This document shows positions 1-64,000 of a stretch of DNA of 64,000 nt, one piece after another; the first letter of the stretch is position 1, and each line of letters opens with the position of its first letter. This DNA is from Gammaproteobacteria bacterium (GTDB lineage Bacteria; Pseudomonadota; Gammaproteobacteria; Natronospirales; REEB76). A program made the position numbers and the translations under genes. Where the stretch lies: contig DASVOS010000017.1 of NCBI GenBank assembly GCA_036383255.1, positions 1-64,000 on the forward strand. The letters are read 5' to 3'. The notes beneath the pieces were generated by a model. It was given only the letters and a program-made list of their open reading frames with translations, did not search any database and was not told where the DNA came from.

Positions 1-564
1 GTCAATATCGGCGGCATCACCACCAACGGTATCGACCTGGCGACCCACTACAAGCTGCCCTCGACCTCCGTGGGCGACTTCAAGGTGGGCCTGGATTGGA
101 CGTTCCTGCGCAGCTTCGTGCAGGTCGTGCCGAACAGCGCCGATCCGACCGGCTTCACTCCCACGGAGTTGGCCGGCACCACGACGGCGTTCGGCGGGTT
201 CCCGAAGCAGAAGGCGAACCTGAGCCTCAACTGGAACTACGGCGACTTCACCGCGGTGTGGAATGTGCAGTACATCTACTCCATGACCGAGGGTTGCCCG
301 AAGGCCGGCTTCGCGGATGGCCTCTGCTCCAATGTGGGGCTGACGGCGGCCGATTCGTCGAACTACGTTGGCAAGACGATCTACCACGACTGGCAGGTTG
401 GCTACCATGTGGACAGCTGGAACACCGACCTCACGTTCGGTATCCGGAACGTCTTCGATAAGCAGCCGCCGACCGCGCTGACGGCGTTCGCCAACAGCTT
501 CCTGCCGGCGTTCTACCGTGTACCTGGCCGCGAGTTCTACGGCCGTGTCTCGGTGAAGTTCTAA
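1..564 (+). CDS. TonB-dependent receptor, C-terminal part (5' end outside window)
   Basis: The reading frame is open from the first base and stops with TAA at 562-564, so about 187 C-terminal residues are present and the plug domain and TonB box lie upstream of the window. The visible part shows alternating aromatic beta-strand sequence typical of a 22-strand outer-membrane barrel. It contains the motif FGIRNVFDKQPP, which is characteristic of TonB-dependent receptors, and ends in aromatic strand residues FYGRVSVKF with a terminal Phe, the usual signal for outer-membrane insertion by the BAM complex. Such proteins import siderophores, cobalamin, saccharides or peptides; the substrate cannot be read from this fragment. 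A strong terminator follows, so it is probably the last gene of its unit. Confidence 0.9.
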   Translation, partial: VNIGGITTNGIDLATHYKLPSTSVGDFKVGLDWTFLRSFVQVVPNSADPTGFTPTELAGTTTAFGGFPKQKANLSLNWNYGDFTAVWNVQYIYSMTEGCPKAGFADGLCSNVGLTAADSSNYVGKTIYHDWQVGYHVDSWNTDLTFGIRNVFDKQPPTALTAFANSFLPAFYRVPGREFYGRVSVKF

Positions 565-590
565 TAACGAACCGTCTAAACGGTCAATTG

Positions 591-617
591 AGCGGCCCCG
601 AAAGGGGCCGCTTTTTT
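591..617 (+). terminator. Rho-independent terminator after TonB receptor
   Basis: AGCGGCCCC, a short AAA-centred loop and GGGGCCGCT are followed by seven T residues. It lies 27 bases after the receptor stop codon and ends that transcript. Confidence 0.9.
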
Positions 618-826
618 TATGGGCTCTTGGATATCAGGAATGCGGGATGTCGGCGTGTCGCGGGGGATACGGAGTGCCAGGGGGCATCCTGGATCTCGTC
701 AGCCCTCGCACGAGCCGGAGCGCGGTATATCACCCATACGCGCCCGGTGCGGGAAGCGGAGTCCGCTAAGCGATCCTATGTCGGCGCAGCGTGGCAGCGT
801 GGGTTGCGCCCGATATCTGCGATGGG
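618..826. other. intergenic stretch without recognisable gene
   Basis: About 210 bases between the receptor terminator and the 3' end of the minus-strand oxygenase. Short frames cross it on the plus strand, but they are rich in Arg, Ser and Pro, have no ribosome binding site and resemble no known protein. I see no promoter, repeat or RNA here. Confidence 0.5.
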
Positions 827-1534
827 TCAGGTGCGCAGCCGCAATACCGGGTCATCGCCGCCGGTGCCTGCCTCGCGCACCCACGCATTGAATGCCACCG
901 TGATACGCTCGCGCTGCCCATAGTAGGGCGCCACCTCGTGCATCAGGTAGGAGGGGAACAGCAGGAGCTGGCCCGCGCGCAGGTTGAAGGCGATGTCACC
1001 CATGCCGTAGGGCGGCTGCCAATGGGCGTTGCCGGGGTCCAGATACATGCCGGCGGTCGTCCGGGCCTCGGAGAAACGCAGGGCACCGCTGTTGGGCTTG
1101 TCCGGAACCGGCACCGAGTCACCCGGGTCCACGCAGTAGACACCAGACCAGGAGGCCATGGGATGGTTGTGCTGGGCGGTGTAGCCGCCGTGGCGCGTCA
1201 GGTGGTACCAGCTGTGGTGATGGATGCGCAGCTGCTGCATCTCTTCCATCTTGTAGCCATTCAGCTGCTGCACCACGTAGCCTACGTGCTGCAGGCAGAA
1301 CTGAGCCAGCGCCTGGATCTCCGGTTCCGGGTTCTCGAACAGCGAGAAGTCGCTCTCGTACACCGCCACCTTCATGACGGCGGTAGGAGCTGAGCTGCGC
1401 CTGCGGCCCGGGTCGGCTTCCCAGCGCAGGAACAGCTCACGCAGGCGCGCGTTGAGCGCCCCCGGATCCGGCAGGGCGCTGTCCACGATCGGCGAGGCGA
1501 ACGCCGGGAAGATGTTGATGCGCGGTTGTGCCAT
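827..1534 (-). CDS. putative 2OG-Fe(II) oxygenase (TIGR02466 / 2OG-FeII_Oxy_5 type)
   Basis: A 235-residue protein with the double-stranded beta-helix signature of the TIGR02466 family. QHNHPMASWSGVYCV places the proximal ligands at His122 and His124. LFPSYLMHEVAPYYG gives the distal His199. The following RERITVAFN supplies Arg210, the expected 2-oxoglutarate carboxylate contact. The proximal motif is HxH instead of the commoner HxD, a pattern I associate with this family. Members are predicted to hydroxylate an unknown substrate using Fe(II), O2 and 2OG; no signal peptide is seen, so it should be cytoplasmic. It is divergent from the oxygenase starting at 1624. The start ATG at 1532-1534 was chosen because MAQPRINIFP matches the usual family N-terminus (a short strand leading into the fold). 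Confidence 0.82.
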   Translation of the reverse strand: MAQPRINIFPAFASPIVDSALPDPGALNARLRELFLRWEADPGRRRSSAPTAVMKVAVYESDFSLFENPEPEIQALAQFCLQHVGYVVQQLNGYKMEEMQQLRIHHHSWYHLTRHGGYTAQHNHPMASWSGVYCVDPGDSVPVPDKPNSGALRFSEARTTAGMYLDPGNAHWQPPYGMGDIAFNLRAGQLLLFPSYLMHEVAPYYGQRERITVAFNAWVREAGTGGDDPVLRLRT

Positions 1535-1623
1535 GGCTGACCTTCGCGTGCGGCTTGCAATGCCGTGCCGGGGTATTCATATTAAAGGGCGGAATCCAGG
1601 GGAACAACGGCTTCGGAGGCGGC
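1535..1623. promoter_or_regulatory. divergent promoter region between two oxygenase genes
   Basis: Only 89 bases separate the two divergent start codons, so both promoters must lie here. It contains the AT-rich run TATTCATATTAAA near 1572-1584, a possible -10 region, and a GGAGG ribosome binding site at 1615-1619 for the plus-strand gene. The exact promoter hexamers are not certain. Confidence 0.45.
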
Positions 1624-2181
1624 ATGCAGGCATCCCGCAGGCATCTCATCGACGGTCGGGAAGTGCGTGTCTACGACGGCCTCCTGTCCCAGCAGGACAT
1701 CCTGCGCTTGACCGCCATGTTCGACGATGGCGCCTTCACCCGCACTGAATGGGCCCGGCCCGAGACAGCCGCGGTACGCCACTGGGCGCTGAACATCCCC
1801 CATGATACCGCCCTCAAGCTGCCGGTCTATGCGCCGACCCTGCAGGCCGCCCAGGATACGGTGCCCGGCGGGGCCTACAAGGTATACCGCTGCTACTGCA
1901 ATCATGCCGCCTACGGCGACATGCTTTTCACCCACACCGACTGCGAACCGGGAGGCAAGGACCTCACGGCACTCTGGTACGTGGCGCCGCAATGGGACTT
2001 GGAGTGGGGTGGAGAGACACTGTTCTTCGACAAGGACCGGGACGCGGCAGCGGTGGTGAGCCCGCGGCCGGGGCGCCTGGTGATCTTCGATGGCACCATC
2101 CTGCATGCGGGCCGGCCGCCCAACCGGGCCTGCTACGCGCCGCGCTATACCCTGGCTTACAAACTCGAGCCGGCGGCCTAG
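1624..2181 (+). CDS. 2OG-Fe(II) oxygenase, prolyl 4-hydroxylase-like
   Basis: A 185-residue protein with the classic facial triad: His104 and Asp106 in FTHTDCEPGG and His161 in GTILHAGRPP. Arg174 in APRYTLAYKL is the likely 2OG-binding residue. The order YKVYRCYCN...H.D...WGGETLFF...RPGRLVIFDGTILHAG follows the prolyl 4-hydroxylase/PKHD group. The start at 1624 is chosen because GGAGG lies 4 bases upstream; a longer in-frame start at 1528 would overlap the divergent gene and adds unrelated sequence. No signal peptide is present. Its 3' end nearly touches the end of the converging TPR-sulfotransferase gene (5 bases apart). Substrate unknown; hydroxylation of a protein side chain or free amino acid are both possible. 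Confidence 0.85.
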   Translation: MQASRRHLIDGREVRVYDGLLSQQDILRLTAMFDDGAFTRTEWARPETAAVRHWALNIPHDTALKLPVYAPTLQAAQDTVPGGAYKVYRCYCNHAAYGDMLFTHTDCEPGGKDLTALWYVAPQWDLEWGGETLFFDKDRDAAAVVSPRPGRLVIFDGTILHAGRPPNRACYAPRYTLAYKLEPAA

Positions 2182-2186
2182 CCGCC

Positions 2187-3908
2187 TCAGGCCTCGTAGC
2201 CGAAACGCTCGATGTAGGGCCTGAGGACCGGAAGCACCCTCTCCAGCTGCGAGCGGTAGCGGCGCCAGCGCTCGACCGCATCGGCATAGACGGGCTGGAC
2301 GACCTGATGATAGCTCGGAGTGTAGATGCGGCCACGCTTCTTCGCATGCTGGATATGGTCCTGCATGGCCTCTTCCCATCCCAATCCCAGGAAAGCCAGC
2401 AGCCGCCGCAGCTCAGCGTCTTTGTCGGCGATAAGCGCCTCATAGCGGAGTTCATGCACCTCGAGGGGCAGCGCATCACGAAAGTGGATCCACAGGTCCA
2501 TGACGCAGCTATACGTCAGCGCGGTATTTTCCAGGTCCCGGAAATTGTCCAACGCCGGATTGTTGCCGAAAGCCTGCATGAAACAAGACAGGGCCACATC
2601 GCACGGATGGCGCAGCGCAAATATGAAGCGGGCGCCCGGGAACAGGAGCTGGATGAAGGCCGCATGCGCCGAATAGAAAGGGTTCTTGTCCACCACCAGC
2701 ATGTCATGCGCGACCGGCCCTAGCAGTTTGTCGGCCTCCTGCCAGTAGGCGGCGCGCAGATCCCTTATCTGGTCCGGCGTGAGCGCAGCCAGGGCCTGCG
2801 GATACCCGCCTGGGAGACGACGCACCTGCTCCAGCACCTTGTCGATGATCGGTTCTTCCTCGAGTACGTTGATGCCGGGGTGCGCGTCCAGCATCGTATC
2901 CAGCAAGGTGGTCCCCGATCGCGGGAAACCGACCAGGAACACCGGGCTCCGGCGGTCTTCGAGCGGGGGCTTCGGCCAGCCGCGGGGTGTGGCGCCGCTG
3001 AAGAACATCAGGCTCTTCTGCAGGGAGCTGACGAACTCGTCGGCGCCGCTTCGCAGATGAGGCCAGACCTCCTTGCTCAAGGCATTACCCGCCATGAAGT
3101 GCGCATAGGCGTCATCTTCGCGGCCTAGCTGGTCATAGTCACGGCCCAGCTCGAATTCCATGGAGCGCCGCACCACAGGGCTAAGGTCATCGCGCTTGAG
3201 CTGTGCTTCAAGCCGCGCCGCCGATCCGGCGTACTCTCCGCGACGCCGTTCGCAACGGGCCGCCACGAGGTGCAGGTTCTCCTGCCGCGGATCGGTCCCG
3301 AAACCTCTGGATAGGGCCCATTCAGCTTCGTCCAGGAGGTTGGTCTGTTCATAGAGAGTGGCGAGGTTCGACCAGACATCCGCATTGCCAGGGTCGAGTT
3401 CGGTCGAGCGACGATAGGCATCGATCGCGCCTACATAGTCATGCTTGCGATTCAGGGCTATCGCCAGGTTGTTGTGCACCACCGCCTCGGCGGGGGCGAT
3501 GCGTATCGCTTCGTTGTAAGCGGCGATCGCTCCGTCGACGTCACCCATCTCCTTGAGTGCGAGGCCGAGGCTGTTCAGCAGGTTCGGGTCATGGCGTCCC
3601 GCCTGCTGTGCGGCTTGATAGGAGGAGATCGCTTCATGCCAGCGCTGGGATTGGAAATACGCGTTGCCCAGTGTCTCGAGCAGGCCGCCGTCGCGGGGCC
3701 AGCGGCGGACCGCGGCTTCAAGGCGCGGCAGAGCCCGCCCGGCGGCGCCCTGGTCAAGCAATAGGCGGCCGGTCATGTATAGGGCGCCGACGTGCTCCGG
3801 CTCGCGGCGCAACAGGTCTTCAGCCATGCCGAATGCGCCCGCGGCATCGCCCCTCTCATAGGCATCGACTGCCGCGTTGAACAGCTGCGCCGTGGAGACC
3901 TCGCTCAC
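2187..3908 (-). CDS. TPR-repeat sulfotransferase
   Basis: A 573-residue protein. Residues 5 to about 280 are tandem tetratricopeptide repeats (for example LLNSLGLALKEMGDVDGAIAAY), a protein-binding solenoid. Residues from about 320 form a Sulfotransfer_3-type domain: the 5'-phosphosulfate loop VGFPRSGTTLLD (326-337) and the 3'-phosphate motif RHPCDVALSCF (433-443). The reaction is transfer of sulfate from PAPS to a hydroxyl or amine. TPR-linked bacterial members resemble protein-tyrosine sulfotransferases, so a protein or peptide acceptor is plausible. The GTG at 3906-3908 was chosen because it forms a GTGA overlap with the upstream fusion gene; another GTG at 3929 would add seven residues. 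The coupling suggests the two products are made together. Confidence 0.85.
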   Translation of the reverse strand: MSEVSTAQLFNAAVDAYERGDAAGAFGMAEDLLRREPEHVGALYMTGRLLLDQGAAGRALPRLEAAVRRWPRDGGLLETLGNAYFQSQRWHEAISSYQAAQQAGRHDPNLLNSLGLALKEMGDVDGAIAAYNEAIRIAPAEAVVHNNLAIALNRKHDYVGAIDAYRRSTELDPGNADVWSNLATLYEQTNLLDEAEWALSRGFGTDPRQENLHLVAARCERRRGEYAGSAARLEAQLKRDDLSPVVRRSMEFELGRDYDQLGREDDAYAHFMAGNALSKEVWPHLRSGADEFVSSLQKSLMFFSGATPRGWPKPPLEDRRSPVFLVGFPRSGTTLLDTMLDAHPGINVLEEEPIIDKVLEQVRRLPGGYPQALAALTPDQIRDLRAAYWQEADKLLGPVAHDMLVVDKNPFYSAHAAFIQLLFPGARFIFALRHPCDVALSCFMQAFGNNPALDNFRDLENTALTYSCVMDLWIHFRDALPLEVHELRYEALIADKDAELRRLLAFLGLGWEEAMQDHIQHAKKRGRIYTPSYHQVVQPVYADAVERWRRYRSQLERVLPVLRPYIERFGYEA

Positions 3909-5737
3909 AGCCGGTTGTCCAATGAGCACAGCTGCGACTGCAGGGCACCGAGGCCCTCCAGCACTGGCTTGAGTGCTTGCTCATGCCGGCGCCACTTGTC
4001 CGGCATGGGCGCGCTCAGCGTATAACGCGAGGGCGGCAGGCCTCCCGCGAGGGAGCGCTGTAGTTCCGCCGGAGGCGGCAGGCCGATGAAGGCGGCGGCA
4101 CGCTGCACCACGCCGGCGGGATCACGCACCAGCTCGGCGTAGTCCAGCACTCGCCAGCGTTCCCGCGGGAGTTTGGATAGTTCATCGACTATGGCTTGGT
4201 TCGCCGCGCGCCATTGCGCGGCTACTACGTCCGCGGGCGGCCTGCCGCGCAGTTCGCGCCAGCCGTGCGGCAACAGCAGGGACCAGGGCGGGCCCGGCCA
4301 GTCAGGCAGGTCCGGATAAGTGACGAAGCGGCCCGACTGCCATGCATCCAGCATGCTGCCCAGGTTCTCCGCGGCACTGCGGTGTATGAACAGGAACACC
4401 GCGTCCGGGAACAGCTCCTTCAGGAATGGGATGCGCAGCGCGTTCTTCGGCGTCTTCTCCAGGAGGCGCACGCCCGGTGGAGGCTCGTCCAGTGTCAGCC
4501 AGCGGCGCCCCTGGTGGTCGCGCAGCTGCAAAGTGAAGTTCCTGAGGACACCATCGCGGTTATCGGGCGTGGCATCCTCCCCGGTGAGCGAGTTGGAGGC
4601 GAAACCGCGGTTTCGGGGCGAGAGTGCGGCGATACTCTCGATCTCCGCATGGCTCTCATCGCCTAGATTCCACAACCCGGGGATGCGGGCGAGGGTCTCG
4701 AACAGCAGCGTGCTGCCGCTGCGCGGCGCAGCCACGACGATCACCGGCCGCGTGAATGCCGGCACCGGCGCGGCGGCGAGCCAGGCCTGGAAACCTTCGA
4801 ACATGCCGGACAGGAACTTCTGCAGTACCACGTTCACCTGGGTGCTGTTGCTCGGCAAGCGCAGTCCGGCACCGAGCTGGCCGGCGCGCTTCAACGTATC
4901 CTCGATGAGCACGGCGTAATGGGCATGATGGCGCGGTTCACCGCCGAAGCGCGCCCACAGCGCCTGCCATTCGTTGGCGAAGTCCAGCATGGCGTTCTCG
5001 AGGCCGGCGTGTTGGGCAGTGCGGGCTGGGGCGCTCCGCAGGTCGCCTACCAGTTCATGCATCGTGCCCTTGACCGCGGCGGGGTGCGCCAGCGGCTCTG
5101 GGGCATGGGACTCGAACAGGAGAGGCGCGTCGGCGCCTTCCCGGTATTCCACCGGCTGGGTCGGCAACTGCGCCGCCGCGGAGGTCACCGCACCGGTGGA
5201 CGCGAGCTGCCAGAAGGCGGCGCTGCCTACCGTATCCATCACCAGGTGCACGCGGCGGATGCCGCTGCGGTTGACCACATAGTGCGGACGCCAATTGTCG
5301 AAGATCCACGCCTCACCCTCGCCCATGTGGATTTCGACCCCATCGCAGTTGAAGCGCACGCTGGGGTCCGTGACGATCGGTACATGGATGCGGATGCGGT
5401 CGCGCCAGTAGAAGTCGATGTCGGTATGGGGCGTCACCTCTGCACCCGGTTCCAGGCGCATCAGGCGCGAACGGCCCAGCACGGTCTGGAAGCTCGCCAT
5501 CACCTGGCGCAGGTAATCGCACTGGGCCAGACGCGGGGCGGGTGCCATGGCGCCGTGGGTATCGTCGTTCTCACCGCCGCGGTGGGAGACCAGCACCAGC
5601 GCCGAGTTCCCGGCGAAGCCCTGGGGATGGGCCCGCCACTCGCTCTCCGGGATGCGGTCCACCTCGGCCTTGAGGCGGGCCACGTCGAAGCGCAGCGGAA
5701 GCTTGATGAAAGGGGCGGGGAGACGCATGCGGGCCAT
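3905..5737 (-). CDS. fusion: aspartyl/asparaginyl beta-hydroxylase domain + sulfotransferase domain
   Basis: A 610-residue two-domain protein. Residues about 1-175 form an Asp/Asn beta-hydroxylase-type cupin: RLEPGAEVTPHTDIDFYW with His104 and Asp106, IHMGEGEAWIFDNWRPHYVVN with His152, then RRVHLVMD with Arg162 as likely 2OG contact. Residues about 330-610 form a sulfotransferase: the PAPS loop VVAAPRSGSTLLFE (334-347) and the later FLFIHRSAAENLGSML as 3'-phosphate motif. The two are joined by a roughly 150-residue helical linker. The start at 5737 leaves 37 bases to the divergent gene at 5775; ATG at 5728 is an alternative, and the longer frame upstream runs into the divergent gene. The architecture directly couples a hydroxylating with a sulfating enzyme. 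Substrate unknown. Confidence 0.83.
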   Translation of the reverse strand: MARMRLPAPFIKLPLRFDVARLKAEVDRIPESEWRAHPQGFAGNSALVLVSHRGGENDDTHGAMAPAPRLAQCDYLRQVMASFQTVLGRSRLMRLEPGAEVTPHTDIDFYWRDRIRIHVPIVTDPSVRFNCDGVEIHMGEGEAWIFDNWRPHYVVNRSGIRRVHLVMDTVGSAAFWQLASTGAVTSAAAQLPTQPVEYREGADAPLLFESHAPEPLAHPAAVKGTMHELVGDLRSAPARTAQHAGLENAMLDFANEWQALWARFGGEPRHHAHYAVLIEDTLKRAGQLGAGLRLPSNSTQVNVVLQKFLSGMFEGFQAWLAAAPVPAFTRPVIVVAAPRSGSTLLFETLARIPGLWNLGDESHAEIESIAALSPRNRGFASNSLTGEDATPDNRDGVLRNFTLQLRDHQGRRWLTLDEPPPGVRLLEKTPKNALRIPFLKELFPDAVFLFIHRSAAENLGSMLDAWQSGRFVTYPDLPDWPGPPWSLLLPHGWRELRGRPPADVVAAQWRAANQAIVDELSKLPRERWRVLDYAELVRDPAGVVQRAAAFIGLPPPAELQRSLAGGLPPSRYTLSAPMPDKWRRHEQALKPVLEGLGALQSQLCSLDNRL

Positions 5738-5774
5738 TGTACCGGGGAGGGATGTCCCACGGTACACTTCGCGT

Positions 5775-6419
5775 ATGGACCTTGGCTTCGACAAGCGAGC
5801 ACACGTCACCACCTGCCGCAGGCTGCCGCTGCCGGTGGACAGCGCACGCTTGCAGCGTGAGGTGGCGGCGCTGCCGGCGGAACTGTGGGGCAACGTACGC
5901 GCACCGGTGCACCGCGAGACCCAGTCGTTGTTCCTCAAGGGCCATGCACCGGCATTGGGCATTCCGGAAGACCCAGAACAGCCGGCCCTGGCGGCCTGCC
6001 CCTACATCCGCGAGCTGCTCTACGGCCTCCTGCCGGGCGTGCCAGGCAAGTGCCTCCTCGCTGCGCTACGTCCCCGCGGCATCGTCTATCCCCACATGGA
6101 CGTGGAGAACGACTATTTCGTCCACTCCTTCCGCGTGCACCTGCCGGTGTTCACCAACCCGCAGGTGCGCCTCTACTGCAACGGGCGTTTCTTCCGCATG
6201 GCAGCAGGCGAGGTCTGGACGCTGAACAACCTCGCGCCCCATGCGGTAGTGAATGATCATCCCGACGAAGCGCGGGTGCACCTCATCTTCGACGTCTTTC
6301 CGTCGCCGGAAGCGGTCGCGCGCGTGGATGCGGCGGGGGAGGCGGAAGGCATGGAGGAACCGGAGTTGTTCGCGCGGCTCTCGGGTACGCGGCCGGCCGG
6401 CGCGCAGGTGATGGACTAG
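5775..6419 (+). CDS. aspartyl/asparaginyl beta-hydroxylase family protein
   Basis: A 214-residue stand-alone relative of the N-terminal domain of the divergent fusion protein. The triad is His107 and Asp109 (VYPHMDVEND) and His156 (NNLAPHAVVN), with Arg167 (ARVHLIFDVF) for 2OG. The shared order, including an FRVHLPVFTNPQVRLYCNG strand matching IRIHVPIVTDPSVRFNCDG of the fusion, suggests the two are paralogues facing each other across a 37-base intergenic gap. ATG 5775 is the only start downstream of the fusion gene's start that keeps the conserved N-terminus. No signal peptide; cytoplasmic. Substrate unknown. Confidence 0.82.
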   Translation: MDLGFDKRAHVTTCRRLPLPVDSARLQREVAALPAELWGNVRAPVHRETQSLFLKGHAPALGIPEDPEQPALAACPYIRELLYGLLPGVPGKCLLAALRPRGIVYPHMDVENDYFVHSFRVHLPVFTNPQVRLYCNGRFFRMAAGEVWTLNNLAPHAVVNDHPDEARVHLIFDVFPSPEAVARVDAAGEAEGMEEPELFARLSGTRPAGAQVMD

Positions 6420-6455
6420 ATGCAAGACCCAAGATGGGCCTATCGCCTCTAGCTA

Positions 6456-7160
6456 TCAGAATCCGTAACCGTAGCTCTCGATGATGGCCCAGTCCCGCTC
6501 CGCCACCAGTTCCTTCAGTTCCCCATCGTAGTAGTTGCGGTAGTCACGCCGCGGCGAGGCGTTGACCGCCGGTGCCTCGGCGATGGCTCGCGAGAGTTCC
6601 GGCGTCACCGTGGTGCCGCAGCTCTCCAACAGGCCGGGTAGCTCCTCCCGGAGCTGCTCCATGCGCCCCATGCGCAGGCCGGTGGGGGAGCCGCCGACGA
6701 AGCAGAGATACCGTGTGAGCCAAGTGAGATAACCGGCATCGGGGTCGGTGAAGCCGCGCATCACGGCGCGCGTGATGCCGCTGCCCTGGTTTCCTTCGCG
6801 GCTCTCGGGCAGCGACTGCGCGATCTCCTCGCGCATCGCCGCTTGCAGCGGGTGGCCGAGGTGCAGCAGGTTGTGGATGGTGTCGTGGAAGTCCGCTCGG
6901 CCCTGCTCCGAGACGGCGCGGAAGATAGGGTTACGCTGCGGATTCGCCAGGTTGAAGGCGTACCAGGACACATACCAGTCCCAGGGATTGCGGATGAAGG
7001 CGAAGGCAGGCAAGGCCTTCAGCTCCGCCGGCGCCTCGCTGCGCGGCAGGTGATAACCGATCATGCGCGCACCGGGCAGGTGAGCGAGCAGCAGGCGGTT
7101 CACGAACTGCCCGCCGGTCTTGTGCACGTGGATGAACAGGAACTTCGATGTCGCGATCAT
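6456..7160 (-). CDS. sulfotransferase family protein
   Basis: A 234-residue protein beginning with a strand and the loop FIHVHKTGGQFVNRLL (residues 9-24). This is the HxxKTGG form of the PAPS-binding loop seen in the carbohydrate-type Sulfotransfer_2 families. RNPWDWYVSWY (57-67) is the 3'-phosphate motif. Acceptor unknown; this subgroup often sulfates glycans. ATG at 7160 was chosen because it puts the loop at the very N-terminus as usual for the family and leaves 22 bases after the upstream gene; the frame extends to 7250 but overlaps that gene with unrelated sequence. It is probably co-transcribed with the TPR-hydroxylase upstream. Confidence 0.8.
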   Translation of the reverse strand: MIATSKFLFIHVHKTGGQFVNRLLLAHLPGARMIGYHLPRSEAPAELKALPAFAFIRNPWDWYVSWYAFNLANPQRNPIFRAVSEQGRADFHDTIHNLLHLGHPLQAAMREEIAQSLPESREGNQGSGITRAVMRGFTDPDAGYLTWLTRYLCFVGGSPTGLRMGRMEQLREELPGLLESCGTTVTPELSRAIAEAPAVNASPRRDYRNYYDGELKELVAERDWAIIESYGYGF

Positions 7161-7182
7161 GCCGCGGCTCTTGCGCTGGACT

Positions 7183-8499
7183 TCAGGTCGCGCCGCCGTA
7201 GCTGCGGTTGAAAGCCGTGATGCCGGCCACCAGCGCGGTGATGCCCTCACGTTCCGCTGCCGTCACCGCCGGGTTCCATAGGTCCAGGATGAGCACGGCA
7301 CGGGTGTCCGGGCTTCGGTTCCACGCTTCGTGCTGGAAGCTGTCGTCGAATATGAGGCACTCGCCCTCCTTCCAGCCGCGGGTCTCGTGACCCACGCGGA
7401 TGGCGCAGTCGGGAGGCACGATCAGGGGGAGGTGGACCACCAGTTTGTAGTTGGCGAGCCCGAAATGCGGCGGGATGTGCGCGCCCGGTTGCAGGATGGA
7501 GAACAGCGCCTCCGGAGCATGCCCCGGTATCGCAGGCGAAGGCACGGCGGCCAGTGCTTTCAGGGTGGCGGGACAGCGTGCGGCGTTCGCCTCGACGCGC
7601 TGTCCGGCCTTGTATATATGGAAGGAGGTCCAGGCGGCGGACCCGTTCAGTGCGGCCCACTGCTGCGGAGGAGTGCCTTGGGGTATCTGCACGTACGGCG
7701 CCATGCCTTGCCCAGAGACCATCGCCGCCTCGAGTTCCTGGCGTATCGCGCCGGTCGCCGCTTCCAGCTCCGGTACCCACGGGAACTCGGTCCGGTCGAA
7801 GAAGGCGCGTGGCGGCACACCCGGCATGTAGATGTACGCCGGCTGTTGCAGCGAATGCTGGTGCTGTGGAGGACGGATGCCGGCGTAGATCTCCGCCGCT
7901 TCGCGAACCCGCACCAAGGCTTCAGGGCCGTGGCGTTCGAGCACCGGAGCCAGTTCGGCCTCGATGAGCATCAGTTGCGCCTTGCTGAGGCTCGCAGCCG
8001 CGTGCATCACCAACCGGCGGGTGGGGGAACTCGCATCGTCGTTGCGCAGCACCGCGTCCGGGTTCGGGAATTGGCGCCATGCCTGCCAGTATGCCGCCAA
8101 GGCTTCATCCTTCCGCCCCAACTCCTCCAGCACCACGCCCTTATGCATGGCGGCGGTCTTGTGATCCGGCTTGAGCGCGAGGGCGCGGTCGAGGCAGGTG
8201 AGCGCCTGCTGCAAGTCGCCGCGTTCCTTGAGCACCAAGCCGAGGTTCTGGTGCAGGATCGCGCGGTCAGGCGCCGCGCGCAGAGCCTGTTCCAGGTAAG
8301 CCTGGCTCTGATTCAGTTCTCCGCGCCCGAGCGCCTGCACCGCCAGGAAATTGAGCGCACGCACATGGTAGGGCGCGGCCTCCAGGATCTGGCGGTATAT
8401 CTTCTCTGCTTCATGCAGGTCGCCACGCTCGGCCAGTTGTCTGGCGCTGTCGGCGAGCGTCTGTATCTGCCAAGCGGCTTCGGAGGCGGGCTGGTTCAC
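7183..8499 (-). CDS. TPR-repeat aspartyl/asparaginyl beta-hydroxylase (AspH-like)
   Basis: A 438-residue protein. Residues about 10-145 are tetratricopeptide repeats (AEKIYRQILEAAPYHVRALNFL and two more units). Residues about 285-410 are an AspH-type catalytic domain: LQPGAHIPPHFGLANYKLVVHL, WKEGECLIFDDSFQHEAWN and TRAVLILDLWNP. The metal ligands are His345 and His390; the place of the third, acidic ligand is Gly347. Animal AspH is known to have the same two-His arrangement with Gly in that place, so this is probably an active feature and not decay. Arg400 is the likely 2OG contact. TPR plus AspH also occurs in animal AspH, which modifies EGF-like domains; the bacterial target is unknown. Confidence 0.87.
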   Translation of the reverse strand: MNQPASEAAWQIQTLADSARQLAERGDLHEAEKIYRQILEAAPYHVRALNFLAVQALGRGELNQSQAYLEQALRAAPDRAILHQNLGLVLKERGDLQQALTCLDRALALKPDHKTAAMHKGVVLEELGRKDEALAAYWQAWRQFPNPDAVLRNDDASSPTRRLVMHAAASLSKAQLMLIEAELAPVLERHGPEALVRVREAAEIYAGIRPPQHQHSLQQPAYIYMPGVPPRAFFDRTEFPWVPELEAATGAIRQELEAAMVSGQGMAPYVQIPQGTPPQQWAALNGSAAWTSFHIYKAGQRVEANAARCPATLKALAAVPSPAIPGHAPEALFSILQPGAHIPPHFGLANYKLVVHLPLIVPPDCAIRVGHETRGWKEGECLIFDDSFQHEAWNRSPDTRAVLILDLWNPAVTAAEREGITALVAGITAFNRSYGGAT

Positions 8500-8556
8500 T
8501 GATTGCGCCTTCAGGCGTTGGTAAAAGATGGGTATTCTTGCACATCCATGCGATTT

Positions 8557-9618
8557 TCAGGGCGTGAGGGCCTGTTCCCCGGCCAATCCCGGGGAAGCCG
8601 CCCGGAACAGCGTCTCCGACCAGAGCAGGGCGGCGCGGAGTTCCGGGCCGTGGCGCGCGACGATGTCACGGCCTTCCGCATCGCGCTGGGCGCTGTCATA
8701 GGCGGAGAAAGGATCCTTGGCGTGGGTGTTCCACACCGGCCCCGCCACTGACGCCTCCGCGTCGGCAGCCGTGAGCGGCAGCTCCAGGAAGCCGGCGGCG
8801 GCCTGCACCATGGCGGCAGGTTCCGCCAGCAGCCGGGCGCTGTCGAGGCTCCTCAGCCTCGCTCCTGCGGCCGAGGCAAGCAACTCCTGGAACTTCAGCA
8901 TCTGCGCATGCCAGATCACCACGAGGGACTGCAGGTAGTCCAGGCGGTCCAGGGCGAGCGCGGGGAAGCGTCGCGCGTAACCCGTGTCCTGGTCGAAGAG
9001 CCGGAGCAGGGCCGGCGTCTTCTGCTTGGTGTCCTCGGTCTTCTTGAGGTTGGAGACCAGGAAGGTCTCCAGGTCCGAATGCAGCAACAGGCCCTTCGCG
9101 CGCGGGCGCAACTCCAGGGCCTCAGCCGCCAGGTTGTGGGCCACGTGGGTCGGCTTGATGAGCACCGACTCGGAGGGCTGCCAGGTCTTGGCCAGCAGCC
9201 TGAGCGCGAGGTCGAGCAGCTGCGGCCCCTGCGGGTACCAGGCCTGGCCGCGGGCCTGTACGCCGCGCTTGAGGTCCGCGATGCGGCGCAGCACCCAGGG
9301 TTCCCGGAGGGCCAGTACGCGTCCCTCCAGCTGCAGCGAACGCGCCAGCAGTGATGAGCAGCAGAAGGAGGAATGGAACAGGAAGGCGGGATCATGTTCC
9401 GGCGCCGGCTGGGCCGCGACGGCGCGGGCCACCGTGTCCAGCGGGAAGCCGTGCAGGCGGTCGCCGGTGTAGGCGATGCGGTTGTCCAGGAACGCCGAGA
9501 TGCGGAAGGTCTCGGGTGTCGCCTCCAGGAAATGCAGCTCGCCGCGCTGCATGTCGATGTCATACAGGTGCCAGGCGGGGTTGCGGGCGATGTCGTCCGC
9601 GGTGACGTCGAGGGCCAT
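8557..9618 (-). CDS. sulfotransferase-like P-loop protein, function unknown
   Basis: A 353-residue protein. Residues 79-96 read FLFHSSFCCSSLLARSLQ, placed like the PAPS loop of sulfotransferases but with HSSFCCSSLL in place of the usual PRSGTTLL. Downstream are helices and a C-terminal MVQAAAGFLELPL segment resembling the sulfotransferase tail. No classical RxP-type 3'-phosphate motif is obvious to me. Homologues with this loop are usually annotated as hypothetical or sulfotransferase-like. ATG 9618 begins MALDVTADDIARNPAWHLYDID, which looks like a natural N-terminus; ATG 9648 would add ten Pro-rich residues. It lies 57 bases upstream of the TPR-AspH gene on the same strand and probably shares its transcript. 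Confidence 0.65.
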   Translation of the reverse strand: MALDVTADDIARNPAWHLYDIDMQRGELHFLEATPETFRISAFLDNRIAYTGDRLHGFPLDTVARAVAAQPAPEHDPAFLFHSSFCCSSLLARSLQLEGRVLALREPWVLRRIADLKRGVQARGQAWYPQGPQLLDLALRLLAKTWQPSESVLIKPTHVAHNLAAEALELRPRAKGLLLHSDLETFLVSNLKKTEDTKQKTPALLRLFDQDTGYARRFPALALDRLDYLQSLVVIWHAQMLKFQELLASAAGARLRSLDSARLLAEPAAMVQAAAGFLELPLTAADAEASVAGPVWNTHAKDPFSAYDSAQRDAEGRDIVARHGPELRAALLWSETLFRAASPGLAGEQALTP

Positions 9619-9701
9619 GCCGGCTGCTCTGGGCGGCGGTGTTGGCATACTATATCAAGGAGTGTCACGCCTGATTTAGGGCAAGGGGCCGGCAGGGGAG
9701 C

Positions 9702-10949
9702 ATGAGCGAGCCAAGCGCCAAAGCCGATGCGCGCCAGCTGTTCCAGCAGGGCGCCGCCGCGTTCACCCAGCGCCGCTATGCCGAGGCGGAGCCGCTGCTG
9801 GCGCGCGCCGCGGAGGCGAGCGACGGCGAGGCCCAGAACCTCCTGGGCGTGATGTGCCTGAACGGCATGGGCGTAGCGCTGGACATGCGCCGCGCCGCGG
9901 CGCTGTTCGCCGCCGCTGCCCAGGACGGGCTCAAGGAAGCCCACTACAACCTGGCGAACCTCCTGTTCCATGGCCTCGGCACTGCCCGCGACGAGGCCGC
10001 TGCGCAACGGCACCTCGTCGCTGCCGCGCGCGCGGGCCACAAGCCGGCGCTGCGCTCCCTGGCTCAGGTCTACCACGCCGCCGGCGATGCCGGCCGCTGG
10101 CCTGCGCTCGCCACACATTGTTTCCGCCTCGCCGCCGAGGCTGGCGATCCCCTGGCGCAGTACAGCTATGGCCTGCGCCTGCACCGCGGCCACGGCGTGG
10201 CGGCGGATCCTGCCGCCGCATCCTATTGGTTCGCCGCCGCCGCCCAGGCGGGCATCTATCTCGCCCGCGCGCGCCTCGCCGGGATGCGTCCTCCGGGCGC
10301 GGCGCCGGCTTCCGCATCCCAGGACATGGGGGAACTGGAGCCTTGTCCCTTACCGGAACTGCCGGAGCCCAGGCCGGTGCGGGAAGTGGCGTTCATGTCG
10401 GAGCACCGGGCGGCCCTGGATGAATATCTGGAAGATCACCTCATCAACGTGGCGGCACCCAGGCTGGCCCCCTCCGGCGTGGTGGATCCCCATACCGGCG
10501 CGGCGGTGCAGTCGGAACTGCGCACCAGCCACTCCATGCACTTCCAGCCCTCCATGTACGACGCGCCGGTCTATCTGGCGCTGCGGCGCATCGCCCGCAT
10601 CGCCGGGCTGCCGGCCGGGCACGCGGAGCCCCTGGGCGTGCTGCGCTACGGCCCCGGCCAGGAGTACCGGCCGCACTACGACTACTACAGTGACGACCAG
10701 CATGAGGCGCAGCGCCTCGCCACCGTGTTCGTCTACCTCAACGACGTGGAGGAGGGCGGCGGCACCGACTTCCCGCGCCTCGCGGTGAAGGTGGACCCCG
10801 AACGGGGCAAGGCGGTGAAGTTCCTGAACTGCGATGCCGGCGGCAAGCCGAACCCCGACACGCTGCACGCCGGCCTGCCGGTGATCCGCGGCGAGAAGTG
10901 GCTCACCACCCTGTGGTTCTGGGACCGCCCCTTCCTCTGGTTTGGCTGA
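9702..10949 (+). CDS. Sel1-repeat prolyl 4-hydroxylase-type 2OG-Fe(II) oxygenase
   Basis: A 415-residue protein. Residues about 10-200 are Sel1/TPR-like repeats (AQNLLGVMCLNGMGVALDMRRAA; AHYNLANLLFHGLGTARDEAAA; AQYSYGLRLHRGHGVAADPAAA). Residues about 225-415 are a prolyl 4-hydroxylase domain: EYRPHYDYY with His325 and Asp327, GGGTDFPRL, then DTLHAGLPVIRGEKWLTTLW with His389 and the 2OG-binding Lys399. The Lys instead of Arg is the pattern of true P4H enzymes. GGGGAG lies just before the ATG at 9702. It is divergent from the sulfotransferase-like gene (83 bases between). Sel1 repeats suggest a protein partner or substrate. Hydroxyproline formation is the family reaction; the target here is unknown. 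Confidence 0.87.
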   Translation: MSEPSAKADARQLFQQGAAAFTQRRYAEAEPLLARAAEASDGEAQNLLGVMCLNGMGVALDMRRAAALFAAAAQDGLKEAHYNLANLLFHGLGTARDEAAAQRHLVAAARAGHKPALRSLAQVYHAAGDAGRWPALATHCFRLAAEAGDPLAQYSYGLRLHRGHGVAADPAAASYWFAAAAQAGIYLARARLAGMRPPGAAPASASQDMGELEPCPLPELPEPRPVREVAFMSEHRAALDEYLEDHLINVAAPRLAPSGVVDPHTGAAVQSELRTSHSMHFQPSMYDAPVYLALRRIARIAGLPAGHAEPLGVLRYGPGQEYRPHYDYYSDDQHEAQRLATVFVYLNDVEEGGGTDFPRLAVKVDPERGKAVKFLNCDAGGKPNPDTLHAGLPVIRGEKWLTTLWFWDRPFLWFG

Positions 10950-11131
10950 AATCCCCGGGGTTTCCCGCGCGGGGCACGCCGCGCCTTTCCTAGGCAAGGT
11001 CCATTGGGCTACACTATCCAACTGCGGCCTGAGCGGGTATCTCTTAGGGAGATTGCCGTAAGTCTCTTGAATACGTTGCCATTTTCATAGTCGTCGCGGG
11101 CGCGTCATCCGCTGGCCGTCCGCTGAACTGA
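10950..11131. other. leader region upstream of sucA
   Basis: About 180 bases between the P4H gene and sucA. It contains GC-rich inverted sequence near 10950-10990 and an AT-richer stretch at 11040-11090, probably the sucA promoter region, but no hexamer pair is convincing. No reading frame of interest. Confidence 0.4.
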
Positions 11132-14016
<2,885 letters not shown>

Positions 14017-14020
<4 letters not shown>

Positions 14021-15258
14021 GCATCGAAGTAAAGGTCCCCCAGCTGCCCGAGTCCGTGCAGGACGCGACCCTCGTCAGCTGGCACAAGAAGCCCGGCGAT
14101 GCGGTGAACCGCGACGAGAACCTGGTGGACATCGAGACCGACAAGGTGGTGCTGGAAGTCCCGGCGCCGGTGTCGGGCGTGCTCAAGGAGATCCGCGTCA
14201 AGGACGGCACCACCGTCGGCGCGGGCCAGGTGCTCGCGATCCTGGAAGAGGGAGCCGGTGCCGCCGCGGCGCCTGCCGCCAAGGCCGCGCCCGCACCCGC
14301 TCCTGCCCCGGCACCTGCTGCCGCTCCGGCTCAGGCCAGCGCACCTGCCGGTGGCGCCGACATGCCCCTCAGCCCCTCGGTGCGCCGCCTCGTCGAAGAG
14401 AACAAGCTGGACCCGTCCCAGATCAGGGGCACGGCCCGTGACGGCCGCCTCACCAAGGGCGACGTGCTGGACTACATGGCGAACCGCGGCGGCGCGCAGC
14501 CTTCCGCTCCGGCCCCTGCCGCCTCGCCTGCGGCGCGCGCTCCGGCACGTAGCGGCGCCCGCGAGGACCGCCGCGTGCCCATGACGCGCATGCGTGCCCG
14601 CATCGCCGAGCGCCTGACCCAGTCCCAGACCAGCACCGTGATGCTCACCTCGTTCAACGAGGTGGACCTCTCGGCGGTGATGGCGCTGCGCGCCAAGTAC
14701 AAGGACAAGTTCGAGAAGGAGCATGGCGTGAAGCTCGGCTTCATGTCCTTCTTCGTCAAGGCCGCCGTCGAGGCCCTCAAGAAGTACCCGGTGGTGAACG
14801 CCTCCGTGGAAGGCAACGACATCGTTTACCACGACTACTGGGACATCAGCGTCGCGGTCTCCACGCCCAAGGGCCTGGTGACCCCGGTGCTGCGCGACGC
14901 GGACCAGATGAGCTTCGCCGACGTGGAGAAGACCCTGGGCGACATGGCCGCGCGCGCCCGCGACGGCAAGATCGGCATCGAGGAACTCACCGGCGGCACC
15001 TTCACCATCACCAATGGCGGCGTGTTCGGCTCGCTGATGTCCACGCCCATCATCAATCCGCCCCAGAGCGCGATCCTCGGCATGCACGCCACCAAGGACC
15101 GGGCGGTGGTGGTGGACGGCCAGGTGGTGGCGCGCCCCATGATGTACATCGCGCTCACCTATGACCACCGCATCATCGACGGCAAGGAAGCGGTGCTCAC
15201 CCTCGTGTCCATCAAGGAATCCCTGGAAGACCCGGCGCGCCTTGTGCTCGGGATCTGA
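14017..15258 (+). CDS. sucB: dihydrolipoyllysine succinyltransferase (E2 of 2-oxoglutarate dehydrogenase)
   Basis: A 413-residue protein (E. coli 405). Residues 1-78 form the lipoyl domain with Lys43 in IETDKVV as the lipoylated residue. An Ala/Pro-rich flexible linker follows (about 88-115), then the peripheral E1/E3-binding domain (about 117-150, [19 protein letters not shown]). A second linker leads to the catalytic chloramphenicol-acetyltransferase-like core, which ends with [12 protein letters not shown] holding the catalytic His and Asp. It forms the core of the complex and transfers succinyl to CoA. It starts inside the last codon of sucA (ATGA). Confidence 0.97.
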
Positions 15259-15292
15259 TGCCCATATCAAAGTGACGGCGACGGCCCCTGCC

Positions 15293-15315
15293 GAAAAATC
15301 CATCCTGGATTTTTC
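15293..15315 (+). promoter_or_regulatory. perfect 10-bp hairpin between sucB and lpd
   Basis: GAAAAATCCA, a three-base loop TCC, then TGGATTTTTC. It lies in the 102-base sucB-lpd spacer. The A-rich left arm and T-rich right arm could make it an intercistronic attenuator, a processing site or an RNA-stability element that sets lpd output relative to sucAB. AT-rich sequence just after it (CATATATCC) could alternatively be part of a separate lpd promoter. Confidence 0.5.
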
Positions 15316-15360
15316 ATATATCCAGCCAGCCGTTGTTTCTAGAAGACAAAGGAAAACGCC

Positions 15361-16794
15361 ATGAGCCAGAGTTTCGATGTGGTCGTGATCGGCGGCGGTC
15401 CCGCGGGCTACGTGTCCGCGATCCGCGCCGCCCAGAACGGCCTCAAGACCGCCTGCGTGGACAACTGGAAGAACCCGGACGGCAAGCACGCCTTCGGCGG
15501 CACCTGCCTGAACGCCGGCTGCATCCCCTCCAAGGCGCTGCTCGAGTCCTCGGAGATGTACCACAAGGCCACCCACGAGTTCGCGTCCCACGGCGTGAAG
15601 GTGGGCACCGTCAGCATGGACATCGCCGCCATGCAGGCGCGCAAGGGCAAGATCACCTCGAGCCTGACGGGCGGCATCGCCCAGCTCTTCAAGTCCAACA
15701 ACGTCACCGGCATCCGCGGCACCGGCCGTCTGCTCAAGGGCAACAAGGTGGAGGTCACGGACTTCGACGACCCCAAGAAGAAGGAGATCATCGAGGCCAA
15801 GACCGTGGTGCTGGCGGCGGGCTCCGAGCCCGTGGAGCTCAAAGTCGCAGCCTTCGACCGCAAGGACATCGTGGACTCCTGGGGAGCGCTGGAATTCTCC
15901 GAGGTCCCCAAGCGCCTCGGCGTGATCGGCGGCGGCGTCATCGGCCTCGAGCTCGGCAGCGTGTGGCAGCGCCTCGGCGCGCAGGTCACCATCCTGGAGG
16001 CGATGGACAGCTTCCTGTTCATGGCCGACCAGCAGATCGCCAAGGACGCGGAGCGCCAGTTCCGCAAGCAGGGCCTGGATATCCGCCTGGGCGCCAAGGT
16101 CACCGGCGCGGAGAAGGGCAAGTCCGGCATCAGCGTGAGCTACGACGACAAGGACGGCAAGCAGAAGCTCGAGGTAGACAAGCTCATCGTGGCGGTGGGC
16201 CGCCGCCCGGCGACGAAGAACCTGCTCGAGGACGGCACCGGCGTGCAGCTGGACGAGCGCGGCTTCATCAAGGTGGATCACGAATGCCGCACCGGCGTGC
16301 CCAACGTGTGGGCCATCGGCGACTGCGTGCGCGGCCCGATGCTGGCCCACAAGGGCTCGGAGGAGGGCGTGATGGTCGCGGACCTCATCGCCGGCAAGGT
16401 CTCGGAGATGAACTACGACGTGATCCCGTCCATCATCTACACCTGGCCGGAGATCGCCTGGGTCGGCAAGACCGAGGAGGAACTGAAGAAGAAGGGCACC
16501 CGCTACAAGGTGGGCACCTTCCCCTTCGCCGCCAACGGCCGCGCCAAGGCCATGGAGGCCGCCGCCGGCATGGTGAAGATGCTGGCCCACGCGGACACCG
16601 ACGAGATCCTGGGCGTGCACATCGTGGGGCCCATGGCCTCGGAGATGCTCTCGGAAGCGGTGGTGGCCATGGAGTTCCGCGCCAGCGCCGAGGACCTGCA
16701 GCGCACCATCCATGCGCACCCGACCCTGTCGGAATCCATGCATGAAGCTTCCCTCTCGGTCGATAAGCGCGCCATCCACGCCATCAACAAATGA
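15361..16794 (+). CDS. lpd: dihydrolipoyl dehydrogenase (E3)
   Basis: A 477-residue flavoprotein (E. coli 474) that reoxidises dihydrolipoamide with NAD+. It has the FAD-binding GGGPAGYVSAIRAA (11-24), the redox disulfide GGTCLNAGCIPSK (Cys49, Cys54), the NAD-binding GVIGGGVIGLELGSVW, the GDCVRGPMLAH segment and the C-terminal HAHPTLSES with the catalytic His of the partner subunit. AGGAAAA precedes the ATG. Its position after sucAB suggests it serves the 2-oxoglutarate complex; it may also serve pyruvate dehydrogenase and the glycine cleavage system, which are not in this window. Confidence 0.97.
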   Translation: MSQSFDVVVIGGGPAGYVSAIRAAQNGLKTACVDNWKNPDGKHAFGGTCLNAGCIPSKALLESSEMYHKATHEFASHGVKVGTVSMDIAAMQARKGKITSSLTGGIAQLFKSNNVTGIRGTGRLLKGNKVEVTDFDDPKKKEIIEAKTVVLAAGSEPVELKVAAFDRKDIVDSWGALEFSEVPKRLGVIGGGVIGLELGSVWQRLGAQVTILEAMDSFLFMADQQIAKDAERQFRKQGLDIRLGAKVTGAEKGKSGISVSYDDKDGKQKLEVDKLIVAVGRRPATKNLLEDGTGVQLDERGFIKVDHECRTGVPNVWAIGDCVRGPMLAHKGSEEGVMVADLIAGKVSEMNYDVIPSIIYTWPEIAWVGKTEEELKKKGTRYKVGTFPFAANGRAKAMEAAAGMVKMLAHADTDEILGVHIVGPMASEMLSEAVVAMEFRASAEDLQRTIHAHPTLSESMHEASLSVDKRAIHAINK

Positions 16795-16817
16795 ACATAT
16801 CCATTTGACGATATTGA

Positions 16818-16844
16818 GAAGGCGCCGCGAGGCGCCTTCTTTTT
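16818..16844 (+). terminator. Rho-independent terminator after lpd
   Basis: GAAGGCGCC, loop GCGA, GGCGCCTTC, then five T residues. It ends the sucAB-lpd transcript 24 bases after the stop codon. Confidence 0.93.
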
Positions 16845-16871
16845 ATATAGGGGGCGGAGTAGGGTAGCGGC

Positions 16872-17924
16872 ATGGGGAGACTGATCGCATCGCTGCTGTG
16901 CCTGCTCGCCTGCCTGCCTGTGCCCGCCGGGGCGGCGGAGGTGCCTTCCCATGCCGTGGTGTTCATCTACCACCGCTTCGGCGACGACCGCTACCCCAGC
17001 ACCGACACCAAGGTCGGGCAGTTCCAGGCGCAACTCGATTGGCTGGCCGATAACCACTATGAGGTTTGGCCGCTGCCGCGCATCGTCACGGAGCTGCAGG
17101 CCGGCCACGCACTGCCGGACCACGTGGTGGCCATGACCGTGGACGACGCGTTCCAGTCCTTCTACGAGAACGCCTATCCCTTGCTCAAGTCTCGCGGCCT
17201 GCCCTTCACGGTGTTCGTCAGCACCGACGGTATCGACGCCAGACAGGCCGACTTCATGACCTGGGAAGAGTTGCGGGAACTGGCATCGAACGGCGGCACG
17301 CTGGCGAACCATACCGCCGATCATGGCCACCTGCCGTTCCGGCGCAAGGGCGAATCGGACCTGGCCTGGGCCGACCGGATGCGGGCCGACATCGGCAAGG
17401 CCGAGGGACGCCTCGAGGCGGAGTTGGGCAAGGACGTGAACCGGAGTCCCAAGCTCTTCGCCTACCCTTACGGCGAGTTCAACGAAGACCTGGTGAAGCT
17501 GGTGAACGGCATGGGCTACGTGGCCTTCGGCCAGCAGGCCGGCGTACTGGCGGCACCCCTGGATCCGCGCGCACTGCCGCGCTTCCCCATCAGCGAGCAC
17601 TATGGGTCCGTGGACGAGTTCGCCATCAAGGCGGCGGCCCTGCCTTTACCCATCAAGTCCGTGACGCCCTGGGATCCCGAGATCCGCGGCAACAACCCGC
17701 CCAAGCTGGAGATGCAGTTGGAGCCCGGCATCGTGCCCGCCTCCGCGGTGCACTGCTACCAGAATGGGCCGGAGATGGTCTTGAGCTGGCTCGACGCTGA
17801 GAAGACCCGCTTCACGATCCAGGCGGACAAGCCCCTGGATCCGGGCCGCGACCGCTACAACTGCACCGCTTACCGGAAGGGCAGGTTCTTCTGGTATTCC
17901 CACATGTGGCTGCTTGCGCCCTAA
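16872..17924 (+). CDS. polysaccharide deacetylase family protein, exported
   Basis: A 350-residue protein with a signal peptide (MGRLIASLLCLLACLPVPAG, cleavage after AGA near residue 21). The NodB-type domain shows the catalytic base and metal Asp in TVDDAF (Asp91, Asp92) and the metal-binding His147 and His151 in NHTADHGHL. The later FAYPYGEFNEDL is the usual RxxxY/F substrate-groove motif region. About 100 extra residues follow the domain. Such enzymes remove N-acetyl groups from peptidoglycan, chitin-like or exopolysaccharide chains in the periplasm; the exact substrate is not readable. The next gene, convergent, is a predicted glucosaminidase, so a cell-wall role is reasonable. Confidence 0.88.
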   Translation: MGRLIASLLCLLACLPVPAGAAEVPSHAVVFIYHRFGDDRYPSTDTKVGQFQAQLDWLADNHYEVWPLPRIVTELQAGHALPDHVVAMTVDDAFQSFYENAYPLLKSRGLPFTVFVSTDGIDARQADFMTWEELRELASNGGTLANHTADHGHLPFRRKGESDLAWADRMRADIGKAEGRLEAELGKDVNRSPKLFAYPYGEFNEDLVKLVNGMGYVAFGQQAGVLAAPLDPRALPRFPISEHYGSVDEFAIKAAALPLPIKSVTPWDPEIRGNNPPKLEMQLEPGIVPASAVHCYQNGPEMVLSWLDAEKTRFTIQADKPLDPGRDRYNCTAYRKGRFFWYSHMWLLAP

Positions 17925-17933
17925 GCCGAAAAA

Positions 17934-18905
17934 TCAATTCGTGGGATCGAGAGTCAGCGCGCTGAGCTTGTCCAGCTCGTTGCTGTGCAGCATCTGGCGG
18001 ATGTCGTTCACGTAGATGTCGCCCGCGGCGGAATAGCGGTCCAGGGTGCCGGCCAGGGCGAAGGGGTCCAGCGGCTTGCCGGCAGAGCGCATGTCGGCAC
18101 GCAGGTCCCGGAAGTCGGTGTAGGCGAAGCCGATGTTGATGTTGTGCAGGTAGGCCCGCACCGAGGTCTCGATGTCGGGGTACACCCGCACCATGTGGGT
18201 GGCATCGGTGCGGCGGTTCAGCGGCACCGAGCCCGCATCCTCGTCCCAGGTCCAGATGCCGAACAGGTTGTTGGACTCCAGCGCGAAGCGCGAGGTGCCC
18301 CAGCCGCTCTCCTGCGCCGCCTGGGCCAGCACCAGCGTCACCGGCACCACGTCCACGCGCCTCAGCAGCGTATCGCGGCTGGCGGGCTCGTTGAGGTCTC
18401 CGTCCACCCGGTAGCGGTCGGCGATGCGCGCCACCTCGCGTCCGGCATCGCTCTGCACGTCCACCGCGCCTTGGCCGAACTGCTGCAGCAGGAACACCCG
18501 CTCGTTCCAGATGCGCGAGTTCTCGGCGAGCACGATGGGCAGCAGCGCGCGGTAGAACACCGTCTTCTTCTCGGCCTTGTCCAGCGTGTCCAGCCCGTAG
18601 GGCAGGGCCTGCACCGCGAAGGGCGGCACCGTGTCCTGCGGCGGCCAGTCGTAGTCCTCGCTGGAGAAGATGTTCTTGAGCGCCTCGGCGGACGGCGGCT
18701 TGATGGGGATGAGCTGGACGTTCTCGATGGAAGGCACCTGCGCGGCGCGGATGTGCTGGTACTGGCGTGCGATGAACCAGGCCACCGTGAGCGGCAGCAA
18801 GCCGAACAGCGTGTACAGCACCACGCGGCCCAGGCGGGCCAGCTTGGACGGAGCCGGTTTCTGCGGGGCCCGGCCCGGGCGGCGTCTCTTGCGGGTGGAA
18901 CGCAT
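17934..18905 (-). CDS. Bax-like N-acetylglucosaminidase domain protein
   Basis: A 323-residue protein with an Arg/Lys-rich cytoplasmic start, one membrane segment (about 27-46, VVLYTLFGLLPLTVAWFIA) and a periplasmic glucosaminidase domain. AQAAQESGWGTSRFALESNNLFGIW carries the likely catalytic Glu199, and the following VRVYPDIETSVRAYLHNIN region matches Bax of E. coli and the FlgJ muramidase fold. It should cut glycan strands of peptidoglycan while anchored in the inner membrane. It converges with the deacetylase gene, ending ten bases after it. In many proteobacteria Bax-like proteins are single genes of unclear role. Confidence 0.85.
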   Translation of the reverse strand: MRSTRKRRRPGRAPQKPAPSKLARLGRVVLYTLFGLLPLTVAWFIARQYQHIRAAQVPSIENVQLIPIKPPSAEALKNIFSSEDYDWPPQDTVPPFAVQALPYGLDTLDKAEKKTVFYRALLPIVLAENSRIWNERVFLLQQFGQGAVDVQSDAGREVARIADRYRVDGDLNEPASRDTLLRRVDVVPVTLVLAQAAQESGWGTSRFALESNNLFGIWTWDEDAGSVPLNRRTDATHMVRVYPDIETSVRAYLHNINIGFAYTDFRDLRADMRSAGKPLDPFALAGTLDRYSAAGDIYVNDIRQMLHSNELDKLSALTLDPTN

Positions 18906-18949
18906 GGCCGGACTGTATTACAGCCACGACCTTAAAGATATCTTGAAAT

Positions 18950-21046
18950 TTAGCGGCCTTGCGCTACCCGCGCGGCGCGTTGCACGCCGGGTATCTGCGT
19001 GAGGCGCTGCAGGAGCCGCGAGAGCTGCGGCAGTCCGGGTACGCTCACGGTGAGTCGCAGGCGTAACATTCCTGCGTCCGCGTCGGGATGGGTGTCCAGC
19101 GTGATGAGCCTGAGCTGCTCGTCAGCCAGCAGTGCCATCACGTCGTTGAGCAGGCCGCGGCGGTCACGTGCCTCCAGCTCCAGTTCCGCCGGATGGCCCA
19201 GGGCGCTGTCCGCGCCCCAACGCAGGTCCGTGAGCCGCTGCGGCGCGCGCACCGTGAGGCGCGCCAGGCTCGCACAGTTCATGCGGTGCACGGTGATGCC
19301 GTGGCCCTGGGTGATGTAGCCGCGGATCGCCTCGCCCGGCACCGGGTGGCAGCAGCGTGCCAGCGACACCAGTACCGCACCCTCGACGCCTGGCAGCACC
19401 ACCGCGGGACCGTGTGGCTTGCGCGTGCGCGGCACGCGCGTCGGGCGCGGCGGTGCCGGCGGGCGCTCCTGCGCGAGCTCGCGCTGGATCGCGCCGGCGA
19501 TCTGGGCAGGGGAGAGGTCTCCCGCGCCGAGCGCCGCGAACAGGTCTTCCAGGCTCTCGAAGGGGAAATGCTTCAGCAGCCGGTCGTGGCGGAAGTCCCG
19601 CAGTGCGAGCCGGTCCAGCTCCCGTTCCAGGCTGTCGCGTCCATAGCTGACGTTGAGGCCGCGGTCCTGTTGGCGGAAGTAGGCGCGCAGCTTGTCACGG
19701 GCGCGCGGCGTGTTGAGGTACCCCGCCTGGGGGTTGAGCCAGTCGCGGCTCGGCTCGCCGTTTCGGGCGGTCTGGATGTCCACCTGGTCGCCGTCCGCCA
19801 GCACCTGGCTGATGGGCGCCATGCGGCCGTTGATGCGCGCACCGCGGCAGCGGTGGCCCACGTCGGTGTGCACGTAGTAGGCGAAGTCGAGGGCGGTGGC
19901 GCCCCTTGGCAGGTCGAACACGTCGCCCCGCGGCGTGAGCACGTAGACCCGCTCCTCCACGAGTTCGGTGCGGAAGCGCTCGATGAAGTCCTCGTCCGCC
20001 CCCGGCGCCAGCAGTTGGCGCATCCAGCCGATGCGGGTCTCCAGGGCCGGGTCGTAGCGCACGCCCTCTTTGTAGCGCCAGTGGGAGGCCACGCCGAATT
20101 CCGCATGGCGATGCATGTCGCGGGTGCGGATCTGGATCTCCAGGGCGCGCCCGCCCGGACCCAGCACCGCGGTGTGCAGCGAGCGGTAGAAGTTGTCCTT
20201 GGGGGCGGCGATGTAGTCGTCGAATTCCCGGGCGATGTGGCGCCACAGGCCGTGCACCGCGCCTAATGCGGCATAGCAGGCGGGCACGTCGTCCACCAGC
20301 ACGCGCAGCGCGTTGAGGTCGTACATGTCCTCGAAGGAGAGGCCCTTGCGCTGCATCTTCCGCCAGATGCTGTAGATGTGCTTGGGCCGGCCCACCACCT
20401 CGGCGCCGATGCCGGCGGCGGCCAGCCGGGCGGCGAGCTCCTCCGAAGCGGCGGCGAGGTAAGCCTCCCGGTCGCTGCGCCGCTCCTTGAGCCAGGAGGC
20501 GATATCCCGGTATTGCTGCGGCTCGAGGTAGCGGAACGCCAGGTCCTCCAGCTCCCACTTGAGCTGCCAGATGCCGAGGCGGTTGGCGAGGGGCGCGTAG
20601 ATGCCGCGGGTGGCGGCGGCCAGGCGCCGCTGCTCCGCCGCCGGCAGGGTCTTGGCCTCCCGTAGCGCGTGCAGCCGCTCCGCCAGGCGGATCACCATCA
20701 CCCGGCCGTCGCGGATCACCGCCAAGAGCAGCTTGCGCAGGTTCTCCGCCTGGACGGAGGAGAGTGGTGCTTCCTGCCCGCCCACTGCATCCAGGCCGGG
20801 CAGGGCCAGCACCTCGCGCGCGAGCCGCGCCGCGTCGGGACCGATGTGCGTATCCAGGCTGTCGGCATCGAGCAGGCCCGTCTCCACCAGCGGCACAGCC
20901 ATGCCCGCGTGCACGATGACGGGGTCGAGTTCCAGCGCCTGCAGGATCGCACCTATGCCCTGCGCGCGCGCATCCGACGCGGCCGGCCCGAAGGATCGCT
21001 CCAGCGGGGGCAGTGTGGGATTTCCGGGCGAGGAGCGTGAAGGCAT
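18950..21046 (-). CDS. relA: GTP pyrophosphokinase RelA
   Basis: A 698-residue RelA/SpoT homologue (E. coli RelA 744). The N-terminal region has lost the HDxxED hydrolase motif: at that place it reads ETGLLDADSLDTHIGPDA, the pattern of RelA, so it should be a monofunctional synthetase. The synthetase domain shows GRPKHIYSIWRKMQRK and DNFYRSLHTAV and ALEIQIRTRDMHRHAEFGVASHW. TGS (VFDLPRGATALDFAYYVHTDVGHRC), zinc-finger/CC (VSLARCCHPVPGEAIRGYITQGHGITVH) and C-terminal ACT domains follow for ribosome sensing. It makes (p)ppGpp during amino-acid starvation. ATG 21046 was preferred over a TTG at 21061 that would add five residues. Confidence 0.95.
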   Translation of the reverse strand: MPSRSSPGNPTLPPLERSFGPAASDARAQGIGAILQALELDPVIVHAGMAVPLVETGLLDADSLDTHIGPDAARLAREVLALPGLDAVGGQEAPLSSVQAENLRKLLLAVIRDGRVMVIRLAERLHALREAKTLPAAEQRRLAAATRGIYAPLANRLGIWQLKWELEDLAFRYLEPQQYRDIASWLKERRSDREAYLAAASEELAARLAAAGIGAEVVGRPKHIYSIWRKMQRKGLSFEDMYDLNALRVLVDDVPACYAALGAVHGLWRHIAREFDDYIAAPKDNFYRSLHTAVLGPGGRALEIQIRTRDMHRHAEFGVASHWRYKEGVRYDPALETRIGWMRQLLAPGADEDFIERFRTELVEERVYVLTPRGDVFDLPRGATALDFAYYVHTDVGHRCRGARINGRMAPISQVLADGDQVDIQTARNGEPSRDWLNPQAGYLNTPRARDKLRAYFRQQDRGLNVSYGRDSLERELDRLALRDFRHDRLLKHFPFESLEDLFAALGAGDLSPAQIAGAIQRELAQERPPAPPRPTRVPRTRKPHGPAVVLPGVEGAVLVSLARCCHPVPGEAIRGYITQGHGITVHRMNCASLARLTVRAPQRLTDLRWGADSALGHPAELELEARDRRGLLNDVMALLADEQLRLITLDTHPDADAGMLRLRLTVSVPGLPQLSRLLQRLTQIPGVQRAARVAQGR

Positions 21047-21144
21047 GGTCGCAAGGCGCAAGTGCGCGGATGTCAGATTCGGCGTTTAACGGTATCATAT
21101 AGATAGGTGCCTTTTGCACCGGAATTCCCAAGGGAGACCCGTCC

Positions 21145-21711
21145 ATGAGGCTTCACCGTGCCGGCCTGTTCCTGGTCCTCGCCACCGCGGCCTTCGCCGC
21201 CCAGGGCGCCAACCTCGACTTCAACCTGGCCAGCAATGCCGTGGCCGTGGACTTCACCACCAACCTGACCGATTCCGGCCTCGAGGCCGGCCTCGGCTAC
21301 CTGCACCATACCGACAAGGTGGACGTGCTGGACGCGAGCCTGGACCTCTCCGGCAACGCCAGCCCGGTGGGCTCGCCGCTGATCTTCGGCGTGGGGGGCA
21401 AGTTCTTCTTCATCAGCCCCAAGCAACCCGGCCTCGACAACGGCGAGGCGCTGGGCATCGGCGCCCACTTCCGCTACACCTGGCCCACCTTCAACCGCTT
21501 CGCTATCGGCGGCGAGCTGTACTACGCCCCCAGCATCGTCTCGTTCCAGAGCGTGGACCGCTACATGCAGGCGCGGGTGACCGGCAACTACCAGATCCTG
21601 CGCACCGCCGACGTGTACGTGGGCTACCGCTACGTGCAGGCCGCCTTCAACGGCAGCAACAACATCACGCTCGACAGCTCCATCATCGTGGGCATGTCTC
21701 TCACCTTCTGA
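21145..21711 (+). CDS. YfaZ-family outer-membrane protein
   Basis: A 188-residue protein with a signal peptide (MRLHRAGLFLVLATAAFAAQG, cleavage near residue 21) and amphipathic beta strands, ending in SLTF with a terminal Phe. The layout matches the YfaZ family of small predicted beta-barrels. Function unknown; possibly a passive pore. GGGAGA lies before the ATG. It is divergent from relA, and the upstream spacer holds the AT-rich TATCATATAGATAGG, a possible -10 region. Confidence 0.82.
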   Translation: MRLHRAGLFLVLATAAFAAQGANLDFNLASNAVAVDFTTNLTDSGLEAGLGYLHHTDKVDVLDASLDLSGNASPVGSPLIFGVGGKFFFISPKQPGLDNGEALGIGAHFRYTWPTFNRFAIGGELYYAPSIVSFQSVDRYMQARVTGNYQILRTADVYVGYRYVQAAFNGSNNITLDSSIIVGMSLTF

Positions 21712-21729
21712 GGCGCACGGGATCCGACG

Positions 21730-22473
21730 ATGGCCGGGCACAGCAAATGGGCCAACATCCAGCACCGCAAGGGCGTCCAGGACGCCAAGCGCGGCAAGCT
21801 GTTCACACGCTTGATCCGTGAGATCACCACCGCGGCCAAGCGTGGCGACCCGGACCCGGCCAACAACCCGCGGCTGCGCCTCGCCATCGACCGGGCGCTT
21901 ACCGCCAACATGACCCGGGACACCATCGAGCGCGCAGTGAAGCGCGGGGCCGGCGGCGAGGAAGGCGCGGCAATCGAGGACATACGCTACGAGGGCTACG
22001 GCCCCGGCGGTGTCGCCATCATCGTGGACTGCATGTCCGACAACCGCACCCGTACCGTGGCCGAGGTGCGCCACGCCTTCACCAAGCACGGCGGCAACCT
22101 GGGCGCGGACGGCTCCGTGAGCTACCTGTTCAACAAGTGCGGCGTGCTGGCTTTCCCCGAGAGCATCGGGGAGGACAAGGTCATGGAAGCCGCGCTCGAG
22201 GCAGGCGCCGAGGACGTGGTGAACGACGGCGGCATCGAGGTGCTGACCGATCCGGACGACTTCCTCAAGGTGAAGGATTCCATGGAGAAGGCGGGGCTCA
22301 AGCCCGAGTCCGCCGAGATCACGCTGCGTGCGTCCACCTCCGTGACCGTGGCCGGCGAGGCCGCCGAGTCCGTGATGGAACTCCTAGAGGCGCTCGAGAA
22401 CCTGGACGACGTACAGACCGTCTATTCCAACGCCGATTTTCCCGACGAGGTCCTGCGGACCTTGGCCGGATGA
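21730..22473 (+). CDS. yebC: YebC/TACO1-family protein
   Basis: A 247-residue protein with the standard start [15 protein letters not shown] and the conserved [20 protein letters not shown] and [14 protein letters not shown] segments. YebC proteins were first described as transcription factors (PmpR). Members of the family are now also linked to translation of proline-rich or otherwise stalling sequences. It is directly upstream of ruvC, as in E. coli and many other bacteria, with ten bases between them, so it shares their transcript. Confidence 0.96.
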
Positions 22474-22483
22474 GCCGGCGCCC

Positions 22484-22996
22484 GTGCCGCGCATCCTCGG
22501 CATCGATCCCGGCTCCATCTCGACCGGCTACGGCATCATCGAGAGCGAGGGGCAGAAGCTCAGCTACGTCGCCTGCGGCAACATCCGCACCGGCGGCGGC
22601 AGCTTCCCGGAACGGCTGGAGGAGATCTACTTCGCCGTGGCCGGGATCGTCGAGCAGTATTCCCCCGACGAGGTGGCGGTGGAGCGCGCCTTCGTGCACA
22701 AGAACGCGGACAGCGCCCTGAAGCTGGGCCAGGCCCGCGCCGCCGCCATCTGCGGCACGCTGGTGCGGCGCGTGCCGTTGCACGAATACACGCCACGCGC
22801 GGTGAAGCTCGCGGTGGTGGGCAAGGGCGGCGCTGGCAAGGAGCAGGTGCAGCACATGATGCGCGTCCTGCTCGGCCTCAAGGGCGAGCTGCAGGCGGAC
22901 AGCGCCGATGCGCTCGCCATCGCCGTCTGCCACGCCCACAGCCGCGGCCTCAAGGCCGAGCTCGCCGCGCTGGTGCGCGCCGGGAGCCGGCGATGA
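22484..22996 (+). CDS. ruvC: Holliday junction endonuclease RuvC
   Basis: A 170-residue protein (E. coli 173) starting with GTG at 22484. [13 protein letters not shown] holds the first catalytic Asp (Asp8). [23 protein letters not shown] and the C-terminal [12 protein letters not shown] supply the other acidic residues. It nicks Holliday junctions symmetrically in the RuvABC resolvasome. ATGA overlap with ruvA fixes the 3' end and shows coupling. Confidence 0.97.
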
Positions 22997-23580
22997 TCGG
23001 TCTCCTGCGCGGCACGCTCCTGCGCAAGCAGCCGCCGCACCTGCTCGTCGACGTGCACGGCGTCGGCTACGAGGTGGAGGCGCCCATGTCCACCTTCTAC
23101 GACCTGCCGGAGGCGGGCGCCGAGGTCACGCTCTACACCCACCTCACGGTGCGCGAGGACGCGCACGTGCTATTCGGCTTCGGCAGCGAGGCGGAGCGGC
23201 GCTTCTTCCGCAGCCTGATCCGCGTCAACGGCGTCGGCCCCAAGCTCGCGCTCACCATCCTTTCCGGCATCAGCGCGGACGGCTTCGTGCGCTGCGTGCA
23301 GGAGAACGACACCGCCGCGCTGACGCGCCTGCCGGGCATCGGCAAGAAGACCGCCGAGCGGCTGGTGGTGGAGATGCGTGACCGGCTCGACGACATCGGC
23401 GGGGCCGCGGCCGCGGCCGGCGTCTCCGCCCACCCGCGCGACGAGGCCCTGAGCGCGCTGGTCTCGCTCGGCTACAAGCCGCAGGAGGCGGCGCAGATGC
23501 TGCGCGCCATCAAGGAAGACGGCCTGAGCAGCGAAGAGTTCATCCGCCGCGCGCTGCAGGGCGCGCTGCGCACCGGGTGA
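22993..23580 (+). CDS. ruvA: Holliday junction DNA helicase subunit RuvA
   Basis: A 195-residue protein (E. coli 203) beginning [12 protein letters not shown]. Domain I is the OB fold, domain II has two helix-hairpin-helix motifs ([13 protein letters not shown] and [13 protein letters not shown]) and the C-terminal domain III ([21 protein letters not shown]) contacts RuvB. It binds the four-way junction as a tetramer and loads the RuvB motor. Confidence 0.97.
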
Positions 23581-23587
23581 GGATCGC

Positions 23588-24622
<1,035 letters not shown>

Positions 24623-24624
24623 GT

Positions 24625-25089
24625 GTGGAGCGTGTAAAGCGTGCGACCGGTCACGTTTCCGGCCGGCCAGGCGACATAAAATCCGACCACGCCGGGTTCA
24701 CCTGGAAGGTGCGGGTCTATTATGAGGACACCGACCTCGGCGGCGTGGTATACCACGCCAACTACCTGCGCTTCATGGAGCGGGCGCGCACCGAATGGCT
24801 GCGTAGCCTGGGGTTCGAGCAGGACATGTTGAAGCACCATCACTCGGTGCAGTTCGTGGTGGTGGATGCGCAATTGAGCTTCCGTAAGCCGGCGCGGTTC
24901 AACGAGGAGCTCGAGGTCAGCGTGCGGGTCGGGCGCTTGGGGCGGGCCAGCCTGCTGTTCCACCAGGAGATACACGGGCCCGGCGGCGCCGGGCTCTGCA
25001 CGGGCGAGATCAGGGTCGCCTGCATCGATTCGGACACCTTCAAGCCCAGGCCCCTGCCACGGGAGATCCTGAGGGAGTTAGCTGGATGA
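24625..25089 (+). CDS. ybgC: Tol-Pal-associated acyl-CoA thioesterase
   Basis: A 154-residue hot-dog-fold protein with GTG start at 24625. YYEDTDLGGVVYHANYLRFMERARTEWL is the YbgC/4-hydroxybenzoyl-CoA thioesterase signature; its Asp is the catalytic residue. It has about 20 more N-terminal residues than E. coli YbgC (134), so a shorter start is possible, but no better ATG lies downstream before the domain. YbgC hydrolyses acyl-CoA and associates with phospholipid metabolism in the tol-pal operon. ATGA overlap with tolQ. Confidence 0.93.
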   Translation: MERVKRATGHVSGRPGDIKSDHAGFTWKVRVYYEDTDLGGVVYHANYLRFMERARTEWLRSLGFEQDMLKHHHSVQFVVVDAQLSFRKPARFNEELEVSVRVGRLGRASLLFHQEIHGPGGAGLCTGEIRVACIDSDTFKPRPLPREILRELAG

Positions 25090-25775
25090 ACGGAGGAGAA
25101 TCCTTCCTGGCGATAGCCTTGCACGCCACCCTGGTGGTGAAGCTGGTGCTCTTGCTGCTGATCGGCGCGTCGCTCGCGTCCTGGGCGATGATCTTCCGCA
25201 AGCACCGCATGCTCAAGGAGGCGCGCAGCAGGGCCGAGGAGTTCGAGAAGCGCTTCTGGTCCGGCGGTGACCTGGCCGGCATGTACAAGGAGATCAGCGG
25301 CACCGGCGCCGAGAGCGGCATGGAGAGCCTCTTCGAGGCCGGCTTCGCCGAGTTCGCGCGCCTGCGCAAGCAGATCGATGCGGCAGCCCAGGTGGTGGAG
25401 GGGGCGCGACGCGCCATGCGCGTGGCGCAGATCCGCGAGGTGGACCGGCTGGAGGAGAACCTGGCGTTCCTGGCCACGGTCGGCTCCACCAGCCCCTACA
25501 TCGGCCTGTTCGGCACGGTGTGGGGCATCATGAACGCGTTCCACGCCCTCGGTAACGTGCAGCACGCCACCATCTCGATGGTGGCGCCGGGCATCTCCGA
25601 GGCGCTCATCGCCACCGCCATGGGCCTGTTCGCCGCCATCCCGGCGGTGATCGCCTACAACCGCTTCGCCAACCAGGTGGAGCGGCTGGAGACGCGCTTC
25701 GACACCTTCCTGGAGGAGTTCTCCACCATCCTGCAGCGCCATACGGGCGGGCGCAGCACGAAGGCCGAGGCATGA
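25086..25775 (+). CDS. tolQ: Tol-Pal inner-membrane protein TolQ
   Basis: A 229-residue protein (E. coli 230) with three membrane segments: about 13-35 (ATLVVKLVLLLLIGASLASWAMI), and two after residue 130 in the ExbB/TolQ domain (VGSTSPYIGLFGTVWGIMNAF, ISEALIATAMGLFAAIPAVIAY). With TolR it forms the proton-driven motor that energises TolA during cell division. Overlaps tolR by ATGA. Confidence 0.97.
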   Translation: MNGGESFLAIALHATLVVKLVLLLLIGASLASWAMIFRKHRMLKEARSRAEEFEKRFWSGGDLAGMYKEISGTGAESGMESLFEAGFAEFARLRKQIDAAAQVVEGARRAMRVAQIREVDRLEENLAFLATVGSTSPYIGLFGTVWGIMNAFHALGNVQHATISMVAPGISEALIATAMGLFAAIPAVIAYNRFANQVERLETRFDTFLEEFSTILQRHTGGRSTKAEA

Positions 25776-26221
25776 CACGCCGGCACAAGCGCCGCATGAT
25801 GGGTGAGATCAACGTCGTGCCCTACATCGACGTCATGCTGGTGCTGCTCGTCATCTTCATGATCACCGCGCCGCTGCTCTCGGAGGGCGTCAAGGTGGAC
25901 CTGCCGGCCGCCAACGCCAAGCCGCTCGACCTCAAGTCGGACGAGACGCCGGTGATCCTGACCGTGGACACCGCCGGCCAGTATTACCTCAACATCGGCA
26001 CGCCTGCCGACAAACCCATCGATGCCAGCATGGTGGTGGCGCGGGTGACGGCGGTGCTCAAGCTGAACCCCAGCGTGCACCTCATCGTGCGCGGCGACAA
26101 GAACGCGCGCTACGAGCAGGTGCTGCGGGGCATGGTGCTGCTGCAGGCAGCCGGCGCCCCCAGCGTCGGGCTCGAGAGCGATTCCGACAACGCCCCGGTC
26201 GTGCAGTTCAACCGCAAGTAG
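25772..26221 (+). CDS. tolR: Tol-Pal inner-membrane protein TolR
   Basis: A 149-residue protein (E. coli 142). A short basic start RRHKRRMMGEINVVPYIDVMLVLLVIF contains the single membrane helix with the essential proton-path Asp in PYIDVMLVLL. The periplasmic part is the ExbD/TolR domain (VHLIVRGDKNARYEQVL). It works with TolQ as the ion channel of the Tol system. Confidence 0.97.
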   Translation: MTRRHKRRMMGEINVVPYIDVMLVLLVIFMITAPLLSEGVKVDLPAANAKPLDLKSDETPVILTVDTAGQYYLNIGTPADKPIDASMVVARVTAVLKLNPSVHLIVRGDKNARYEQVLRGMVLLQAAGAPSVGLESDSDNAPVVQFNRK

Positions 26222-26223
26222 CC

Positions 26224-26961
26224 ATGCAGATTCGATCCCACCGCCTCAGACCCTGGGCCTACTCGCTGCTGCTGCACGCGGGCCTGGTGCTGTTCATGGT
26301 GCTCAGCTTCCGCTGGGGCAACTCGGTGGTGCCGGCGTTGAGCGGCCAGTCGCCTGAGGCCGAGCCGGTGAAGGCCACGGTGGTGGACCAGCACCTCATC
26401 GACCAGCAGCTCTCCATGCTCAAGGCCGAGCAGCAGAAGAAGCAGCAGGAGCGGCAGCAGCTGGAGCAGAACATCACGGACCTGCGTCAGCAGCAGGCCA
26501 GTGCCGAGCGGCAGATGAACCAGCAGGCGGCGGACATGAAGGCCCAGGCGGACAGGCTGGCCAAGCTCAAGGCCGAGGACGAGAAGCTGAGCCAGCAGAA
26601 GAAGACCCGGGACTCCGCGACCCGGCGGGCCCAGCTGCAGGCCGAGATCGCCAGCGAAGAACGGGCACGCAACTCGCGCTTGGCCTCCCTGGCCTCACAA
26701 TATGTCGCCTTGATAAAGCAAAAAGTGACCAATAACTGGATTCGCCCCCCCAGCACCCCTGATAATCTCAATTGCGTGGTGCTGGTGAGCCAGGTCCAGG
26801 GCGGTACCGTCACCGACGTGAACTTCGGCGACTGTAACGGGGACGACGTGGTGCGGGAATCCATCCGCACTGCAGTCTACCGGGCATCGCCCCTCCCGGC
26901 ACCGCCGGACCCCTCGCTGTTCGACAAGAACGTCAAGTTCATCTTCGATAAGAAAAACTGA
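26224..26961 (+). CDS. tolA: cell-envelope integrity protein TolA
   Basis: A 245-residue protein, much shorter than E. coli TolA (421). It has an N-terminal membrane helix with the SHRLRPWAYSLLLHAGLVLF start, a long Gln/Lys/Glu/Ala coiled-coil helix (about 55-160) and a C-terminal domain (WIRPPSTPDNLNCVVLVSQV ... VYRASPLPAPPDPSLFDKNVKFIF) that contacts Pal and TolB. The helical domain is short, which would limit its reach across the periplasm or reflect a thinner span. Two bases separate it from tolR. Confidence 0.92.
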   Translation: MQIRSHRLRPWAYSLLLHAGLVLFMVLSFRWGNSVVPALSGQSPEAEPVKATVVDQHLIDQQLSMLKAEQQKKQQERQQLEQNITDLRQQQASAERQMNQQAADMKAQADRLAKLKAEDEKLSQQKKTRDSATRRAQLQAEIASEERARNSRLASLASQYVALIKQKVTNNWIRPPSTPDNLNCVVLVSQVQGGTVTDVNFGDCNGDDVVRESIRTAVYRASPLPAPPDPSLFDKNVKFIFDKKN

Positions 26962-26972
26962 CCGGATACGAC

Positions 26973-28280
26973 ATGCGCGCAGCTTTCCTGACATCCCTCG
27001 CTCTGGTGCTATTGGCCTTGCCCATGGTGGCGCCGCAGGCGACCCTCGAGATCGAGATCACCAGCGGCGTGAACGCCGCCGTGCCGGTGGCGGTGGTGCC
27101 GTTCGGCTTCGACGGGCAGGGCCAGCCGCCGGTGGACATGGCGGATGTGATCGGCGCAGACCTCACCCGTAGCGGCCGCTTCCGTGCCATCGACCCCAAG
27201 GACATGCTGTCCAAGCCGACCCAGGCCTCGGCCATCAACTTCGCCGACTGGCAGGTGATCAAGGTCAACAACCTGGTCATCGGCCGCATCAAGGCCGTGG
27301 GCGGCGGCTACTCGGTCGAGTACCAGGTGTTCAACGTCTACACCCATCAGCAGATCATGGGCTACAGCGTCGCCACCAGCGCCGCGCGCCTGCGCTACAC
27401 CGCGCACTTCATCAGCGACTCCATCTATCAGAAGCTCACCGGCCAGCGCGGCGCCTTCACCACCCGCATCGCCTACGTGGAAGTGGGGGCGGGCGAACGC
27501 TATTCGCTGATCGTGGCGGACGCGGACGGCTATAACGCCCAGCCGGTGGTGCCGGACGCCCGCCAGCCGCTGATCTCGCCCACCTGGTCGCCGGACGGCA
27601 GCAGGATCGCCTACGTGTCCTTCGAGGACATCCAGCCCGCGATCTACCTGCAGACCCTCGCCACCGGCCAACGCACCCTCATCTCCAAGCAGACCGGCGT
27701 CAACAGCGCGCCGGCCTTCTCGCCGGATGGCAAGTCCCTGGCGCTGGTGCTATCCACCACCCCCGGCAACCTCGACGTCTACGTGATGGACCTCGCGACC
27801 CGCAAGATGAAGCGCATCACCACCTCGGACGCAGCCGACACTGAGCCCGCCTGGGCGCCGGATGGCAGCAACCTGTACTTCACCTCCGACCGCGGCGGCG
27901 GACCGCAGATCTACAAGGTGGGCGCCCAGGGCGGCGATGCCCAGCGCATCACCTTCGACGGCGGCTACAACGCCAACCCCCATGTCTCGCCGGACGGCAA
28001 GTCGCTGGTGATGGTGCACCGGGTCGAGGGCCACCTGCGCATCGCGGTCATGGACCTGGCGAGCGGCACCCTCCAGACCCTTACCGACGGCGACCTGGAC
28101 AAGTCGCCGAGCTTCGCGCCCAACGGCAGCATGATCATCTTCGAGGCCGACTACAACGAGCGCGGCGTGCTCGAGATGGTCTCGGTGGACGGGCAGGTGC
28201 GCGAACGCCTGTCCGAGCGCCAGAACGGCGTGGACGTCCATACCCCCGCGTGGGGGCCTTTCCTGGCTCCGGGGCAGTGA
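26973..28280 (+). CDS. tolB: Tol-Pal system protein TolB
   Basis: A 435-residue periplasmic protein (E. coli 430) with a signal peptide (MRAAFLTSLALVLLALPMVAPQA). The N-terminal domain (VPVAVVPFGFDGQGQPPVDMADVIGADLTRSGRF) is followed by a six-bladed WD40-like propeller with PD40 repeats (SPTWSPDGSRIAYVS, APAFSPDGKSLALVL, EPAWAPDGSNLYFTSDRGG). It binds Pal and the TolA C-terminal domain. Confidence 0.97.
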   Translation: MRAAFLTSLALVLLALPMVAPQATLEIEITSGVNAAVPVAVVPFGFDGQGQPPVDMADVIGADLTRSGRFRAIDPKDMLSKPTQASAINFADWQVIKVNNLVIGRIKAVGGGYSVEYQVFNVYTHQQIMGYSVATSAARLRYTAHFISDSIYQKLTGQRGAFTTRIAYVEVGAGERYSLIVADADGYNAQPVVPDARQPLISPTWSPDGSRIAYVSFEDIQPAIYLQTLATGQRTLISKQTGVNSAPAFSPDGKSLALVLSTTPGNLDVYVMDLATRKMKRITTSDAADTEPAWAPDGSNLYFTSDRGGGPQIYKVGAQGGDAQRITFDGGYNANPHVSPDGKSLVMVHRVEGHLRIAVMDLASGTLQTLTDGDLDKSPSFAPNGSMIIFEADYNERGVLEMVSVDGQVRERLSERQNGVDVHTPAWGPFLAPGQ

Positions 28281-28328
28281 CCCCGGGGCTCCAAGCGGTT
28301 AATCTATGCACCTCCAGAGGAGTCTCCC

Positions 28329-28847
28329 ATGAAGATGTTCCGTAATGCCCTGATCCTCGCGGTCCTGGCGCTCAGCGCCGTGGCCTGCTCCAAGAACGTG
28401 AAGCCGACCGATGCCGGTGCCGCCGCCCCCGCGGCTGCGACCACCGTCGCCCCGGCTCCCACCACCGTCAACACCGCGCCCCAGGTCAGCCCGCTGGACG
28501 ACCCGAACAGCCCGCTGGCGCAGCGCATCGTGTATTTCGACTTCGACAAGAGCGACGTGAAGCCGGAATACCTGGATACTCTCACGGCCCATGCCAAGTA
28601 CCTGGTGGCCAACCCCAGCCAGAAGATCCGCATCGAGGGCTACACCGACGAGCGCGGCACCGTGGAGTACAACATCGCGCTGGGTGACCGCCGCGCCCAG
28701 GCCGTGCGCCGCTTCATGCTGTTCCAGGGCGTGAGCGCCGACCAGATCACCACCGTGAGCTACGGTGAGGCGCATCCCTCCGACTCCGGTCACGACGAGA
28801 CCTCCTGGTCCAAGAACCGCCGCGCGGTCATCGTGTACCTGAGATGA
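28329..28847 (+). CDS. pal: peptidoglycan-associated lipoprotein Pal
   Basis: A 172-residue lipoprotein (E. coli 173). Signal peptide and lipobox LSAVAC (Cys21) are followed by an Ala/Pro/Thr linker and the OmpA-like peptidoglycan-binding domain (VYFDFDKSDVKPEYLDTL, GYTDERGTVEYNIALGDRRAQAV). It anchors the outer membrane to the cell wall. AGAGGAG lies before the ATG. ATGA overlap with cpoB. Confidence 0.97.
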   Translation: MKMFRNALILAVLALSAVACSKNVKPTDAGAAAPAAATTVAPAPTTVNTAPQVSPLDDPNSPLAQRIVYFDFDKSDVKPEYLDTLTAHAKYLVANPSQKIRIEGYTDERGTVEYNIALGDRRAQAVRRFMLFQGVSADQITTVSYGEAHPSDSGHDETSWSKNRRAVIVYLR

Positions 28848-29614
28848 GACGCTTAGGGCTCCTCTGCATCGCCGCCGGACTCGGCACCCTGCTCGCGGGG
28901 TGCCAGGTCCGGGACGACGACCCGTACGCGGTGCGGGTGCGCCAGCTGGAGCAGCGGCTTGACCAGCTCAACCAGAAGTCCGCGAACCAGGGCATCGGCC
29001 TCGACCAGCGCGTCAACACGCTGCAGGAGCAGGTGAAGCAGATGCAGGGCGACATCGAGGTCCTGCAGCATTCCAGCGATCTCGGCACCAGGCAGCAGCG
29101 GGACCTGTACCAGGACCTGGACAAGCGCCTGCAGAAGCTGGAGCAGGGCCTGAGCACGACCCAGGCGCCGTCGGCCGCCACCTTCGAGCCGCCGCCGGCC
29201 ACCACCGCGGCGGCGACGCCGGGCGGCGGCATCGACGACGCCGTGTACCAGAAGGACTTCAACCTGCTGAAGCAGGGGCGCTTCAGCGAGGCCATCAAGG
29301 GCTTCCGCGCGTTCCAGAAGCAGTACCCGGACAGCCCGCTGCAGCCGAACGCGGTGTTCTGGACCGGCGAGGCCTACTACCAGACCGGCGACTTCGAGAC
29401 GGCCCTCGCCACCTTCCGCAAGGTGGTGAAGCAGTATCCGAAGTCCAACAAGGTGGCCGATGCCACCCTCAAGGTCGGCTACTGCCAGTACGAGCTGCAG
29501 CAGTGGCAGAGCGCGCGCCAGACGCTCAACAGCGTGGTGCAGGATTTCCCCAACACCAGCGCCGCGGGTCTCGCGACCCAGCGTCTGCAGCGCATGCAGG
29601 ACGAAGGGCACTGA
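28844..29614 (+). CDS. cpoB: Tol-Pal system coordinator CpoB (YbgF)
   Basis: A 256-residue protein (E. coli 263). It has a coiled-coil oligomerisation region (about 30-95, RQLEQRLDQLNQKS...) and three C-terminal TPR units (FNLLKQGRFSEAIKGFRAF, AYYQTGDFETALATFRKV, GYCQYELQQWQSARQTL). CpoB links Tol activity with PBP1B peptidoglycan synthesis at division. Here the signal peptide ends in TLLAGC, a good lipobox with Cys20, so this homologue may be a lipoprotein; E. coli CpoB is a soluble periplasmic protein. Confidence 0.93.
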   Translation: MRRLGLLCIAAGLGTLLAGCQVRDDDPYAVRVRQLEQRLDQLNQKSANQGIGLDQRVNTLQEQVKQMQGDIEVLQHSSDLGTRQQRDLYQDLDKRLQKLEQGLSTTQAPSAATFEPPPATTAAATPGGGIDDAVYQKDFNLLKQGRFSEAIKGFRAFQKQYPDSPLQPNAVFWTGEAYYQTGDFETALATFRKVVKQYPKSNKVADATLKVGYCQYELQQWQSARQTLNSVVQDFPNTSAAGLATQRLQRMQDEGH

Positions 29615-29618
29615 GGAC

Positions 29619-30314
29619 GTGAACGCGGTACGGCAACCCGGCCGCGCGGCGCGGCGGGATGACCTGCCCGCCGCCGAGCGCCTCAGGATCACCGAGATAT
29701 TCCATTCCATCCAGGGCGAGGCGGACAGCGTGGGCTGGCCCACCGTGTTCGTGCGCCTCACCGGCTGCCCGCTGCGCTGCGGCTACTGCGACACCGCCTA
29801 TGCCTTCCACGGCGGCGAGTGGTGGAGCATGGACGAGGTGCTGGCGGAGGTCGGCAAGCACGGCGCACGCCACGTCACCGTCACCGGCGGCGAGCCGCTG
29901 GCGCAGAAGAACTGCGCTGCACTGCTCACGCGCCTGTGCGATGCAGGCTATGCCGTCTCCCTCGAGACCAGCGGCGCGCTGCCCATCGCCGGCCTGGATG
30001 TCCGGGTCGCGCGGGTCATGGACCTCAAGACGCCGGGCTCCGGCGAGGCGGACCGCAACCTCCTGGAGAACATCCCGGCCCTGCGTGGCACCGACCAGGT
30101 GAAGTTCGTGATCTGCGGCCGGGCCGACTACGAGTGGGCACGCGCGCTCACCGCGGAGCACAAGCTCGCGGAGCGCTGCCAGGTGCTGTTCTCCCCGAGC
30201 CACGAGCAGGTGCACCCGAAGGACTTGGCGGAGTGGATCCTGGCGGACAAGCTGCCGGTGCGTCTGCAGGTCCAATTACACAAATATCTCTGGGGTAACG
30301 TGCCCGGTCATTGA
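29619..30314 (+). CDS. queE: 7-carboxy-7-deazaguanine synthase QueE
   Basis: A 231-residue radical-SAM enzyme (E. coli 223) converting 6-carboxytetrahydropterin to 7-carboxy-7-deazaguanine for queuosine synthesis. The cluster-binding motif is GCPLRCGYCDTAYAF. SIQGE near the start and TVTGGEPLAQ are substrate and SAM motifs. GTG 29619 is chosen because it starts five bases after the cpoB stop; the frame continues upstream inside cpoB. Probably cotranscribed with queC. Confidence 0.94.
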   Translation: MNAVRQPGRAARRDDLPAAERLRITEIFHSIQGEADSVGWPTVFVRLTGCPLRCGYCDTAYAFHGGEWWSMDEVLAEVGKHGARHVTVTGGEPLAQKNCAALLTRLCDAGYAVSLETSGALPIAGLDVRVARVMDLKTPGSGEADRNLLENIPALRGTDQVKFVICGRADYEWARALTAEHKLAERCQVLFSPSHEQVHPKDLAEWILADKLPVRLQVQLHKYLWGNVPGH

Positions 30315-30326
30315 TCGGCGACGCAC

Positions 30327-30995
30327 ATGAAGAAAGCCGTGGTACTCCTCTCCGGCGGACTCGACTCCGCCACCACCCTCGCGGTCGCGCGCCGGGACGG
30401 CTACGCCTGCCATGCGCTGAGCTTCGCCTACGGCCAGCGCCACCGGGCAGAGCTCGATGCCGCCGCGAAAGTGGCGAAGGCGCAGGGCGCCGTGGAGCAC
30501 AAGACCGTGGCGCTGGACCTCTCGGCCATCGGGGGCTCGGCCCTCACCGACGTCTCCATCCCGGTGCCGGATCACCCCAGCGAAGGTATCCCGGCCACCT
30601 ATGTGCCGGCGCGCAACACCGTGTTCCTGGCGGTGGCCCTCGGCTGGGCCGAGGTGCTGGAGGCGGGAGACATCTTCATCGGCGTGAACGCGGTGGACTA
30701 CTCGGGTTACCCCGACTGCCGGCCCGAGTTCATCCAGGCCTTCCAGCAGGTGGCCGATCTCGGTACCAAGGCGGGCGTGGAGGGCAGGGGCCCGAAGATC
30801 CACGCGCCGCTGGTGAACCTCACCAAGGCCCAGATCGTGAAGCTCGGCAGCGGCCTCGGCGTGGACTATGGGCTCACGGTGTCCTGCTACACGGCGGATG
30901 CCCAGGGCCATGCCTGCGGCGTCTGCGACAGCTGCCGCCTGCGCCGCCAGGGCTTCCTCGATGCGGGGCTGCCGGATCCCACTGTCTATCGCTGA
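30327..30995 (+). CDS. queC: 7-cyano-7-deazaguanine synthase QueC
   Basis: A 222-residue ATP-dependent enzyme (E. coli 231) that makes preQ0 from the QueE product. The PP-loop is [14 protein letters not shown], and the C-terminal zinc site is [17 protein letters not shown]. Twelve bases after queE. tRNA-Lys follows 75 bases downstream; queuosine itself is placed in Tyr, His, Asn and Asp tRNAs, so that adjacency is conserved layout only. Confidence 0.96.
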
Positions 30996-31028
30996 AGCCC
31001 AAACCGCTCATTTCCCATGGATTTCCAG

Positions 31029-31034
31029 TAAAAT
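31029..31034 (+). promoter_or_regulatory. possible -10 box for tRNA-Lys
   Basis: TAAAAT lies 37 bases before the mature tRNA 5' end and is followed by a GC-rich stretch GCGCGATTTCGCGG of the kind found at stringently controlled stable-RNA promoters. No good -35 hexamer is seen at the right distance. Confidence 0.4.
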
Positions 31035-31070
31035 AGCGCGATTTCGCGGTCTCAACTCCGTAGACGAACT

Positions 31071-31146
31071 GGGTCGTTAGCTCAGTCGGTAGAGCAGCTG
31101 GCTTTTAACCAGTTGGTCGACAGTTCGAATCTGTCACGACCCACCA
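31071..31146 (+). tRNA. tRNA-Lys (anticodon TTT)
   Basis: A 76-base cloverleaf. Acceptor arms GGGTCGT and ACGACCC pair fully. The D-arm is AGCTCAGTCGGTAGAGC, the anticodon stem-loop CTGGCTTTTAACCAG has TTT, and the T-arm is ACAGTTCGAATCTGT. The 3' CCA is encoded. Confidence 0.97.
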
Positions 31147-31154
31147 TCTACGGC

Positions 31155-31160
31155 TAAAAT
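31155..31160 (+). promoter_or_regulatory. possible -10 box for the aldolase gene
   Basis: TAAAAT is 84 bases before the aldolase start, just after the tRNA, and is followed by ACGCG as at the tRNA-Lys promoter. The leader then holds a C-run/G-run inverted repeat at about 31180-31197 (TACCCC/GGGGTA). No clear -35 hexamer. Confidence 0.3.
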
Positions 31161-31243
31161 ACGCGTCTTTTCCGAGGTTTACCCCCTCCCAGGGGTATGG
31201 GTGGTGGGCCTCTCAGTCAAAACATCGATAGAGGTCTCAAGCC

Positions 31244-32263
31244 ATGAACCTGAACGAACTGCATAGCATCGCCGAGAAGCTGGTGGCGGACCATCGCGGC
31301 ATCCTCGCCGCCGACGAGAGCACCAGCACCATCGAGAAGCGCTTCAAGTCCATCGGTGTCGAGAATACCGAGGAGCACCGCCGCGCCTACCGGGACATGC
31401 TGTTCAGCACCCCGGGCGCCGCGAAGTTCATCAGCGGCGTGATCATGTACGACGAGACCATCCGCCAGAAGCACAAGGACGGCATGTCCTTCGCCGAAGG
31501 GCAGGCGAAGCACGGCGTCATCCCCGGCATCAAGGTGGACAAGGGCGTGAAGGAGCTGCCGGGCAGCCCCCAGGAGAAGATCACCGAGGGCCTGGACGGC
31601 CTGCGTGAGCGACTGCAGGAGTACCACAAGCTGGGCGCCCGCTTCGCCAAGTGGCGCGCGGTGATCGACATCGGCCCCGGCATCCCCACGGACTACTGCA
31701 TCCGCGCCAACGCCCAGGCCCTGGCCCGCTACGCGGCCCTGTGCCAGGTGGAGAACATCGTGCCGATCGTCGAGCCGGAAGTCCTCATGGACGGCGACCA
31801 CGACATCGCCCGCTGCTTCGAAGTCACCTCCCGCACCCTCAAGGTGGTGTTCGAGGAGCTGGCCAACCACCGCGTGGCCCTGGAAGGCATGCTGCTCAAG
31901 CCCAACATGGTCATCTCCGGGAAGAAGTGCGCGAAGCAGGCTTCCGTGGAGGAGGTGGCCAAGGAGACCGTGAAGGTCCTGAAGCGCTACGTGCCGGCGG
32001 CGGTGCCGGGCATCGTGTTCCTGTCCGGCGGCCAGAGCGACGTGGTGGCCACCGAGCACCTGCACGCCATGAATGCCCTAGGTCCTATGCCCTGGAAGCT
32101 CAGCTTCTCCTATGGCCGCGCCCTCCAGGAGGCTGCGCTCAAGGCCTGGAGCGGCAAGGAAGCCAACCTGGCGGCGGGGCAGAAGGCTTTCCACCATCGC
32201 GCCAAGTGCAATAGCGCCGCCTGCGCGGCGACCTATAGCGCCCAGGTGGAGAAGGCGGCCTGA
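31244..32263 (+). CDS. class I fructose-bisphosphate aldolase
   Basis: A 339-residue enzyme of the eukaryote-like class I (Schiff-base) aldolase family. The start region ILAADESTSTIEKRF, the RFAKWRAVID segment, EPEVLMDGDH and EGMLLKPNMVISG, whose Lys forms the Schiff base, are all present. FLSGGQSDVVATEHL and WKLSFSYGRALQ complete the active site. It cleaves fructose-1,6-bisphosphate to two triose phosphates, reversibly, in glycolysis and gluconeogenesis. It stands alone between tRNA-Lys and the mla operon. Confidence 0.95.
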   Translation: MNLNELHSIAEKLVADHRGILAADESTSTIEKRFKSIGVENTEEHRRAYRDMLFSTPGAAKFISGVIMYDETIRQKHKDGMSFAEGQAKHGVIPGIKVDKGVKELPGSPQEKITEGLDGLRERLQEYHKLGARFAKWRAVIDIGPGIPTDYCIRANAQALARYAALCQVENIVPIVEPEVLMDGDHDIARCFEVTSRTLKVVFEELANHRVALEGMLLKPNMVISGKKCAKQASVEEVAKETVKVLKRYVPAAVPGIVFLSGGQSDVVATEHLHAMNALGPMPWKLSFSYGRALQEAALKAWSGKEANLAAGQKAFHHRAKCNSAACAATYSAQVEKAA

Positions 32264-32302
32264 GCCTCATACAGGCCGTTTTAGGCCACAGGTAAGGTCA
32301 TC

Positions 32303-32334
32303 CGCAGCCGTCGTCCCCCTGGGCGGCGGCTGCG
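32303..32334 (+). terminator. hairpin after aldolase gene, likely terminator
   Basis: An 11-base stem (CGCAGCCGTCG with CGGCGGCTGCG, one G-T pair) closes a ten-base loop. Only TTAT follows, so termination would be weaker than for the lpd terminator. Confidence 0.55.
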
Positions 32335-32377
32335 TTATACAAAGGACGCCTCGGGTTTGCGGATCTGGCCGTAAGAT

Positions 32378-32407
32378 TTGACGGGACGGTTCCGACATAA
32401 ATAGACT
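32378..32407 (+). promoter_or_regulatory. possible promoter of the mla operon
   Basis: TTGACG at 32378-32383 and TAGACT at 32402-32407, 18 bases apart, 60 bases before mlaF. The -35 is good and the -10 is mediocre. Confidence 0.4.
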
Positions 32408-32467
32408 AGACCGTCCAGTCCAAAATATCCGGGTCCGGACAGAACAAGAAGGAAGGCCGGCGGCAGC

Positions 32468-33289
32468 ATGGCAGAGCACAAGCACATCGACCCCATCATC
32501 GACATCCGCGGGCTCAAGTACCGGCGCGGGGAGAAGATGATCTTCGACAACCTCGATGTCAGCATCGAGCGGGGCAAGATCACCGCCATCATGGGCCCTT
32601 CCGGCACCGGCAAGACCACGCTGTTGCGGATCATGACCGGCCAGGTGCTGCCGGACCGCGGCCACGTGCACGTGGACGGCAAGAACCTCCTCAAGCTCGA
32701 CATCGACGGCCTGTTCGAGCTGCGCAAGCGCATGGGCTTCCTGTTCCAGAACGGGGCCCTGTTCACCGACTACAGCGTTTACGAGAACGTGGTGTTCCCC
32801 ATCCGCGAACACACCGACCTGCCCGAGAGCCTGGTACGCCACATCGCGCTCATGAAGCTGCAGGCCGTGGGCCTGCGCGGCGCCGCCGAGCTCATGCCCA
32901 CGGAGCTCTCCGGCGGCATGGCGCGGCGGGTGGCGCTGGCACGCGCCATCGCGCTCGACCCCAAGATCATCTTCTACGACGAGCCCTTCACCGGCCTCGA
33001 CCCCATCTCCATGGGCGTGATCGTGCGGCTGATCCGCGAGCTCAACGACAGCCTGGGCCTCACCAGCATCATCGTATCCCACGACGTGGAGGAGGTGTCC
33101 TCCGTCTCCGACCACAGCTACCTCATCTCCGAGGGCAAGGTCGTCGCCTACGGCACGCCGCAGGAGCTGGAGCAGAACAAGTCCGCCTGGGTGCGGCAGT
33201 TCATGAAGGGCCTGTCCGACGGCCCGGTGCCGTTCCATTACCCGGCGCCGGACCTGGCGGCCCAGCTCCTCGGGGAGGAGTCGGAATGA
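32468..33289 (+). CDS. mlaF: Mla lipid transport ATPase MlaF
   Basis: A 273-residue ABC ATPase. Walker A GPSGTGKTTLL, signature LSGGMARRVALARA, Walker B IIFYDEPFTGLD and the switch His in VSHDVEE are all present. It powers MlaFEDB, which moves phospholipids between the inner-membrane complex and periplasmic MlaC to keep outer-membrane asymmetry. ATGA overlap with mlaE. Confidence 0.95.
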   Translation: MAEHKHIDPIIDIRGLKYRRGEKMIFDNLDVSIERGKITAIMGPSGTGKTTLLRIMTGQVLPDRGHVHVDGKNLLKLDIDGLFELRKRMGFLFQNGALFTDYSVYENVVFPIREHTDLPESLVRHIALMKLQAVGLRGAAELMPTELSGGMARRVALARAIALDPKIIFYDEPFTGLDPISMGVIVRLIRELNDSLGLTSIIVSHDVEEVSSVSDHSYLISEGKVVAYGTPQELEQNKSAWVRQFMKGLSDGPVPFHYPAPDLAAQLLGEESE

Positions 33290-34056
33290 AGCTCTTGCGC
33301 GAGCCCTACTACATCCTGCTGGATTTCCTGGAGATGCTGGGCGCCTCCGGCCTGTTCCTGCTGCACCTCCTGCGCTACACGCCCCATGCGCTGCGCCGGC
33401 CCGGGCTCATCTTCCAGCAGGTCTTCACCATCGGCGCCATGTCGCTGGTGCTGATCATGGTCTCGGGGCTGTTCGTGGGCATGGTGCTTGGCCTGCAGGG
33501 CTTCAACACCCTGAGCAAGTTCGCCTCCACCAGCATGGTCGGCACCCTGGTCGCGCTCGGCCTCTTGCGCGAGCTGGGACCCGTGATCACGGCCTTGCTC
33601 TTCGCGGGACGGGCCGGCACCGCGCTCACCTCCGAGATCGGCCTGATGCGCGCCACCGAGCAGCTCGCCGGCATGGAGATGATGGCCGTGGACCCCGTGC
33701 GCCGCATCGTGGTGCCGCGCTTCCTCGGCGGCGTGATCTCCATGCCGCTCCTGGTGGGCATCTTCAACGCCGTGGGCCTCCTGGGCGGCTACCTGGTCGG
33801 CGTGGTGCTGATGCACATCGACAAGGGCTCGTTCTGGTCCCAGATCCACGCCCACGTGGATTTCAAGGAAGACTTCCGCAGCGGCATCATCAAGAGCCTG
33901 GTGTTCGGCGCGGTCGCGACCCTGATCGCGGTGTTCGAGGGCTACTACGCGCAGCCCACCGCCGAGGGCGTCAGCCGCGCCACCACCCGCACCGTGGTCA
34001 ACACCGCGCTGGCGGTGCTGGCCGTCGATTACCTCCTAACCGCATTCATGTACTGA
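33286..34056 (+). CDS. mlaE: Mla lipid transport permease MlaE
   Basis: A 256-residue inner-membrane permease with about five membrane helices. It shows the family segments [27 protein letters not shown] (as [19 protein letters not shown]) and [18 protein letters not shown]. It forms the transmembrane core around which MlaD and MlaF assemble. Confidence 0.95.
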   Translation: [256 protein letters not shown]

Positions 34057-34067
34057 AGGGCCACCCC

Positions 34068-34538
34068 ATGAAGCAGACCCGAACCATCGAGATCGTCACC
34101 GGAGCCTTCATCATCTTGGGCTTCGTGGCGCTCTATGTGATCGCGACCAGCGCCACCAACATCGGCTCCTACGGCAATGCCAAGGGCTACGTGGTCACCG
34201 CCGAGTTCAACAACATCGGCGGCCTGAAGCCCCACGCCCAGGTCACCATGGCAGGCGTGGCCATCGGCCGCGTCAGCAGCATCAAGCTCGATCCCAAGAG
34301 CTTCAGCGCGGTGGTGACCCTGCAGATCGACGGCCACTACAACGAAGTGCCCGACGACTCCGCCGCCAGCATCCTCACCTCGGGCCTCCTCGGCGAGCAG
34401 TACATCGGCATCGACCCGGGCGGCTCCCCGGACTTCCTCAAGGACGGCAGCACCATCCAGTACACCCAGTCCGCGCTGGTGCTCGAGAAACTCATCGGAC
34501 AATTCTTCTCCAAGGCCACAGCACCAGGTAGCAAGTAA
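34068..34538 (+). CDS. mlaD: Mla substrate-binding MCE protein MlaD
   Basis: A 156-residue protein with one N-terminal membrane helix (IVTGAFIILGFVALYVIATS) and an MCE domain (YVVTAEFNNIGGLKPHAQVTMAGVAIGRV ... LTSGLLGEQYIGIDPGG). MlaD forms a hexameric ring in the periplasm that carries phospholipid to or from MlaC. It sits 11 bases after mlaE. Confidence 0.95.
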   Translation: MKQTRTIEIVTGAFIILGFVALYVIATSATNIGSYGNAKGYVVTAEFNNIGGLKPHAQVTMAGVAIGRVSSIKLDPKSFSAVVTLQIDGHYNEVPDDSAASILTSGLLGEQYIGIDPGGSPDFLKDGSTIQYTQSALVLEKLIGQFFSKATAPGSK

Positions 34539-34539
34539 T

Positions 34540-35184
34540 ATGCGTACTAAAATCCTCCTCGCCGCCGTGATTTCATTCGCGAGCTTCGCGGCCCTCGCCG
34601 ACTCTCCCGCTCCCAGCTCCGCGCCCGACCAGGTGGTGGAGCAGACCGCCAAGGCCATGTTCGACATGGTCCACAGCAAGAAGGCGGAGCTGGAGAAGAA
34701 CCCGCAGGAACTCTACGACCAGGTCGGAAAGATCCTGCTCCCGCACTTCGACTTCCAGCGCGCCTCGTTGCTGGTGCTGGGCCAGAACGCCCGCAGCGCC
34801 ACCGACGCGCAGAAGAAGGCGTTCCAGGACGCCTTCTACCGCTACCTGGTGCATGGGTATTCCGACGCGCTGCTCAAGGGCAACTACTCCGAGCGCAACA
34901 TACAGGTGGAGCCGTTCCGCGCCGGCAAGGATCCCAACCGCGCCTATGTGAAGACCAAGGTGCTGCGCGAGAGCGCGCCGCCGGTGCAGGTGGACTACTG
35001 GCTGCAGAACGAGAACGGCGACTGGAAGGCTTTCGACGTGGTGATCGAGGGCATCTCCTACGTGCTCAACTACCGCAACCAGTTCGGACCCGAGATCCAG
35101 AAGAACGGCCTGGATGCGCTCATCAAGCGCCTGAACAGCGACGCCGACAAGGGCGTGGTACAGGCGCCGGCGGGCAAGACCTGA
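34540..35184 (+). CDS. mlaC: periplasmic phospholipid carrier MlaC
   Basis: A 214-residue protein with a signal peptide (MRTKILLAAVISFASFAALA) and the Tol-Tol-Ttg2/MlaC domain (KILLPHFDFQRASLLVLG, FQDAFYRYLVHGYSDALL, WKAFDVVIEGISYVLNYRNQF). It shuttles lipid between MlaA at the outer membrane and MlaD. It ends with TGATG at the mlaB start. Confidence 0.95.
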   Translation: MRTKILLAAVISFASFAALADSPAPSSAPDQVVEQTAKAMFDMVHSKKAELEKNPQELYDQVGKILLPHFDFQRASLLVLGQNARSATDAQKKAFQDAFYRYLVHGYSDALLKGNYSERNIQVEPFRAGKDPNRAYVKTKVLRESAPPVQVDYWLQNENGDWKAFDVVIEGISYVLNYRNQFGPEIQKNGLDALIKRLNSDADKGVVQAPAGKT

Positions 35185-35483
35185 TGTCCGCGCTCACGTT
35201 CGAGCCGGCCGGCGCGGGCAAATTCCGCCTCAAGGGCCGGCTCGGCTTCGACACGGCGGCCCGGGCACTCGAGGAGAGCGAGACGCTGTTCGCCGGGCAT
35301 CCCAAGCTCGAGCTCGACCTCACCGGAGTCGAGAGCACCGACAGCGCAGGGCTCGCGCTGCTGGTGGAGTGGGTGGCCCGCGCGCGGCGCGATAAGCGCA
35401 AGCTCAGCTTCCGGCAGGTGCCGGAGCAGGCGCTGGCGCTGGCGAAGATCAGCGAAGTGGACAAGATCCTGCCCATGAAGTGA
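35184..35483 (+). CDS. mlaB: Mla STAS-domain protein MlaB
   Basis: A 99-residue STAS domain with LDLTGVESTDSAGLALLVEW, including the Thr-Asp-Ser pattern used by MlaB to contact MlaF. It stabilises and activates the ATPase in the cytoplasm. Start by TGATG overlap with mlaC; last gene of the operon. Confidence 0.93.
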   Translation: MSALTFEPAGAGKFRLKGRLGFDTAARALEESETLFAGHPKLELDLTGVESTDSAGLALLVEWVARARRDKRKLSFRQVPEQALALAKISEVDKILPMK

Positions 35484-35508
35484 CGGGCAGCAGGCGGTGA
35501 AGACAGGC

Positions 35509-35535
35509 AACGGCGGGCACGAGCCCGCCGTTTTC
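35509..35535. terminator. terminator between mlaB and mlaA
   Basis: AACGGCGGGC, loop ACGA, GCCCGCCGTT with T residues on the right. It serves mlaB. An A pair on the left flank is too short for a good minus-strand terminator, though the stem may still help end the mlaA transcript. Confidence 0.85.
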
Positions 35536-35552
35536 CTTTAGCCGTCTCCCGG

Positions 35553-36440
35553 TCAGCGTGGGGGAGGCGGCGCGGTGGCCGGAGCCGGGGCGCTGGTCGC
35601 AGCGGGCGCAGTGGTGGCGCTGGGTGCCGCCGCAGTGCCGGCGCCGGGAGCCGGGCTCTCGCCCGCCGGCGCTTCGCCGGGCTCATCGTCCGGTAGGTCG
35701 TACATGGAGTCGTCCGGCGGCGGCTCGCCGTCATAGATCTTGAAGCGGCGGTTCTGCAGGTAGGCATCGCGCATGAAGGCGTAAGGATCGTAGGAGTTGT
35801 CCAGCGTCTCGTTGGTCTCCATCAGCCCCGCGCGGGTGTCGATGCCGTACACCACGAGCTCGGCGTTGCGCCAGCGCGGCTTGAGGTCGTGGCGCGGCGG
35901 ATCGGTGTAGATGTCCGCCACGCGGCCGCCGGCATCGCGCACGGTGCTGGGCCCGATCACCGGCAGCACCAGGTAGGGCCCGGACGACACGCCCCAGGTG
36001 GCGAGGGTCTGGCCGAAGTCCTCGTCGTGGTGCGGCAGGCCCACGTGCTTCGCCACGTCGAACCAGCCCAGGATGCCGACGGTGCTGTTGATCACGAAGC
36101 GCCCCAGGTCCTGCAGCGTCTGCTTGAGCTTGCCCTGCAGCGCGTCGTTGACCACCGTGACCGGCTCCACCAGGTTGCTGACCACGTTGTGCACGCCGCT
36201 GCGGGCGGGGCCGGGCACCGCGCGCACGTAGGTGCGCGCCACCGGCCGCGCCACGTTCTTGTCGAGCGCGTCGTTGAAGGCATAGACCTTGCGGTTGAAG
36301 CCCTCCCAGGGGTCCTGGGTCTGGGTCACCCGTTCCGGCGGGGCGCCGGCGCAGCCGCCCAGCAGGGCGGAGGCGACGAGGGCGAGGGCAAGGAGCGGGG
36401 ATTTCAGCGGGAGTCGCGCCGGGCCGGACAACATGGGCAT
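35553..36440 (-). CDS. mlaA: outer-membrane lipoprotein MlaA (VacJ)
   Basis: A 295-residue lipoprotein with signal peptide and lipobox SALLGGC (Cys29). The MlaA domain includes DPWEGFNRKVYAFNDALD, GRFVINSTVGILGWFDVA, EDFGQTLATWGVSSGPYLVLP and GPSTVRDAGG. It removes mislocalised phospholipid from the outer leaflet and hands it to MlaC. The last 65 residues are a Pro/Ala/Glu tail absent in E. coli MlaA (251 aa). It converges on mlaFEDCB, so the full Mla pathway is in one locus; E. coli keeps mlaA elsewhere. Confidence 0.95.
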   Translation of the reverse strand: MPMLSGPARLPLKSPLLALALVASALLGGCAGAPPERVTQTQDPWEGFNRKVYAFNDALDKNVARPVARTYVRAVPGPARSGVHNVVSNLVEPVTVVNDALQGKLKQTLQDLGRFVINSTVGILGWFDVAKHVGLPHHDEDFGQTLATWGVSSGPYLVLPVIGPSTVRDAGGRVADIYTDPPRHDLKPRWRNAELVVYGIDTRAGLMETNETLDNSYDPYAFMRDAYLQNRRFKIYDGEPPPDDSMYDLPDDEPGEAPAGESPAPGAGTAAAPSATTAPAATSAPAPATAPPPPR

Positions 36441-36497
36441 TCCTTGGATGTCACGGTGCCGATTTTATCAGGCCGCCGGTGCGACCCCCAAGCGTGT

Positions 36498-38057
36498 TCA
36501 GGGCTGGCCGCCGTCCTGGCGCTCGGCCCGTGCCTCTTCCTCGACCCGGTGCAGGCGCGCCCGGTAGCGCTGCTTCTGCACGCTGTCCAAGCCGGGAGTG
36601 GCGAGCGCGATGCGCAGCTGGTCCACCGCCGCGGCCGGCAGGCCGTTCGCCAGGTAGTACTCGGACATGTAGTAGTGGGAGTCGGCGCTGTTGCCCTTCT
36701 TGTCATAAGCCTTGGCCAGGAGGTGCACGGCCTCCGGGTCACCGCGGGACTCCAGGCTGAGGGGCAGCAACAGGTCGATGGCGCGCTGCGGCTGGCCGGC
36801 GTCGATCAGGTCGTTGGCGTAGCTCAGGGTCAGCGGCGCGCTGTCCGGAAACAGGCGCATGGCATCGGTGTAGGCGGCGATGCCGGCCTGCACGCTGCCG
36901 GCATGGATCTCGGCGTCCGCCAAGCCGATGCGGAAGGCCACCACATCGGCGTTCTCCGCCGCCAGCTCCCGCATCGCCTTCACCGCGTCGGCGTAGCGGC
37001 CGGCCTTCTGGAACACCAGCGCCTGGCCGTAGCGGACCGCCACCTGATCCCAGCCCTTGGCCTGGTCCACCCGCGCCCGGAAATCGGTGAGCTGGCGTTC
37101 GATGCCGTCGTTGTTCTGCATGGCGAGCAGGCGCATGCGCATCAGGGCGAAGCTGCGGCTGGCGGGACGCGGCGGCACGTGCAGCTGGCTGGCGCGGCTC
37201 TGCGCCTCGCTCATGCGGTTGAGGTCGAGCGGATGGTCCAGCAGGAACTCCGGGATACGGTCGTAGCCGTTGAGCGAGGAGTTCTTCTGCATCACCGCGA
37301 AGAAGTCCACCATGCCCTGCGGCTGGAAGCCGGCGCGCGCCAGCGTGGCGATGCCGACCCGGTCCGCCTCGGCCTCGTCGGCGCGGGTGTAGTTGATCTG
37401 GTGCTGGATGAGCGAGGCCTGGGCACTGGCGAGCGCGCCGACCGCCACGTCCGGGTCGCTGGTGCGGGTCACCGCCACGATCGCCGCCAGCATGGTGGCG
37501 ATGTTCACCAGGGCGTGGTCCTTCTGGTCCTCGAGCTGGCGCGCGAGGTGGCGCTGGGTGACGTGGCCCACCTCGTGCGCGATCACGCCCGCCAGCTCGT
37601 CTTCGGTGTCGGTGAGCAGCAGCAGGCCGCTGTTCACCACGATGAAGCCACCCGGCAGGGTGGTGGCGTTGATGGAATCGTCGTCGATGACGTAGAAGGC
37701 GAAGTGCAGTTGCGGGTTGTCGCTGTGGGAGGCGAGCTGGTTGCCGATGTCCTGGATGTACTGCTGCAGCTGCGGGTCATCCAGGATCGCACCCGAGTCG
37801 CGCAGCTGGCTCATGATCTGCAGCCCGATGTCGTACTCCTGCTGCTGCGTTATCACGTCCCCGCCGGCCTCGCCGATCTGCGGCAGGTTGAAGCCGCCGG
37901 CCTGGCTGCTGTAGTCGTTGGAGCGGGGCGTCGCGCCGATGGTCACGCTGCCGCTCGCCGCCGCGGGCGCCGGCTGCGGCCCGGTGGCGGCGAGCGCGGC
38001 CGCCGCGAACAGGGCGGAACCGAGGAGAGCCAGGCTGTGCTTCAGGAGTCGCGCCAA
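36498..38057 (-). CDS. bepA: BepA-like periplasmic M48 metalloprotease with TPR domain
   Basis: A 519-residue protein (E. coli BepA 487). Signal peptide (about 1-24), M48 protease domain with HEVGHVTQRHLARQ as zinc site and DEAEADRVGIATL holding the third ligand, then C-terminal TPR repeats (about 300-500). BepA helps LptD/BAM assembly and degrades stalled outer-membrane proteins in the periplasm. The gene stands alone between mlaA and a porin gene on the same strand. Confidence 0.92.
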   Translation of the reverse strand: MARLLKHSLALLGSALFAAAALAATGPQPAPAAASGSVTIGATPRSNDYSSQAGGFNLPQIGEAGGDVITQQQEYDIGLQIMSQLRDSGAILDDPQLQQYIQDIGNQLASHSDNPQLHFAFYVIDDDSINATTLPGGFIVVNSGLLLLTDTEDELAGVIAHEVGHVTQRHLARQLEDQKDHALVNIATMLAAIVAVTRTSDPDVAVGALASAQASLIQHQINYTRADEAEADRVGIATLARAGFQPQGMVDFFAVMQKNSSLNGYDRIPEFLLDHPLDLNRMSEAQSRASQLHVPPRPASRSFALMRMRLLAMQNNDGIERQLTDFRARVDQAKGWDQVAVRYGQALVFQKAGRYADAVKAMRELAAENADVVAFRIGLADAEIHAGSVQAGIAAYTDAMRLFPDSAPLTLSYANDLIDAGQPQRAIDLLLPLSLESRGDPEAVHLLAKAYDKKGNSADSHYYMSEYYLANGLPAAAVDQLRIALATPGLDSVQKQRYRARLHRVEEEARAERQDGGQP

Positions 38058-38130
38058 GTGCAGCAGGTCCGGAGCGGGATATATCCGTTAGACGCCATTA
38101 TCGCATGGTCCGTTGACAGGGGGCCCCAAA

Positions 38131-38158
38131 GAAAAAAGCCCCTGCGATGCAGGGGCTT
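38131..38158 (-). terminator. Rho-independent terminator after the FadL-family gene
   Basis: Read on the minus strand: AGCCCCTGC, loop ATC, GCAGGGGCT, then a run of six T. It lies 24 bases after the porin stop codon. Confidence 0.93.
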
Positions 38159-38181
38159 CTTCCGTCGTCGGATTGTCGTGT

Positions 38182-39579
38182 TCAGAACTTGTAGCGGTAC
38201 GACACGCCCAGGATGTCCGCGTCCGCCTCGAAGGTGCCCACGATGTGGTCATGGCCGGCGGCGTTGGTCTGGTTGAAAGCGAGCCCGCTGCCCAGGAACA
38301 GGTGGGCGTAGCCCACGTCCCACTGGGAGTGCTCGCTCACGCGCCAGGTGGCGCCGAAGGCGATCCAGCGGCGGTCACCGTCCGGCAGGCGCGCGGTACG
38401 GCTGGCGCTGACGTCGTTGGTGCAGGCCGGGTTGAACGTGGTGCCCGTGCAGGCCGCCGAGGGATCCGGCACCGGCGAGAGGTCGAGCGCCAAGCCGCCG
38501 CGGAAGCTCCAGGCATCGCTGTAGCGGTAGTCCAGGCCCACGGCATAGCGGTTCACGTCGCTGAGGCCCTCGTCCACGATGGCGTGGTTGCCGGAGGTCT
38601 TGAACGCGATGTCGAGCTTGTCGAAGCTGCTCCAGTTGGCATGCGACCAGTCAGCGGTCAGCATCCACTGGTCGTTGAGTTCCTGCCGCCAGCTCAGGGA
38701 CATGAGCGAAGGCGACTTGAAGCTCGCGTCCACGCTCTGCGCCTGGAAGTCGGGCAGGGCGGCGAACGCGGTCGGCACGTCGGTGAAGCTCGCGCCGCCG
38801 CTGAGGTCGTGCTTGATCTCAGAGCGGTAGGAGAAGCCGAGGTGCATGGTGTCGCTGATGTTCCACAGCGCGCCCACGTTCCAGCCGGTGCCGTTGCCGC
38901 TGGCGTTGGCCTCGAAGTGGCCGTCGTGGCCCTGCGGCGTCAGGCCGAGCGCGGTGCAGCTCACGGGGTTGAGTTCGCCGAAGCAGATGGCGCCGAAGTC
39001 CACCGCGTTGGTGAGCTTCACGGTCATGGTCTGATAGTCGATGCCGAAGCCCACCGAGAACTGGTCGTTGAACTTCCAGGCCAGGGTCGGGTTGTAGTTC
39101 ACCACCGCCACGCTGCTGTAGATGGCCTGGTAGCGGAAGATCGAGTCATCGTCGTACTTGGTGGCGAGGCCGAACGGGGTGTTCACGCCGAAGCCGAAGG
39201 TGAGCTGGTCGTTGATCGGCCGCGAGTAGTACACGAACAGCGGGCCGCCGAGCTTGCCGACCTTGCCGCCCTCGCCGCCCGAGAGGGGCTGGCCGGTGGC
39301 GTCGGTGGCGGACTGCTTGGTGAAGTCCGCGTTGAGGCGGATCAGGCTGTAGCCGCCCAGGATCTCGGAGTCGCCGAGATAGGAGAGGCCGGCCGGGTTG
39401 TACCAGATGCTGGAAGCATCCTCGGCCATCGCGGCGCCGCCGGAGTGGGCGCGCCCGAGGCTGGTGACGCTCTGCTCGGTGAGCTGGAAGTTGGCAGCGG
39501 AAGCGGCCGCCGGCAGCAGCGCAGCCAGGACGGCGGCGGCCAGCGGAGCGGTCCACAGAGCGATGTGCTTATTCTTCAT
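38182..39579 (-). CDS. OmpP1/FadL-family outer-membrane transporter
   Basis: A 465-residue protein with a signal peptide (cleaved after ASA, near residue 28) and the mature start ANFQLTEQSVTSLGRAHSGGAAMAEDASSIWYNPAG. That start is the N-terminal hatch and NPA signature of FadL-type 14-strand barrels. It ends in YRYKF with a terminal Phe. FadL family members import long-chain fatty acids or other hydrophobic compounds such as aromatic hydrocarbons. The gene has its own terminator and is monocistronic. Confidence 0.93.
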   Translation of the reverse strand: MKNKHIALWTAPLAAAVLAALLPAAASAANFQLTEQSVTSLGRAHSGGAAMAEDASSIWYNPAGLSYLGDSEILGGYSLIRLNADFTKQSATDATGQPLSGGEGGKVGKLGGPLFVYYSRPINDQLTFGFGVNTPFGLATKYDDDSIFRYQAIYSSVAVVNYNPTLAWKFNDQFSVGFGIDYQTMTVKLTNAVDFGAICFGELNPVSCTALGLTPQGHDGHFEANASGNGTGWNVGALWNISDTMHLGFSYRSEIKHDLSGGASFTDVPTAFAALPDFQAQSVDASFKSPSLMSLSWRQELNDQWMLTADWSHANWSSFDKLDIAFKTSGNHAIVDEGLSDVNRYAVGLDYRYSDAWSFRGGLALDLSPVPDPSAACTGTTFNPACTNDVSASRTARLPDGDRRWIAFGATWRVSEHSQWDVGYAHLFLGSGLAFNQTNAAGHDHIVGTFEADADILGVSYRYKF

Positions 39580-39672
39580 CGGTTTTTACCCCAGGGTGAC
39601 GGCCGGATGACCGTCAAATTTAAGCATAGGCCGTCGGAAATTGTAAGCACCCAAGCGGCTTAGGCCGGGGTC

Positions 39673-41088
39673 TTAGAGGCTTTCCGAGGCGAAATCCGCG
39701 AGCCGCGAGCGCTCCCCGCGCAACAGGGTAAGGTGGCCGGAATGGGGCCACTGCTTGAACCTGTCCACCACGAAGGTGAGGCCTGAGGTGGTCTCGGTCA
39801 GGTAGGGCGTGTCGATCTGGGAGATGTTGCCGATGCACACCATCTTGGTGCCGGGGCCGGCGCGGGTGATGAGCGCCTTGAGCTGCTTGGGTGTGAGGTT
39901 CTGGGCCTCGTCCACGATGATGTAGCGGTTGAGGAAGGTGCGGCCGCGCATGAAGTTCATGGAGCGGATCTTGATGCGGTTGCGCAGGAGGTCGGCGGTG
40001 GCCGCGCGGCCCCACTCGCCGCCCTCGCCGGACTGGGTCAGCACCTCCAGGTTGTCCATGAGCGCGCCCATCCAGGGCGTCATCTTCTCCTCCTCGGTGC
40101 CGGGCAGGAAGCCGATGTCCTCGCCCAGCGGGACCGTGACGCGGGTCATGATGATCTCGCGGTAGCGGTTCTGCTCCAGGGTCTGGGCCAGGCCCGCGGC
40201 GAGCGCCAGCAGCGTCTTGCCGGTGCCGGCCGAGCCCAGCAGCGAGACGAAGTCGATGCCCGGATCCAGCAGCATGTTGAGGGCGAAGTTCTGCTCGCGG
40301 TTGCGGGCGTTGATGCCCCACACCGTGTGGCGGATGCCCCGGTAATCGCGGGTGAGCTCGAGCAGCGCACCGCGGTCGTCGATGCCGCGCACCAGTGCCT
40401 CGAAGTTGTCGGCCTCGCTGTACAGGCACTGGTTCGGATGCCAGTCCTTCACCAGCGGTCCCTGGATGCGGTACCAGGTACGGCCCTCCTGCTGCCAGGA
40501 CTCCATGTCCTTGCTGTGCCTGTCCCAGAAGTCCTTGGGCAGCTCCTGCATGCCGGTGAACAGGAGGTCCAGGTCGTCCAGCGCCTTGTCGCTGTAGTAG
40601 TCCTCGGCGTGGATGCCGAGCACCGAGGCCTTGATGCGCAGGTTGATGTCCTTGGACACCAGGGTCACGCGCGTGCCGGCGTGCTTCTGCTGCAGGGCGA
40701 GGGTGGTGGCGAGGATGTAGTTGTCCGGCTTGTTGCCGGGCAGGCTGTCGGGCAGCGCCCCGGGCAGGGACTCCGTCTGGAAGTAGAGGCGCCCGCCGGT
40801 GACGGCGGCGCCGGTGGGGTTCTGCAGGTTCTGGATCACGATGCCGGCGTCGATCTCTTGCTTGCTGACATCGCGCATCATGTCGTCGAGGAAGCGGCTC
40901 ACCTGGCGCACGTTGCGCGAGGCCTCGGACATGCCCTTCTTGCCCGCGTCCAACTCCTCCAGCACCACCATGGGCAGGAAGATGTCGTGCTCTTGGAAGC
41001 GGAAGATGGCCGTAGGGTCGTGCATCAGCACATTGGTGTCGAGCACGTAGAGGCGCCGGCCGGCGGCGCTGCGCTTGGCCTTGCTCAC
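39673..41088 (-). CDS. PhoH-family ATPase with N-terminal PIN domain
   Basis: A 471-residue protein. Residues about 10-150 form a PIN ribonuclease domain (YVLDTNVLMHDP with Asp17). Residues about 245-465 form a PhoH helicase-like ATPase with Walker A GSAGTGKTLLALAAGL (285-300) and Walker B IIVDEAQNLTPKQLK. The PIN-PhoH layout (PhoH2/YlaK type) has been linked to RNA unwinding and cleavage. GTG start at 41088 forms a GTGA overlap with the peroxiredoxin gene upstream, so the two are one unit. Confidence 0.93.
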   Translation of the reverse strand: MSKAKRSAAGRRLYVLDTNVLMHDPTAIFRFQEHDIFLPMVVLEELDAGKKGMSEASRNVRQVSRFLDDMMRDVSKQEIDAGIVIQNLQNPTGAAVTGGRLYFQTESLPGALPDSLPGNKPDNYILATTLALQQKHAGTRVTLVSKDINLRIKASVLGIHAEDYYSDKALDDLDLLFTGMQELPKDFWDRHSKDMESWQQEGRTWYRIQGPLVKDWHPNQCLYSEADNFEALVRGIDDRGALLELTRDYRGIRHTVWGINARNREQNFALNMLLDPGIDFVSLLGSAGTGKTLLALAAGLAQTLEQNRYREIIMTRVTVPLGEDIGFLPGTEEEKMTPWMGALMDNLEVLTQSGEGGEWGRAATADLLRNRIKIRSMNFMRGRTFLNRYIIVDEAQNLTPKQLKALITRAGPGTKMVCIGNISQIDTPYLTETTSGLTFVVDRFKQWPHSGHLTLLRGERSRLADFASESL

Positions 41089-41669
41089 TTCTTCTTGCCC
41101 TTCTTCCTGCGCGGGGCGGCCTTGCGGGCCGGCTTCTTCTTCGCCTTCTTCTTCGGCTTGGAAGTCCTCTTGGCTTTCGGCTTGGCGGCGCCGGGAGCGG
41201 AGTCCGGGGAAGTCACCGCGTCCAGCACCTCGGCGGCGTGGCCCTCAACCTTCACCTTGCGCCACTCGCGGCGCAGCACGCCGTCCTTGCCGATCAGGAA
41301 GGTGCTGCGTTCGATGCCGCGCACCTTCTTCCCGTACATGTTCTTCATCTTGATGACGCCGAACAGCTTGCAGAGCTTCTCGTCCTCGTCCGAGAGCAGG
41401 TCGAAGTCGAGGCCGTACTTCTGGCAGAACCTGTCGTGGGACCTCAGGCTGTCGCGGGACACGCCGAGGATCACCGCGCCCAGTGCCTTGAAGCGGGCAT
41501 GCAGGTCGCGGAAGTCCTTGCCCTCCAGGGTGCAGCCCGGCGTGTCGTCCTTGGGGTAGAAGTACAGCACCACGTCGTGCCCGCGCAGGGACGACAAGCT
41601 CAGGTCCCTGCCGCCGGTGGCGGGCAGGCTGAAGTCAGGTACCTTCTTGCCGGGGGCGATCTTGGCCAT
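41085..41669 (-). CDS. bcp: peroxiredoxin (Bcp family) with basic C-terminal tail
   Basis: A 194-residue protein; E. coli Bcp has 156. The thioredoxin-fold part (about 1-155) has the peroxidatic Cys46 in DDTPGCTLEGKDF. The resolving Cys found five residues later in E. coli Bcp is missing here; other Cys occur near residues 82 and 99. From residue about 158 the protein is almost only Lys, Arg, Ala and Pro (KPKKKAKKKPARKAAPRRKKGKKK-like, positions 158-194), like a histone H1-type tail. It reduces peroxides using thioredoxin; the tail may hold it near nucleic acid. Confidence 0.92.
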   Translation of the reverse strand: MAKIAPGKKVPDFSLPATGGRDLSLSSLRGHDVVLYFYPKDDTPGCTLEGKDFRDLHARFKALGAVILGVSRDSLRSHDRFCQKYGLDFDLLSDEDEKLCKLFGVIKMKNMYGKKVRGIERSTFLIGKDGVLRREWRKVKVEGHAAEVLDAVTSPDSAPGAAKPKAKRTSKPKKKAKKKPARKAAPRRKKGKKK

Positions 41670-41680
41670 GTGTCTCCCGT

Positions 41681-42211
41681 TCAGCCCTTGATGGGCTCCA
41701 TGATGGCGTCGAGGTTGAGGTTGTCGCAGAACTCCATGAAGTCCTCGCGCAGCCGGCCGACGTGGGTATCGGCGGGGATGTTGACGGACATCTGCACCGC
41801 GAACATCGGCGCGCCGGTGTGGGCGGCGGTGTAGCTGCGGGTGCTGAGTTCGGCCACGCCGATGTTGCGCTCGGCGAAGAAGTTGGCGAGGTTGAAGATG
41901 ATGCCGGGCTGGTCCAGGCAGACCACGTCCACCGCGTAGGGCAGGAGGTCCTCGCGCGGCGCGCGCTCGCCGGTGCGGCGGCAGGACAGGGTGAGCCCCA
42001 GGGTCTTCTCCAGCTTGGGCAGCGTGCTCTCGAGCTTGGTGACGGTGTTCCAGTTGCCGGACACCAGGAGCAGCATGGAGAACTCGCTGCCCAGCACCGT
42101 CATGCGGCTCTCGACCACGTTGCAGCCGCAGTCGCGGACCACCCGCGCGAGGTCGTGGAGGATGCCGGGCCGGTCCTGCGCCAGCACCGATACCACCAGG
42201 AACTGTTTCAT
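41681..42211 (-). CDS. gcvR: GcvR-like ACT-domain regulator
   Basis: A 176-residue protein (E. coli GcvR 190) made of two ACT domains: LVVSVLAQDRPGILHDLARVV (about 4-24) and VVCLDQPGIIFNLANFFAERNIGV (about 98-121). In E. coli GcvR binds glycine and holds GcvA in its repressing state at the gcv operon. The order bcp-gcvR divergent from dapA is the E. coli order, which supports the name. ATG 42211 is chosen because the longer frame runs into the dapA promoter region. Confidence 0.85.
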   Translation of the reverse strand: MKQFLVVSVLAQDRPGILHDLARVVRDCGCNVVESRMTVLGSEFSMLLLVSGNWNTVTKLESTLPKLEKTLGLTLSCRRTGERAPREDLLPYAVDVVCLDQPGIIFNLANFFAERNIGVAELSTRSYTAAHTGAPMFAVQMSVNIPADTHVGRLREDFMEFCDNLNLDAIMEPIKG

Positions 42212-42343
42212 TCGGGCTCGCAGCGGGCTAACCGGCCGGCGGAGGAGGGTGGCAGCAGTGTAACGGGTTTCCGTGGCGCTGCAACCGTGCTGGCGGCGGC
42301 GGCGGACGGCCGTTAAAATGGCGTTTTCCCGTGAGGCTTTCCG
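42212..42343. promoter_or_regulatory. gcvR-dapA divergent promoter region
   Basis: 132 bases between divergent starts. TAAAAT at 42314-42319 is a likely dapA -10 box, 25 bases before the ATG; the -35 position is GC-rich and poor. GAGG lies before the dapA start. Confidence 0.45.
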
Positions 42344-43222
42344 ATGTTCAAGGGCAGCATGGTGGCGCTGGTCACGCCCATGGCCGGTGACGGCCGGGTG
42401 GACCTCGAAGCCCTGGACGCGCTCGTGGAATGGCACGTGGCCGAGGGCACCGACGCCATCGTCGCCATCGGCACCACCGGCGAGGCCTCCACCCTAGAGG
42501 GCGACGAGCAGCTCGAGGTGGTGGCGCGCTGCGTGCGTGCCGCCGCCGGACGCGTCCCGGTGATCGCGGGCGCCACCTCCAACGCCACCGCCCACGCGGT
42601 GCAGCTCTCGCGCCGGGCCGAGGCGCTGGGCGCCGACGCCGTGCTGAGCGCGGCCCCGTACTACAACAAGCCGGGACAGGAAGGCCTGTACCGGCACTTT
42701 TGCGCGGTGGCCGAGGCGGTCTCGGTGCCGGTGCTGCTCTACAACGTGCCGAGCCGCACCATCACGGACATCCTGCCGGAGACGGTGGAGCGGCTGGCGA
42801 AGCTCCCGAACGTGGTGGGCATCAAGGAGGCCACCGGGGACCTCAAGCGCGCGGCCGACATCCAGCGGCGCTGCGGCAAGGATTTCCTGCTCATCAGCGG
42901 CGACGACGCCACCGCCCGCGAATGCATGCTGCAGGGCGGGCGCGGCGTGATCACCGTCACCGCCAACGTGGCGCCCCGGCTCATGCATGAGATGTGCATG
43001 GCGGCGCTGGCGGGCGACGCGGCCAAGGCCGCGGCCCTGGATGGGCAGCTCGCGCCGCTGCACAAGGCACTGTTCGTGGAGAGCAACCCGATTCCGGTAA
43101 AATGGGCGCTGGCCGAGATGCGGCGCATCCCTCCCGGCATCCGCCTGCCCCTGACCCCCCTCACGGTGGAGCACCAGCCGGCGGTGCGGGCAGCCCTCGA
43201 GGCGGCGCGGGCGCTGGCCTGA
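42344..43222 (+). CDS. dapA: 4-hydroxy-tetrahydrodipicolinate synthase
   Basis: A 292-residue TIM-barrel enzyme, the same length as E. coli DapA. GTTGEASTL and YNVPSRTI hold the active-site Thr/Tyr, and VGIKEATGD holds the Schiff-base Lys. It condenses pyruvate with aspartate semialdehyde in the lysine/diaminopimelate pathway, which feeds peptidoglycan. Confidence 0.97.
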   Translation: MFKGSMVALVTPMAGDGRVDLEALDALVEWHVAEGTDAIVAIGTTGEASTLEGDEQLEVVARCVRAAAGRVPVIAGATSNATAHAVQLSRRAEALGADAVLSAAPYYNKPGQEGLYRHFCAVAEAVSVPVLLYNVPSRTITDILPETVERLAKLPNVVGIKEATGDLKRAADIQRRCGKDFLLISGDDATARECMLQGGRGVITVTANVAPRLMHEMCMAALAGDAAKAAALDGQLAPLHKALFVESNPIPVKWALAEMRRIPPGIRLPLTPLTVEHQPAVRAALEAARALA

Positions 43223-43259
43223 CCCATCCATATAGATAGAAGAACCCCCAAGGCACACG

Positions 43260-43646
43260 ATGACACACCGTCCCCTGGCTCCCCTGGCATTGCTCGGCCT
43301 GACCGGCTTGCTCACCTCCTGCAGCACCGAGCTCGCCTGCGGGAACTCGCACCCCTACGCCGGCTACACGGCGCGTGCGCCGCTTGCGGCCCCCGCGGGC
43401 GTGACTGTCCCGAAGCCCGATGCGGCCTACCTCATCCCCGCCGCAGGCACCGGCAAGGCACCTGCAGCCGCCAACATCGGCGTGGCCCAGCCCTGCCTCG
43501 TGACCCCGCCCGAGGTGCTCACGCCGGCGGACCTCAACCCGGCCAGGCCCAAGGCGGCTCCGGCGGCGTCTACCGGCGCGCCGGCCACGCCGGCTCCTGC
43601 CGCCGGAACACGGCCGAATCTTGCGGACAAAGGGTCCTTGGAGTAA
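43260..43646 (+). CDS. small Ala/Pro-rich lipoprotein at the bamC position
   Basis: A 128-residue protein with signal peptide and lipobox GLLTSC (Cys21). The mature part has one more pair of Cys (Cys27 and Cys79) and a low-complexity Ala/Pro/Thr C-terminal half; no domain is recognisable. In E. coli the gene right after dapA is bamC (nlpB), a 344-residue BAM lipoprotein. This gene holds that position (37 bases downstream, same strand) but lacks the BamC helix-grip domains. It could be a reduced BamC keeping only the N-terminal region that binds BamD, or an unrelated lipoprotein. Confidence 0.7.
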   Translation: MTHRPLAPLALLGLTGLLTSCSTELACGNSHPYAGYTARAPLAAPAGVTVPKPDAAYLIPAAGTGKAPAAANIGVAQPCLVTPPEVLTPADLNPARPKAAPAASTGAPATPAPAAGTRPNLADKGSLE

Positions 43647-43701
43647 CCTGCCGCGCCTTTTGCCCCGCCACTCGGGTGGAAGAGCGATGATTTCGGAATA
43701 C

Positions 43702-43792
43702 GGAGAGGTGTCCGAGTGGTTTAAGGAGCACGCCTGGAAAGTGTGTATACGGTAACCCCGTATCGCGGGTTCGAATCCCGCCCTCTCCGCCA
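43702..43792 (+). tRNA. tRNA-Ser (anticodon GGA)
   Basis: A 91-base class II tRNA. Acceptor GGAGAGG pairs with CCTCTCC, the anticodon loop CTGGAAA holds GGA, and a long variable arm (TGTATACGGTAACCCCGTATC region) and the T-arm GCGGGTTCGAATCCCGC are present. CCA is encoded. The last 15 bases of the acceptor/T side recur at 43966-43980. Confidence 0.97.
43774..43788 (+). repeat. 15-bp direct repeat, copy in tRNA-Ser 3' end
   Basis: AATCCCGCCCTCTCC lies within the T-arm and acceptor stem of tRNA-Ser. An identical copy is at 43966-43980. Duplicated tRNA 3' ends are the usual mark of tyrosine-recombinase integration, but only 177 bases lie between the two and no integrase is present. Confidence 0.85.
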
Positions 43793-43794
43793 CT

Positions 43795-43838
43795 AGCCAA
43801 TGAAAAGGGGACCTTCTGAGGTCCCCTTTTCATTGGCT
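43795..43838. terminator. 19-bp perfect inverted repeat after tRNA-Ser
   Basis: Two 19-base arms (left AGCCAATGAAAAGGGGACC) are perfectly complementary around the loop TTCTGA. The right arm contains CCCCTTTTCATT, so it can act as a terminator for tRNA-Ser, and the A-rich left arm gives the same on the other strand. It begins two bases after the tRNA CCA. Confidence 0.8.
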
Positions 43839-43852
43839 CAGAGGTGCACAGA

Positions 43853-43872
43853 GGCGGGATTCGAACCCGCGA
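43853..43872 (-). repeat. 20-bp inverted copy of the tRNA-Ser T-arm
   Basis: On the minus strand this is an exact 20-base copy of the T-arm at 43763-43782 of the neighbouring tRNA-Ser. After that the match fails (TCTGTG against CTCTCC). It is not a complete tRNA; it looks like a remnant of an inverted tRNA-Ser fragment. Confidence 0.85.
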
Positions 43873-43888
43873 TTCAAAGGTGGTTCGA

Positions 43889-43961
43889 CAGATTCGCTTG
43901 GAGCGAATCTGGACCCCGCGAAGCGGGGGCCCCCGAAGGGGGCGAGCCCCAGGGATGGGGC
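43889..43961. repeat. array of four adjacent hairpins
   Basis: Stem-loops follow each other nearly without spacers: a 10-bp stem with loop TGG (43889-43911), CCCCGC-GAA-GCGGGG (43914-43928), GCCCCC-GAA-GGGGGC (43929-43943) and GCCCC-AGGGAT-GGGGC (43946-43961). The two middle ones share a GAA loop. This looks like a REP/BIME-type palindromic element or a folded RNA. It lies between the inverted T-arm copy and the second direct-repeat copy. Confidence 0.75.
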
Positions 43962-43965
43962 GAGC

Positions 43966-43980
43966 AATCCCGCCCTCTCC
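43966..43980 (+). repeat. 15-bp direct repeat, distal copy
   Basis: AATCCCGCCCTCTCC, identical to the tRNA-Ser 3' segment at 43774-43788. It closes the hairpin-bearing segment on its right side. Confidence 0.85.
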
Positions 43981-44051
43981 AAATCTCTTTTTCTAGTTCT
44001 GCAAAATCTTCTTGAAGCTCTTGTTCCCAACCCCCATCATTACCAAGTCAA

Positions 44052-44163
<112 letters not shown>

Positions 44164-44245
44164 CCTATTCCACATATATGCCGTTGGTCGGGTCTGTTAA
44201 AGTACCCACTGAAGGCTTTTTTGCCCCGGAAACCCCCGAGCGCGC

Positions 44246-45835
44246 ATGTCTTATCAGGTCCTGGCGAGAAAGTGGCGGCCCCGCAACTTCGGGGAGATGG
44301 TGGGTCAGGAGCACGTGCTGCGCGCCCTGATCAACGCCCTGGACAATGACCGGCTGCACCATGCCTTCCTGTTCACCGGCACCCGCGGGGTAGGCAAGAC
44401 CACCATCGCGCGCATCCTCGCCAAGTCCCTCAACTGCGAGACCGGCGTCACCTCGCGTCCCTGCGGCCAGTGCAGCGCCTGCCAGGAGATCGATGCCGGC
44501 CGCTTCGTGGACCTCATCGAGGTGGACGCGGCCTCCCGCACCGGCGTGGACGACACCCGCGAGCTCCTGGACAACGTGCAGTACGCCCCCAGCCGCGGGC
44601 GCTACAAGGTGTACCTCATCGACGAGGTGCACATGCTCTCCAAGAGCGCGTTCAACGCGCTGCTCAAGACCCTGGAAGAGCCGCCGCCCCACGTGAAGTT
44701 CCTGCTCGCCACCACCGATCCGCAGAAGATCCCGGTCACGGTGCTGTCGCGCTGCCTGCAGTTCAACCTCAAGCGCCTGCCGGAGAACCTCATCGCCGGG
44801 CGCATCACCCACATCCTCGACGCCGAGAAGATCGGCTACGAGGCGCCGGCGGCGGCGCTGCTGGCCCACGCGGCCGACGGCAGCCTGCGCGACGCCCTGA
44901 GCCTCCTGGACCAGTCCATCGCCTTCGGCGGCGGCGAGGTCAAGGACGCGGACGTGCGCAGCATGCTCGGCACCATCGAGCGCACCCACGTGAAGGCGCT
45001 CCTGGAGGCGCTGGCCTCGCGCAACGGCGCGGCGGTGCTGGCGGCGGTGGCGCAGCTCGATGAGCGCGCGCCGGACTACGAGCTGGTGCTGGACGAGCTG
45101 GCCTCGGCGCTGCAGCGCATCGCCATCGCCCAGGCGGTGCCCGCGGCGGCGGCGGAGTTCGACGACGCGGAGACGCTGAAGGCCCTGGCGGCGCGGCTCG
45201 AGCCCGCCGACGTGCAGCTCTATTACCAGATCGCGCTGCTCGGCAAGCGCGACCTCGGCCTCGCGCCGTCGCCGCGCGCCGGCTTCGAGATGGCGCTGCT
45301 GCGCATGCTGGCGTTCCAGCCCCTGGATGGCGCATCCGCCGTCGCCTCGGGCAACACACAGGCACAGGCCGCTCACGCGCCGGCAGCCCCGGCGGTCAAG
45401 CCGGCACCGGCGCCCGCAGCGGGTGCCGCACCGGCGGCAGGCCCGACACCCTGGCGTGAACCCGATTGGAACGCGCTGGTGGAAGCCCTGGCGCTGAAGG
45501 GCTCGGTGCAGCTCCTGGCGGCGAACTGCGTCTACCGGCGGCGCGAGGGCGGCACGCTGCATCTGGTGATCGACGCGGCTCACCAGCAGATGGTCACGAG
45601 CCAGCTGCAGGGCCGCCTGGAGGAGGCGCTGTCGCGCCACTACGGCGAGCCACTCAAGGTGCGCATCACGGTGGGCGAGGGCGCGCTGGAGACCCCGGCG
45701 AAGCGTGACGAGCAGCGCGAGGCGGACAAGCTGGCGGCGGCGCGTAGCGCCATCGCCGCGGACCCGGCCATGCGCGAGCTCTGCGAGACCTTCGGCTCCG
45801 AGGTGAATCCGGAGCTGGTGAAGCCCGCCGACTGA
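44246..45835 (+). CDS. dnaX: DNA polymerase III subunits gamma/tau
   Basis: A 529-residue clamp-loader ATPase (E. coli tau 643). Walker A GTRGVGKTTIARIL, a zinc site made by CETGVTSRPCGQCSAC, Walker B VYLIDEVHML, sensor 1 LLATTDPQKIPVTVLSRC and domain III follow in order. After an Ala/Pro linker (about 370-405) the tau-specific C-terminal region binds DnaB/polymerase. I saw no A AAA AAG slippery site, so a separate frameshift-derived gamma is not evident. ATG 44246 starts MSYQVLARKWRP, the family standard. Confidence 0.96.
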   Translation: MSYQVLARKWRPRNFGEMVGQEHVLRALINALDNDRLHHAFLFTGTRGVGKTTIARILAKSLNCETGVTSRPCGQCSACQEIDAGRFVDLIEVDAASRTGVDDTRELLDNVQYAPSRGRYKVYLIDEVHMLSKSAFNALLKTLEEPPPHVKFLLATTDPQKIPVTVLSRCLQFNLKRLPENLIAGRITHILDAEKIGYEAPAAALLAHAADGSLRDALSLLDQSIAFGGGEVKDADVRSMLGTIERTHVKALLEALASRNGAAVLAAVAQLDERAPDYELVLDELASALQRIAIAQAVPAAAAEFDDAETLKALAARLEPADVQLYYQIALLGKRDLGLAPSPRAGFEMALLRMLAFQPLDGASAVASGNTQAQAAHAPAAPAVKPAPAPAAGAAPAAGPTPWREPDWNALVEALALKGSVQLLAANCVYRRREGGTLHLVIDAAHQQMVTSQLQGRLEEALSRHYGEPLKVRITVGEGALETPAKRDEQREADKLAAARSAIAADPAMRELCETFGSEVNPELVKPAD

Positions 45836-45878
45836 GCCCGGCGGCGATTTTCCACCTATATATATGGAGTGACGGCAG

Positions 45879-46190
45879 ATGCGTGGCGGCTTGGGCAACA
45901 TGATGAAGCAGGCGCAGCAGCTGCAGGAGAACATGCGCCGCGCCCAGGAGGAACTGGAGCGGCTCGAGGTCACCGGCAGCGCCGGCGGCGGCAAGGTGAC
46001 GGTCACCATGACCGGCAAGCACGCGGTGCGGCGGGTGCAGATCGCCCCCGAGCTCCTGGGCGGCGACGCCGAGATGCTGGAGGACCTCGTCACCGTGGCC
46101 TGCAACGACGCCGCTTCCAAGGTGGAGGCGGCCATGCGCGAGCGCTTCTCGAACCTTGGCCTTCCCGCCGGACTCAAGCTGCCCTTCTGA
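45879..46190 (+). CDS. ybaB: YbaB/EbfC nucleoid-associated protein
   Basis: A 103-residue protein (E. coli YbaB 109). [26 protein letters not shown] is the N-terminal helix; the [19 protein letters not shown] strand and [18 protein letters not shown] helix complete the dimeric fold. It binds DNA. The spacer before it holds CTATATATATGGAGTG, which gives the GGAG ribosome binding site and a possible internal promoter. dnaX-ybaB-recR is a conserved order. Confidence 0.94.
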
Positions 46191-46191
46191 C

Positions 46192-46791
46192 ATGGCCTAT
46201 TCCCCCTTACTGCAGAAGCTGGTGGACGCGCTGCGCTGCCTGCCGGGCGTTGGGCCCAAGTCCGCCCAGCGCATGGCGTTCCACCTCCTGGAGCGCAACC
46301 GGCCGGGCGCGCTGGCGCTGGCCCAGGCGCTGCAGGCGGCGATGCAGGGCATCGGCCACTGCGAGCGCTGCCGCAACTTCACCGAGGCGAAGCTCTGCGA
46401 CATCTGCGCCAGCGCCAAGCGCGACGCCGCGGTGGTCTGCGTGGTGGAGACGCCGGCGGACGTGAGCGCGCTGGAGGCCGCCACCGGCTACCGCGGCCAG
46501 TACTTCGTGCTCATGGGCCATCTCTCGCCCCTGGACGGCATCGGGCCGGAGGAACTCGGCCTCGGCCTCCTGGAGAGGCGCCTGGACGAAGGCGGCATCG
46601 GCGAACTCATCCTCGCCACCAACCCCACCGTGGAGGGCGAGGCCACCGCCCACTACCTCGCCGAGCTCGCGCAGCGGCGCGGCATCCGCGCCACCCGCAT
46701 CGCCCACGGCGTGCCCATCGGCGGCGAGCTGGAGTACATCGACGGCGGCACGCTCTCCCATGCCTTCAGCGGGCGCCAGGAAGTGCGCTGA
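46192..46791 (+). CDS. recR: recombination mediator RecR
   Basis: A 199-residue protein (E. coli 201). Helix-hairpin-helix [17 protein letters not shown], zinc finger [16 protein letters not shown], Toprim domain ([29 protein letters not shown]) and [18 protein letters not shown] are all present. With RecFO it loads RecA at gaps. ATG 46192 comes one base after the ybaB stop; a longer frame from 46156 overlaps ybaB. It ends by TGATG at the next gene. Confidence 0.96.
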
Positions 46792-47603
46792 TGAAGCTCA
46801 AGGAAGTCCTCTATGGTTTCAGGCTGAAGCCCGCCCCGCGCGAGTACGGCTACACGCTGCAGGATTTCGACCTCGCGCGCGAGGGCAGGGTGCAGTACGC
46901 CTCCTGGGACCATCCCAAGGAATCCCCCAAGCGCTTCGACCAGGACTACGTGGACGTGCTGCGGGAGTTCCTGAAGCCCGGCGACTACGCGGTGGACATC
47001 GGCGCCCATTCCGGCGACACCACGCTGCCCATGGCGCTGGCGGTGGGAGCGGAGGGCGGCGTGTTCGCGCTGGAACCGAACCCCCATGTGTTCAAGGTGC
47101 TGGCGGCGAACGCCGCGCTCAACCCCGGCAAGGCGCGCATCTTCCCGCTCATGTTCGCCGCCACCGACGTGGACGGCGAGTACGAGTTCGAGTATTCCGA
47201 TCCCGGCTTCAGCAACGGCGGGTTGCACCAGGGCATCAGCCCCTGGCGGCACGGCCACTTCTTCAAGCTCAAGGTGCAGGGGCGCAACCTGCTGAACTTC
47301 CTCGAGCGCGAGTACCCGCGGGAGCTCAGGCGCATCCGCTACCTCAAGGTCGACGCGGAAGGCCACGACCCAGCCATCGTGCGCTCGTTGCGGGCGCTGG
47401 TGGCGGCGAACCGGCCCTACCTGCGCACGGAGGTCTACAAGCACCTGCCGGAGGAGGCGCGCCGCGCCTACTTCCGCGAGCTGCTGGAGATGGGCTACAC
47501 GCCGTACAGGTTCGAGGACGAGAAGAACTACCGCGGCGCGCGCCTGCGCGAGTCCATGCTCATGGACTGGGAGCACTTCGACATCTTCGCGGTGCCGGGT
47601 TGA
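46791..47603 (+). CDS. FkbM-family methyltransferase
   Basis: A 270-residue protein. YAVDIGAHSGDTTLPMALAVG (about 65-85) is the SAM-binding motif I, VFALEPNPHVFKVLAAN is motif II and IRYLKVDAEGHDPAIVRSL is the FkbM signature. FkbM-type enzymes O-methylate polyketides, glycans or lipids; the acceptor is unknown. Its TGATG overlap with recR indicates cotranscription, although the function has no obvious link to recombination. Confidence 0.85.
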   Translation: MKLKEVLYGFRLKPAPREYGYTLQDFDLAREGRVQYASWDHPKESPKRFDQDYVDVLREFLKPGDYAVDIGAHSGDTTLPMALAVGAEGGVFALEPNPHVFKVLAANAALNPGKARIFPLMFAATDVDGEYEFEYSDPGFSNGGLHQGISPWRHGHFFKLKVQGRNLLNFLEREYPRELRRIRYLKVDAEGHDPAIVRSLRALVAANRPYLRTEVYKHLPEEARRAYFRELLEMGYTPYRFEDEKNYRGARLRESMLMDWEHFDIFAVPG

Positions 47604-47613
47604 GGAGGGAGCG

Positions 47614-47958
47614 GTGAAGGACTGCCTGTTCTGCAAGATGGTGGCCGGCGAGATCAAGCCCGACATGGTGCATGAGGACGCTGACCTGATCGCGTTCCGC
47701 GACATCGCGCCCCAGGCGCCTACCCATGTGCTGATCGTGCCGCGCCGGCACATCGCGAGCCTGGATGCGGCGAAGCCGGAGGACGCGGAGCTGCTGGGCA
47801 GATTGCTGCTGGCTGCACAGAAGATCGCGCGCCAGGAAGGCATCGCGGCGTCGGGTTATCGTACGGTGAACAACTGCAACGCCGACGCGGGACAGACCGT
47901 CTTCCACATCCACGTACATCTTTTGGGTGGAAAGAAGCTCACCACGCCGTTCGGTTAG
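47614..47958 (+). CDS. hinT: HIT-family nucleotide hydrolase (HinT-like)
   Basis: A 114-residue protein with GTG start and a GGAGGG site just upstream. The start DCLFCKMVAGEI has the zinc Cys pair region and HIHVHLLGGK is the histidine triad with catalytic His. HinT hydrolyses AMP-lysine and other purine phosphoramidates. It follows the FkbM gene by 10 bases. Confidence 0.95.
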   Translation: MKDCLFCKMVAGEIKPDMVHEDADLIAFRDIAPQAPTHVLIVPRRHIASLDAAKPEDAELLGRLLLAAQKIARQEGIAASGYRTVNNCNADAGQTVFHIHVHLLGGKKLTTPFG

Positions 47959-48023
47959 AAGCCGCTGCGCCTCGCATAGCGTCGTTGTGCTTCGGGCTCG
48001 CGACGCTTTCAACCTTCTTTTCT

Positions 48024-48935
48024 CTAGTCATACTTTCTATCTTTGGCCTGCTGCATCGTCGTCATCAGCCATTTGTAGCTGGTGTAGCGGCTCCGCGGCA
48101 TGGTTCCGGCTTCCACCGCTTCTTTCACGGCGCAACCCGGCTCCTGCAGGTGCAGGCAGTTTGCGAAACGGCAGTGCGGCGCCGCGGCGCGGATGTCCCT
48201 GAACAGCGGGCCGATCTCGCCGGGATCACGCACGCTGAGTTCCAGGTCGCGCACGCCGGGAGAATCCACCAGCGCGCCGCCGCCGGGCAGGGGGTGCAGG
48301 GTGGTGGCAGTGGTGGTGTGGCGGCCCTCGTCGGTGGCGGCGGAGAGCTCGTCGATGCGGTGCCCGGCTTCCGGCACCAATGCGTTCAGGAGCGAGGACT
48401 TGCCCACGCCGGACTGGCCTACCAGCATGCTGTCGTGCCCCCGGGACGCCGTGGCCAAGGCCTCCAGGCCCAGCCCGTCGCGGGTGCTCAGCTTGTATAC
48501 GGGATAGCCGAGTCCGCCGAGATAGGCGAGGCGCCGGCTTAAGCCGCCGTCGTCTTCCTCATCCACCAGGTCCATCTTGTTGAGCACGATGCCCGCCGCG
48601 ATGTGCATGCCCTCGATGGCGGCGAGGTATTTGTCCATGAGGAAGAGTTCGGGCGCCGGTATCGGCGCCAGCACCATGAAGACCCGGTCCAGGTTGGCCA
48701 CCGCCGGCACCGCTCGGCCGCGGCCATCCGCCTTGCTGAACAGGGAGTGGCGCGGCTGGATCGCCAGGATGCGCGGCTCCGCAGCGTCGGTGCCGTCGAT
48801 CTCCACCCGGTCGCCGCAGATCACCTGCAGGCCCCGGCCCGCGGTGAGGCAGGTGAAGCGTGCGCCATCGGTGGTCTCCACCACGAAGCGGCGGCCATGG
48901 CCTGCCACCACGCGCGCGTTGCGGGCGTCCCCCAC
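48024..48935 (-). CDS. rsgA: ribosome small-subunit-dependent GTPase RsgA
   Basis: A 303-residue circularly permuted GTPase (E. coli RsgA 350). The N-terminal OB fold is followed by the G domain in permuted order: G4 LNKMDLVD, G1 GQSGVGKSSLLNAL, then G3 DSPGVRD. The C-terminal zinc knuckle shows CRFANCLHLQEPGCAVK. It takes part in late 30S maturation. It starts one base after the M48 protease stop on the same strand. Confidence 0.95.
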   Translation of the reverse strand: MGDARNARVVAGHGRRFVVETTDGARFTCLTAGRGLQVICGDRVEIDGTDAAEPRILAIQPRHSLFSKADGRGRAVPAVANLDRVFMVLAPIPAPELFLMDKYLAAIEGMHIAAGIVLNKMDLVDEEDDGGLSRRLAYLGGLGYPVYKLSTRDGLGLEALATASRGHDSMLVGQSGVGKSSLLNALVPEAGHRIDELSAATDEGRHTTTATTLHPLPGGGALVDSPGVRDLELSVRDPGEIGPLFRDIRAAAPHCRFANCLHLQEPGCAVKEAVEAGTMPRSRYTSYKWLMTTMQQAKDRKYD

Positions 48936-48936
48936 C

Positions 48937-50184
48937 TCAGCCCGCTCCGGGGGCTTGCAGGCGCGCGATGCGGCTCAAGGCGGGTGGGTGGGAATCGTAG
49001 AACGCCGAGTGCAGCGGGTCCGGCGTGAGGGTGGAGGCGTTATCCCGGTACAGCTTGACGAGCGCCCGCACCAGCGCGGCGCCGTCGGCCTGCTTGCGTG
49101 CGTAAGCGTCCGCCTCGAACTCGTGGCGGCGTGACCAGGCGGAGGCGAAGGGCTCAAGCACCAGCAGGAACGGCGGCAAGAGCAGCATGAAGAGCAGCAA
49201 TGCCGCGTAGGAGGAGGGCGCCGCCACGCCGAGGCCCGTGTAGAAGCCGTCCTGCCGCGCGAGCCAGCCCAGGAGCGCGAGGCCGAGGAGGCCCAGCACC
49301 GCGCTCAGCACCAGCCGCTGCAGCACGTGGCGCAGGCGGAAGTGGCCGAGCTCGTGGGCCAGCACCGCCTCGATCTCCTCGGGCTGCAGGGTCGCCATGA
49401 GGGTGTCGAAGAACACGATGCGCTTGTTGGCGCCGAATCCCGTGAAGTACGCGTTGCCGTGGGCCGACCGCGTGGAGCCGTCCATCACGAACACGCCCTG
49501 GCTGGTGAAGCCGCAACGCGCCAGGAGCTCCTCGAGCCGCGCCTTCAGTCCCGCGTCGGCGAGGGGCGAGAACTTGTTGAAGAGCGGCGCGATGAACTTC
49601 GGGTAAGCCCAGGTGAGTACCAGGCTGAAGCCGAACCAGAGGGCCCACACGTACAGCCACCAGCTCGCGCCGGCGCCGTGCATCAGCGCCAGCGCGGCGT
49701 ACAGCAGGGGCAGGCCGAGCAGCGTCCCCAGCAGCAGCGTCTTGAGGAGGTCCATCACGTAGGTGCGCGGCGTGGTGCGGTTGAAGCCGAAGTCCGCCTC
49801 CAGGCCGAAGGTGGAGTAGAGGCTCAAGGGCAGGCCGATGAGGCCGTTCACCAGCACGAAGCTCGCCACCACCAGCACGCCGGTATGGAGCGGGCCGAGC
49901 CCGAGGCCGCGCCAGGCATCGTCCAGCGCAGCAAGGCCGCCGCCTAAGGTCCACACCAGCACCACCAGGGTGTCCAGGACGAGCCCGATGCGGCCGAGCC
50001 GGCCCTTCGCGGCGGTGTAATCGGCGGCCTTGCGGTGCGCGTCGAGGCCGATGTCGGAGGCGAAGGGCGCCGGCACCGCGTCGCGGTGCGCGAGCACGTA
50101 CCGGGTCTGGCGCAGGCTGAGCCACATGCGCAGCAGCAGCGATGCGGCGAGGGCGAGCCCGAAAGCCAGAGTGAGCATGTTCAT
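48937..50184 (-). CDS. M48 membrane metalloprotease (Ste24/CAAX type)
   Basis: A 415-residue protein with several membrane helices (start [24 protein letters not shown], later segments near 100, 150, 190, 300). The zinc site is [16 protein letters not shown] with the third ligand in [38 protein letters not shown] matches the Ste24/FACE-1 N-terminal region. It should cut proteins at the inner membrane; substrate unknown. It lies between orn (divergent) and rsgA (downstream). Confidence 0.92.
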
Positions 50185-50275
50185 CGCGCTATTTTATGCC
50201 AAGCCCGCGGCGAGTGGGCACGGCGGCGGCGGGCGCGCTAGACTAACGCATCGCAACACCGCAAGCCGGAAGACC

Positions 50276-50839
50276 ATGGCGCTGGACGCTGACAACCTCA
50301 TCTGGATCGACCTGGAGATGACCGGGCTCGACCCCGCCGCCGACCACATCCTCGAGATCGCCACGCTGGTCACCGACAAGCAGCTCAACCTGCTGGCGGA
50401 AGGGCCGTCCCTCGCCGTGCACCAGCCCGATGCGGTGCTGGCGGCCATGGGGGAGTGGTGCACGCGGCAGCACGGCCAGTCGGGCCTGACGGAGCGGGTA
50501 CGCCAGAGCCGGGTCTCCCTGGCGGAGGCGGAGCGCGCGACCCTGGAGTTCCTGCGGCAGCACGTGCCGCCCAACGCCTCGCCCATGTGTGGCAACAGCA
50601 TCTGCCAGGACCGGCGCTTCCTCGCGCGCGAGATGCCGGAACTGGAGCGTTTCTTCCATTACCGCAACCTGGACGTGAGCACGCTCAAGGAACTGGCCAA
50701 GCGCTGGGCGCCGGGCGCCGCCGCCGGCCTCACCAAGAGCAGCACCCATCTCGCCCTGGACGACATCCGGGACTCGGTGGCCGAGCTCAGGCACTATCGC
50801 GAGCGCCTGTTCCGCCCGGAGTTCGGCCCGCCGGCCTGA
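50276..50839 (+). CDS. orn: oligoribonuclease
   Basis: A 187-residue DEDDh exonuclease (E. coli 181). [22 protein letters not shown] holds the first Asp/Glu pair, [11 protein letters not shown] the next Asp and [16 protein letters not shown] the catalytic His and Asp. It degrades di- to pentaribonucleotides such as pGpG. ATG 50276 is chosen; the longer frame runs into the divergent protease gene. Its 3' end overlaps the converging transporter gene by 53 bases. Confidence 0.97.
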
Positions 50840-51722
50840 TCCCGAACAGCTCGCCGCGCAGGGCGGTGATGCCGCCCAGCGCGATCAGCGCCGCCCCGCA
50901 CCAGAACAGGAGGCGCGGCGTCTCCCCCCACACGAACCATCCCGCCATCACGCTGAACACGATGGTGCTGTAGCCGAACGGACCCACCTGCGCCGCGGGC
51001 GCGTACGCGTAGCCGCGTGTCATCAGGAGCTGGCCGAGCGCTGCCAGCGCGCCGATCACCACCAGCAGCGGCCACTCACCCGGCGCGGGTGTCACCCATA
51101 TCCAGGGCAGCGGCAGCGCCGAGCCCAGCATCGCGTACAGGCAGAAGTAGAACACGATGCGGGTGGTGGGCTCGGTGCGGGAAGAGTAGCGCACCGTCAC
51201 CACCGAGAAGGCGGCGGTGAAGCCGGAGGCGAGTCCCACCAGCGCCGCCCAGGACACGATGCCGCGTCCCGGCGGCAGCACCAGCAGCACGCCGGCGAAA
51301 CCGATCAGGATCGCCCAGCGCACCTTCGGCGCCACCGGCTCGTGCAGCCACAGCAGTCCCAGGAACGGCACGAACAGCGTGGCGGTCTGGTTGAGCAGCA
51401 TGGCTTCGGCGATGGGCAGGTGCCCGAGGGCGAAGAACAGGCAGTACATGGAGAGCAGGCCCGAGACCGCGCGCACCACGTGCAGGTGCATGCGCTCGCT
51501 CTTGAGATGCGTCCATGAGAGCCTGAACAGGAGCGGGGTGAGGAACACCAGGGAGAACAGGCTGCGCCAGAACACCAGCACGCCGTCGGGGATGTGACCC
51601 GAGAGGTAGCGGATGAGGGCCGCCATGGTGGAGAAGGCGATCGCCGCGCCGATGATGCAGGCGGCGCCGCGGGCCGGGTGCTCGCCGGGAGGCGCGGGGA
51701 GGTTCACGGCTGTCGTTCGCAC
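50787..51722 (-). CDS. EamA-type drug/metabolite transporter (DMT) permease
   Basis: A 311-residue protein with about ten membrane helices in two EamA repeats (first [16 protein letters not shown]..., second [22 protein letters not shown]...). Such permeases export amino acids or other metabolites; the substrate cannot be read. Its gene is divergent from the threonine-dehydratase-like gene (68 bases) and converges on orn. Confidence 0.88.
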
Positions 51723-51790
51723 ATGGTCGGATGGGCGTCCCGGGCGCGGTCGGGTATTATCCCCCGGGCCTTACCCACGCGGAAGCCCGC

Positions 51791-52744
51791 ATGCAGGACA
51801 TCCTGAGGTTCGACGACATCCGCGCCGCTGCCGCGCGCATCGCGCGGCAGGTGCGGCGCACGCCGGTGCTGCGCTGCCCGGAGCTCGAGGCCGAGCTCGG
51901 CGCCGAGCTGCACTTCAAGTGCGAGAACTTCCAGGAGATGGGCGCGTTCAAGCTGCGTGGCGCCAGCAACGCGGTGTTCAGCCTGCCGGCCGATGCGCTG
52001 GCGCGGGGCGTCGCGACCCATTCCTCCGGCAACCACGGCACCGCGCTCGCGCTGGCGGCGAAGCGCCGCGGCGTGAAGTGCTGCGTGGTGATGCCGGAGA
52101 ACGCCAGTGCCTACAAGAAGCGGGCGGTGGCGGCCTACGGCGCCGAGATCATCTACTGCGAGCCCACCCAGGCGGGCCGCGAGGCGGCGCTCGAGCGCTA
52201 CGTGGATGCCACCGGCGCCGCGGTGGTGCATCCCTACAACGACGCCACGGTGATGGCGGGGCAGGGCACTGCCGCGCTGGAGCTGCACGAGGAGGCGCCG
52301 GGGCTGGACCTGGTGCTGGCACCCCTCGGCGGCGGCGGTCTCCTGTCCGGCACCGCCGTGGCCACCCGCGCGCTCTGCCCGGGCGCGAGGATCGTCGGCG
52401 CCGAACCCCTGGGCGCGGATGACGCCTGGCGCTCGCTCCAGGCCGGGCAGATCGTGCCCGTGCCGCACCCGGATACCATCGCCGACGGCCTGCGCGCCAC
52501 CATCGGCCCGCTCACCTTCGCGGTGCTGCGGGACACGGTGGACGAGGTGGTGCGGGTGGAGGAGCAGGATATCCTGGAGGCCATGCGCTACGTGTGGGAA
52601 CGCATGAAGCTCGTCATCGAGCCTTCCTCGGCGGTGCCGGTGGCCGCCCTGCGCCGGGGCCTGGTGCCGGTGCGCGGCCGGCGGGCTGGTATCATCCTGA
52701 GCGGGGGCAACGTGGACCTGGACAACCTCAAGTGGAGCCTTTGA
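51791..52744 (+). CDS. PLP-dependent threonine/serine dehydratase-like enzyme
   Basis: A 317-residue fold-type II PLP enzyme. The Schiff-base Lys lies in CENFQEMGAFKLRGASNAV, the cofactor-binding SSGNHG and the glycine loop LAPLGGGGLLSGTAVA are present. It lacks the C-terminal ACT domain of biosynthetic IlvA, so it is nearer to catabolic threonine dehydratase or serine racemase. ATG 51791 follows ACGCGGAAGCCCGC and puts the conserved start IRAAAARIARQVRRTPVL near the N-terminus. Divergent from the DMT permease; a joint role in amino-acid handling is possible. Confidence 0.88.
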   Translation: MQDILRFDDIRAAAARIARQVRRTPVLRCPELEAELGAELHFKCENFQEMGAFKLRGASNAVFSLPADALARGVATHSSGNHGTALALAAKRRGVKCCVVMPENASAYKKRAVAAYGAEIIYCEPTQAGREAALERYVDATGAAVVHPYNDATVMAGQGTAALELHEEAPGLDLVLAPLGGGGLLSGTAVATRALCPGARIVGAEPLGADDAWRSLQAGQIVPVPHPDTIADGLRATIGPLTFAVLRDTVDEVVRVEEQDILEAMRYVWERMKLVIEPSSAVPVAALRRGLVPVRGRRAGIILSGGNVDLDNLKWSL

Positions 52745-53310
52745 TGAGACCGAAGAGCCTTGTCTTCCTTTTCGCGTCGCTCGCCTTCGGCGCCGTACAG
52801 GCGGCGGACAAGCCCCTGGACGTGCGCGACGCCATGACCGCCACGCAGTTCCACGCCACCGGCCTCGACAAGCTCTCGCCCCAGGAACTCGCCGCGTTCA
52901 ACGCCTGGCTCGCGGGCTATACGCACGCGCCCTCCGCCGCCACGGCGGGCGCGCCCACGGCCATGGTCGCGCCGTTGCCCGCGCCGGTCCCGGCCACACC
53001 CGCAGCTTCCATGGCGGCGACGCCGGCCCCGGCCGCCGCCAGCACCGCCAGTTTCGGCAAGGAGATGCTCTCATCGGAGCAGCGCGGCGAGCCCGCGCGC
53101 ATCGAGAGCCGCATCGTCGGCACTTTCACCGGCTGGAACGGCCGCACCCTGTTCAAGCTCGAGAACGGCCAGGTCTGGAAGCAGGCGGATTCCAGCACCT
53201 ACGAGACCCGCCTCGACAACCCGCCGGTGGTGATCAAACGCATGAGCTTCGGCTACCTGCTGTCCCTCACGGGCCACGGTGCCACCGTGTTCGTGAAGCG
53301 GGTGCAGTGA
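52744..53310 (+). CDS. exported protein of unknown function
   Basis: A 188-residue protein starting by TGATG overlap with the dehydratase gene. Signal peptide MRPKSLVFLFASLAFGAVQA (cleaved after QAA). A short region MTATQFHATGLDKLSPQELAAFNAWLAG is followed by a Pro/Ala linker (about 60-100). The C-terminal region IVGTFTGWNGRTLFKLENGQVWKQADSS ... LLSLTGHGATVFVKRVQ looks like a small beta fold. Proteins with LENGQVWKQ segments occur widely in proteobacteria as unnamed periplasmic proteins. No function assigned. Confidence 0.75.
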   Translation: MRPKSLVFLFASLAFGAVQAADKPLDVRDAMTATQFHATGLDKLSPQELAAFNAWLAGYTHAPSAATAGAPTAMVAPLPAPVPATPAASMAATPAPAAASTASFGKEMLSSEQRGEPARIESRIVGTFTGWNGRTLFKLENGQVWKQADSSTYETRLDNPPVVIKRMSFGYLLSLTGHGATVFVKRVQ

Positions 53311-53382
53311 GGGTGCCGTATGACACCGCGGCTTGCTGCTGGCGCTGACCTCGCCGCTCACCGAAGATCCTGGGAGACCGCC

Positions 53383-53874
53383 ATGCGCCTGATCCGGTTC
53401 TTGTCCCTTTGCCTGTTGTCCCTGTGCCTCGCCGCGCCCGTGTGGGCGGCGGACGATGCCGACGCGGTGCTGGGCAGCTGGCTCACGGCCGGCGGCAAGG
53501 CCAGGGTATCGATCGAGAAGCACGACGGCGTCTACGGCGGGCGCATCGTGTGGCTGAAGGAGCCGGATTACCCGGCGGACGACAAGACCATGCCGGGCCA
53601 GCCCAAGGTGGACCGGGAGAATCCGGACAAGGCGCTGCAGTCGCGGCCCATCATCGGCCTGTCCCTGATCCAGGGCTTCAAGTACGCCGGCGACAACGTG
53701 TGGGCGGACGGCAAGATCTACGACCCGGAGAGCGGCAAGCTCTACAGCTGCAAGATGACGCTGATGATGGACGGCAGCCTCGAGGTGCGCGGCTACGTGG
53801 GCATCTCGCTGTTCGGCCGCACCGAGATCTGGACCCGGCCGCCGGCCGATGTCCCGGCGCCGCCCGCGCCGTGA
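53383..53874 (+). CDS. DUF2147-family exported protein
   Basis: A 163-residue protein with signal peptide MRLIRFLSLCLLSLCLAAPVWA. The mature part VLGSWLTAGGKARVSIEKHDGVYGGRIVWLKEP and YDPESGKLYSCKMTLMMDGSLEVRGYVGISLFGRTEIW matches DUF2147, a lipocalin-like fold of unknown role. GGGAGA precedes the ATG. A GTGA overlap couples it to the next gene. Confidence 0.88.
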   Translation: MRLIRFLSLCLLSLCLAAPVWAADDADAVLGSWLTAGGKARVSIEKHDGVYGGRIVWLKEPDYPADDKTMPGQPKVDRENPDKALQSRPIIGLSLIQGFKYAGDNVWADGKIYDPESGKLYSCKMTLMMDGSLEVRGYVGISLFGRTEIWTRPPADVPAPPAP

Positions 53875-54479
53875 AGCCGCGGCGTGCGCATCTAGCCTTG
53901 CTCGCGGCCTGCGCCGCGGTCTTCCTCTGGTCCGCGATCCGGCCCCATGACTACTTCACCTGGGCGCTGGAGACCTTCCCGATGATGATCGGCGTGCCGG
54001 TGCTGGTCGCGGTCTATCCGCGCTTCCGCTTCACCACCCTGTGTTACACGCTGGTGCTGCTGCACGCCTGCATCCTGATGGTAGGCGGCCACTACACCTA
54101 CGCCGAGGTGCCGCTGTTCAGCTGGCTGCGGGACCAGCACTGGGGCTTCGCCCGCAATGACTTCGACCGCGTCGGCCACTTCGCCCAGGGCTTCGTGCCG
54201 GCCATGCTCGCGCGGGAAGTGCTGCTGCGCCGCTCACCCCTCAAGCGGGGCGGCTGGCTCACGTTCACGGTGATGTGCTTCTGCATCGCCCTCAGCGCCT
54301 GCTATGAGCTCCTGGAGTGGGCGGTGGCGGAGGCAAGCGGGACGGCGGCAGACGCCTTCCTCGCCACCCAGGGCGACGTGTGGGATACCCAATGGGACAT
54401 GCTCACCGCGACGGTGGGCGCCGCCTTGAGCCTCCTGCTGCTGTCCCGCTGGCAGGACCGCCAGCTCGCGCGGCTCTAG
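53871..54479 (+). CDS. DUF2238 (YjdF-type) membrane protein
   Basis: A 202-residue protein with about five membrane helices. The segments RNDFDRVGHFAQGFVPAMLAREVLLR, CIALSACYELLEWAVAEASGTAADAFLATQGDVWDTQWDM match the DUF2238/YjdF family. Function unknown. The GTG start at 53871 is set by overlap with the DUF2147 stop codon. Confidence 0.87.
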   Translation: MKPRRAHLALLAACAAVFLWSAIRPHDYFTWALETFPMMIGVPVLVAVYPRFRFTTLCYTLVLLHACILMVGGHYTYAEVPLFSWLRDQHWGFARNDFDRVGHFAQGFVPAMLAREVLLRRSPLKRGGWLTFTVMCFCIALSACYELLEWAVAEASGTAADAFLATQGDVWDTQWDMLTATVGAALSLLLLSRWQDRQLARL

Positions 54480-54745
54480 CGCGGCTGTTCCGCGGTCGAG
54501 CCCGCCGGGGCGGACTGGGACTCGATGGCATCGTCGGTGGCCTGGCCCTGCGCCTGCACCTTGCCGTTCACCGCCTTGGCCTTGTTGAGGTCCTGCACCA
54601 GCGGGCTGAACGCGTTGCCGCTGGATATCTTCACCGGGCCGGTGCCGGGCGGCGGCGCGGGCGTGGCGGCCTCGTCAGGCTGCTTGGAGCCGCAGGCGGC
54701 GAGTGCGAGCAGGCAGGCGAGGGCGATAGCGTGACGTCTCTCCAT
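54476..54745 (-). CDS. small lipoprotein, unknown function
   Basis: An 89-residue protein with signal peptide and lipobox LALAAC (Cys18). The mature part is Pro/Ala/Gln-rich, without a known domain. ATG 54745 is chosen because AAGGGG lies seven bases upstream; in-frame ATGs at 54751 and 54766 are alternatives. It converges on the DUF2238 gene with a four-base overlap. Confidence 0.65.
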   Translation of the reverse strand: MERRHAIALACLLALAACGSKQPDEAATPAPPPGTGPVKISSGNAFSPLVQDLNKAKAVNGKVQAQGQATDDAIESQSAPAGSTAEQPR

Positions 54746-54762
54746 GGTCATCCCCTTCAGTT

Positions 54763-55116
54763 TCATGTCAGGTCCACGCCGAAGCGCTTCAGCCCGGACA
54801 GCATGAGCGCATAGGCGCCCATTGTCACCAGCGCGGCGAGCGCGAGCGAGGCGGTGAAGCCGAGTCCCTGGCGCAGGAGCAGCGGCAGCGCCAGGAAGAA
54901 CGCCAGGGACGGCAGCACCAGCCAGAAGATGCTGAGGGAGAGGGCCGACACCTGGCCCGTGTCGCGGGTGTCCACGTAGAGCCAGACGATCGCCAGCAGC
55001 GACACCAGCGGCAGCGAGGCCAGCAGGCCGCCCCAGGCGGGCTGGCGCTTGGCCAGCTCCGATACGGCGACGATGATGGCGGCCGAGAGCGCCAGCTTGA
55101 TCGAGTAGTACAGCAT
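54763..55116 (-). CDS. DUF3147-type small membrane protein
   Basis: A 117-residue protein with about four membrane helices (MLYYSIKLALSAAIIVAVSELAKR start, then WGGLLASLPLVSLLAIVWLYVD, WLVLPSLAFFLALPLLLRQG, FTASLALAALVTMGAYALML). It matches the DUF3147/GlpM-like family. Function unknown. ATG 55116 gives the typical family start; ATG 55137, with AGG nearby, would add seven residues. Confidence 0.75.
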   Translation of the reverse strand: MLYYSIKLALSAAIIVAVSELAKRQPAWGGLLASLPLVSLLAIVWLYVDTRDTGQVSALSLSIFWLVLPSLAFFLALPLLLRQGLGFTASLALAALVTMGAYALMLSGLKRFGVDLT

Positions 55117-55248
55117 GGGGATATCCCCGCGGCCCATCCTGCCACCACTCTACCCGAAGCGGCCGGGCGGACGGCCGGAATGTGAACCGGGTCATGTAGC
55201 CGGGCGGGGCGGAGCCCTATAATGCCTGCGGGAACCGGGGATCAGCGC

Positions 55249-55890
55249 ATGCATATCGAGAACCAGAAGTTCTTCCACATCCACAAGCACAACTCCCCCA
55301 AGTGGTTCGAGGGGGCGCGGATCTCGTTCGGGCTCGAGCCCAACAACTCCTGGCGCGCCTTCGAGGTGGCCCGCCGCGGCATCACCAACCCCAAGAGCAA
55401 CGAGATCTACACCGTGGACATGGTGGCGCTCAGGGCCCTCGAGTTCTACCGCAAGCAGAAGCCCAAGGACCCGAAGCTCTCGTTCTACCATTTCGACCCG
55501 GTCGTCACCCTGGCCGAGACGCTGGACAGCCTGTTCCTGGCCACCCGCATGGTGCGCGAGATGATCTTCGAGGAGGTGCGCCGCCAGCTCTACGTGACGC
55601 TGCCCTCGCGCATGAGCTGCATCTGGCTGATCCCGGAGGACCCGCGCGCGGTGCGCTTCTGGCTCGACAACATGCGCGGTGACTTCAAGAAGGTGTACCG
55701 GGTGAACGCCACCGGCGAGCTGCACCGGGCCACCCAGCAGATCGTGATGGGCGACACCATCTCCATGAGCGAGTGGAAGCGCCGTGCCGTGGACTACTGG
55801 AACGGCGCCAAGGCCGAGTCCCACGACGACGAACTGCTGCTGAACGGCGACGTCGAGGTGCTGGAGGAAGTGCCCGCGAGCCAGTTCTGA
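55249..55890 (+). CDS. conserved hypothetical protein (possibly DUF2441)
   Basis: A 213-residue soluble protein. The N-terminal HIENQKFFHIHKHNSPKWFEGARISFG and the following NNSWRAFEVARRG resemble DUF2441 proteins, but I am not sure of that. It has no signal peptide and no catalytic motif that I recognise. It may be a nucleotide- or ADP-ribose-related protein, but this is a guess. ATG 55249 is chosen over 55222 because the conserved region starts there. Confidence 0.6.
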   Translation: MHIENQKFFHIHKHNSPKWFEGARISFGLEPNNSWRAFEVARRGITNPKSNEIYTVDMVALRALEFYRKQKPKDPKLSFYHFDPVVTLAETLDSLFLATRMVREMIFEEVRRQLYVTLPSRMSCIWLIPEDPRAVRFWLDNMRGDFKKVYRVNATGELHRATQQIVMGDTISMSEWKRRAVDYWNGAKAESHDDELLLNGDVEVLEEVPASQF

Positions 55891-55891
55891 G

Positions 55892-56074
55892 TCAGCGCCA
55901 GCGCTTGCCGCTGCGGCGCTCCGTGACCGCCTCGCGCTCCTGCTTCTTCGCTTCCAGCCGCCGGCGCGTCCGGCCGGCTTCCTTGTGCTCGTCGCTGTAC
56001 ACCGCGTGCTCCATGTTGGAGTGCCCGCGCTTGCCGCCGCTGCCGCCTTCCGTCGGGTATTTCAGGTTTCCCAT
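55892..56074 (-). CDS. small basic conserved protein, unknown function
   Basis: A 60-residue protein rich in Lys, Arg, Glu and Gly, starting MGNLKYPTEGGSGGKRGHSN. GGGAG lies before the ATG at a good distance and the frame is not a shadow of another gene. The composition suggests a disordered nucleic-acid-binding or assembly protein. It follows the aldehyde dehydrogenase gene on the same strand by 17 bases. Confidence 0.6.
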   Translation of the reverse strand: MGNLKYPTEGGSGGKRGHSNMEHAVYSDEHKEAGRTRRRLEAKKQEREAVTERRSGKRWR

Positions 56075-56091
56075 AGCTCCCTCTATTCAAT

Positions 56092-57933
56092 TCAGGAGAA
56101 CTGCGAGCGGAACACATCCTTGATGTGCTTGAGGCGCGCCTCCAGACGCTGCACCTCGTCCTCGCGGCCCAGTTCACGGGCGAGCTGGATCGCCATGTAG
56201 AAGTTCTCCTTGGCCTCGCTGTAGTCGGTACTGGGGCGCCGGGAATCGTATATCCGATCGTAGGCCTCCTCGCCCCAGCGTTCCAGCTGCCCGAGCTGCT
56301 CACCTTGTGCCATCTCGCCGAACGGCTTGACCGGAGCCGCCCCGGGCGGGAGCGGTGGGGTGGGCTCCTTGGCGCGGAACATGCGCGGCAGGATGCGCAG
56401 GAACCGCCACAGCCCCGCGAGGCGCTCGCGCCCTCCCTGGCCGTACAGGGCCAGCATGACGCCCTTGAGGCCGTCGTAGACCGCCGTGTTGTAGGGATAC
56501 CAGTAGACGTTGCGGCGGGCGAGCGTGAGCCAGTCCTCCACGATCACCTGGGGCTGGGTCACCTCGTCGAACGCGAACGCCCCGTGGCCGCGTCCCAGCC
56601 CGGAGTTGCGCATGCCGCCCCAGGGCGTCTCCGTGAGGCCGTGGGACATCAGGTGATCGTTGACCGTCACGGCGCCGGCAGACAGCCGCCGCGCCAGCCG
56701 CACGCCCTTGCCGAGGTCACGGGTCCAGACGGAGCCCGTCAGGCCGTAGCGCGAGTCGTTGGCGAGCCGCAAGGCTTCCTCGTCGTCCTTGACCGGCATC
56801 ACGCCCAGCACCGGGCCGAAGGTCTCCTCGTGCATCACCTTCATGGTGTGGTCCACGCCGGTGAGGACCGTGGGAGCGATGAACCGGTCGTTCAGCCCCG
56901 GGGGCAGCTTCGCCTGGGCGAACACCGTGGCGCCCGCGGCGAGCGCCTCGCGGCAATGCTCCCGCACCGTCGCCGCCTGGCGCTCGGTGCAGAGCGCGCC
57001 GACGTCCTGGTACGGGCCCACCCGCAGGGCTTCCACCTTCTCCTTGAGCAGCGCCATGAACGGCGCGTACACATCCTGGTGCACGTAGATGCGCTCCACC
57101 CCCGCGCAGGATTGGCCCGCATTCGTGAGCCCGGCCCACACGGCGCCGCCCGCGGCGCGCTCCAGGGGCGCGTCGGCGCACACGATCATGGCGTCCTTGC
57201 CGCCGAGCTCCAGGGAGAGGGGCTTGAGGGTCTTGGCCGCCTTGCCCATGAGTTCCTTGCCGACCCGTACCGACCCCGTGAAGAACAGCTTGTCCACGCC
57301 GTCCTGTTCCAGGAATACGTCCCCGCACAGCGGCCCATCCGCGTTGAGGTGCTGGAACACGCCCTCCGGCAGGTCCGCATGGAGGAACAGCTGCACGATC
57401 TCCTCGCCCACCGGCAGCGTCTCCGGCGAGGTCTTGAACACCACCGTGTTGCCCGCCAGCAGCGCCGGCACGATCTCGTGCATGGGGATGCCGAAGGGGT
57501 AGTTCCAGGGCGAGATGATGCCCACCACGCCGTAGGGCAGGCGGTGCACGGTGCTGCGCTTGTTGAAGAACAGCGGCGAGCCCACGGGCAGGCGCTGCGG
57601 CTTCAGGTGCCTGCGCGCATGGCGCGCATACCAGCGGCTGCCCATGAGCGTCGGCATGATCTCGGTGGCGAGCGCATCCGTCTCCGGCTTGCCCACGCAG
57701 CGGCTGATGACCAGCGCCACGTAGTCCATGTTGCGCAGCAGTGCCTGCTGTGCCGCGAGGATATGGCGGCGCCGCCGCTCGAGCGGCAGGACAGCCCAGG
57801 CGGGCTGGGCGGCGCGGGCGCGGCGTATCGCGTCGCGCACCTCTTCGGCGGAAAGCTCCGGGAAGCGCCCCACCACCTCTCCCGTCGCCGGATTATGGAC
57901 GAGGGTGTGGCCGGCTTCGGACTGGGCGCTCAT
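56092..57933 (-). CDS. aldehyde dehydrogenase with C-terminal extension
   Basis: A 613-residue protein. Residues about 1-490 are a full ALDH domain: SPWNYPFG (Asn144), LELGGKD (Glu242) and NAGQSCAGVER (catalytic Cys276). The features fit the NAD(P)-dependent aldehyde dehydrogenases of the coniferyl/succinate-semialdehyde group. Residues about 495-613 are an unusual extension with helical, charged sequence (AKENFYMAIQLARELGREDEVQRLEARLKHIKDVF). It oxidises an unknown aldehyde. It starts three bases after the oxygenase stop, in an operon with ppsA. Confidence 0.9.
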   Translation of the reverse strand: MSAQSEAGHTLVHNPATGEVVGRFPELSAEEVRDAIRRARAAQPAWAVLPLERRRRHILAAQQALLRNMDYVALVISRCVGKPETDALATEIMPTLMGSRWYARHARRHLKPQRLPVGSPLFFNKRSTVHRLPYGVVGIISPWNYPFGIPMHEIVPALLAGNTVVFKTSPETLPVGEEIVQLFLHADLPEGVFQHLNADGPLCGDVFLEQDGVDKLFFTGSVRVGKELMGKAAKTLKPLSLELGGKDAMIVCADAPLERAAGGAVWAGLTNAGQSCAGVERIYVHQDVYAPFMALLKEKVEALRVGPYQDVGALCTERQAATVREHCREALAAGATVFAQAKLPPGLNDRFIAPTVLTGVDHTMKVMHEETFGPVLGVMPVKDDEEALRLANDSRYGLTGSVWTRDLGKGVRLARRLSAGAVTVNDHLMSHGLTETPWGGMRNSGLGRGHGAFAFDEVTQPQVIVEDWLTLARRNVYWYPYNTAVYDGLKGVMLALYGQGGRERLAGLWRFLRILPRMFRAKEPTPPLPPGAAPVKPFGEMAQGEQLGQLERWGEEAYDRIYDSRRPSTDYSEAKENFYMAIQLARELGREDEVQRLEARLKHIKDVFRSQFS

Positions 57934-57936
57934 GCG

Positions 57937-58587
57937 CTAGAACACGAATTGGGTGTTCTGGACGATCACGTCGAAGGCGACGATGCAGCGCTCGCCCTCG
58001 CCGCGGAACGGGTAGACGTAGTGGATGTAGTAGGGCGGGAATAGGACGAGGTCGCCGGCCTTGGGCATGATGCGCCGGGTCAGGCTCACGCCGTGGTGGT
58101 GCGCCACCGGGTGCGGGTTCAGGAACTCGATGCAGCCCTCGGGCTCGGGCTTCTCCGGCACCGCCGCGTAGTACACGCCGCTGATGAGGTTGCCGGTGCT
58201 GGGGTGCATGTGGGGCGCCTGCCAGTCGCCCTCGCAGAGGATGTTCGCCCAGGACACGAGGCGGGTGGGGATGGACTTGCCTTGCGCGCCGTAGACGCGC
58301 TCGAGGTAGGCCTTGACCCCCGGCAGCACCACTTGGTCGCGCAGCGCCTGCACCTCCGGCTCCGGACGGTTCAGGAACATCATCTTCTTGGAGGTCTGGT
58401 AGCCGCCGTAGGTGGTGATGGTCCCGGACAGCGCCTCGTTCTCGGCGCGGTCCTTGAGGTACTGCCCGCGCAATCCGTGCAGCAGCGCGGCCACCCCCGC
58501 GTTCATCTTCTCCACTCCCGTGTGGCGGCTCAGGAGCACCGTGAGCGGGAAATGTTCCTCGAACTGGTTCTGGGCGCCGATGCTCAT
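57937..58587 (-). CDS. putative 2OG-Fe(II) oxygenase (TIGR02466 type)
   Basis: A 216-residue protein of the same TIGR02466-like family as the gene at 827-1534. [18 protein letters not shown] gives His126 and His128, [13 protein letters not shown] gives His189, and GERCIVAFD has Arg200. ATG 58587 is set by an ATGA overlap with the end of ppsA. It lies between ppsA and the aldehyde dehydrogenase in one operon, so the oxygenase could make, or the dehydrogenase could remove, an aldehyde from the same substrate. That link is inference. Confidence 0.83.
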
Positions 58588-60944
58588 CCCTTCTTGCCCG
58601 CTAGGAACAGCCAGGTCTCCACCACCGTATCCGGGTTCAGGGACACGCTCTCGATGCCCTGTTCCAGCAGCCACTTGGCGAGGTCCGGATGGTCCGAGGG
58701 GCCCTGGCCGCAGATGCCGATGTACTTGCCGTGCTTGCGGCAGGCCTGGATGGCCATGGAGAGGAGCTTCTTGACCGCGTCATTGCGTTCATCGAACAGA
58801 TGGGCGATCACCCCCGAGTCCCGGTCCAGGCCCAGCGTGAGCTGGGTCAGGTCGTTGGAACCGATGGAGAAGCCGTCGAAGTGCTCCAGGAACTCATCGG
58901 CGAGCAGCGCGTTGGAGGGCAGCTCGCACATCATGATGACCTTGAGCCCGTGCTCGCCGCGCCTCAGGCCGTTGGCGGCAAGGATCTCCACCACCTTGCG
59001 CGCCTCGTCCACGGTGCGCACGAAGGGGATCATCACCTGCACGTTGGCGAGGCCCATCTCCTCGCGCACCTTCTTGAGGGCGCGGCATTCCAGCTCGAAG
59101 CAGTCCCGGAAGGAGGGGTCGATGTAGCGGGAGGCGCCGCGGAACCCCAGCATGGGGTTCTCCTCGTGGGGCTCGTACTGGCGGCCGCCCACCAGGTTCG
59201 CGTACTCGTTGGACTTGAAGTCCGAGGTGCGCACGATCACCGGCTCCGGCGCGAAGGCCGCGGCGATGGTGGCGATGCCTTCCGCCAGGCGCTCCACGTA
59301 GAAGCTCACCGGGTCCTTGTAGCCGGCCATGCGCGAGGTGATCTCGCGCTTCACGTCCGCCGGCTGCTTGTCGAAGTTGATGAGCGCCTTGGGGTGCACG
59401 CCGATCATGCGGTTGATGATGAACTCCAGGCGCGCCAGGCCCACGCCCTTGTGGGGCAGGCCGGCGAAGTCGAAGGCGCGCTCCGGCGTGCCCACGTTCA
59501 TCATGATCTTGAGCGGCGCCTCCGGCATCTTGGCCAGGCTGATCTCGCGGCGCTCGAACTGCAGCTTGCCCTCGTAGATGAAGCCCGTGTCGCCCTCGGC
59601 GCAGGACACGGTGACGGCCTGGCCGTCCTTGATCTTCTTCGTGGCGTCGCCGCAGCCCACCACCGCGGGGATGCCGAGCTCGCGGGCGATGATGGCGGCA
59701 TGGCAGGTGCGGCCGCCGCGGTTCGTGACGATGGCGGAGGCGCGCTTCATCACCGGCTCCCAGTCGGGATCGGTCATGTCCGTCACCAGCACGTCGCCGG
59801 GCTGGATGCGGCTCATCTCGTGCAGGTCCGCGACCACCTTGGCGGTGCCGGCGCCGATCTTCTGGCCGATGCTGCGGCCCTCCGCCAGCACCGGACCCTT
59901 CGCCTTCAGCTCGTAGCGCTCGATGTTCTGGTTGCGGCGGCTCTTCACCGTCTCAGGGCGCGCCTGCAGGATGTAGATCTTCCCGTCGTGCCCGTCCTTG
60001 GCCCACTCGATGTCCATGGGGCGCTTGTAGTGCTGCTCGATCACCAGCGCCTGCTTGGCGAGTTCCAGCACGTCCGCGTCGCTGATGCAGAACCGCGCGC
60101 GCGCCTCGGCGTGCACGTCGATGGTCTTCACGGCCTTCCCGCCGCCCTCGCCGTAGACCATCATGATGGCCTTGCTGCCGAGGTTGCGGCGCACGATCGG
60201 CGACTTGCCCTTGGCCAGCGCCGGCTTGTACACGTAGAACTCGTCCGGGTTCACCGCGCCCTGCACCACGGTCTCGCCGAGGCCGTAGGAGGCGGTGATG
60301 AACACCGCGTCGGCGAATCCGGACTCGGTGTCGAGGGTGAACATCACGCCGCTGGCGCCGAGGTCGCTGCGCGCCATGCGCTGGATGCCGGCGGAGAGCG
60401 CCACCTCGGCGTGCTCGAAGCCGTGGTGCACGCGGTAGGAGATCGCGCGGTCGTTGAACAGCGAGGCGAACACCAGCTTGACGGACTTGATCACCTCGTC
60501 CGCGCCGCGCACGTTGAGGAAGGTCTCCTGCTGGCCCGCGAAGGAGGCGTCCGGCAGGTCCTCGGCGGTGGCGGAGGAGCGCACCGCCACCGACACGTCC
60601 TTGCCGCCGGCGAGCGCCGCGTAGCCCTCGCGGATGGACTTCTCGAGGGTGGGCGGGAAGGGCGTCTCGCTCAGCCACTGGCGGATGCGCGCGCCGGTCT
60701 CGGCCAGGGCCACCACGTCGTCCACGTCCAGCTTGGCGAGCTCGCGGTTCACCCGCTCGGCCAGGCCCTCGTGGGCCAGGAACTCCCGGTAGGCGTCCGC
60801 GGTGGTGGCGAAACCGCCGGGCACCGAGACCCCGAGCTTGGAGAGATGGCTGATCATCTCCCCCAGGGAGGCGTTCTTGCCGCCCACCTTGTCCACGTCG
60901 CCCATGCCGAGTTTTTCGAAGCTGATGACGTAGCGCGGGTCCAC
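58584..60944 (-). CDS. ppsA: phosphoenolpyruvate synthase
   Basis: A 786-residue enzyme (E. coli 792) that makes PEP from pyruvate and ATP in gluconeogenesis. The N-terminal pyruvate/ATP-binding domain starts [12 protein letters not shown]. The swivelling domain holds the catalytic His in [21 protein letters not shown], and the C-terminal PEP-binding barrel ends [29 protein letters not shown]. It is divergent from ppsR, its known regulator. Confidence 0.97.
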
Positions 60945-60970
60945 GGTCTTCCCCAGGGTGAGATTCCATT

Positions 60971-60998
60971 ATTATACCGGCAGCGGCGCCGGCCCCAA
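60971..60998 (-). promoter_or_regulatory. possible ppsA promoter
   Basis: On the minus strand TTGGGG (60993-60998) and a perfect TATAAT (60971-60976) are 16 bases apart. The transcript would start about 60964, 20 bases before the ppsA ATG at 60944. Confidence 0.5.
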
Positions 60999-61043
60999 GT
61001 TGGCCCCGGGCCGGGCGGACCATCAGAAGGGAGATTCAAGTCC

Positions 61044-61865
61044 ATGCAGAACCGGCGCACCGTGTTCTTCGTCTCGGACCGCACCGGCATCACCGCCGAG
61101 GCCCTGGGCCGCAGCCTCATGAGCCAGTTCGAGGGCGCCGGGGTCACCCAGGTCACCCTGCCGTTCATAGACAGCGCCGAGAAGGCCGCCGCCGCCGTGG
61201 CGCGCATCAACGCCACCGCCCGGGAGGATGGGGCGCGGCCGGTGGTGTTCAGCACCCTGGTGCAGGACGACCTGCGGGCCCAGTTCCACGCCAGCGAAGC
61301 CCTGTGCCTGGACTTCTTCGACGCCTTCATCGGCCCGCTGGAGCGGGAGTTCGGCGTGAAGTCGTCCCACGCTGCCGGCAAGGCCCACGCCAATGCCGAC
61401 GACGCCGCCTACCTCACCCGCATCGAGGCGGTGAACTTCGCCCTCGCCAACGACGACGGCGTCACCACCCGCCATTATCCGGAGGCGGACGTGGTGCTGG
61501 TGGGCGTGTCCCGCTCAGGCAAGACGCCCACCTGCCTCTACCTCGCGCTGCAGTACGGCATCTCGGCGGCGAACTATCCGCTCACGGAGGAGGACATGGA
61601 CCGGGGCCGCCTGCCGGAAGCGCTGATGCCGCACCGCACCAAGCTCTACGGCCTCACCATCGAGCCCCAGCGCCTGCAGCAGATCCGCCAGGAGCGCCGG
61701 CCCGACAGCCGCTACGCCTCCCAGGACCAAGTGAGCTACGAGGTGCAGAAGGCGGAGAACCTGTTCCGGAGCGCGGGGATACCTTTCATTAATACTACGC
61801 ATCCCTCAATCGAGGAGATTGCCACGACTATTCTTCACCAGTCAGGGTTGAAGCGTCGCTATTGA
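61044..61865 (+). CDS. ppsR: PEP synthase regulatory kinase/phosphorylase
   Basis: A 273-residue DUF299-family protein (E. coli PpsR 277). The start VFFVSDRTGITAEALGRSLMSQF and the P-loop VGVSRSGKTPTCLYLA are conserved. It inactivates PEP synthase by ADP-dependent Thr phosphorylation and reactivates it by phosphorolysis. AAGGGAG lies before the ATG at 61044. The frame runs far upstream without a stop, but that part is antisense to ppsA and was discarded. Confidence 0.95.
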   Translation: MQNRRTVFFVSDRTGITAEALGRSLMSQFEGAGVTQVTLPFIDSAEKAAAAVARINATAREDGARPVVFSTLVQDDLRAQFHASEALCLDFFDAFIGPLEREFGVKSSHAAGKAHANADDAAYLTRIEAVNFALANDDGVTTRHYPEADVVLVGVSRSGKTPTCLYLALQYGISAANYPLTEEDMDRGRLPEALMPHRTKLYGLTIEPQRLQQIRQERRPDSRYASQDQVSYEVQKAENLFRSAGIPFINTTHPSIEEIATTILHQSGLKRRY

Positions 61866-61905
61866 GCCACGTACCGCTCACCGAACCGTCCCTGGTGCGA
61901 TGACG

Positions 61906-61944
61906 GCCCCGCTCCCGGCGGGGCGTTCGCCGCATGCGGCGAAC
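61906..61944. terminator. two adjacent palindromes in the ppsR/pgm convergent gap
   Basis: GCCCCGC-TCCCG-GCGGGGC (61906-61924) is followed at once by the 20-base palindrome GTTCGCCGCATGCGGCGAAC (61925-61944). Both genes converge here. No T-run follows, so if they terminate transcription it is not the classical type; a protein-binding palindrome is an alternative. Confidence 0.45.
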
Positions 61945-61949
61945 CGCTA

Positions 61950-63590
61950 CTAGGTCGTCTGGCTGGGCTCCCTGAGTCCCGCGAGCTCTTCCAGCCGCGT
62001 GATCTTGCGTGCCGCCGCGGAGAGGGAGGCGAGGGCGGCCTTCGCGGCCGCGCCGTGCTTCGCGGCATCCGGCTCGTGCTTCTCCAGGTACACGCGCAGC
62101 GTCGCGCCGCGGGTGCCGGTGCCCGAGAGGCGGAACACCATGCGCGCGCCGTCCTGGGTGTGCACCTGGATGCCCTGGTTGCGGCTCGCGCTGCCGTCCA
62201 CCGGATCCTTGTAGTTGAAACTGAGAGCCGAGGCGACCCGCAGGCCCTCCACGGAAGCGCCGGTCAGCTTGGGACAAGCCGCTTCCAGTTCCTTCATCAC
62301 CTGCGCGGCCTTGCCCGCGTCCGGGATGTCGTAGTCCTCGCGGATGAAGAAGTCGCGGCCATGCTCAGCCCAGTGGGCCTTGAGGATCGCCGGCAGGGGC
62401 TCGCGCCGCGCCGCCAGCACATCCAGCCAGAACAGCACCGCCCACAGGCCGTCCTTCTCGCGGGCGTGGTTGCTGCTGGTGCCGAAGCTCTCCTCCCCGC
62501 ACAGCGTGACCTTGCCCGCATCCAATAGGTTGCAGAAGAAGCGCCAGCCCGTCGGCGTCTCGTAGCAGGGGATGCCGAGCTTCGCCGCCACCCGGTCCGC
62601 GGCGCGGCTCGTGGGCATGGAGCGGGCGAGCCCCGCGAGCCCGTCGCGGTAGCCCGGCACGAGATGCGCGTTGGCGGCGAGCAGCGCCAGGCTGTCGCCC
62701 GGCGACACCACCACGCCGGGACCGAGGATCATGTTGCGGTCCCCGTCGCCGTCGGAGGCGGCGCCGAAGTCCGGCGCTGCGCCGCCTTCGAACATCTGCA
62801 CGAAGTCGCGCGCATCGTGGGGATTGGGGTCGGGATGGCCGCCGCCGAAGTCCAAGAGCGGCTCGCCATGCAGCACCGTGCCCGCCGGCGCGCCAAGCTG
62901 GCGCTCCAGTATCTCCACGGCATAAGGGCCGGTGACCGCGCTCAGCGCGTCGAAGCGCATGCGGAAGCGGCCGTCGTTCAGCAGGTCGCGCATGCGCCCG
63001 AAGTCGAAGCAGCGCTGCATCGCCGCGGCGTAGTGGGCGACCGGGTCCACCACCTCCACGCGCATGCCGGCGAACTCCTGCGAGCCGGCGCGCGCGAGGT
63101 CCACGCGGCACTCCTCCGGCACGATGAAGTACCGCTCGATGGCACGGGTGCGGGCATAGACCGTCTCGGTCAGCGCCTCGGAGGCCTGGCCGCCGTTGCC
63201 CAGGTTGAACTTGATGCCGAAGTCGCCCTGCGGCCCGCCGGGGTTATGGCTCGCCGTCAGGATGAACCCGCCGGCGGCCTGCACCTCAGGGATGAGCAGC
63301 GAGGCAGCGGGCGTGGAGAGGAGGCCCAGGCGGCCCACCACGCAGCGCGTCACGCCGTTCGCCGCCGCCATGCGCAGCACCACGTCGATGGCTTCGCGGT
63401 TCCAGTAGCGGCCGTCGCCGCCGATCACCAGCGCGCCGCCCTTCAGCGTGGGGACGCAGTCGAACACCGACTGGATGAAGTTCTCGAGATAGCGCGGTTC
63501 GCGGAAGCGCGCCACGGGCTTGCGCAGGCCGGCGGTGCCGGGGCGCTGGTCGTCGAAGGGGGAGGTGGGGATCGCGGGAAAGGACATCAT
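61950..63590 (-). CDS. pgm: phosphoglucomutase (alpha-D-glucose phosphate-specific)
   Basis: A 546-residue enzyme. TASHNPGG holds the phosphorylated Ser114, SDGDGDRN the Mg-binding Asp residues, and the C-terminal RLSGTGTRGATLRVYL the phosphate-binding loop. It interconverts glucose-1-phosphate and glucose-6-phosphate for glycogen, trehalose and cell-surface sugar synthesis. The length and the RPGTAGLR start match the eukaryote-like PGM1 group. ATG 63590 (with MM start) or ATG 63587 both fit; AGGGT lies upstream. Confidence 0.95.
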   Translation of the reverse strand: MMSFPAIPTSPFDDQRPGTAGLRKPVARFREPRYLENFIQSVFDCVPTLKGGALVIGGDGRYWNREAIDVVLRMAAANGVTRCVVGRLGLLSTPAASLLIPEVQAAGGFILTASHNPGGPQGDFGIKFNLGNGGQASEALTETVYARTRAIERYFIVPEECRVDLARAGSQEFAGMRVEVVDPVAHYAAAMQRCFDFGRMRDLLNDGRFRMRFDALSAVTGPYAVEILERQLGAPAGTVLHGEPLLDFGGGHPDPNPHDARDFVQMFEGGAAPDFGAASDGDGDRNMILGPGVVVSPGDSLALLAANAHLVPGYRDGLAGLARSMPTSRAADRVAAKLGIPCYETPTGWRFFCNLLDAGKVTLCGEESFGTSSNHAREKDGLWAVLFWLDVLAARREPLPAILKAHWAEHGRDFFIREDYDIPDAGKAAQVMKELEAACPKLTGASVEGLRVASALSFNYKDPVDGSASRNQGIQVHTQDGARMVFRLSGTGTRGATLRVYLEKHEPDAAKHGAAAKAALASLSAAARKITRLEELAGLREPSQTT

Positions 63591-63650
63591 GCACCCTGCG
63601 CGCCGGTTTGCCAAGCTTAGGGCGCTTGACCCCTATGATATAGTCGAAGC

Positions 63651-64000
63651 ATGTTCGTCGAAACCATCGAACAACATGTGCGCCTGGTGCGGCCCCGCAG
63701 CTTCGCGGGGCTCATGACCCTGTACGAGACCAACCACGTGCGCATGAAGCAGCTGCTCGGGAACCTGAGGCGCGTCCCTGAGCACGCCGTGTCCTCGAGC
63801 GCCACCGACCTCAGCCTGCACCTCGCCGTGCAGGAGCGCTCGCGTTACACCACCGTCATGCAGCTGACATACTGGTTCGACGGCGCCGACGGCAGCGTGG
63901 CGGACCCGGACCTGGCGGTGCGCGTGTACCACGACGCCCGCCTGGCAGAGGCGGTGAGCTGCGCCGGCAACCCGCGCCACGCCGCCCTGCAGGGCTTGTG
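63651..64000 (+). CDS. DUF1249-family protein, N-terminal part (3' end outside window)
   Basis: 116 codons are visible from ATG 63651 and the frame is open at the window end. The sequence MFVETIEQHVRLVRPRSFAGLMTLYETNHVRMKQLLG and QERSRYTTVMQLTYWF matches the DUF1249/YqiB family of small cytoplasmic proteins, in E. coli found near cpdA and nudF. Function unknown. TATGAT just upstream (63634-63639) may be a -10 box. Confidence 0.83.
   Translation, partial: MFVETIEQHVRLVRPRSFAGLMTLYETNHVRMKQLLGNLRRVPEHAVSSSATDLSLHLAVQERSRYTTVMQLTYWFDGADGSVADPDLAVRVYHDARLAEAVSCAGNPRHAALQGL

What the first reader, a model, noticed from the sequence alone, without database searches (positions are those of the whole stretch)
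3905..5737. AspH-type hydroxylase and sulfotransferase on one polypeptide
The 610-residue protein has an intact hydroxylase triad (His104, Asp106, His152) and an intact PAPS loop at about 334. Fusion usually signals that two activities act in sequence on one substrate. This is the strongest single piece of evidence for the hydroxylate-then-sulfate idea.
Basis: partly seen in the sequence, partly recalled or inferred. Interest (0 to 1): 0.7.

Follow-up and report, generated by a model that had tools for sequence, protein, structure and literature searches.

The report
Conserved fused hydroxylase–sulfotransferase enzyme
One bacterial gene encodes two joined enzymes, one that adds a hydroxyl group and one that adds sulfate; the joined form recurs in many bacteria with both active sites intact and its separate relatives often sit side by side, so the two steps very probably work together on one still unknown target.

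Summary
Window 3905-5737 on the minus strand is one open frame (610 aa; real start probably Met4, 5728). It has an Fe(II)/2OG hydroxylase half (Pfam Asp_Arg_Hydrox) and a PAPS sulfotransferase half (Sulfotransfer_3). The AlphaFold model is confident (pLDDT 95, pTM 0.90) and both halves match solved enzymes. All 80 best relatives from named genomes are full-length fusions; the iron ligands, Arg162 and the key sulfotransferase residues are invariant in 81 of 81. Unfused relatives of the hydroxylase sit directly beside a sulfotransferase gene in 10 of 15 genomes (7 over Pfam's cut-off), so the pairing looks selected. Around the fusion lie more hydroxylases, sulfotransferases and a TonB-dependent receptor; another branch carries a third domain (TIGR03032) and sits beside beta-helix surface proteins. 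Coupled action on one substrate is well supported; that the sulfate goes onto the new hydroxyl is plausible but unshown. 'AspH-type' is only partly apt: the hydroxylase is nearer to proline hydroxylases and has a full HxD...H triad, unlike human AspH. No description was found in the open literature searched. The substrate is unknown.

The parts
3905..5737 (-). Fused hydroxylase-sulfotransferase, 610 aa as read (probable start Met4, 5728; 607 aa)
4802..5728 (-). N-terminal half (residues 4-312): Fe(II)/2OG hydroxylase domain with HxD...H...R (104/106/152/162) plus the helical region, matched to proline cis-4-hydroxylase over model residues 2-304
3908..4747 (-). C-terminal half (residues 331-610): Sulfotransfer_3 domain; PRSGST 338-343, E361, K428, R453, S461
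2187..3929 (-). TPR-sulfotransferase (TPR repeats + Sulfotransfer_3), overlaps the 3' end of the fusion gene by 25 nt
   Evidence: neighbour kept in relatives
5772..6419 (+). Small single-domain Asp_Arg_Hydrox hydroxylase, divergent from the fusion gene (HxD...H)
   Evidence: 46.8 bits; kept beside the fusion in relatives
6456..7160 (-). Small sulfotransferase of Sulfotransfer_2 type (weak match in the window; the Asticcacaulis and G440 counterparts are over Pfam's cut-off)
7183..8499 (-). TPR + Asp_Arg_Hydrox protein (domain types of human AspH, HxG motif)
1528..2181 (+). 2OG-FeII_Oxy_3 oxygenase (true start may lie further in)
827..1534 (-). 2OG-FeII_Oxy_5 oxygenase
1..564 (+). Probable C-terminal part of a TonB-dependent receptor, cut by the contig start; homologous stretches lie beside the same cluster in relatives, inside frames with receptor domains
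   Evidence: no Pfam match for the fragment itself
9702..10949 (+). Sel1 repeats + 2OG-FeII_Oxy_3 oxygenase, kept beside the cluster in close relatives

Best explanation
The gene encodes a bifunctional tailoring enzyme. The N-terminal half uses Fe(II), O2 and 2-oxoglutarate to hydroxylate a carbon of the substrate; the C-terminal half transfers sulfate from PAPS. The two act as a pair on one substrate, most likely with the new hydroxyl as the sulfate acceptor. The substrate is most likely a protein or peptide bound for the cell envelope: the TonB-dependent receptor or its cargo in this locus, beta-helix surface proteins in the TIGR03032 branch. Shown: two intact domains, conservation of both active sites, recurrent pairing in fused and unfused form, an APS kinase (PAPS supply) in the genome. 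Inferred: common substrate, order of the steps, same-site chemistry, envelope-protein substrate.
For: Both domains over Pfam cut-offs. AF2 model pLDDT 95.4, pTM 0.90. Structural matches: TPST1 (Z 17.1, rmsd 3.8, 227 aligned), CurM sulfotransferase (Z 17.1, 4.2, 223), hydroxylase 7v4m (Z 16.8, 2.1, 152), proline cis-4-hydroxylase 4p7x (Z 16.3, 2.8, 182). 80/80 best relatives fused. H104, D106, H152, R162, P338, R339, G341, E361, K428, R453, S461 invariant in 81/81, most at about 38-60% identity to the window protein. Unfused hydroxylase halves: a sulfotransferase adjacent in 10/15 genomes, 7 of them over Pfam's cut-off. Small hydroxylase + Sulfotransfer_2 pair beside the fusion in many loci; operon receptor - ST - AspH - TPR-ST - fusion in Asticcacaulis. 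The nearest solved sulfotransferase by profile is CurM (E 1e-18), which sulfates a beta-hydroxyl (PMC6274090): a precedent for hydroxyl-then-sulfate chemistry in this fold. APS kinase in the same genome.
Against: No substrate is known. A common substrate and the order are inferred from gene structure only. Many relatives (Brevundimonas, Rhodanobacter and others) lie alone among unrelated genes, so the receptor link is not universal. The receptors differ between branches. The hydroxylase resembles enzymes for free amino acids or small molecules more than protein hydroxylases. TPST-type sulfotransferases act on tyrosine, which needs no prior hydroxylation.
Confidence: 0.5

Rival explanations
1. 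Two separate marks on one substrate protein: the hydroxylase modifies Asp, Asn or Pro and the sulfotransferase modifies a nearby Tyr (TPST-like). The fusion co-localises them but the hydroxyl is not the sulfate acceptor.
For: The sulfotransferase half is structurally as close to TPST1/2 as to CurM. The beta-helix neighbours of the TIGR03032 branch carry repeats such as GGGIYFYDPDD with Tyr beside Asp.
Against: The nearest solved relatives by profile are the CurM and olefin-synthase sulfotransferases; CurM acts on a beta-hydroxyl. The Tyr context was noted by eye and not tested against background.
Confidence: 0.25
2. The substrate is a small molecule, lipid or carrier-bound amino acid; the enzyme makes a sulfated hydroxy metabolite, possibly one taken up or exported with help of the receptor.
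For: The hydroxylase half, including its helical extension, matches proline cis-4-/3-hydroxylases and a nucleoside-antibiotic hydroxylase best. Lipid and free amino-acid hydroxylases share the Pfam family (general knowledge). In Azospirillum a related hydroxylase is fused to an EamA transporter.
Against: No NRPS, PKS or other assembly-line gene was found among the recurrent neighbours annotated. TPR partners and beta-helix proteins speak for protein substrates.
Confidence: 0.2
3. A chance fusion of two unrelated activities without common function.
For: None beyond the general possibility.
Against: Long-term conservation of both active sites and recurrent adjacency of unfused relatives (binomial 3e-14 at an assumed 2% background).
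Confidence: 0.03

Closest known systems
L-proline cis-4-/cis-3-hydroxylases (PDB 4p7w/4p7x, 1e5r) within the Asp_Arg_Hydrox-type 2OG enzymes
   Same: HxD...H iron triad and 2OG arginine align; the helical C-terminal region is also matched (model 2-304); profile E 7.9e-14 to 4p7w
   Different: Stand-alone, act on free proline; no sulfotransferase domain
Human AspH (aspartyl/asparaginyl beta-hydroxylase)
   Same: Same Pfam family and fold (Z about 15, rmsd 2.8, 158-160 aligned)
   Different: Human AspH has TPR repeats and only two iron ligands (His679/His725, PMC6817910); the fusion has no TPR and keeps the Asp ligand
CurM and olefin-synthase sulfotransferase domains (4gbm, 4gox)
   Same: Nearest solved sulfotransferases by profile (1e-18, 1.3e-14); CurM sulfates a beta-hydroxyl intermediate (PMC6274090)
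   Different: Part of polyketide synthases, followed by a thioesterase; not fused to a hydroxylase
Tyrosylprotein sulfotransferases TPST1/2
   Same: Same fold (Z 17), aligned PAPS-site Arg and Ser and the KxP lysine
   Different: Eukaryotic, act on Tyr, single domain
Sulfotransferase joined to a 2OG-like domain in Eleftheria terrae (P0006, 708 aa)
   Same: Related sulfotransferase domain (42.6% over 330-583) on one chain with a second domain that has HxD...HxR
   Different: Second domain lies C-terminal and is of another family (PhyH only E 0.05); its identity as a 2OG oxygenase is likely but not confirmed

Membership tests
Asp_Arg_Hydrox (PF05118) | Profile match over the curated cut-off | tested here: met
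   56.4 bits against 22.6
Asp_Arg_Hydrox (PF05118) | Iron ligands HxD...H and the 2OG-binding arginine | tested here: met
   H104, D106, H152, R162 invariant in 81/81; aligned to proline cis-4-hydroxylase
AspH proper (animal type) | TPR repeats joined to the oxygenase domain and a two-His iron site | tested here: not met
   No TPR match; Asp106 present; human AspH uses His679/His725 only. The neighbour at 7183-8499 has TPR and HxG instead
Sulfotransfer_3 (PF13469) | Profile match over the curated cut-off | tested here: met
   73.6 bits against 27
Sulfotransfer_3 (PF13469) | PAPS-binding PRSGST loop and the 3'-phosphate Arg/Ser | tested here: met
   338-343, R453 and S461; R453 and S461 invariant in 81/81, aligned to TPST1
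TPST | Catalytic glutamate of TPST1/2 at the equivalent position | tested here: inconclusive
   E361 is invariant, but the profile alignment places it next to the TPST glutamate across a gap (TPST numbering from own knowledge)
TPST | Transfers sulfate to peptidyl tyrosine | not testable with these tools
   Needs an assay
CurM-type sulfotransferase | Acts on a beta-hydroxyl | not testable with these tools
   Nearest by profile, activity unknown

The most novel reading that the evidence does not exclude
A one-chain relay that hydroxylates an amino-acid residue of an envelope protein and sulfates that same hydroxyl, giving a sulfated hydroxy-amino acid as a protein modification, or an activated leaving group for elimination as in CurM chemistry. 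The surrounding cluster would be a multi-enzyme hydroxylation/sulfation system for a TonB receptor or its cargo.
Probability: 0.25. Interest if true: 0.85.

Novelty: new variant of a known kind. Interest (0 to 1): 0.6.

Why it matters
It links two modification chemistries in one conserved enzyme whose substrate does not seem to have been sought. A sulfated hydroxy-amino acid in bacterial surface proteins would be a new modification, and the clusters of hydroxylases and sulfotransferases beside TonB receptors would gain a testable role. It also yields a bifunctional biocatalyst candidate.

Tried and rejected
Two separate proteins or a frameshift artefact: rejected. Inactive second domain: rejected at the level of key residues. 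Conserved small precursor-peptide genes inside the cluster: not searched systematically; the window genes are tightly packed, which leaves little room. Literature on the fusion, on TIGR03032 or on such clusters: nothing relevant in the open library. TonB receptor as the universal partner: not supported, many loci show none among the conserved neighbours within 10 kb, and the Asticcacaulis receptor is of another type. TIGR03032/DUF4915 in the window's own genome and 19 relatives: none found. Eleftheria C-terminal domain against solved structures: no significant match to a 2OG enzyme. The distance between the two active sites in the model could not be measured (no coordinates).

Full report
Observation. 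The frame is on the minus strand, 5737 to 3905, 610 residues; homologues begin at the fourth residue, so 5728 is the likely start. Pfam finds Asp_Arg_Hydrox at 73-169 and Sulfotransfer_3 at 331-461, both well over cut-off. Codon-position GC (71/49/83%) fits coding in this frame.

Structure. With a 7-row alignment AF2 gave pLDDT 80; with 52 diverse homologues pLDDT 95.4 and pTM 0.90 over all 607 residues. The best structural matches are TPST1 (Z 17.1, rmsd 3.8, 227 aligned) and the CurM sulfotransferase (Z 17.1, 4.2, 223) for the C-terminal half, and a nucleoside-antibiotic hydroxylase (7v4m, Z 16.8, 2.1, 152) and proline cis-4-hydroxylase (4p7x, Z 16.3, 2.8, 182, model 2-304) for the N-terminal half; human AspH follows at about Z 15. 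A profile of the family finds the CurM sulfotransferase (1e-18), the olefin-synthase sulfotransferase (1.3e-14), proline cis-4-hydroxylase (7.9e-14) and TPST1 (1.5e-13).

Conservation. A scan of named genomes kept 80 loci, every one with a single frame covering both halves, from gamma-, alpha- and betaproteobacteria and from records labelled Cyanobacteriota, Acidobacteriota, Planctomycetota, Myxococcota and Actinomycetota (MAG labels may be wrong, e.g. a record titled Klebsiella). In 81 of 81 sequences the iron ligands (104, 106, 152), Arg162, the PAPS-site residues Pro338, Arg339, Gly341, Arg453 and Ser461, and Glu361 and Lys428 are identical. Among the 11 other genomes of the window's own family, 5 hold the fusion in one frame (one cut by a contig end) and a sixth holds its two halves at contig ends. 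Nearest named relatives are Natronospirales MAGs (59% identity).

Unfused relatives. The profile was run on 398 genomes of the phylum. The 15 best stand-alone hydroxylase hits outside the window's genome were fetched in order of score, without regard to neighbourhood. In 10 a sulfotransferase gene is directly adjacent (overlapping or within about 100 bp): L129 and L130 next to TPR-sulfotransferases; L132, L134, L136, L137 and L139 next to Sulfotransfer_3 proteins over Pfam's cut-off; L135, L141 and L142 next to proteins that match below it. With an assumed 2% background this has a binomial probability of 3e-14 (the background is an assumption, not measured). G440 shows the unfused series sulfotransferase-2, AspH, TPR-sulfotransferase, hydroxylase half, the same order as in Asticcacaulis sp. 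DW145, where the last gene is the fusion and a TonB-dependent receptor stands in front. This supports coupling independently of the fusion.

Neighbourhood. The window locus holds, besides the fusion, a TPR-sulfotransferase, a small AspH-like hydroxylase, a small Sulfotransfer_2-type protein, a TPR-AspH protein, three further 2OG oxygenases and the probable end of a TonB receptor. Close relatives keep the set, and Steroidobacteraceae, Solimonas, Hydrocarboniphaga and others have receptor, TPR-sulfotransferase, 2OG oxygenase, TPR-AspH and fusion in a row. The small hydroxylase plus small sulfotransferase pair occurs beside the fusion in lineages scattered over the tree (7 changes on the tree, at least 4 forced by well-supported branches). 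Other lineages have the fusion alone.

TIGR03032 branch. Twelve of 80 fusions carry a third domain, DUF4915/TIGR03032; in Diaphorobacter it is a separate overlapping gene. Ten of the twelve lie within 2 kb of a beta-helix protein (choice-of-anchor-Q, polymorphic-membrane-protein repeats, sometimes IPTL-CTERM) against none of 68 others (Fisher 4e-11; the loci are related, so the value overstates independence). This points to surface proteins as partners or substrates in that branch.

Mechanism. The simplest reading is a relay: Fe/2OG hydroxylation, then sulfate transfer from PAPS on the same substrate. An APS kinase, which makes PAPS, is present in the genome. CurM shows that this sulfotransferase fold can use a beta-hydroxyl (PMC6274090). 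What is not shown is the substrate, the order, or that the two marks share a residue; Tyr sulfation plus Asp/Asn/Pro hydroxylation remains open, as does a small-molecule substrate.

Novelty. Each half is of a known family. No account of the fusion was found in the open-access library, which lacks most subscription journals. I class it as a new variant of a known kind.

Noticed in passing
window 7183-8499 (-): TPR + Asp_Arg_Hydrox protein with an HxG motif where most 2OG enzymes have HxD/E; HxG is kept in all 14 homologues examined. Human AspH has the same domain types and a two-His iron site, so this may be a bacterial counterpart.
   Followed up: partly
window 8557-9648 (-): 363-aa frame without Pfam match that looks by eye like a degenerate sulfotransferase (HSSFCCSSLLARSL loop); 28-33% homologues beside the cluster in L036 and L038.
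   Followed up: no
L115 (G000:C4:95000-114900): A second locus in the same genome with a stretch related to the window's TonB receptor fragment and three TPR-sulfotransferases.
   Followed up: partly
G000:C18:318774-345304: Group of several further sulfotransferases around an APS kinase gene (329979-330428).
   Followed up: no
L122:14707-16830: Eleftheria terrae protein with a related sulfotransferase domain followed by a different domain with HxD...HxR; possibly an independently formed sulfotransferase-oxygenase fusion in reverse order.
   Followed up: partly
L125:8001-9782: Azospirillum lipoferum plasmid gene joining a related hydroxylase domain to an EamA transporter, inside a flagellar gene cluster.
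   Followed up: partly
L061:7232-9652: GTPase + APS-kinase (CysN/CysC-type, PAPS synthesis) gene directly beside a solitary fusion gene.
   Followed up: no
L047, L048, L052, L067, L076, L078, L099, L102, L108, L114: Beta-helix surface proteins next to TIGR03032-bearing fusions; repeats in those read often hold GGGIYxYD-like motifs.
   Followed up: partly
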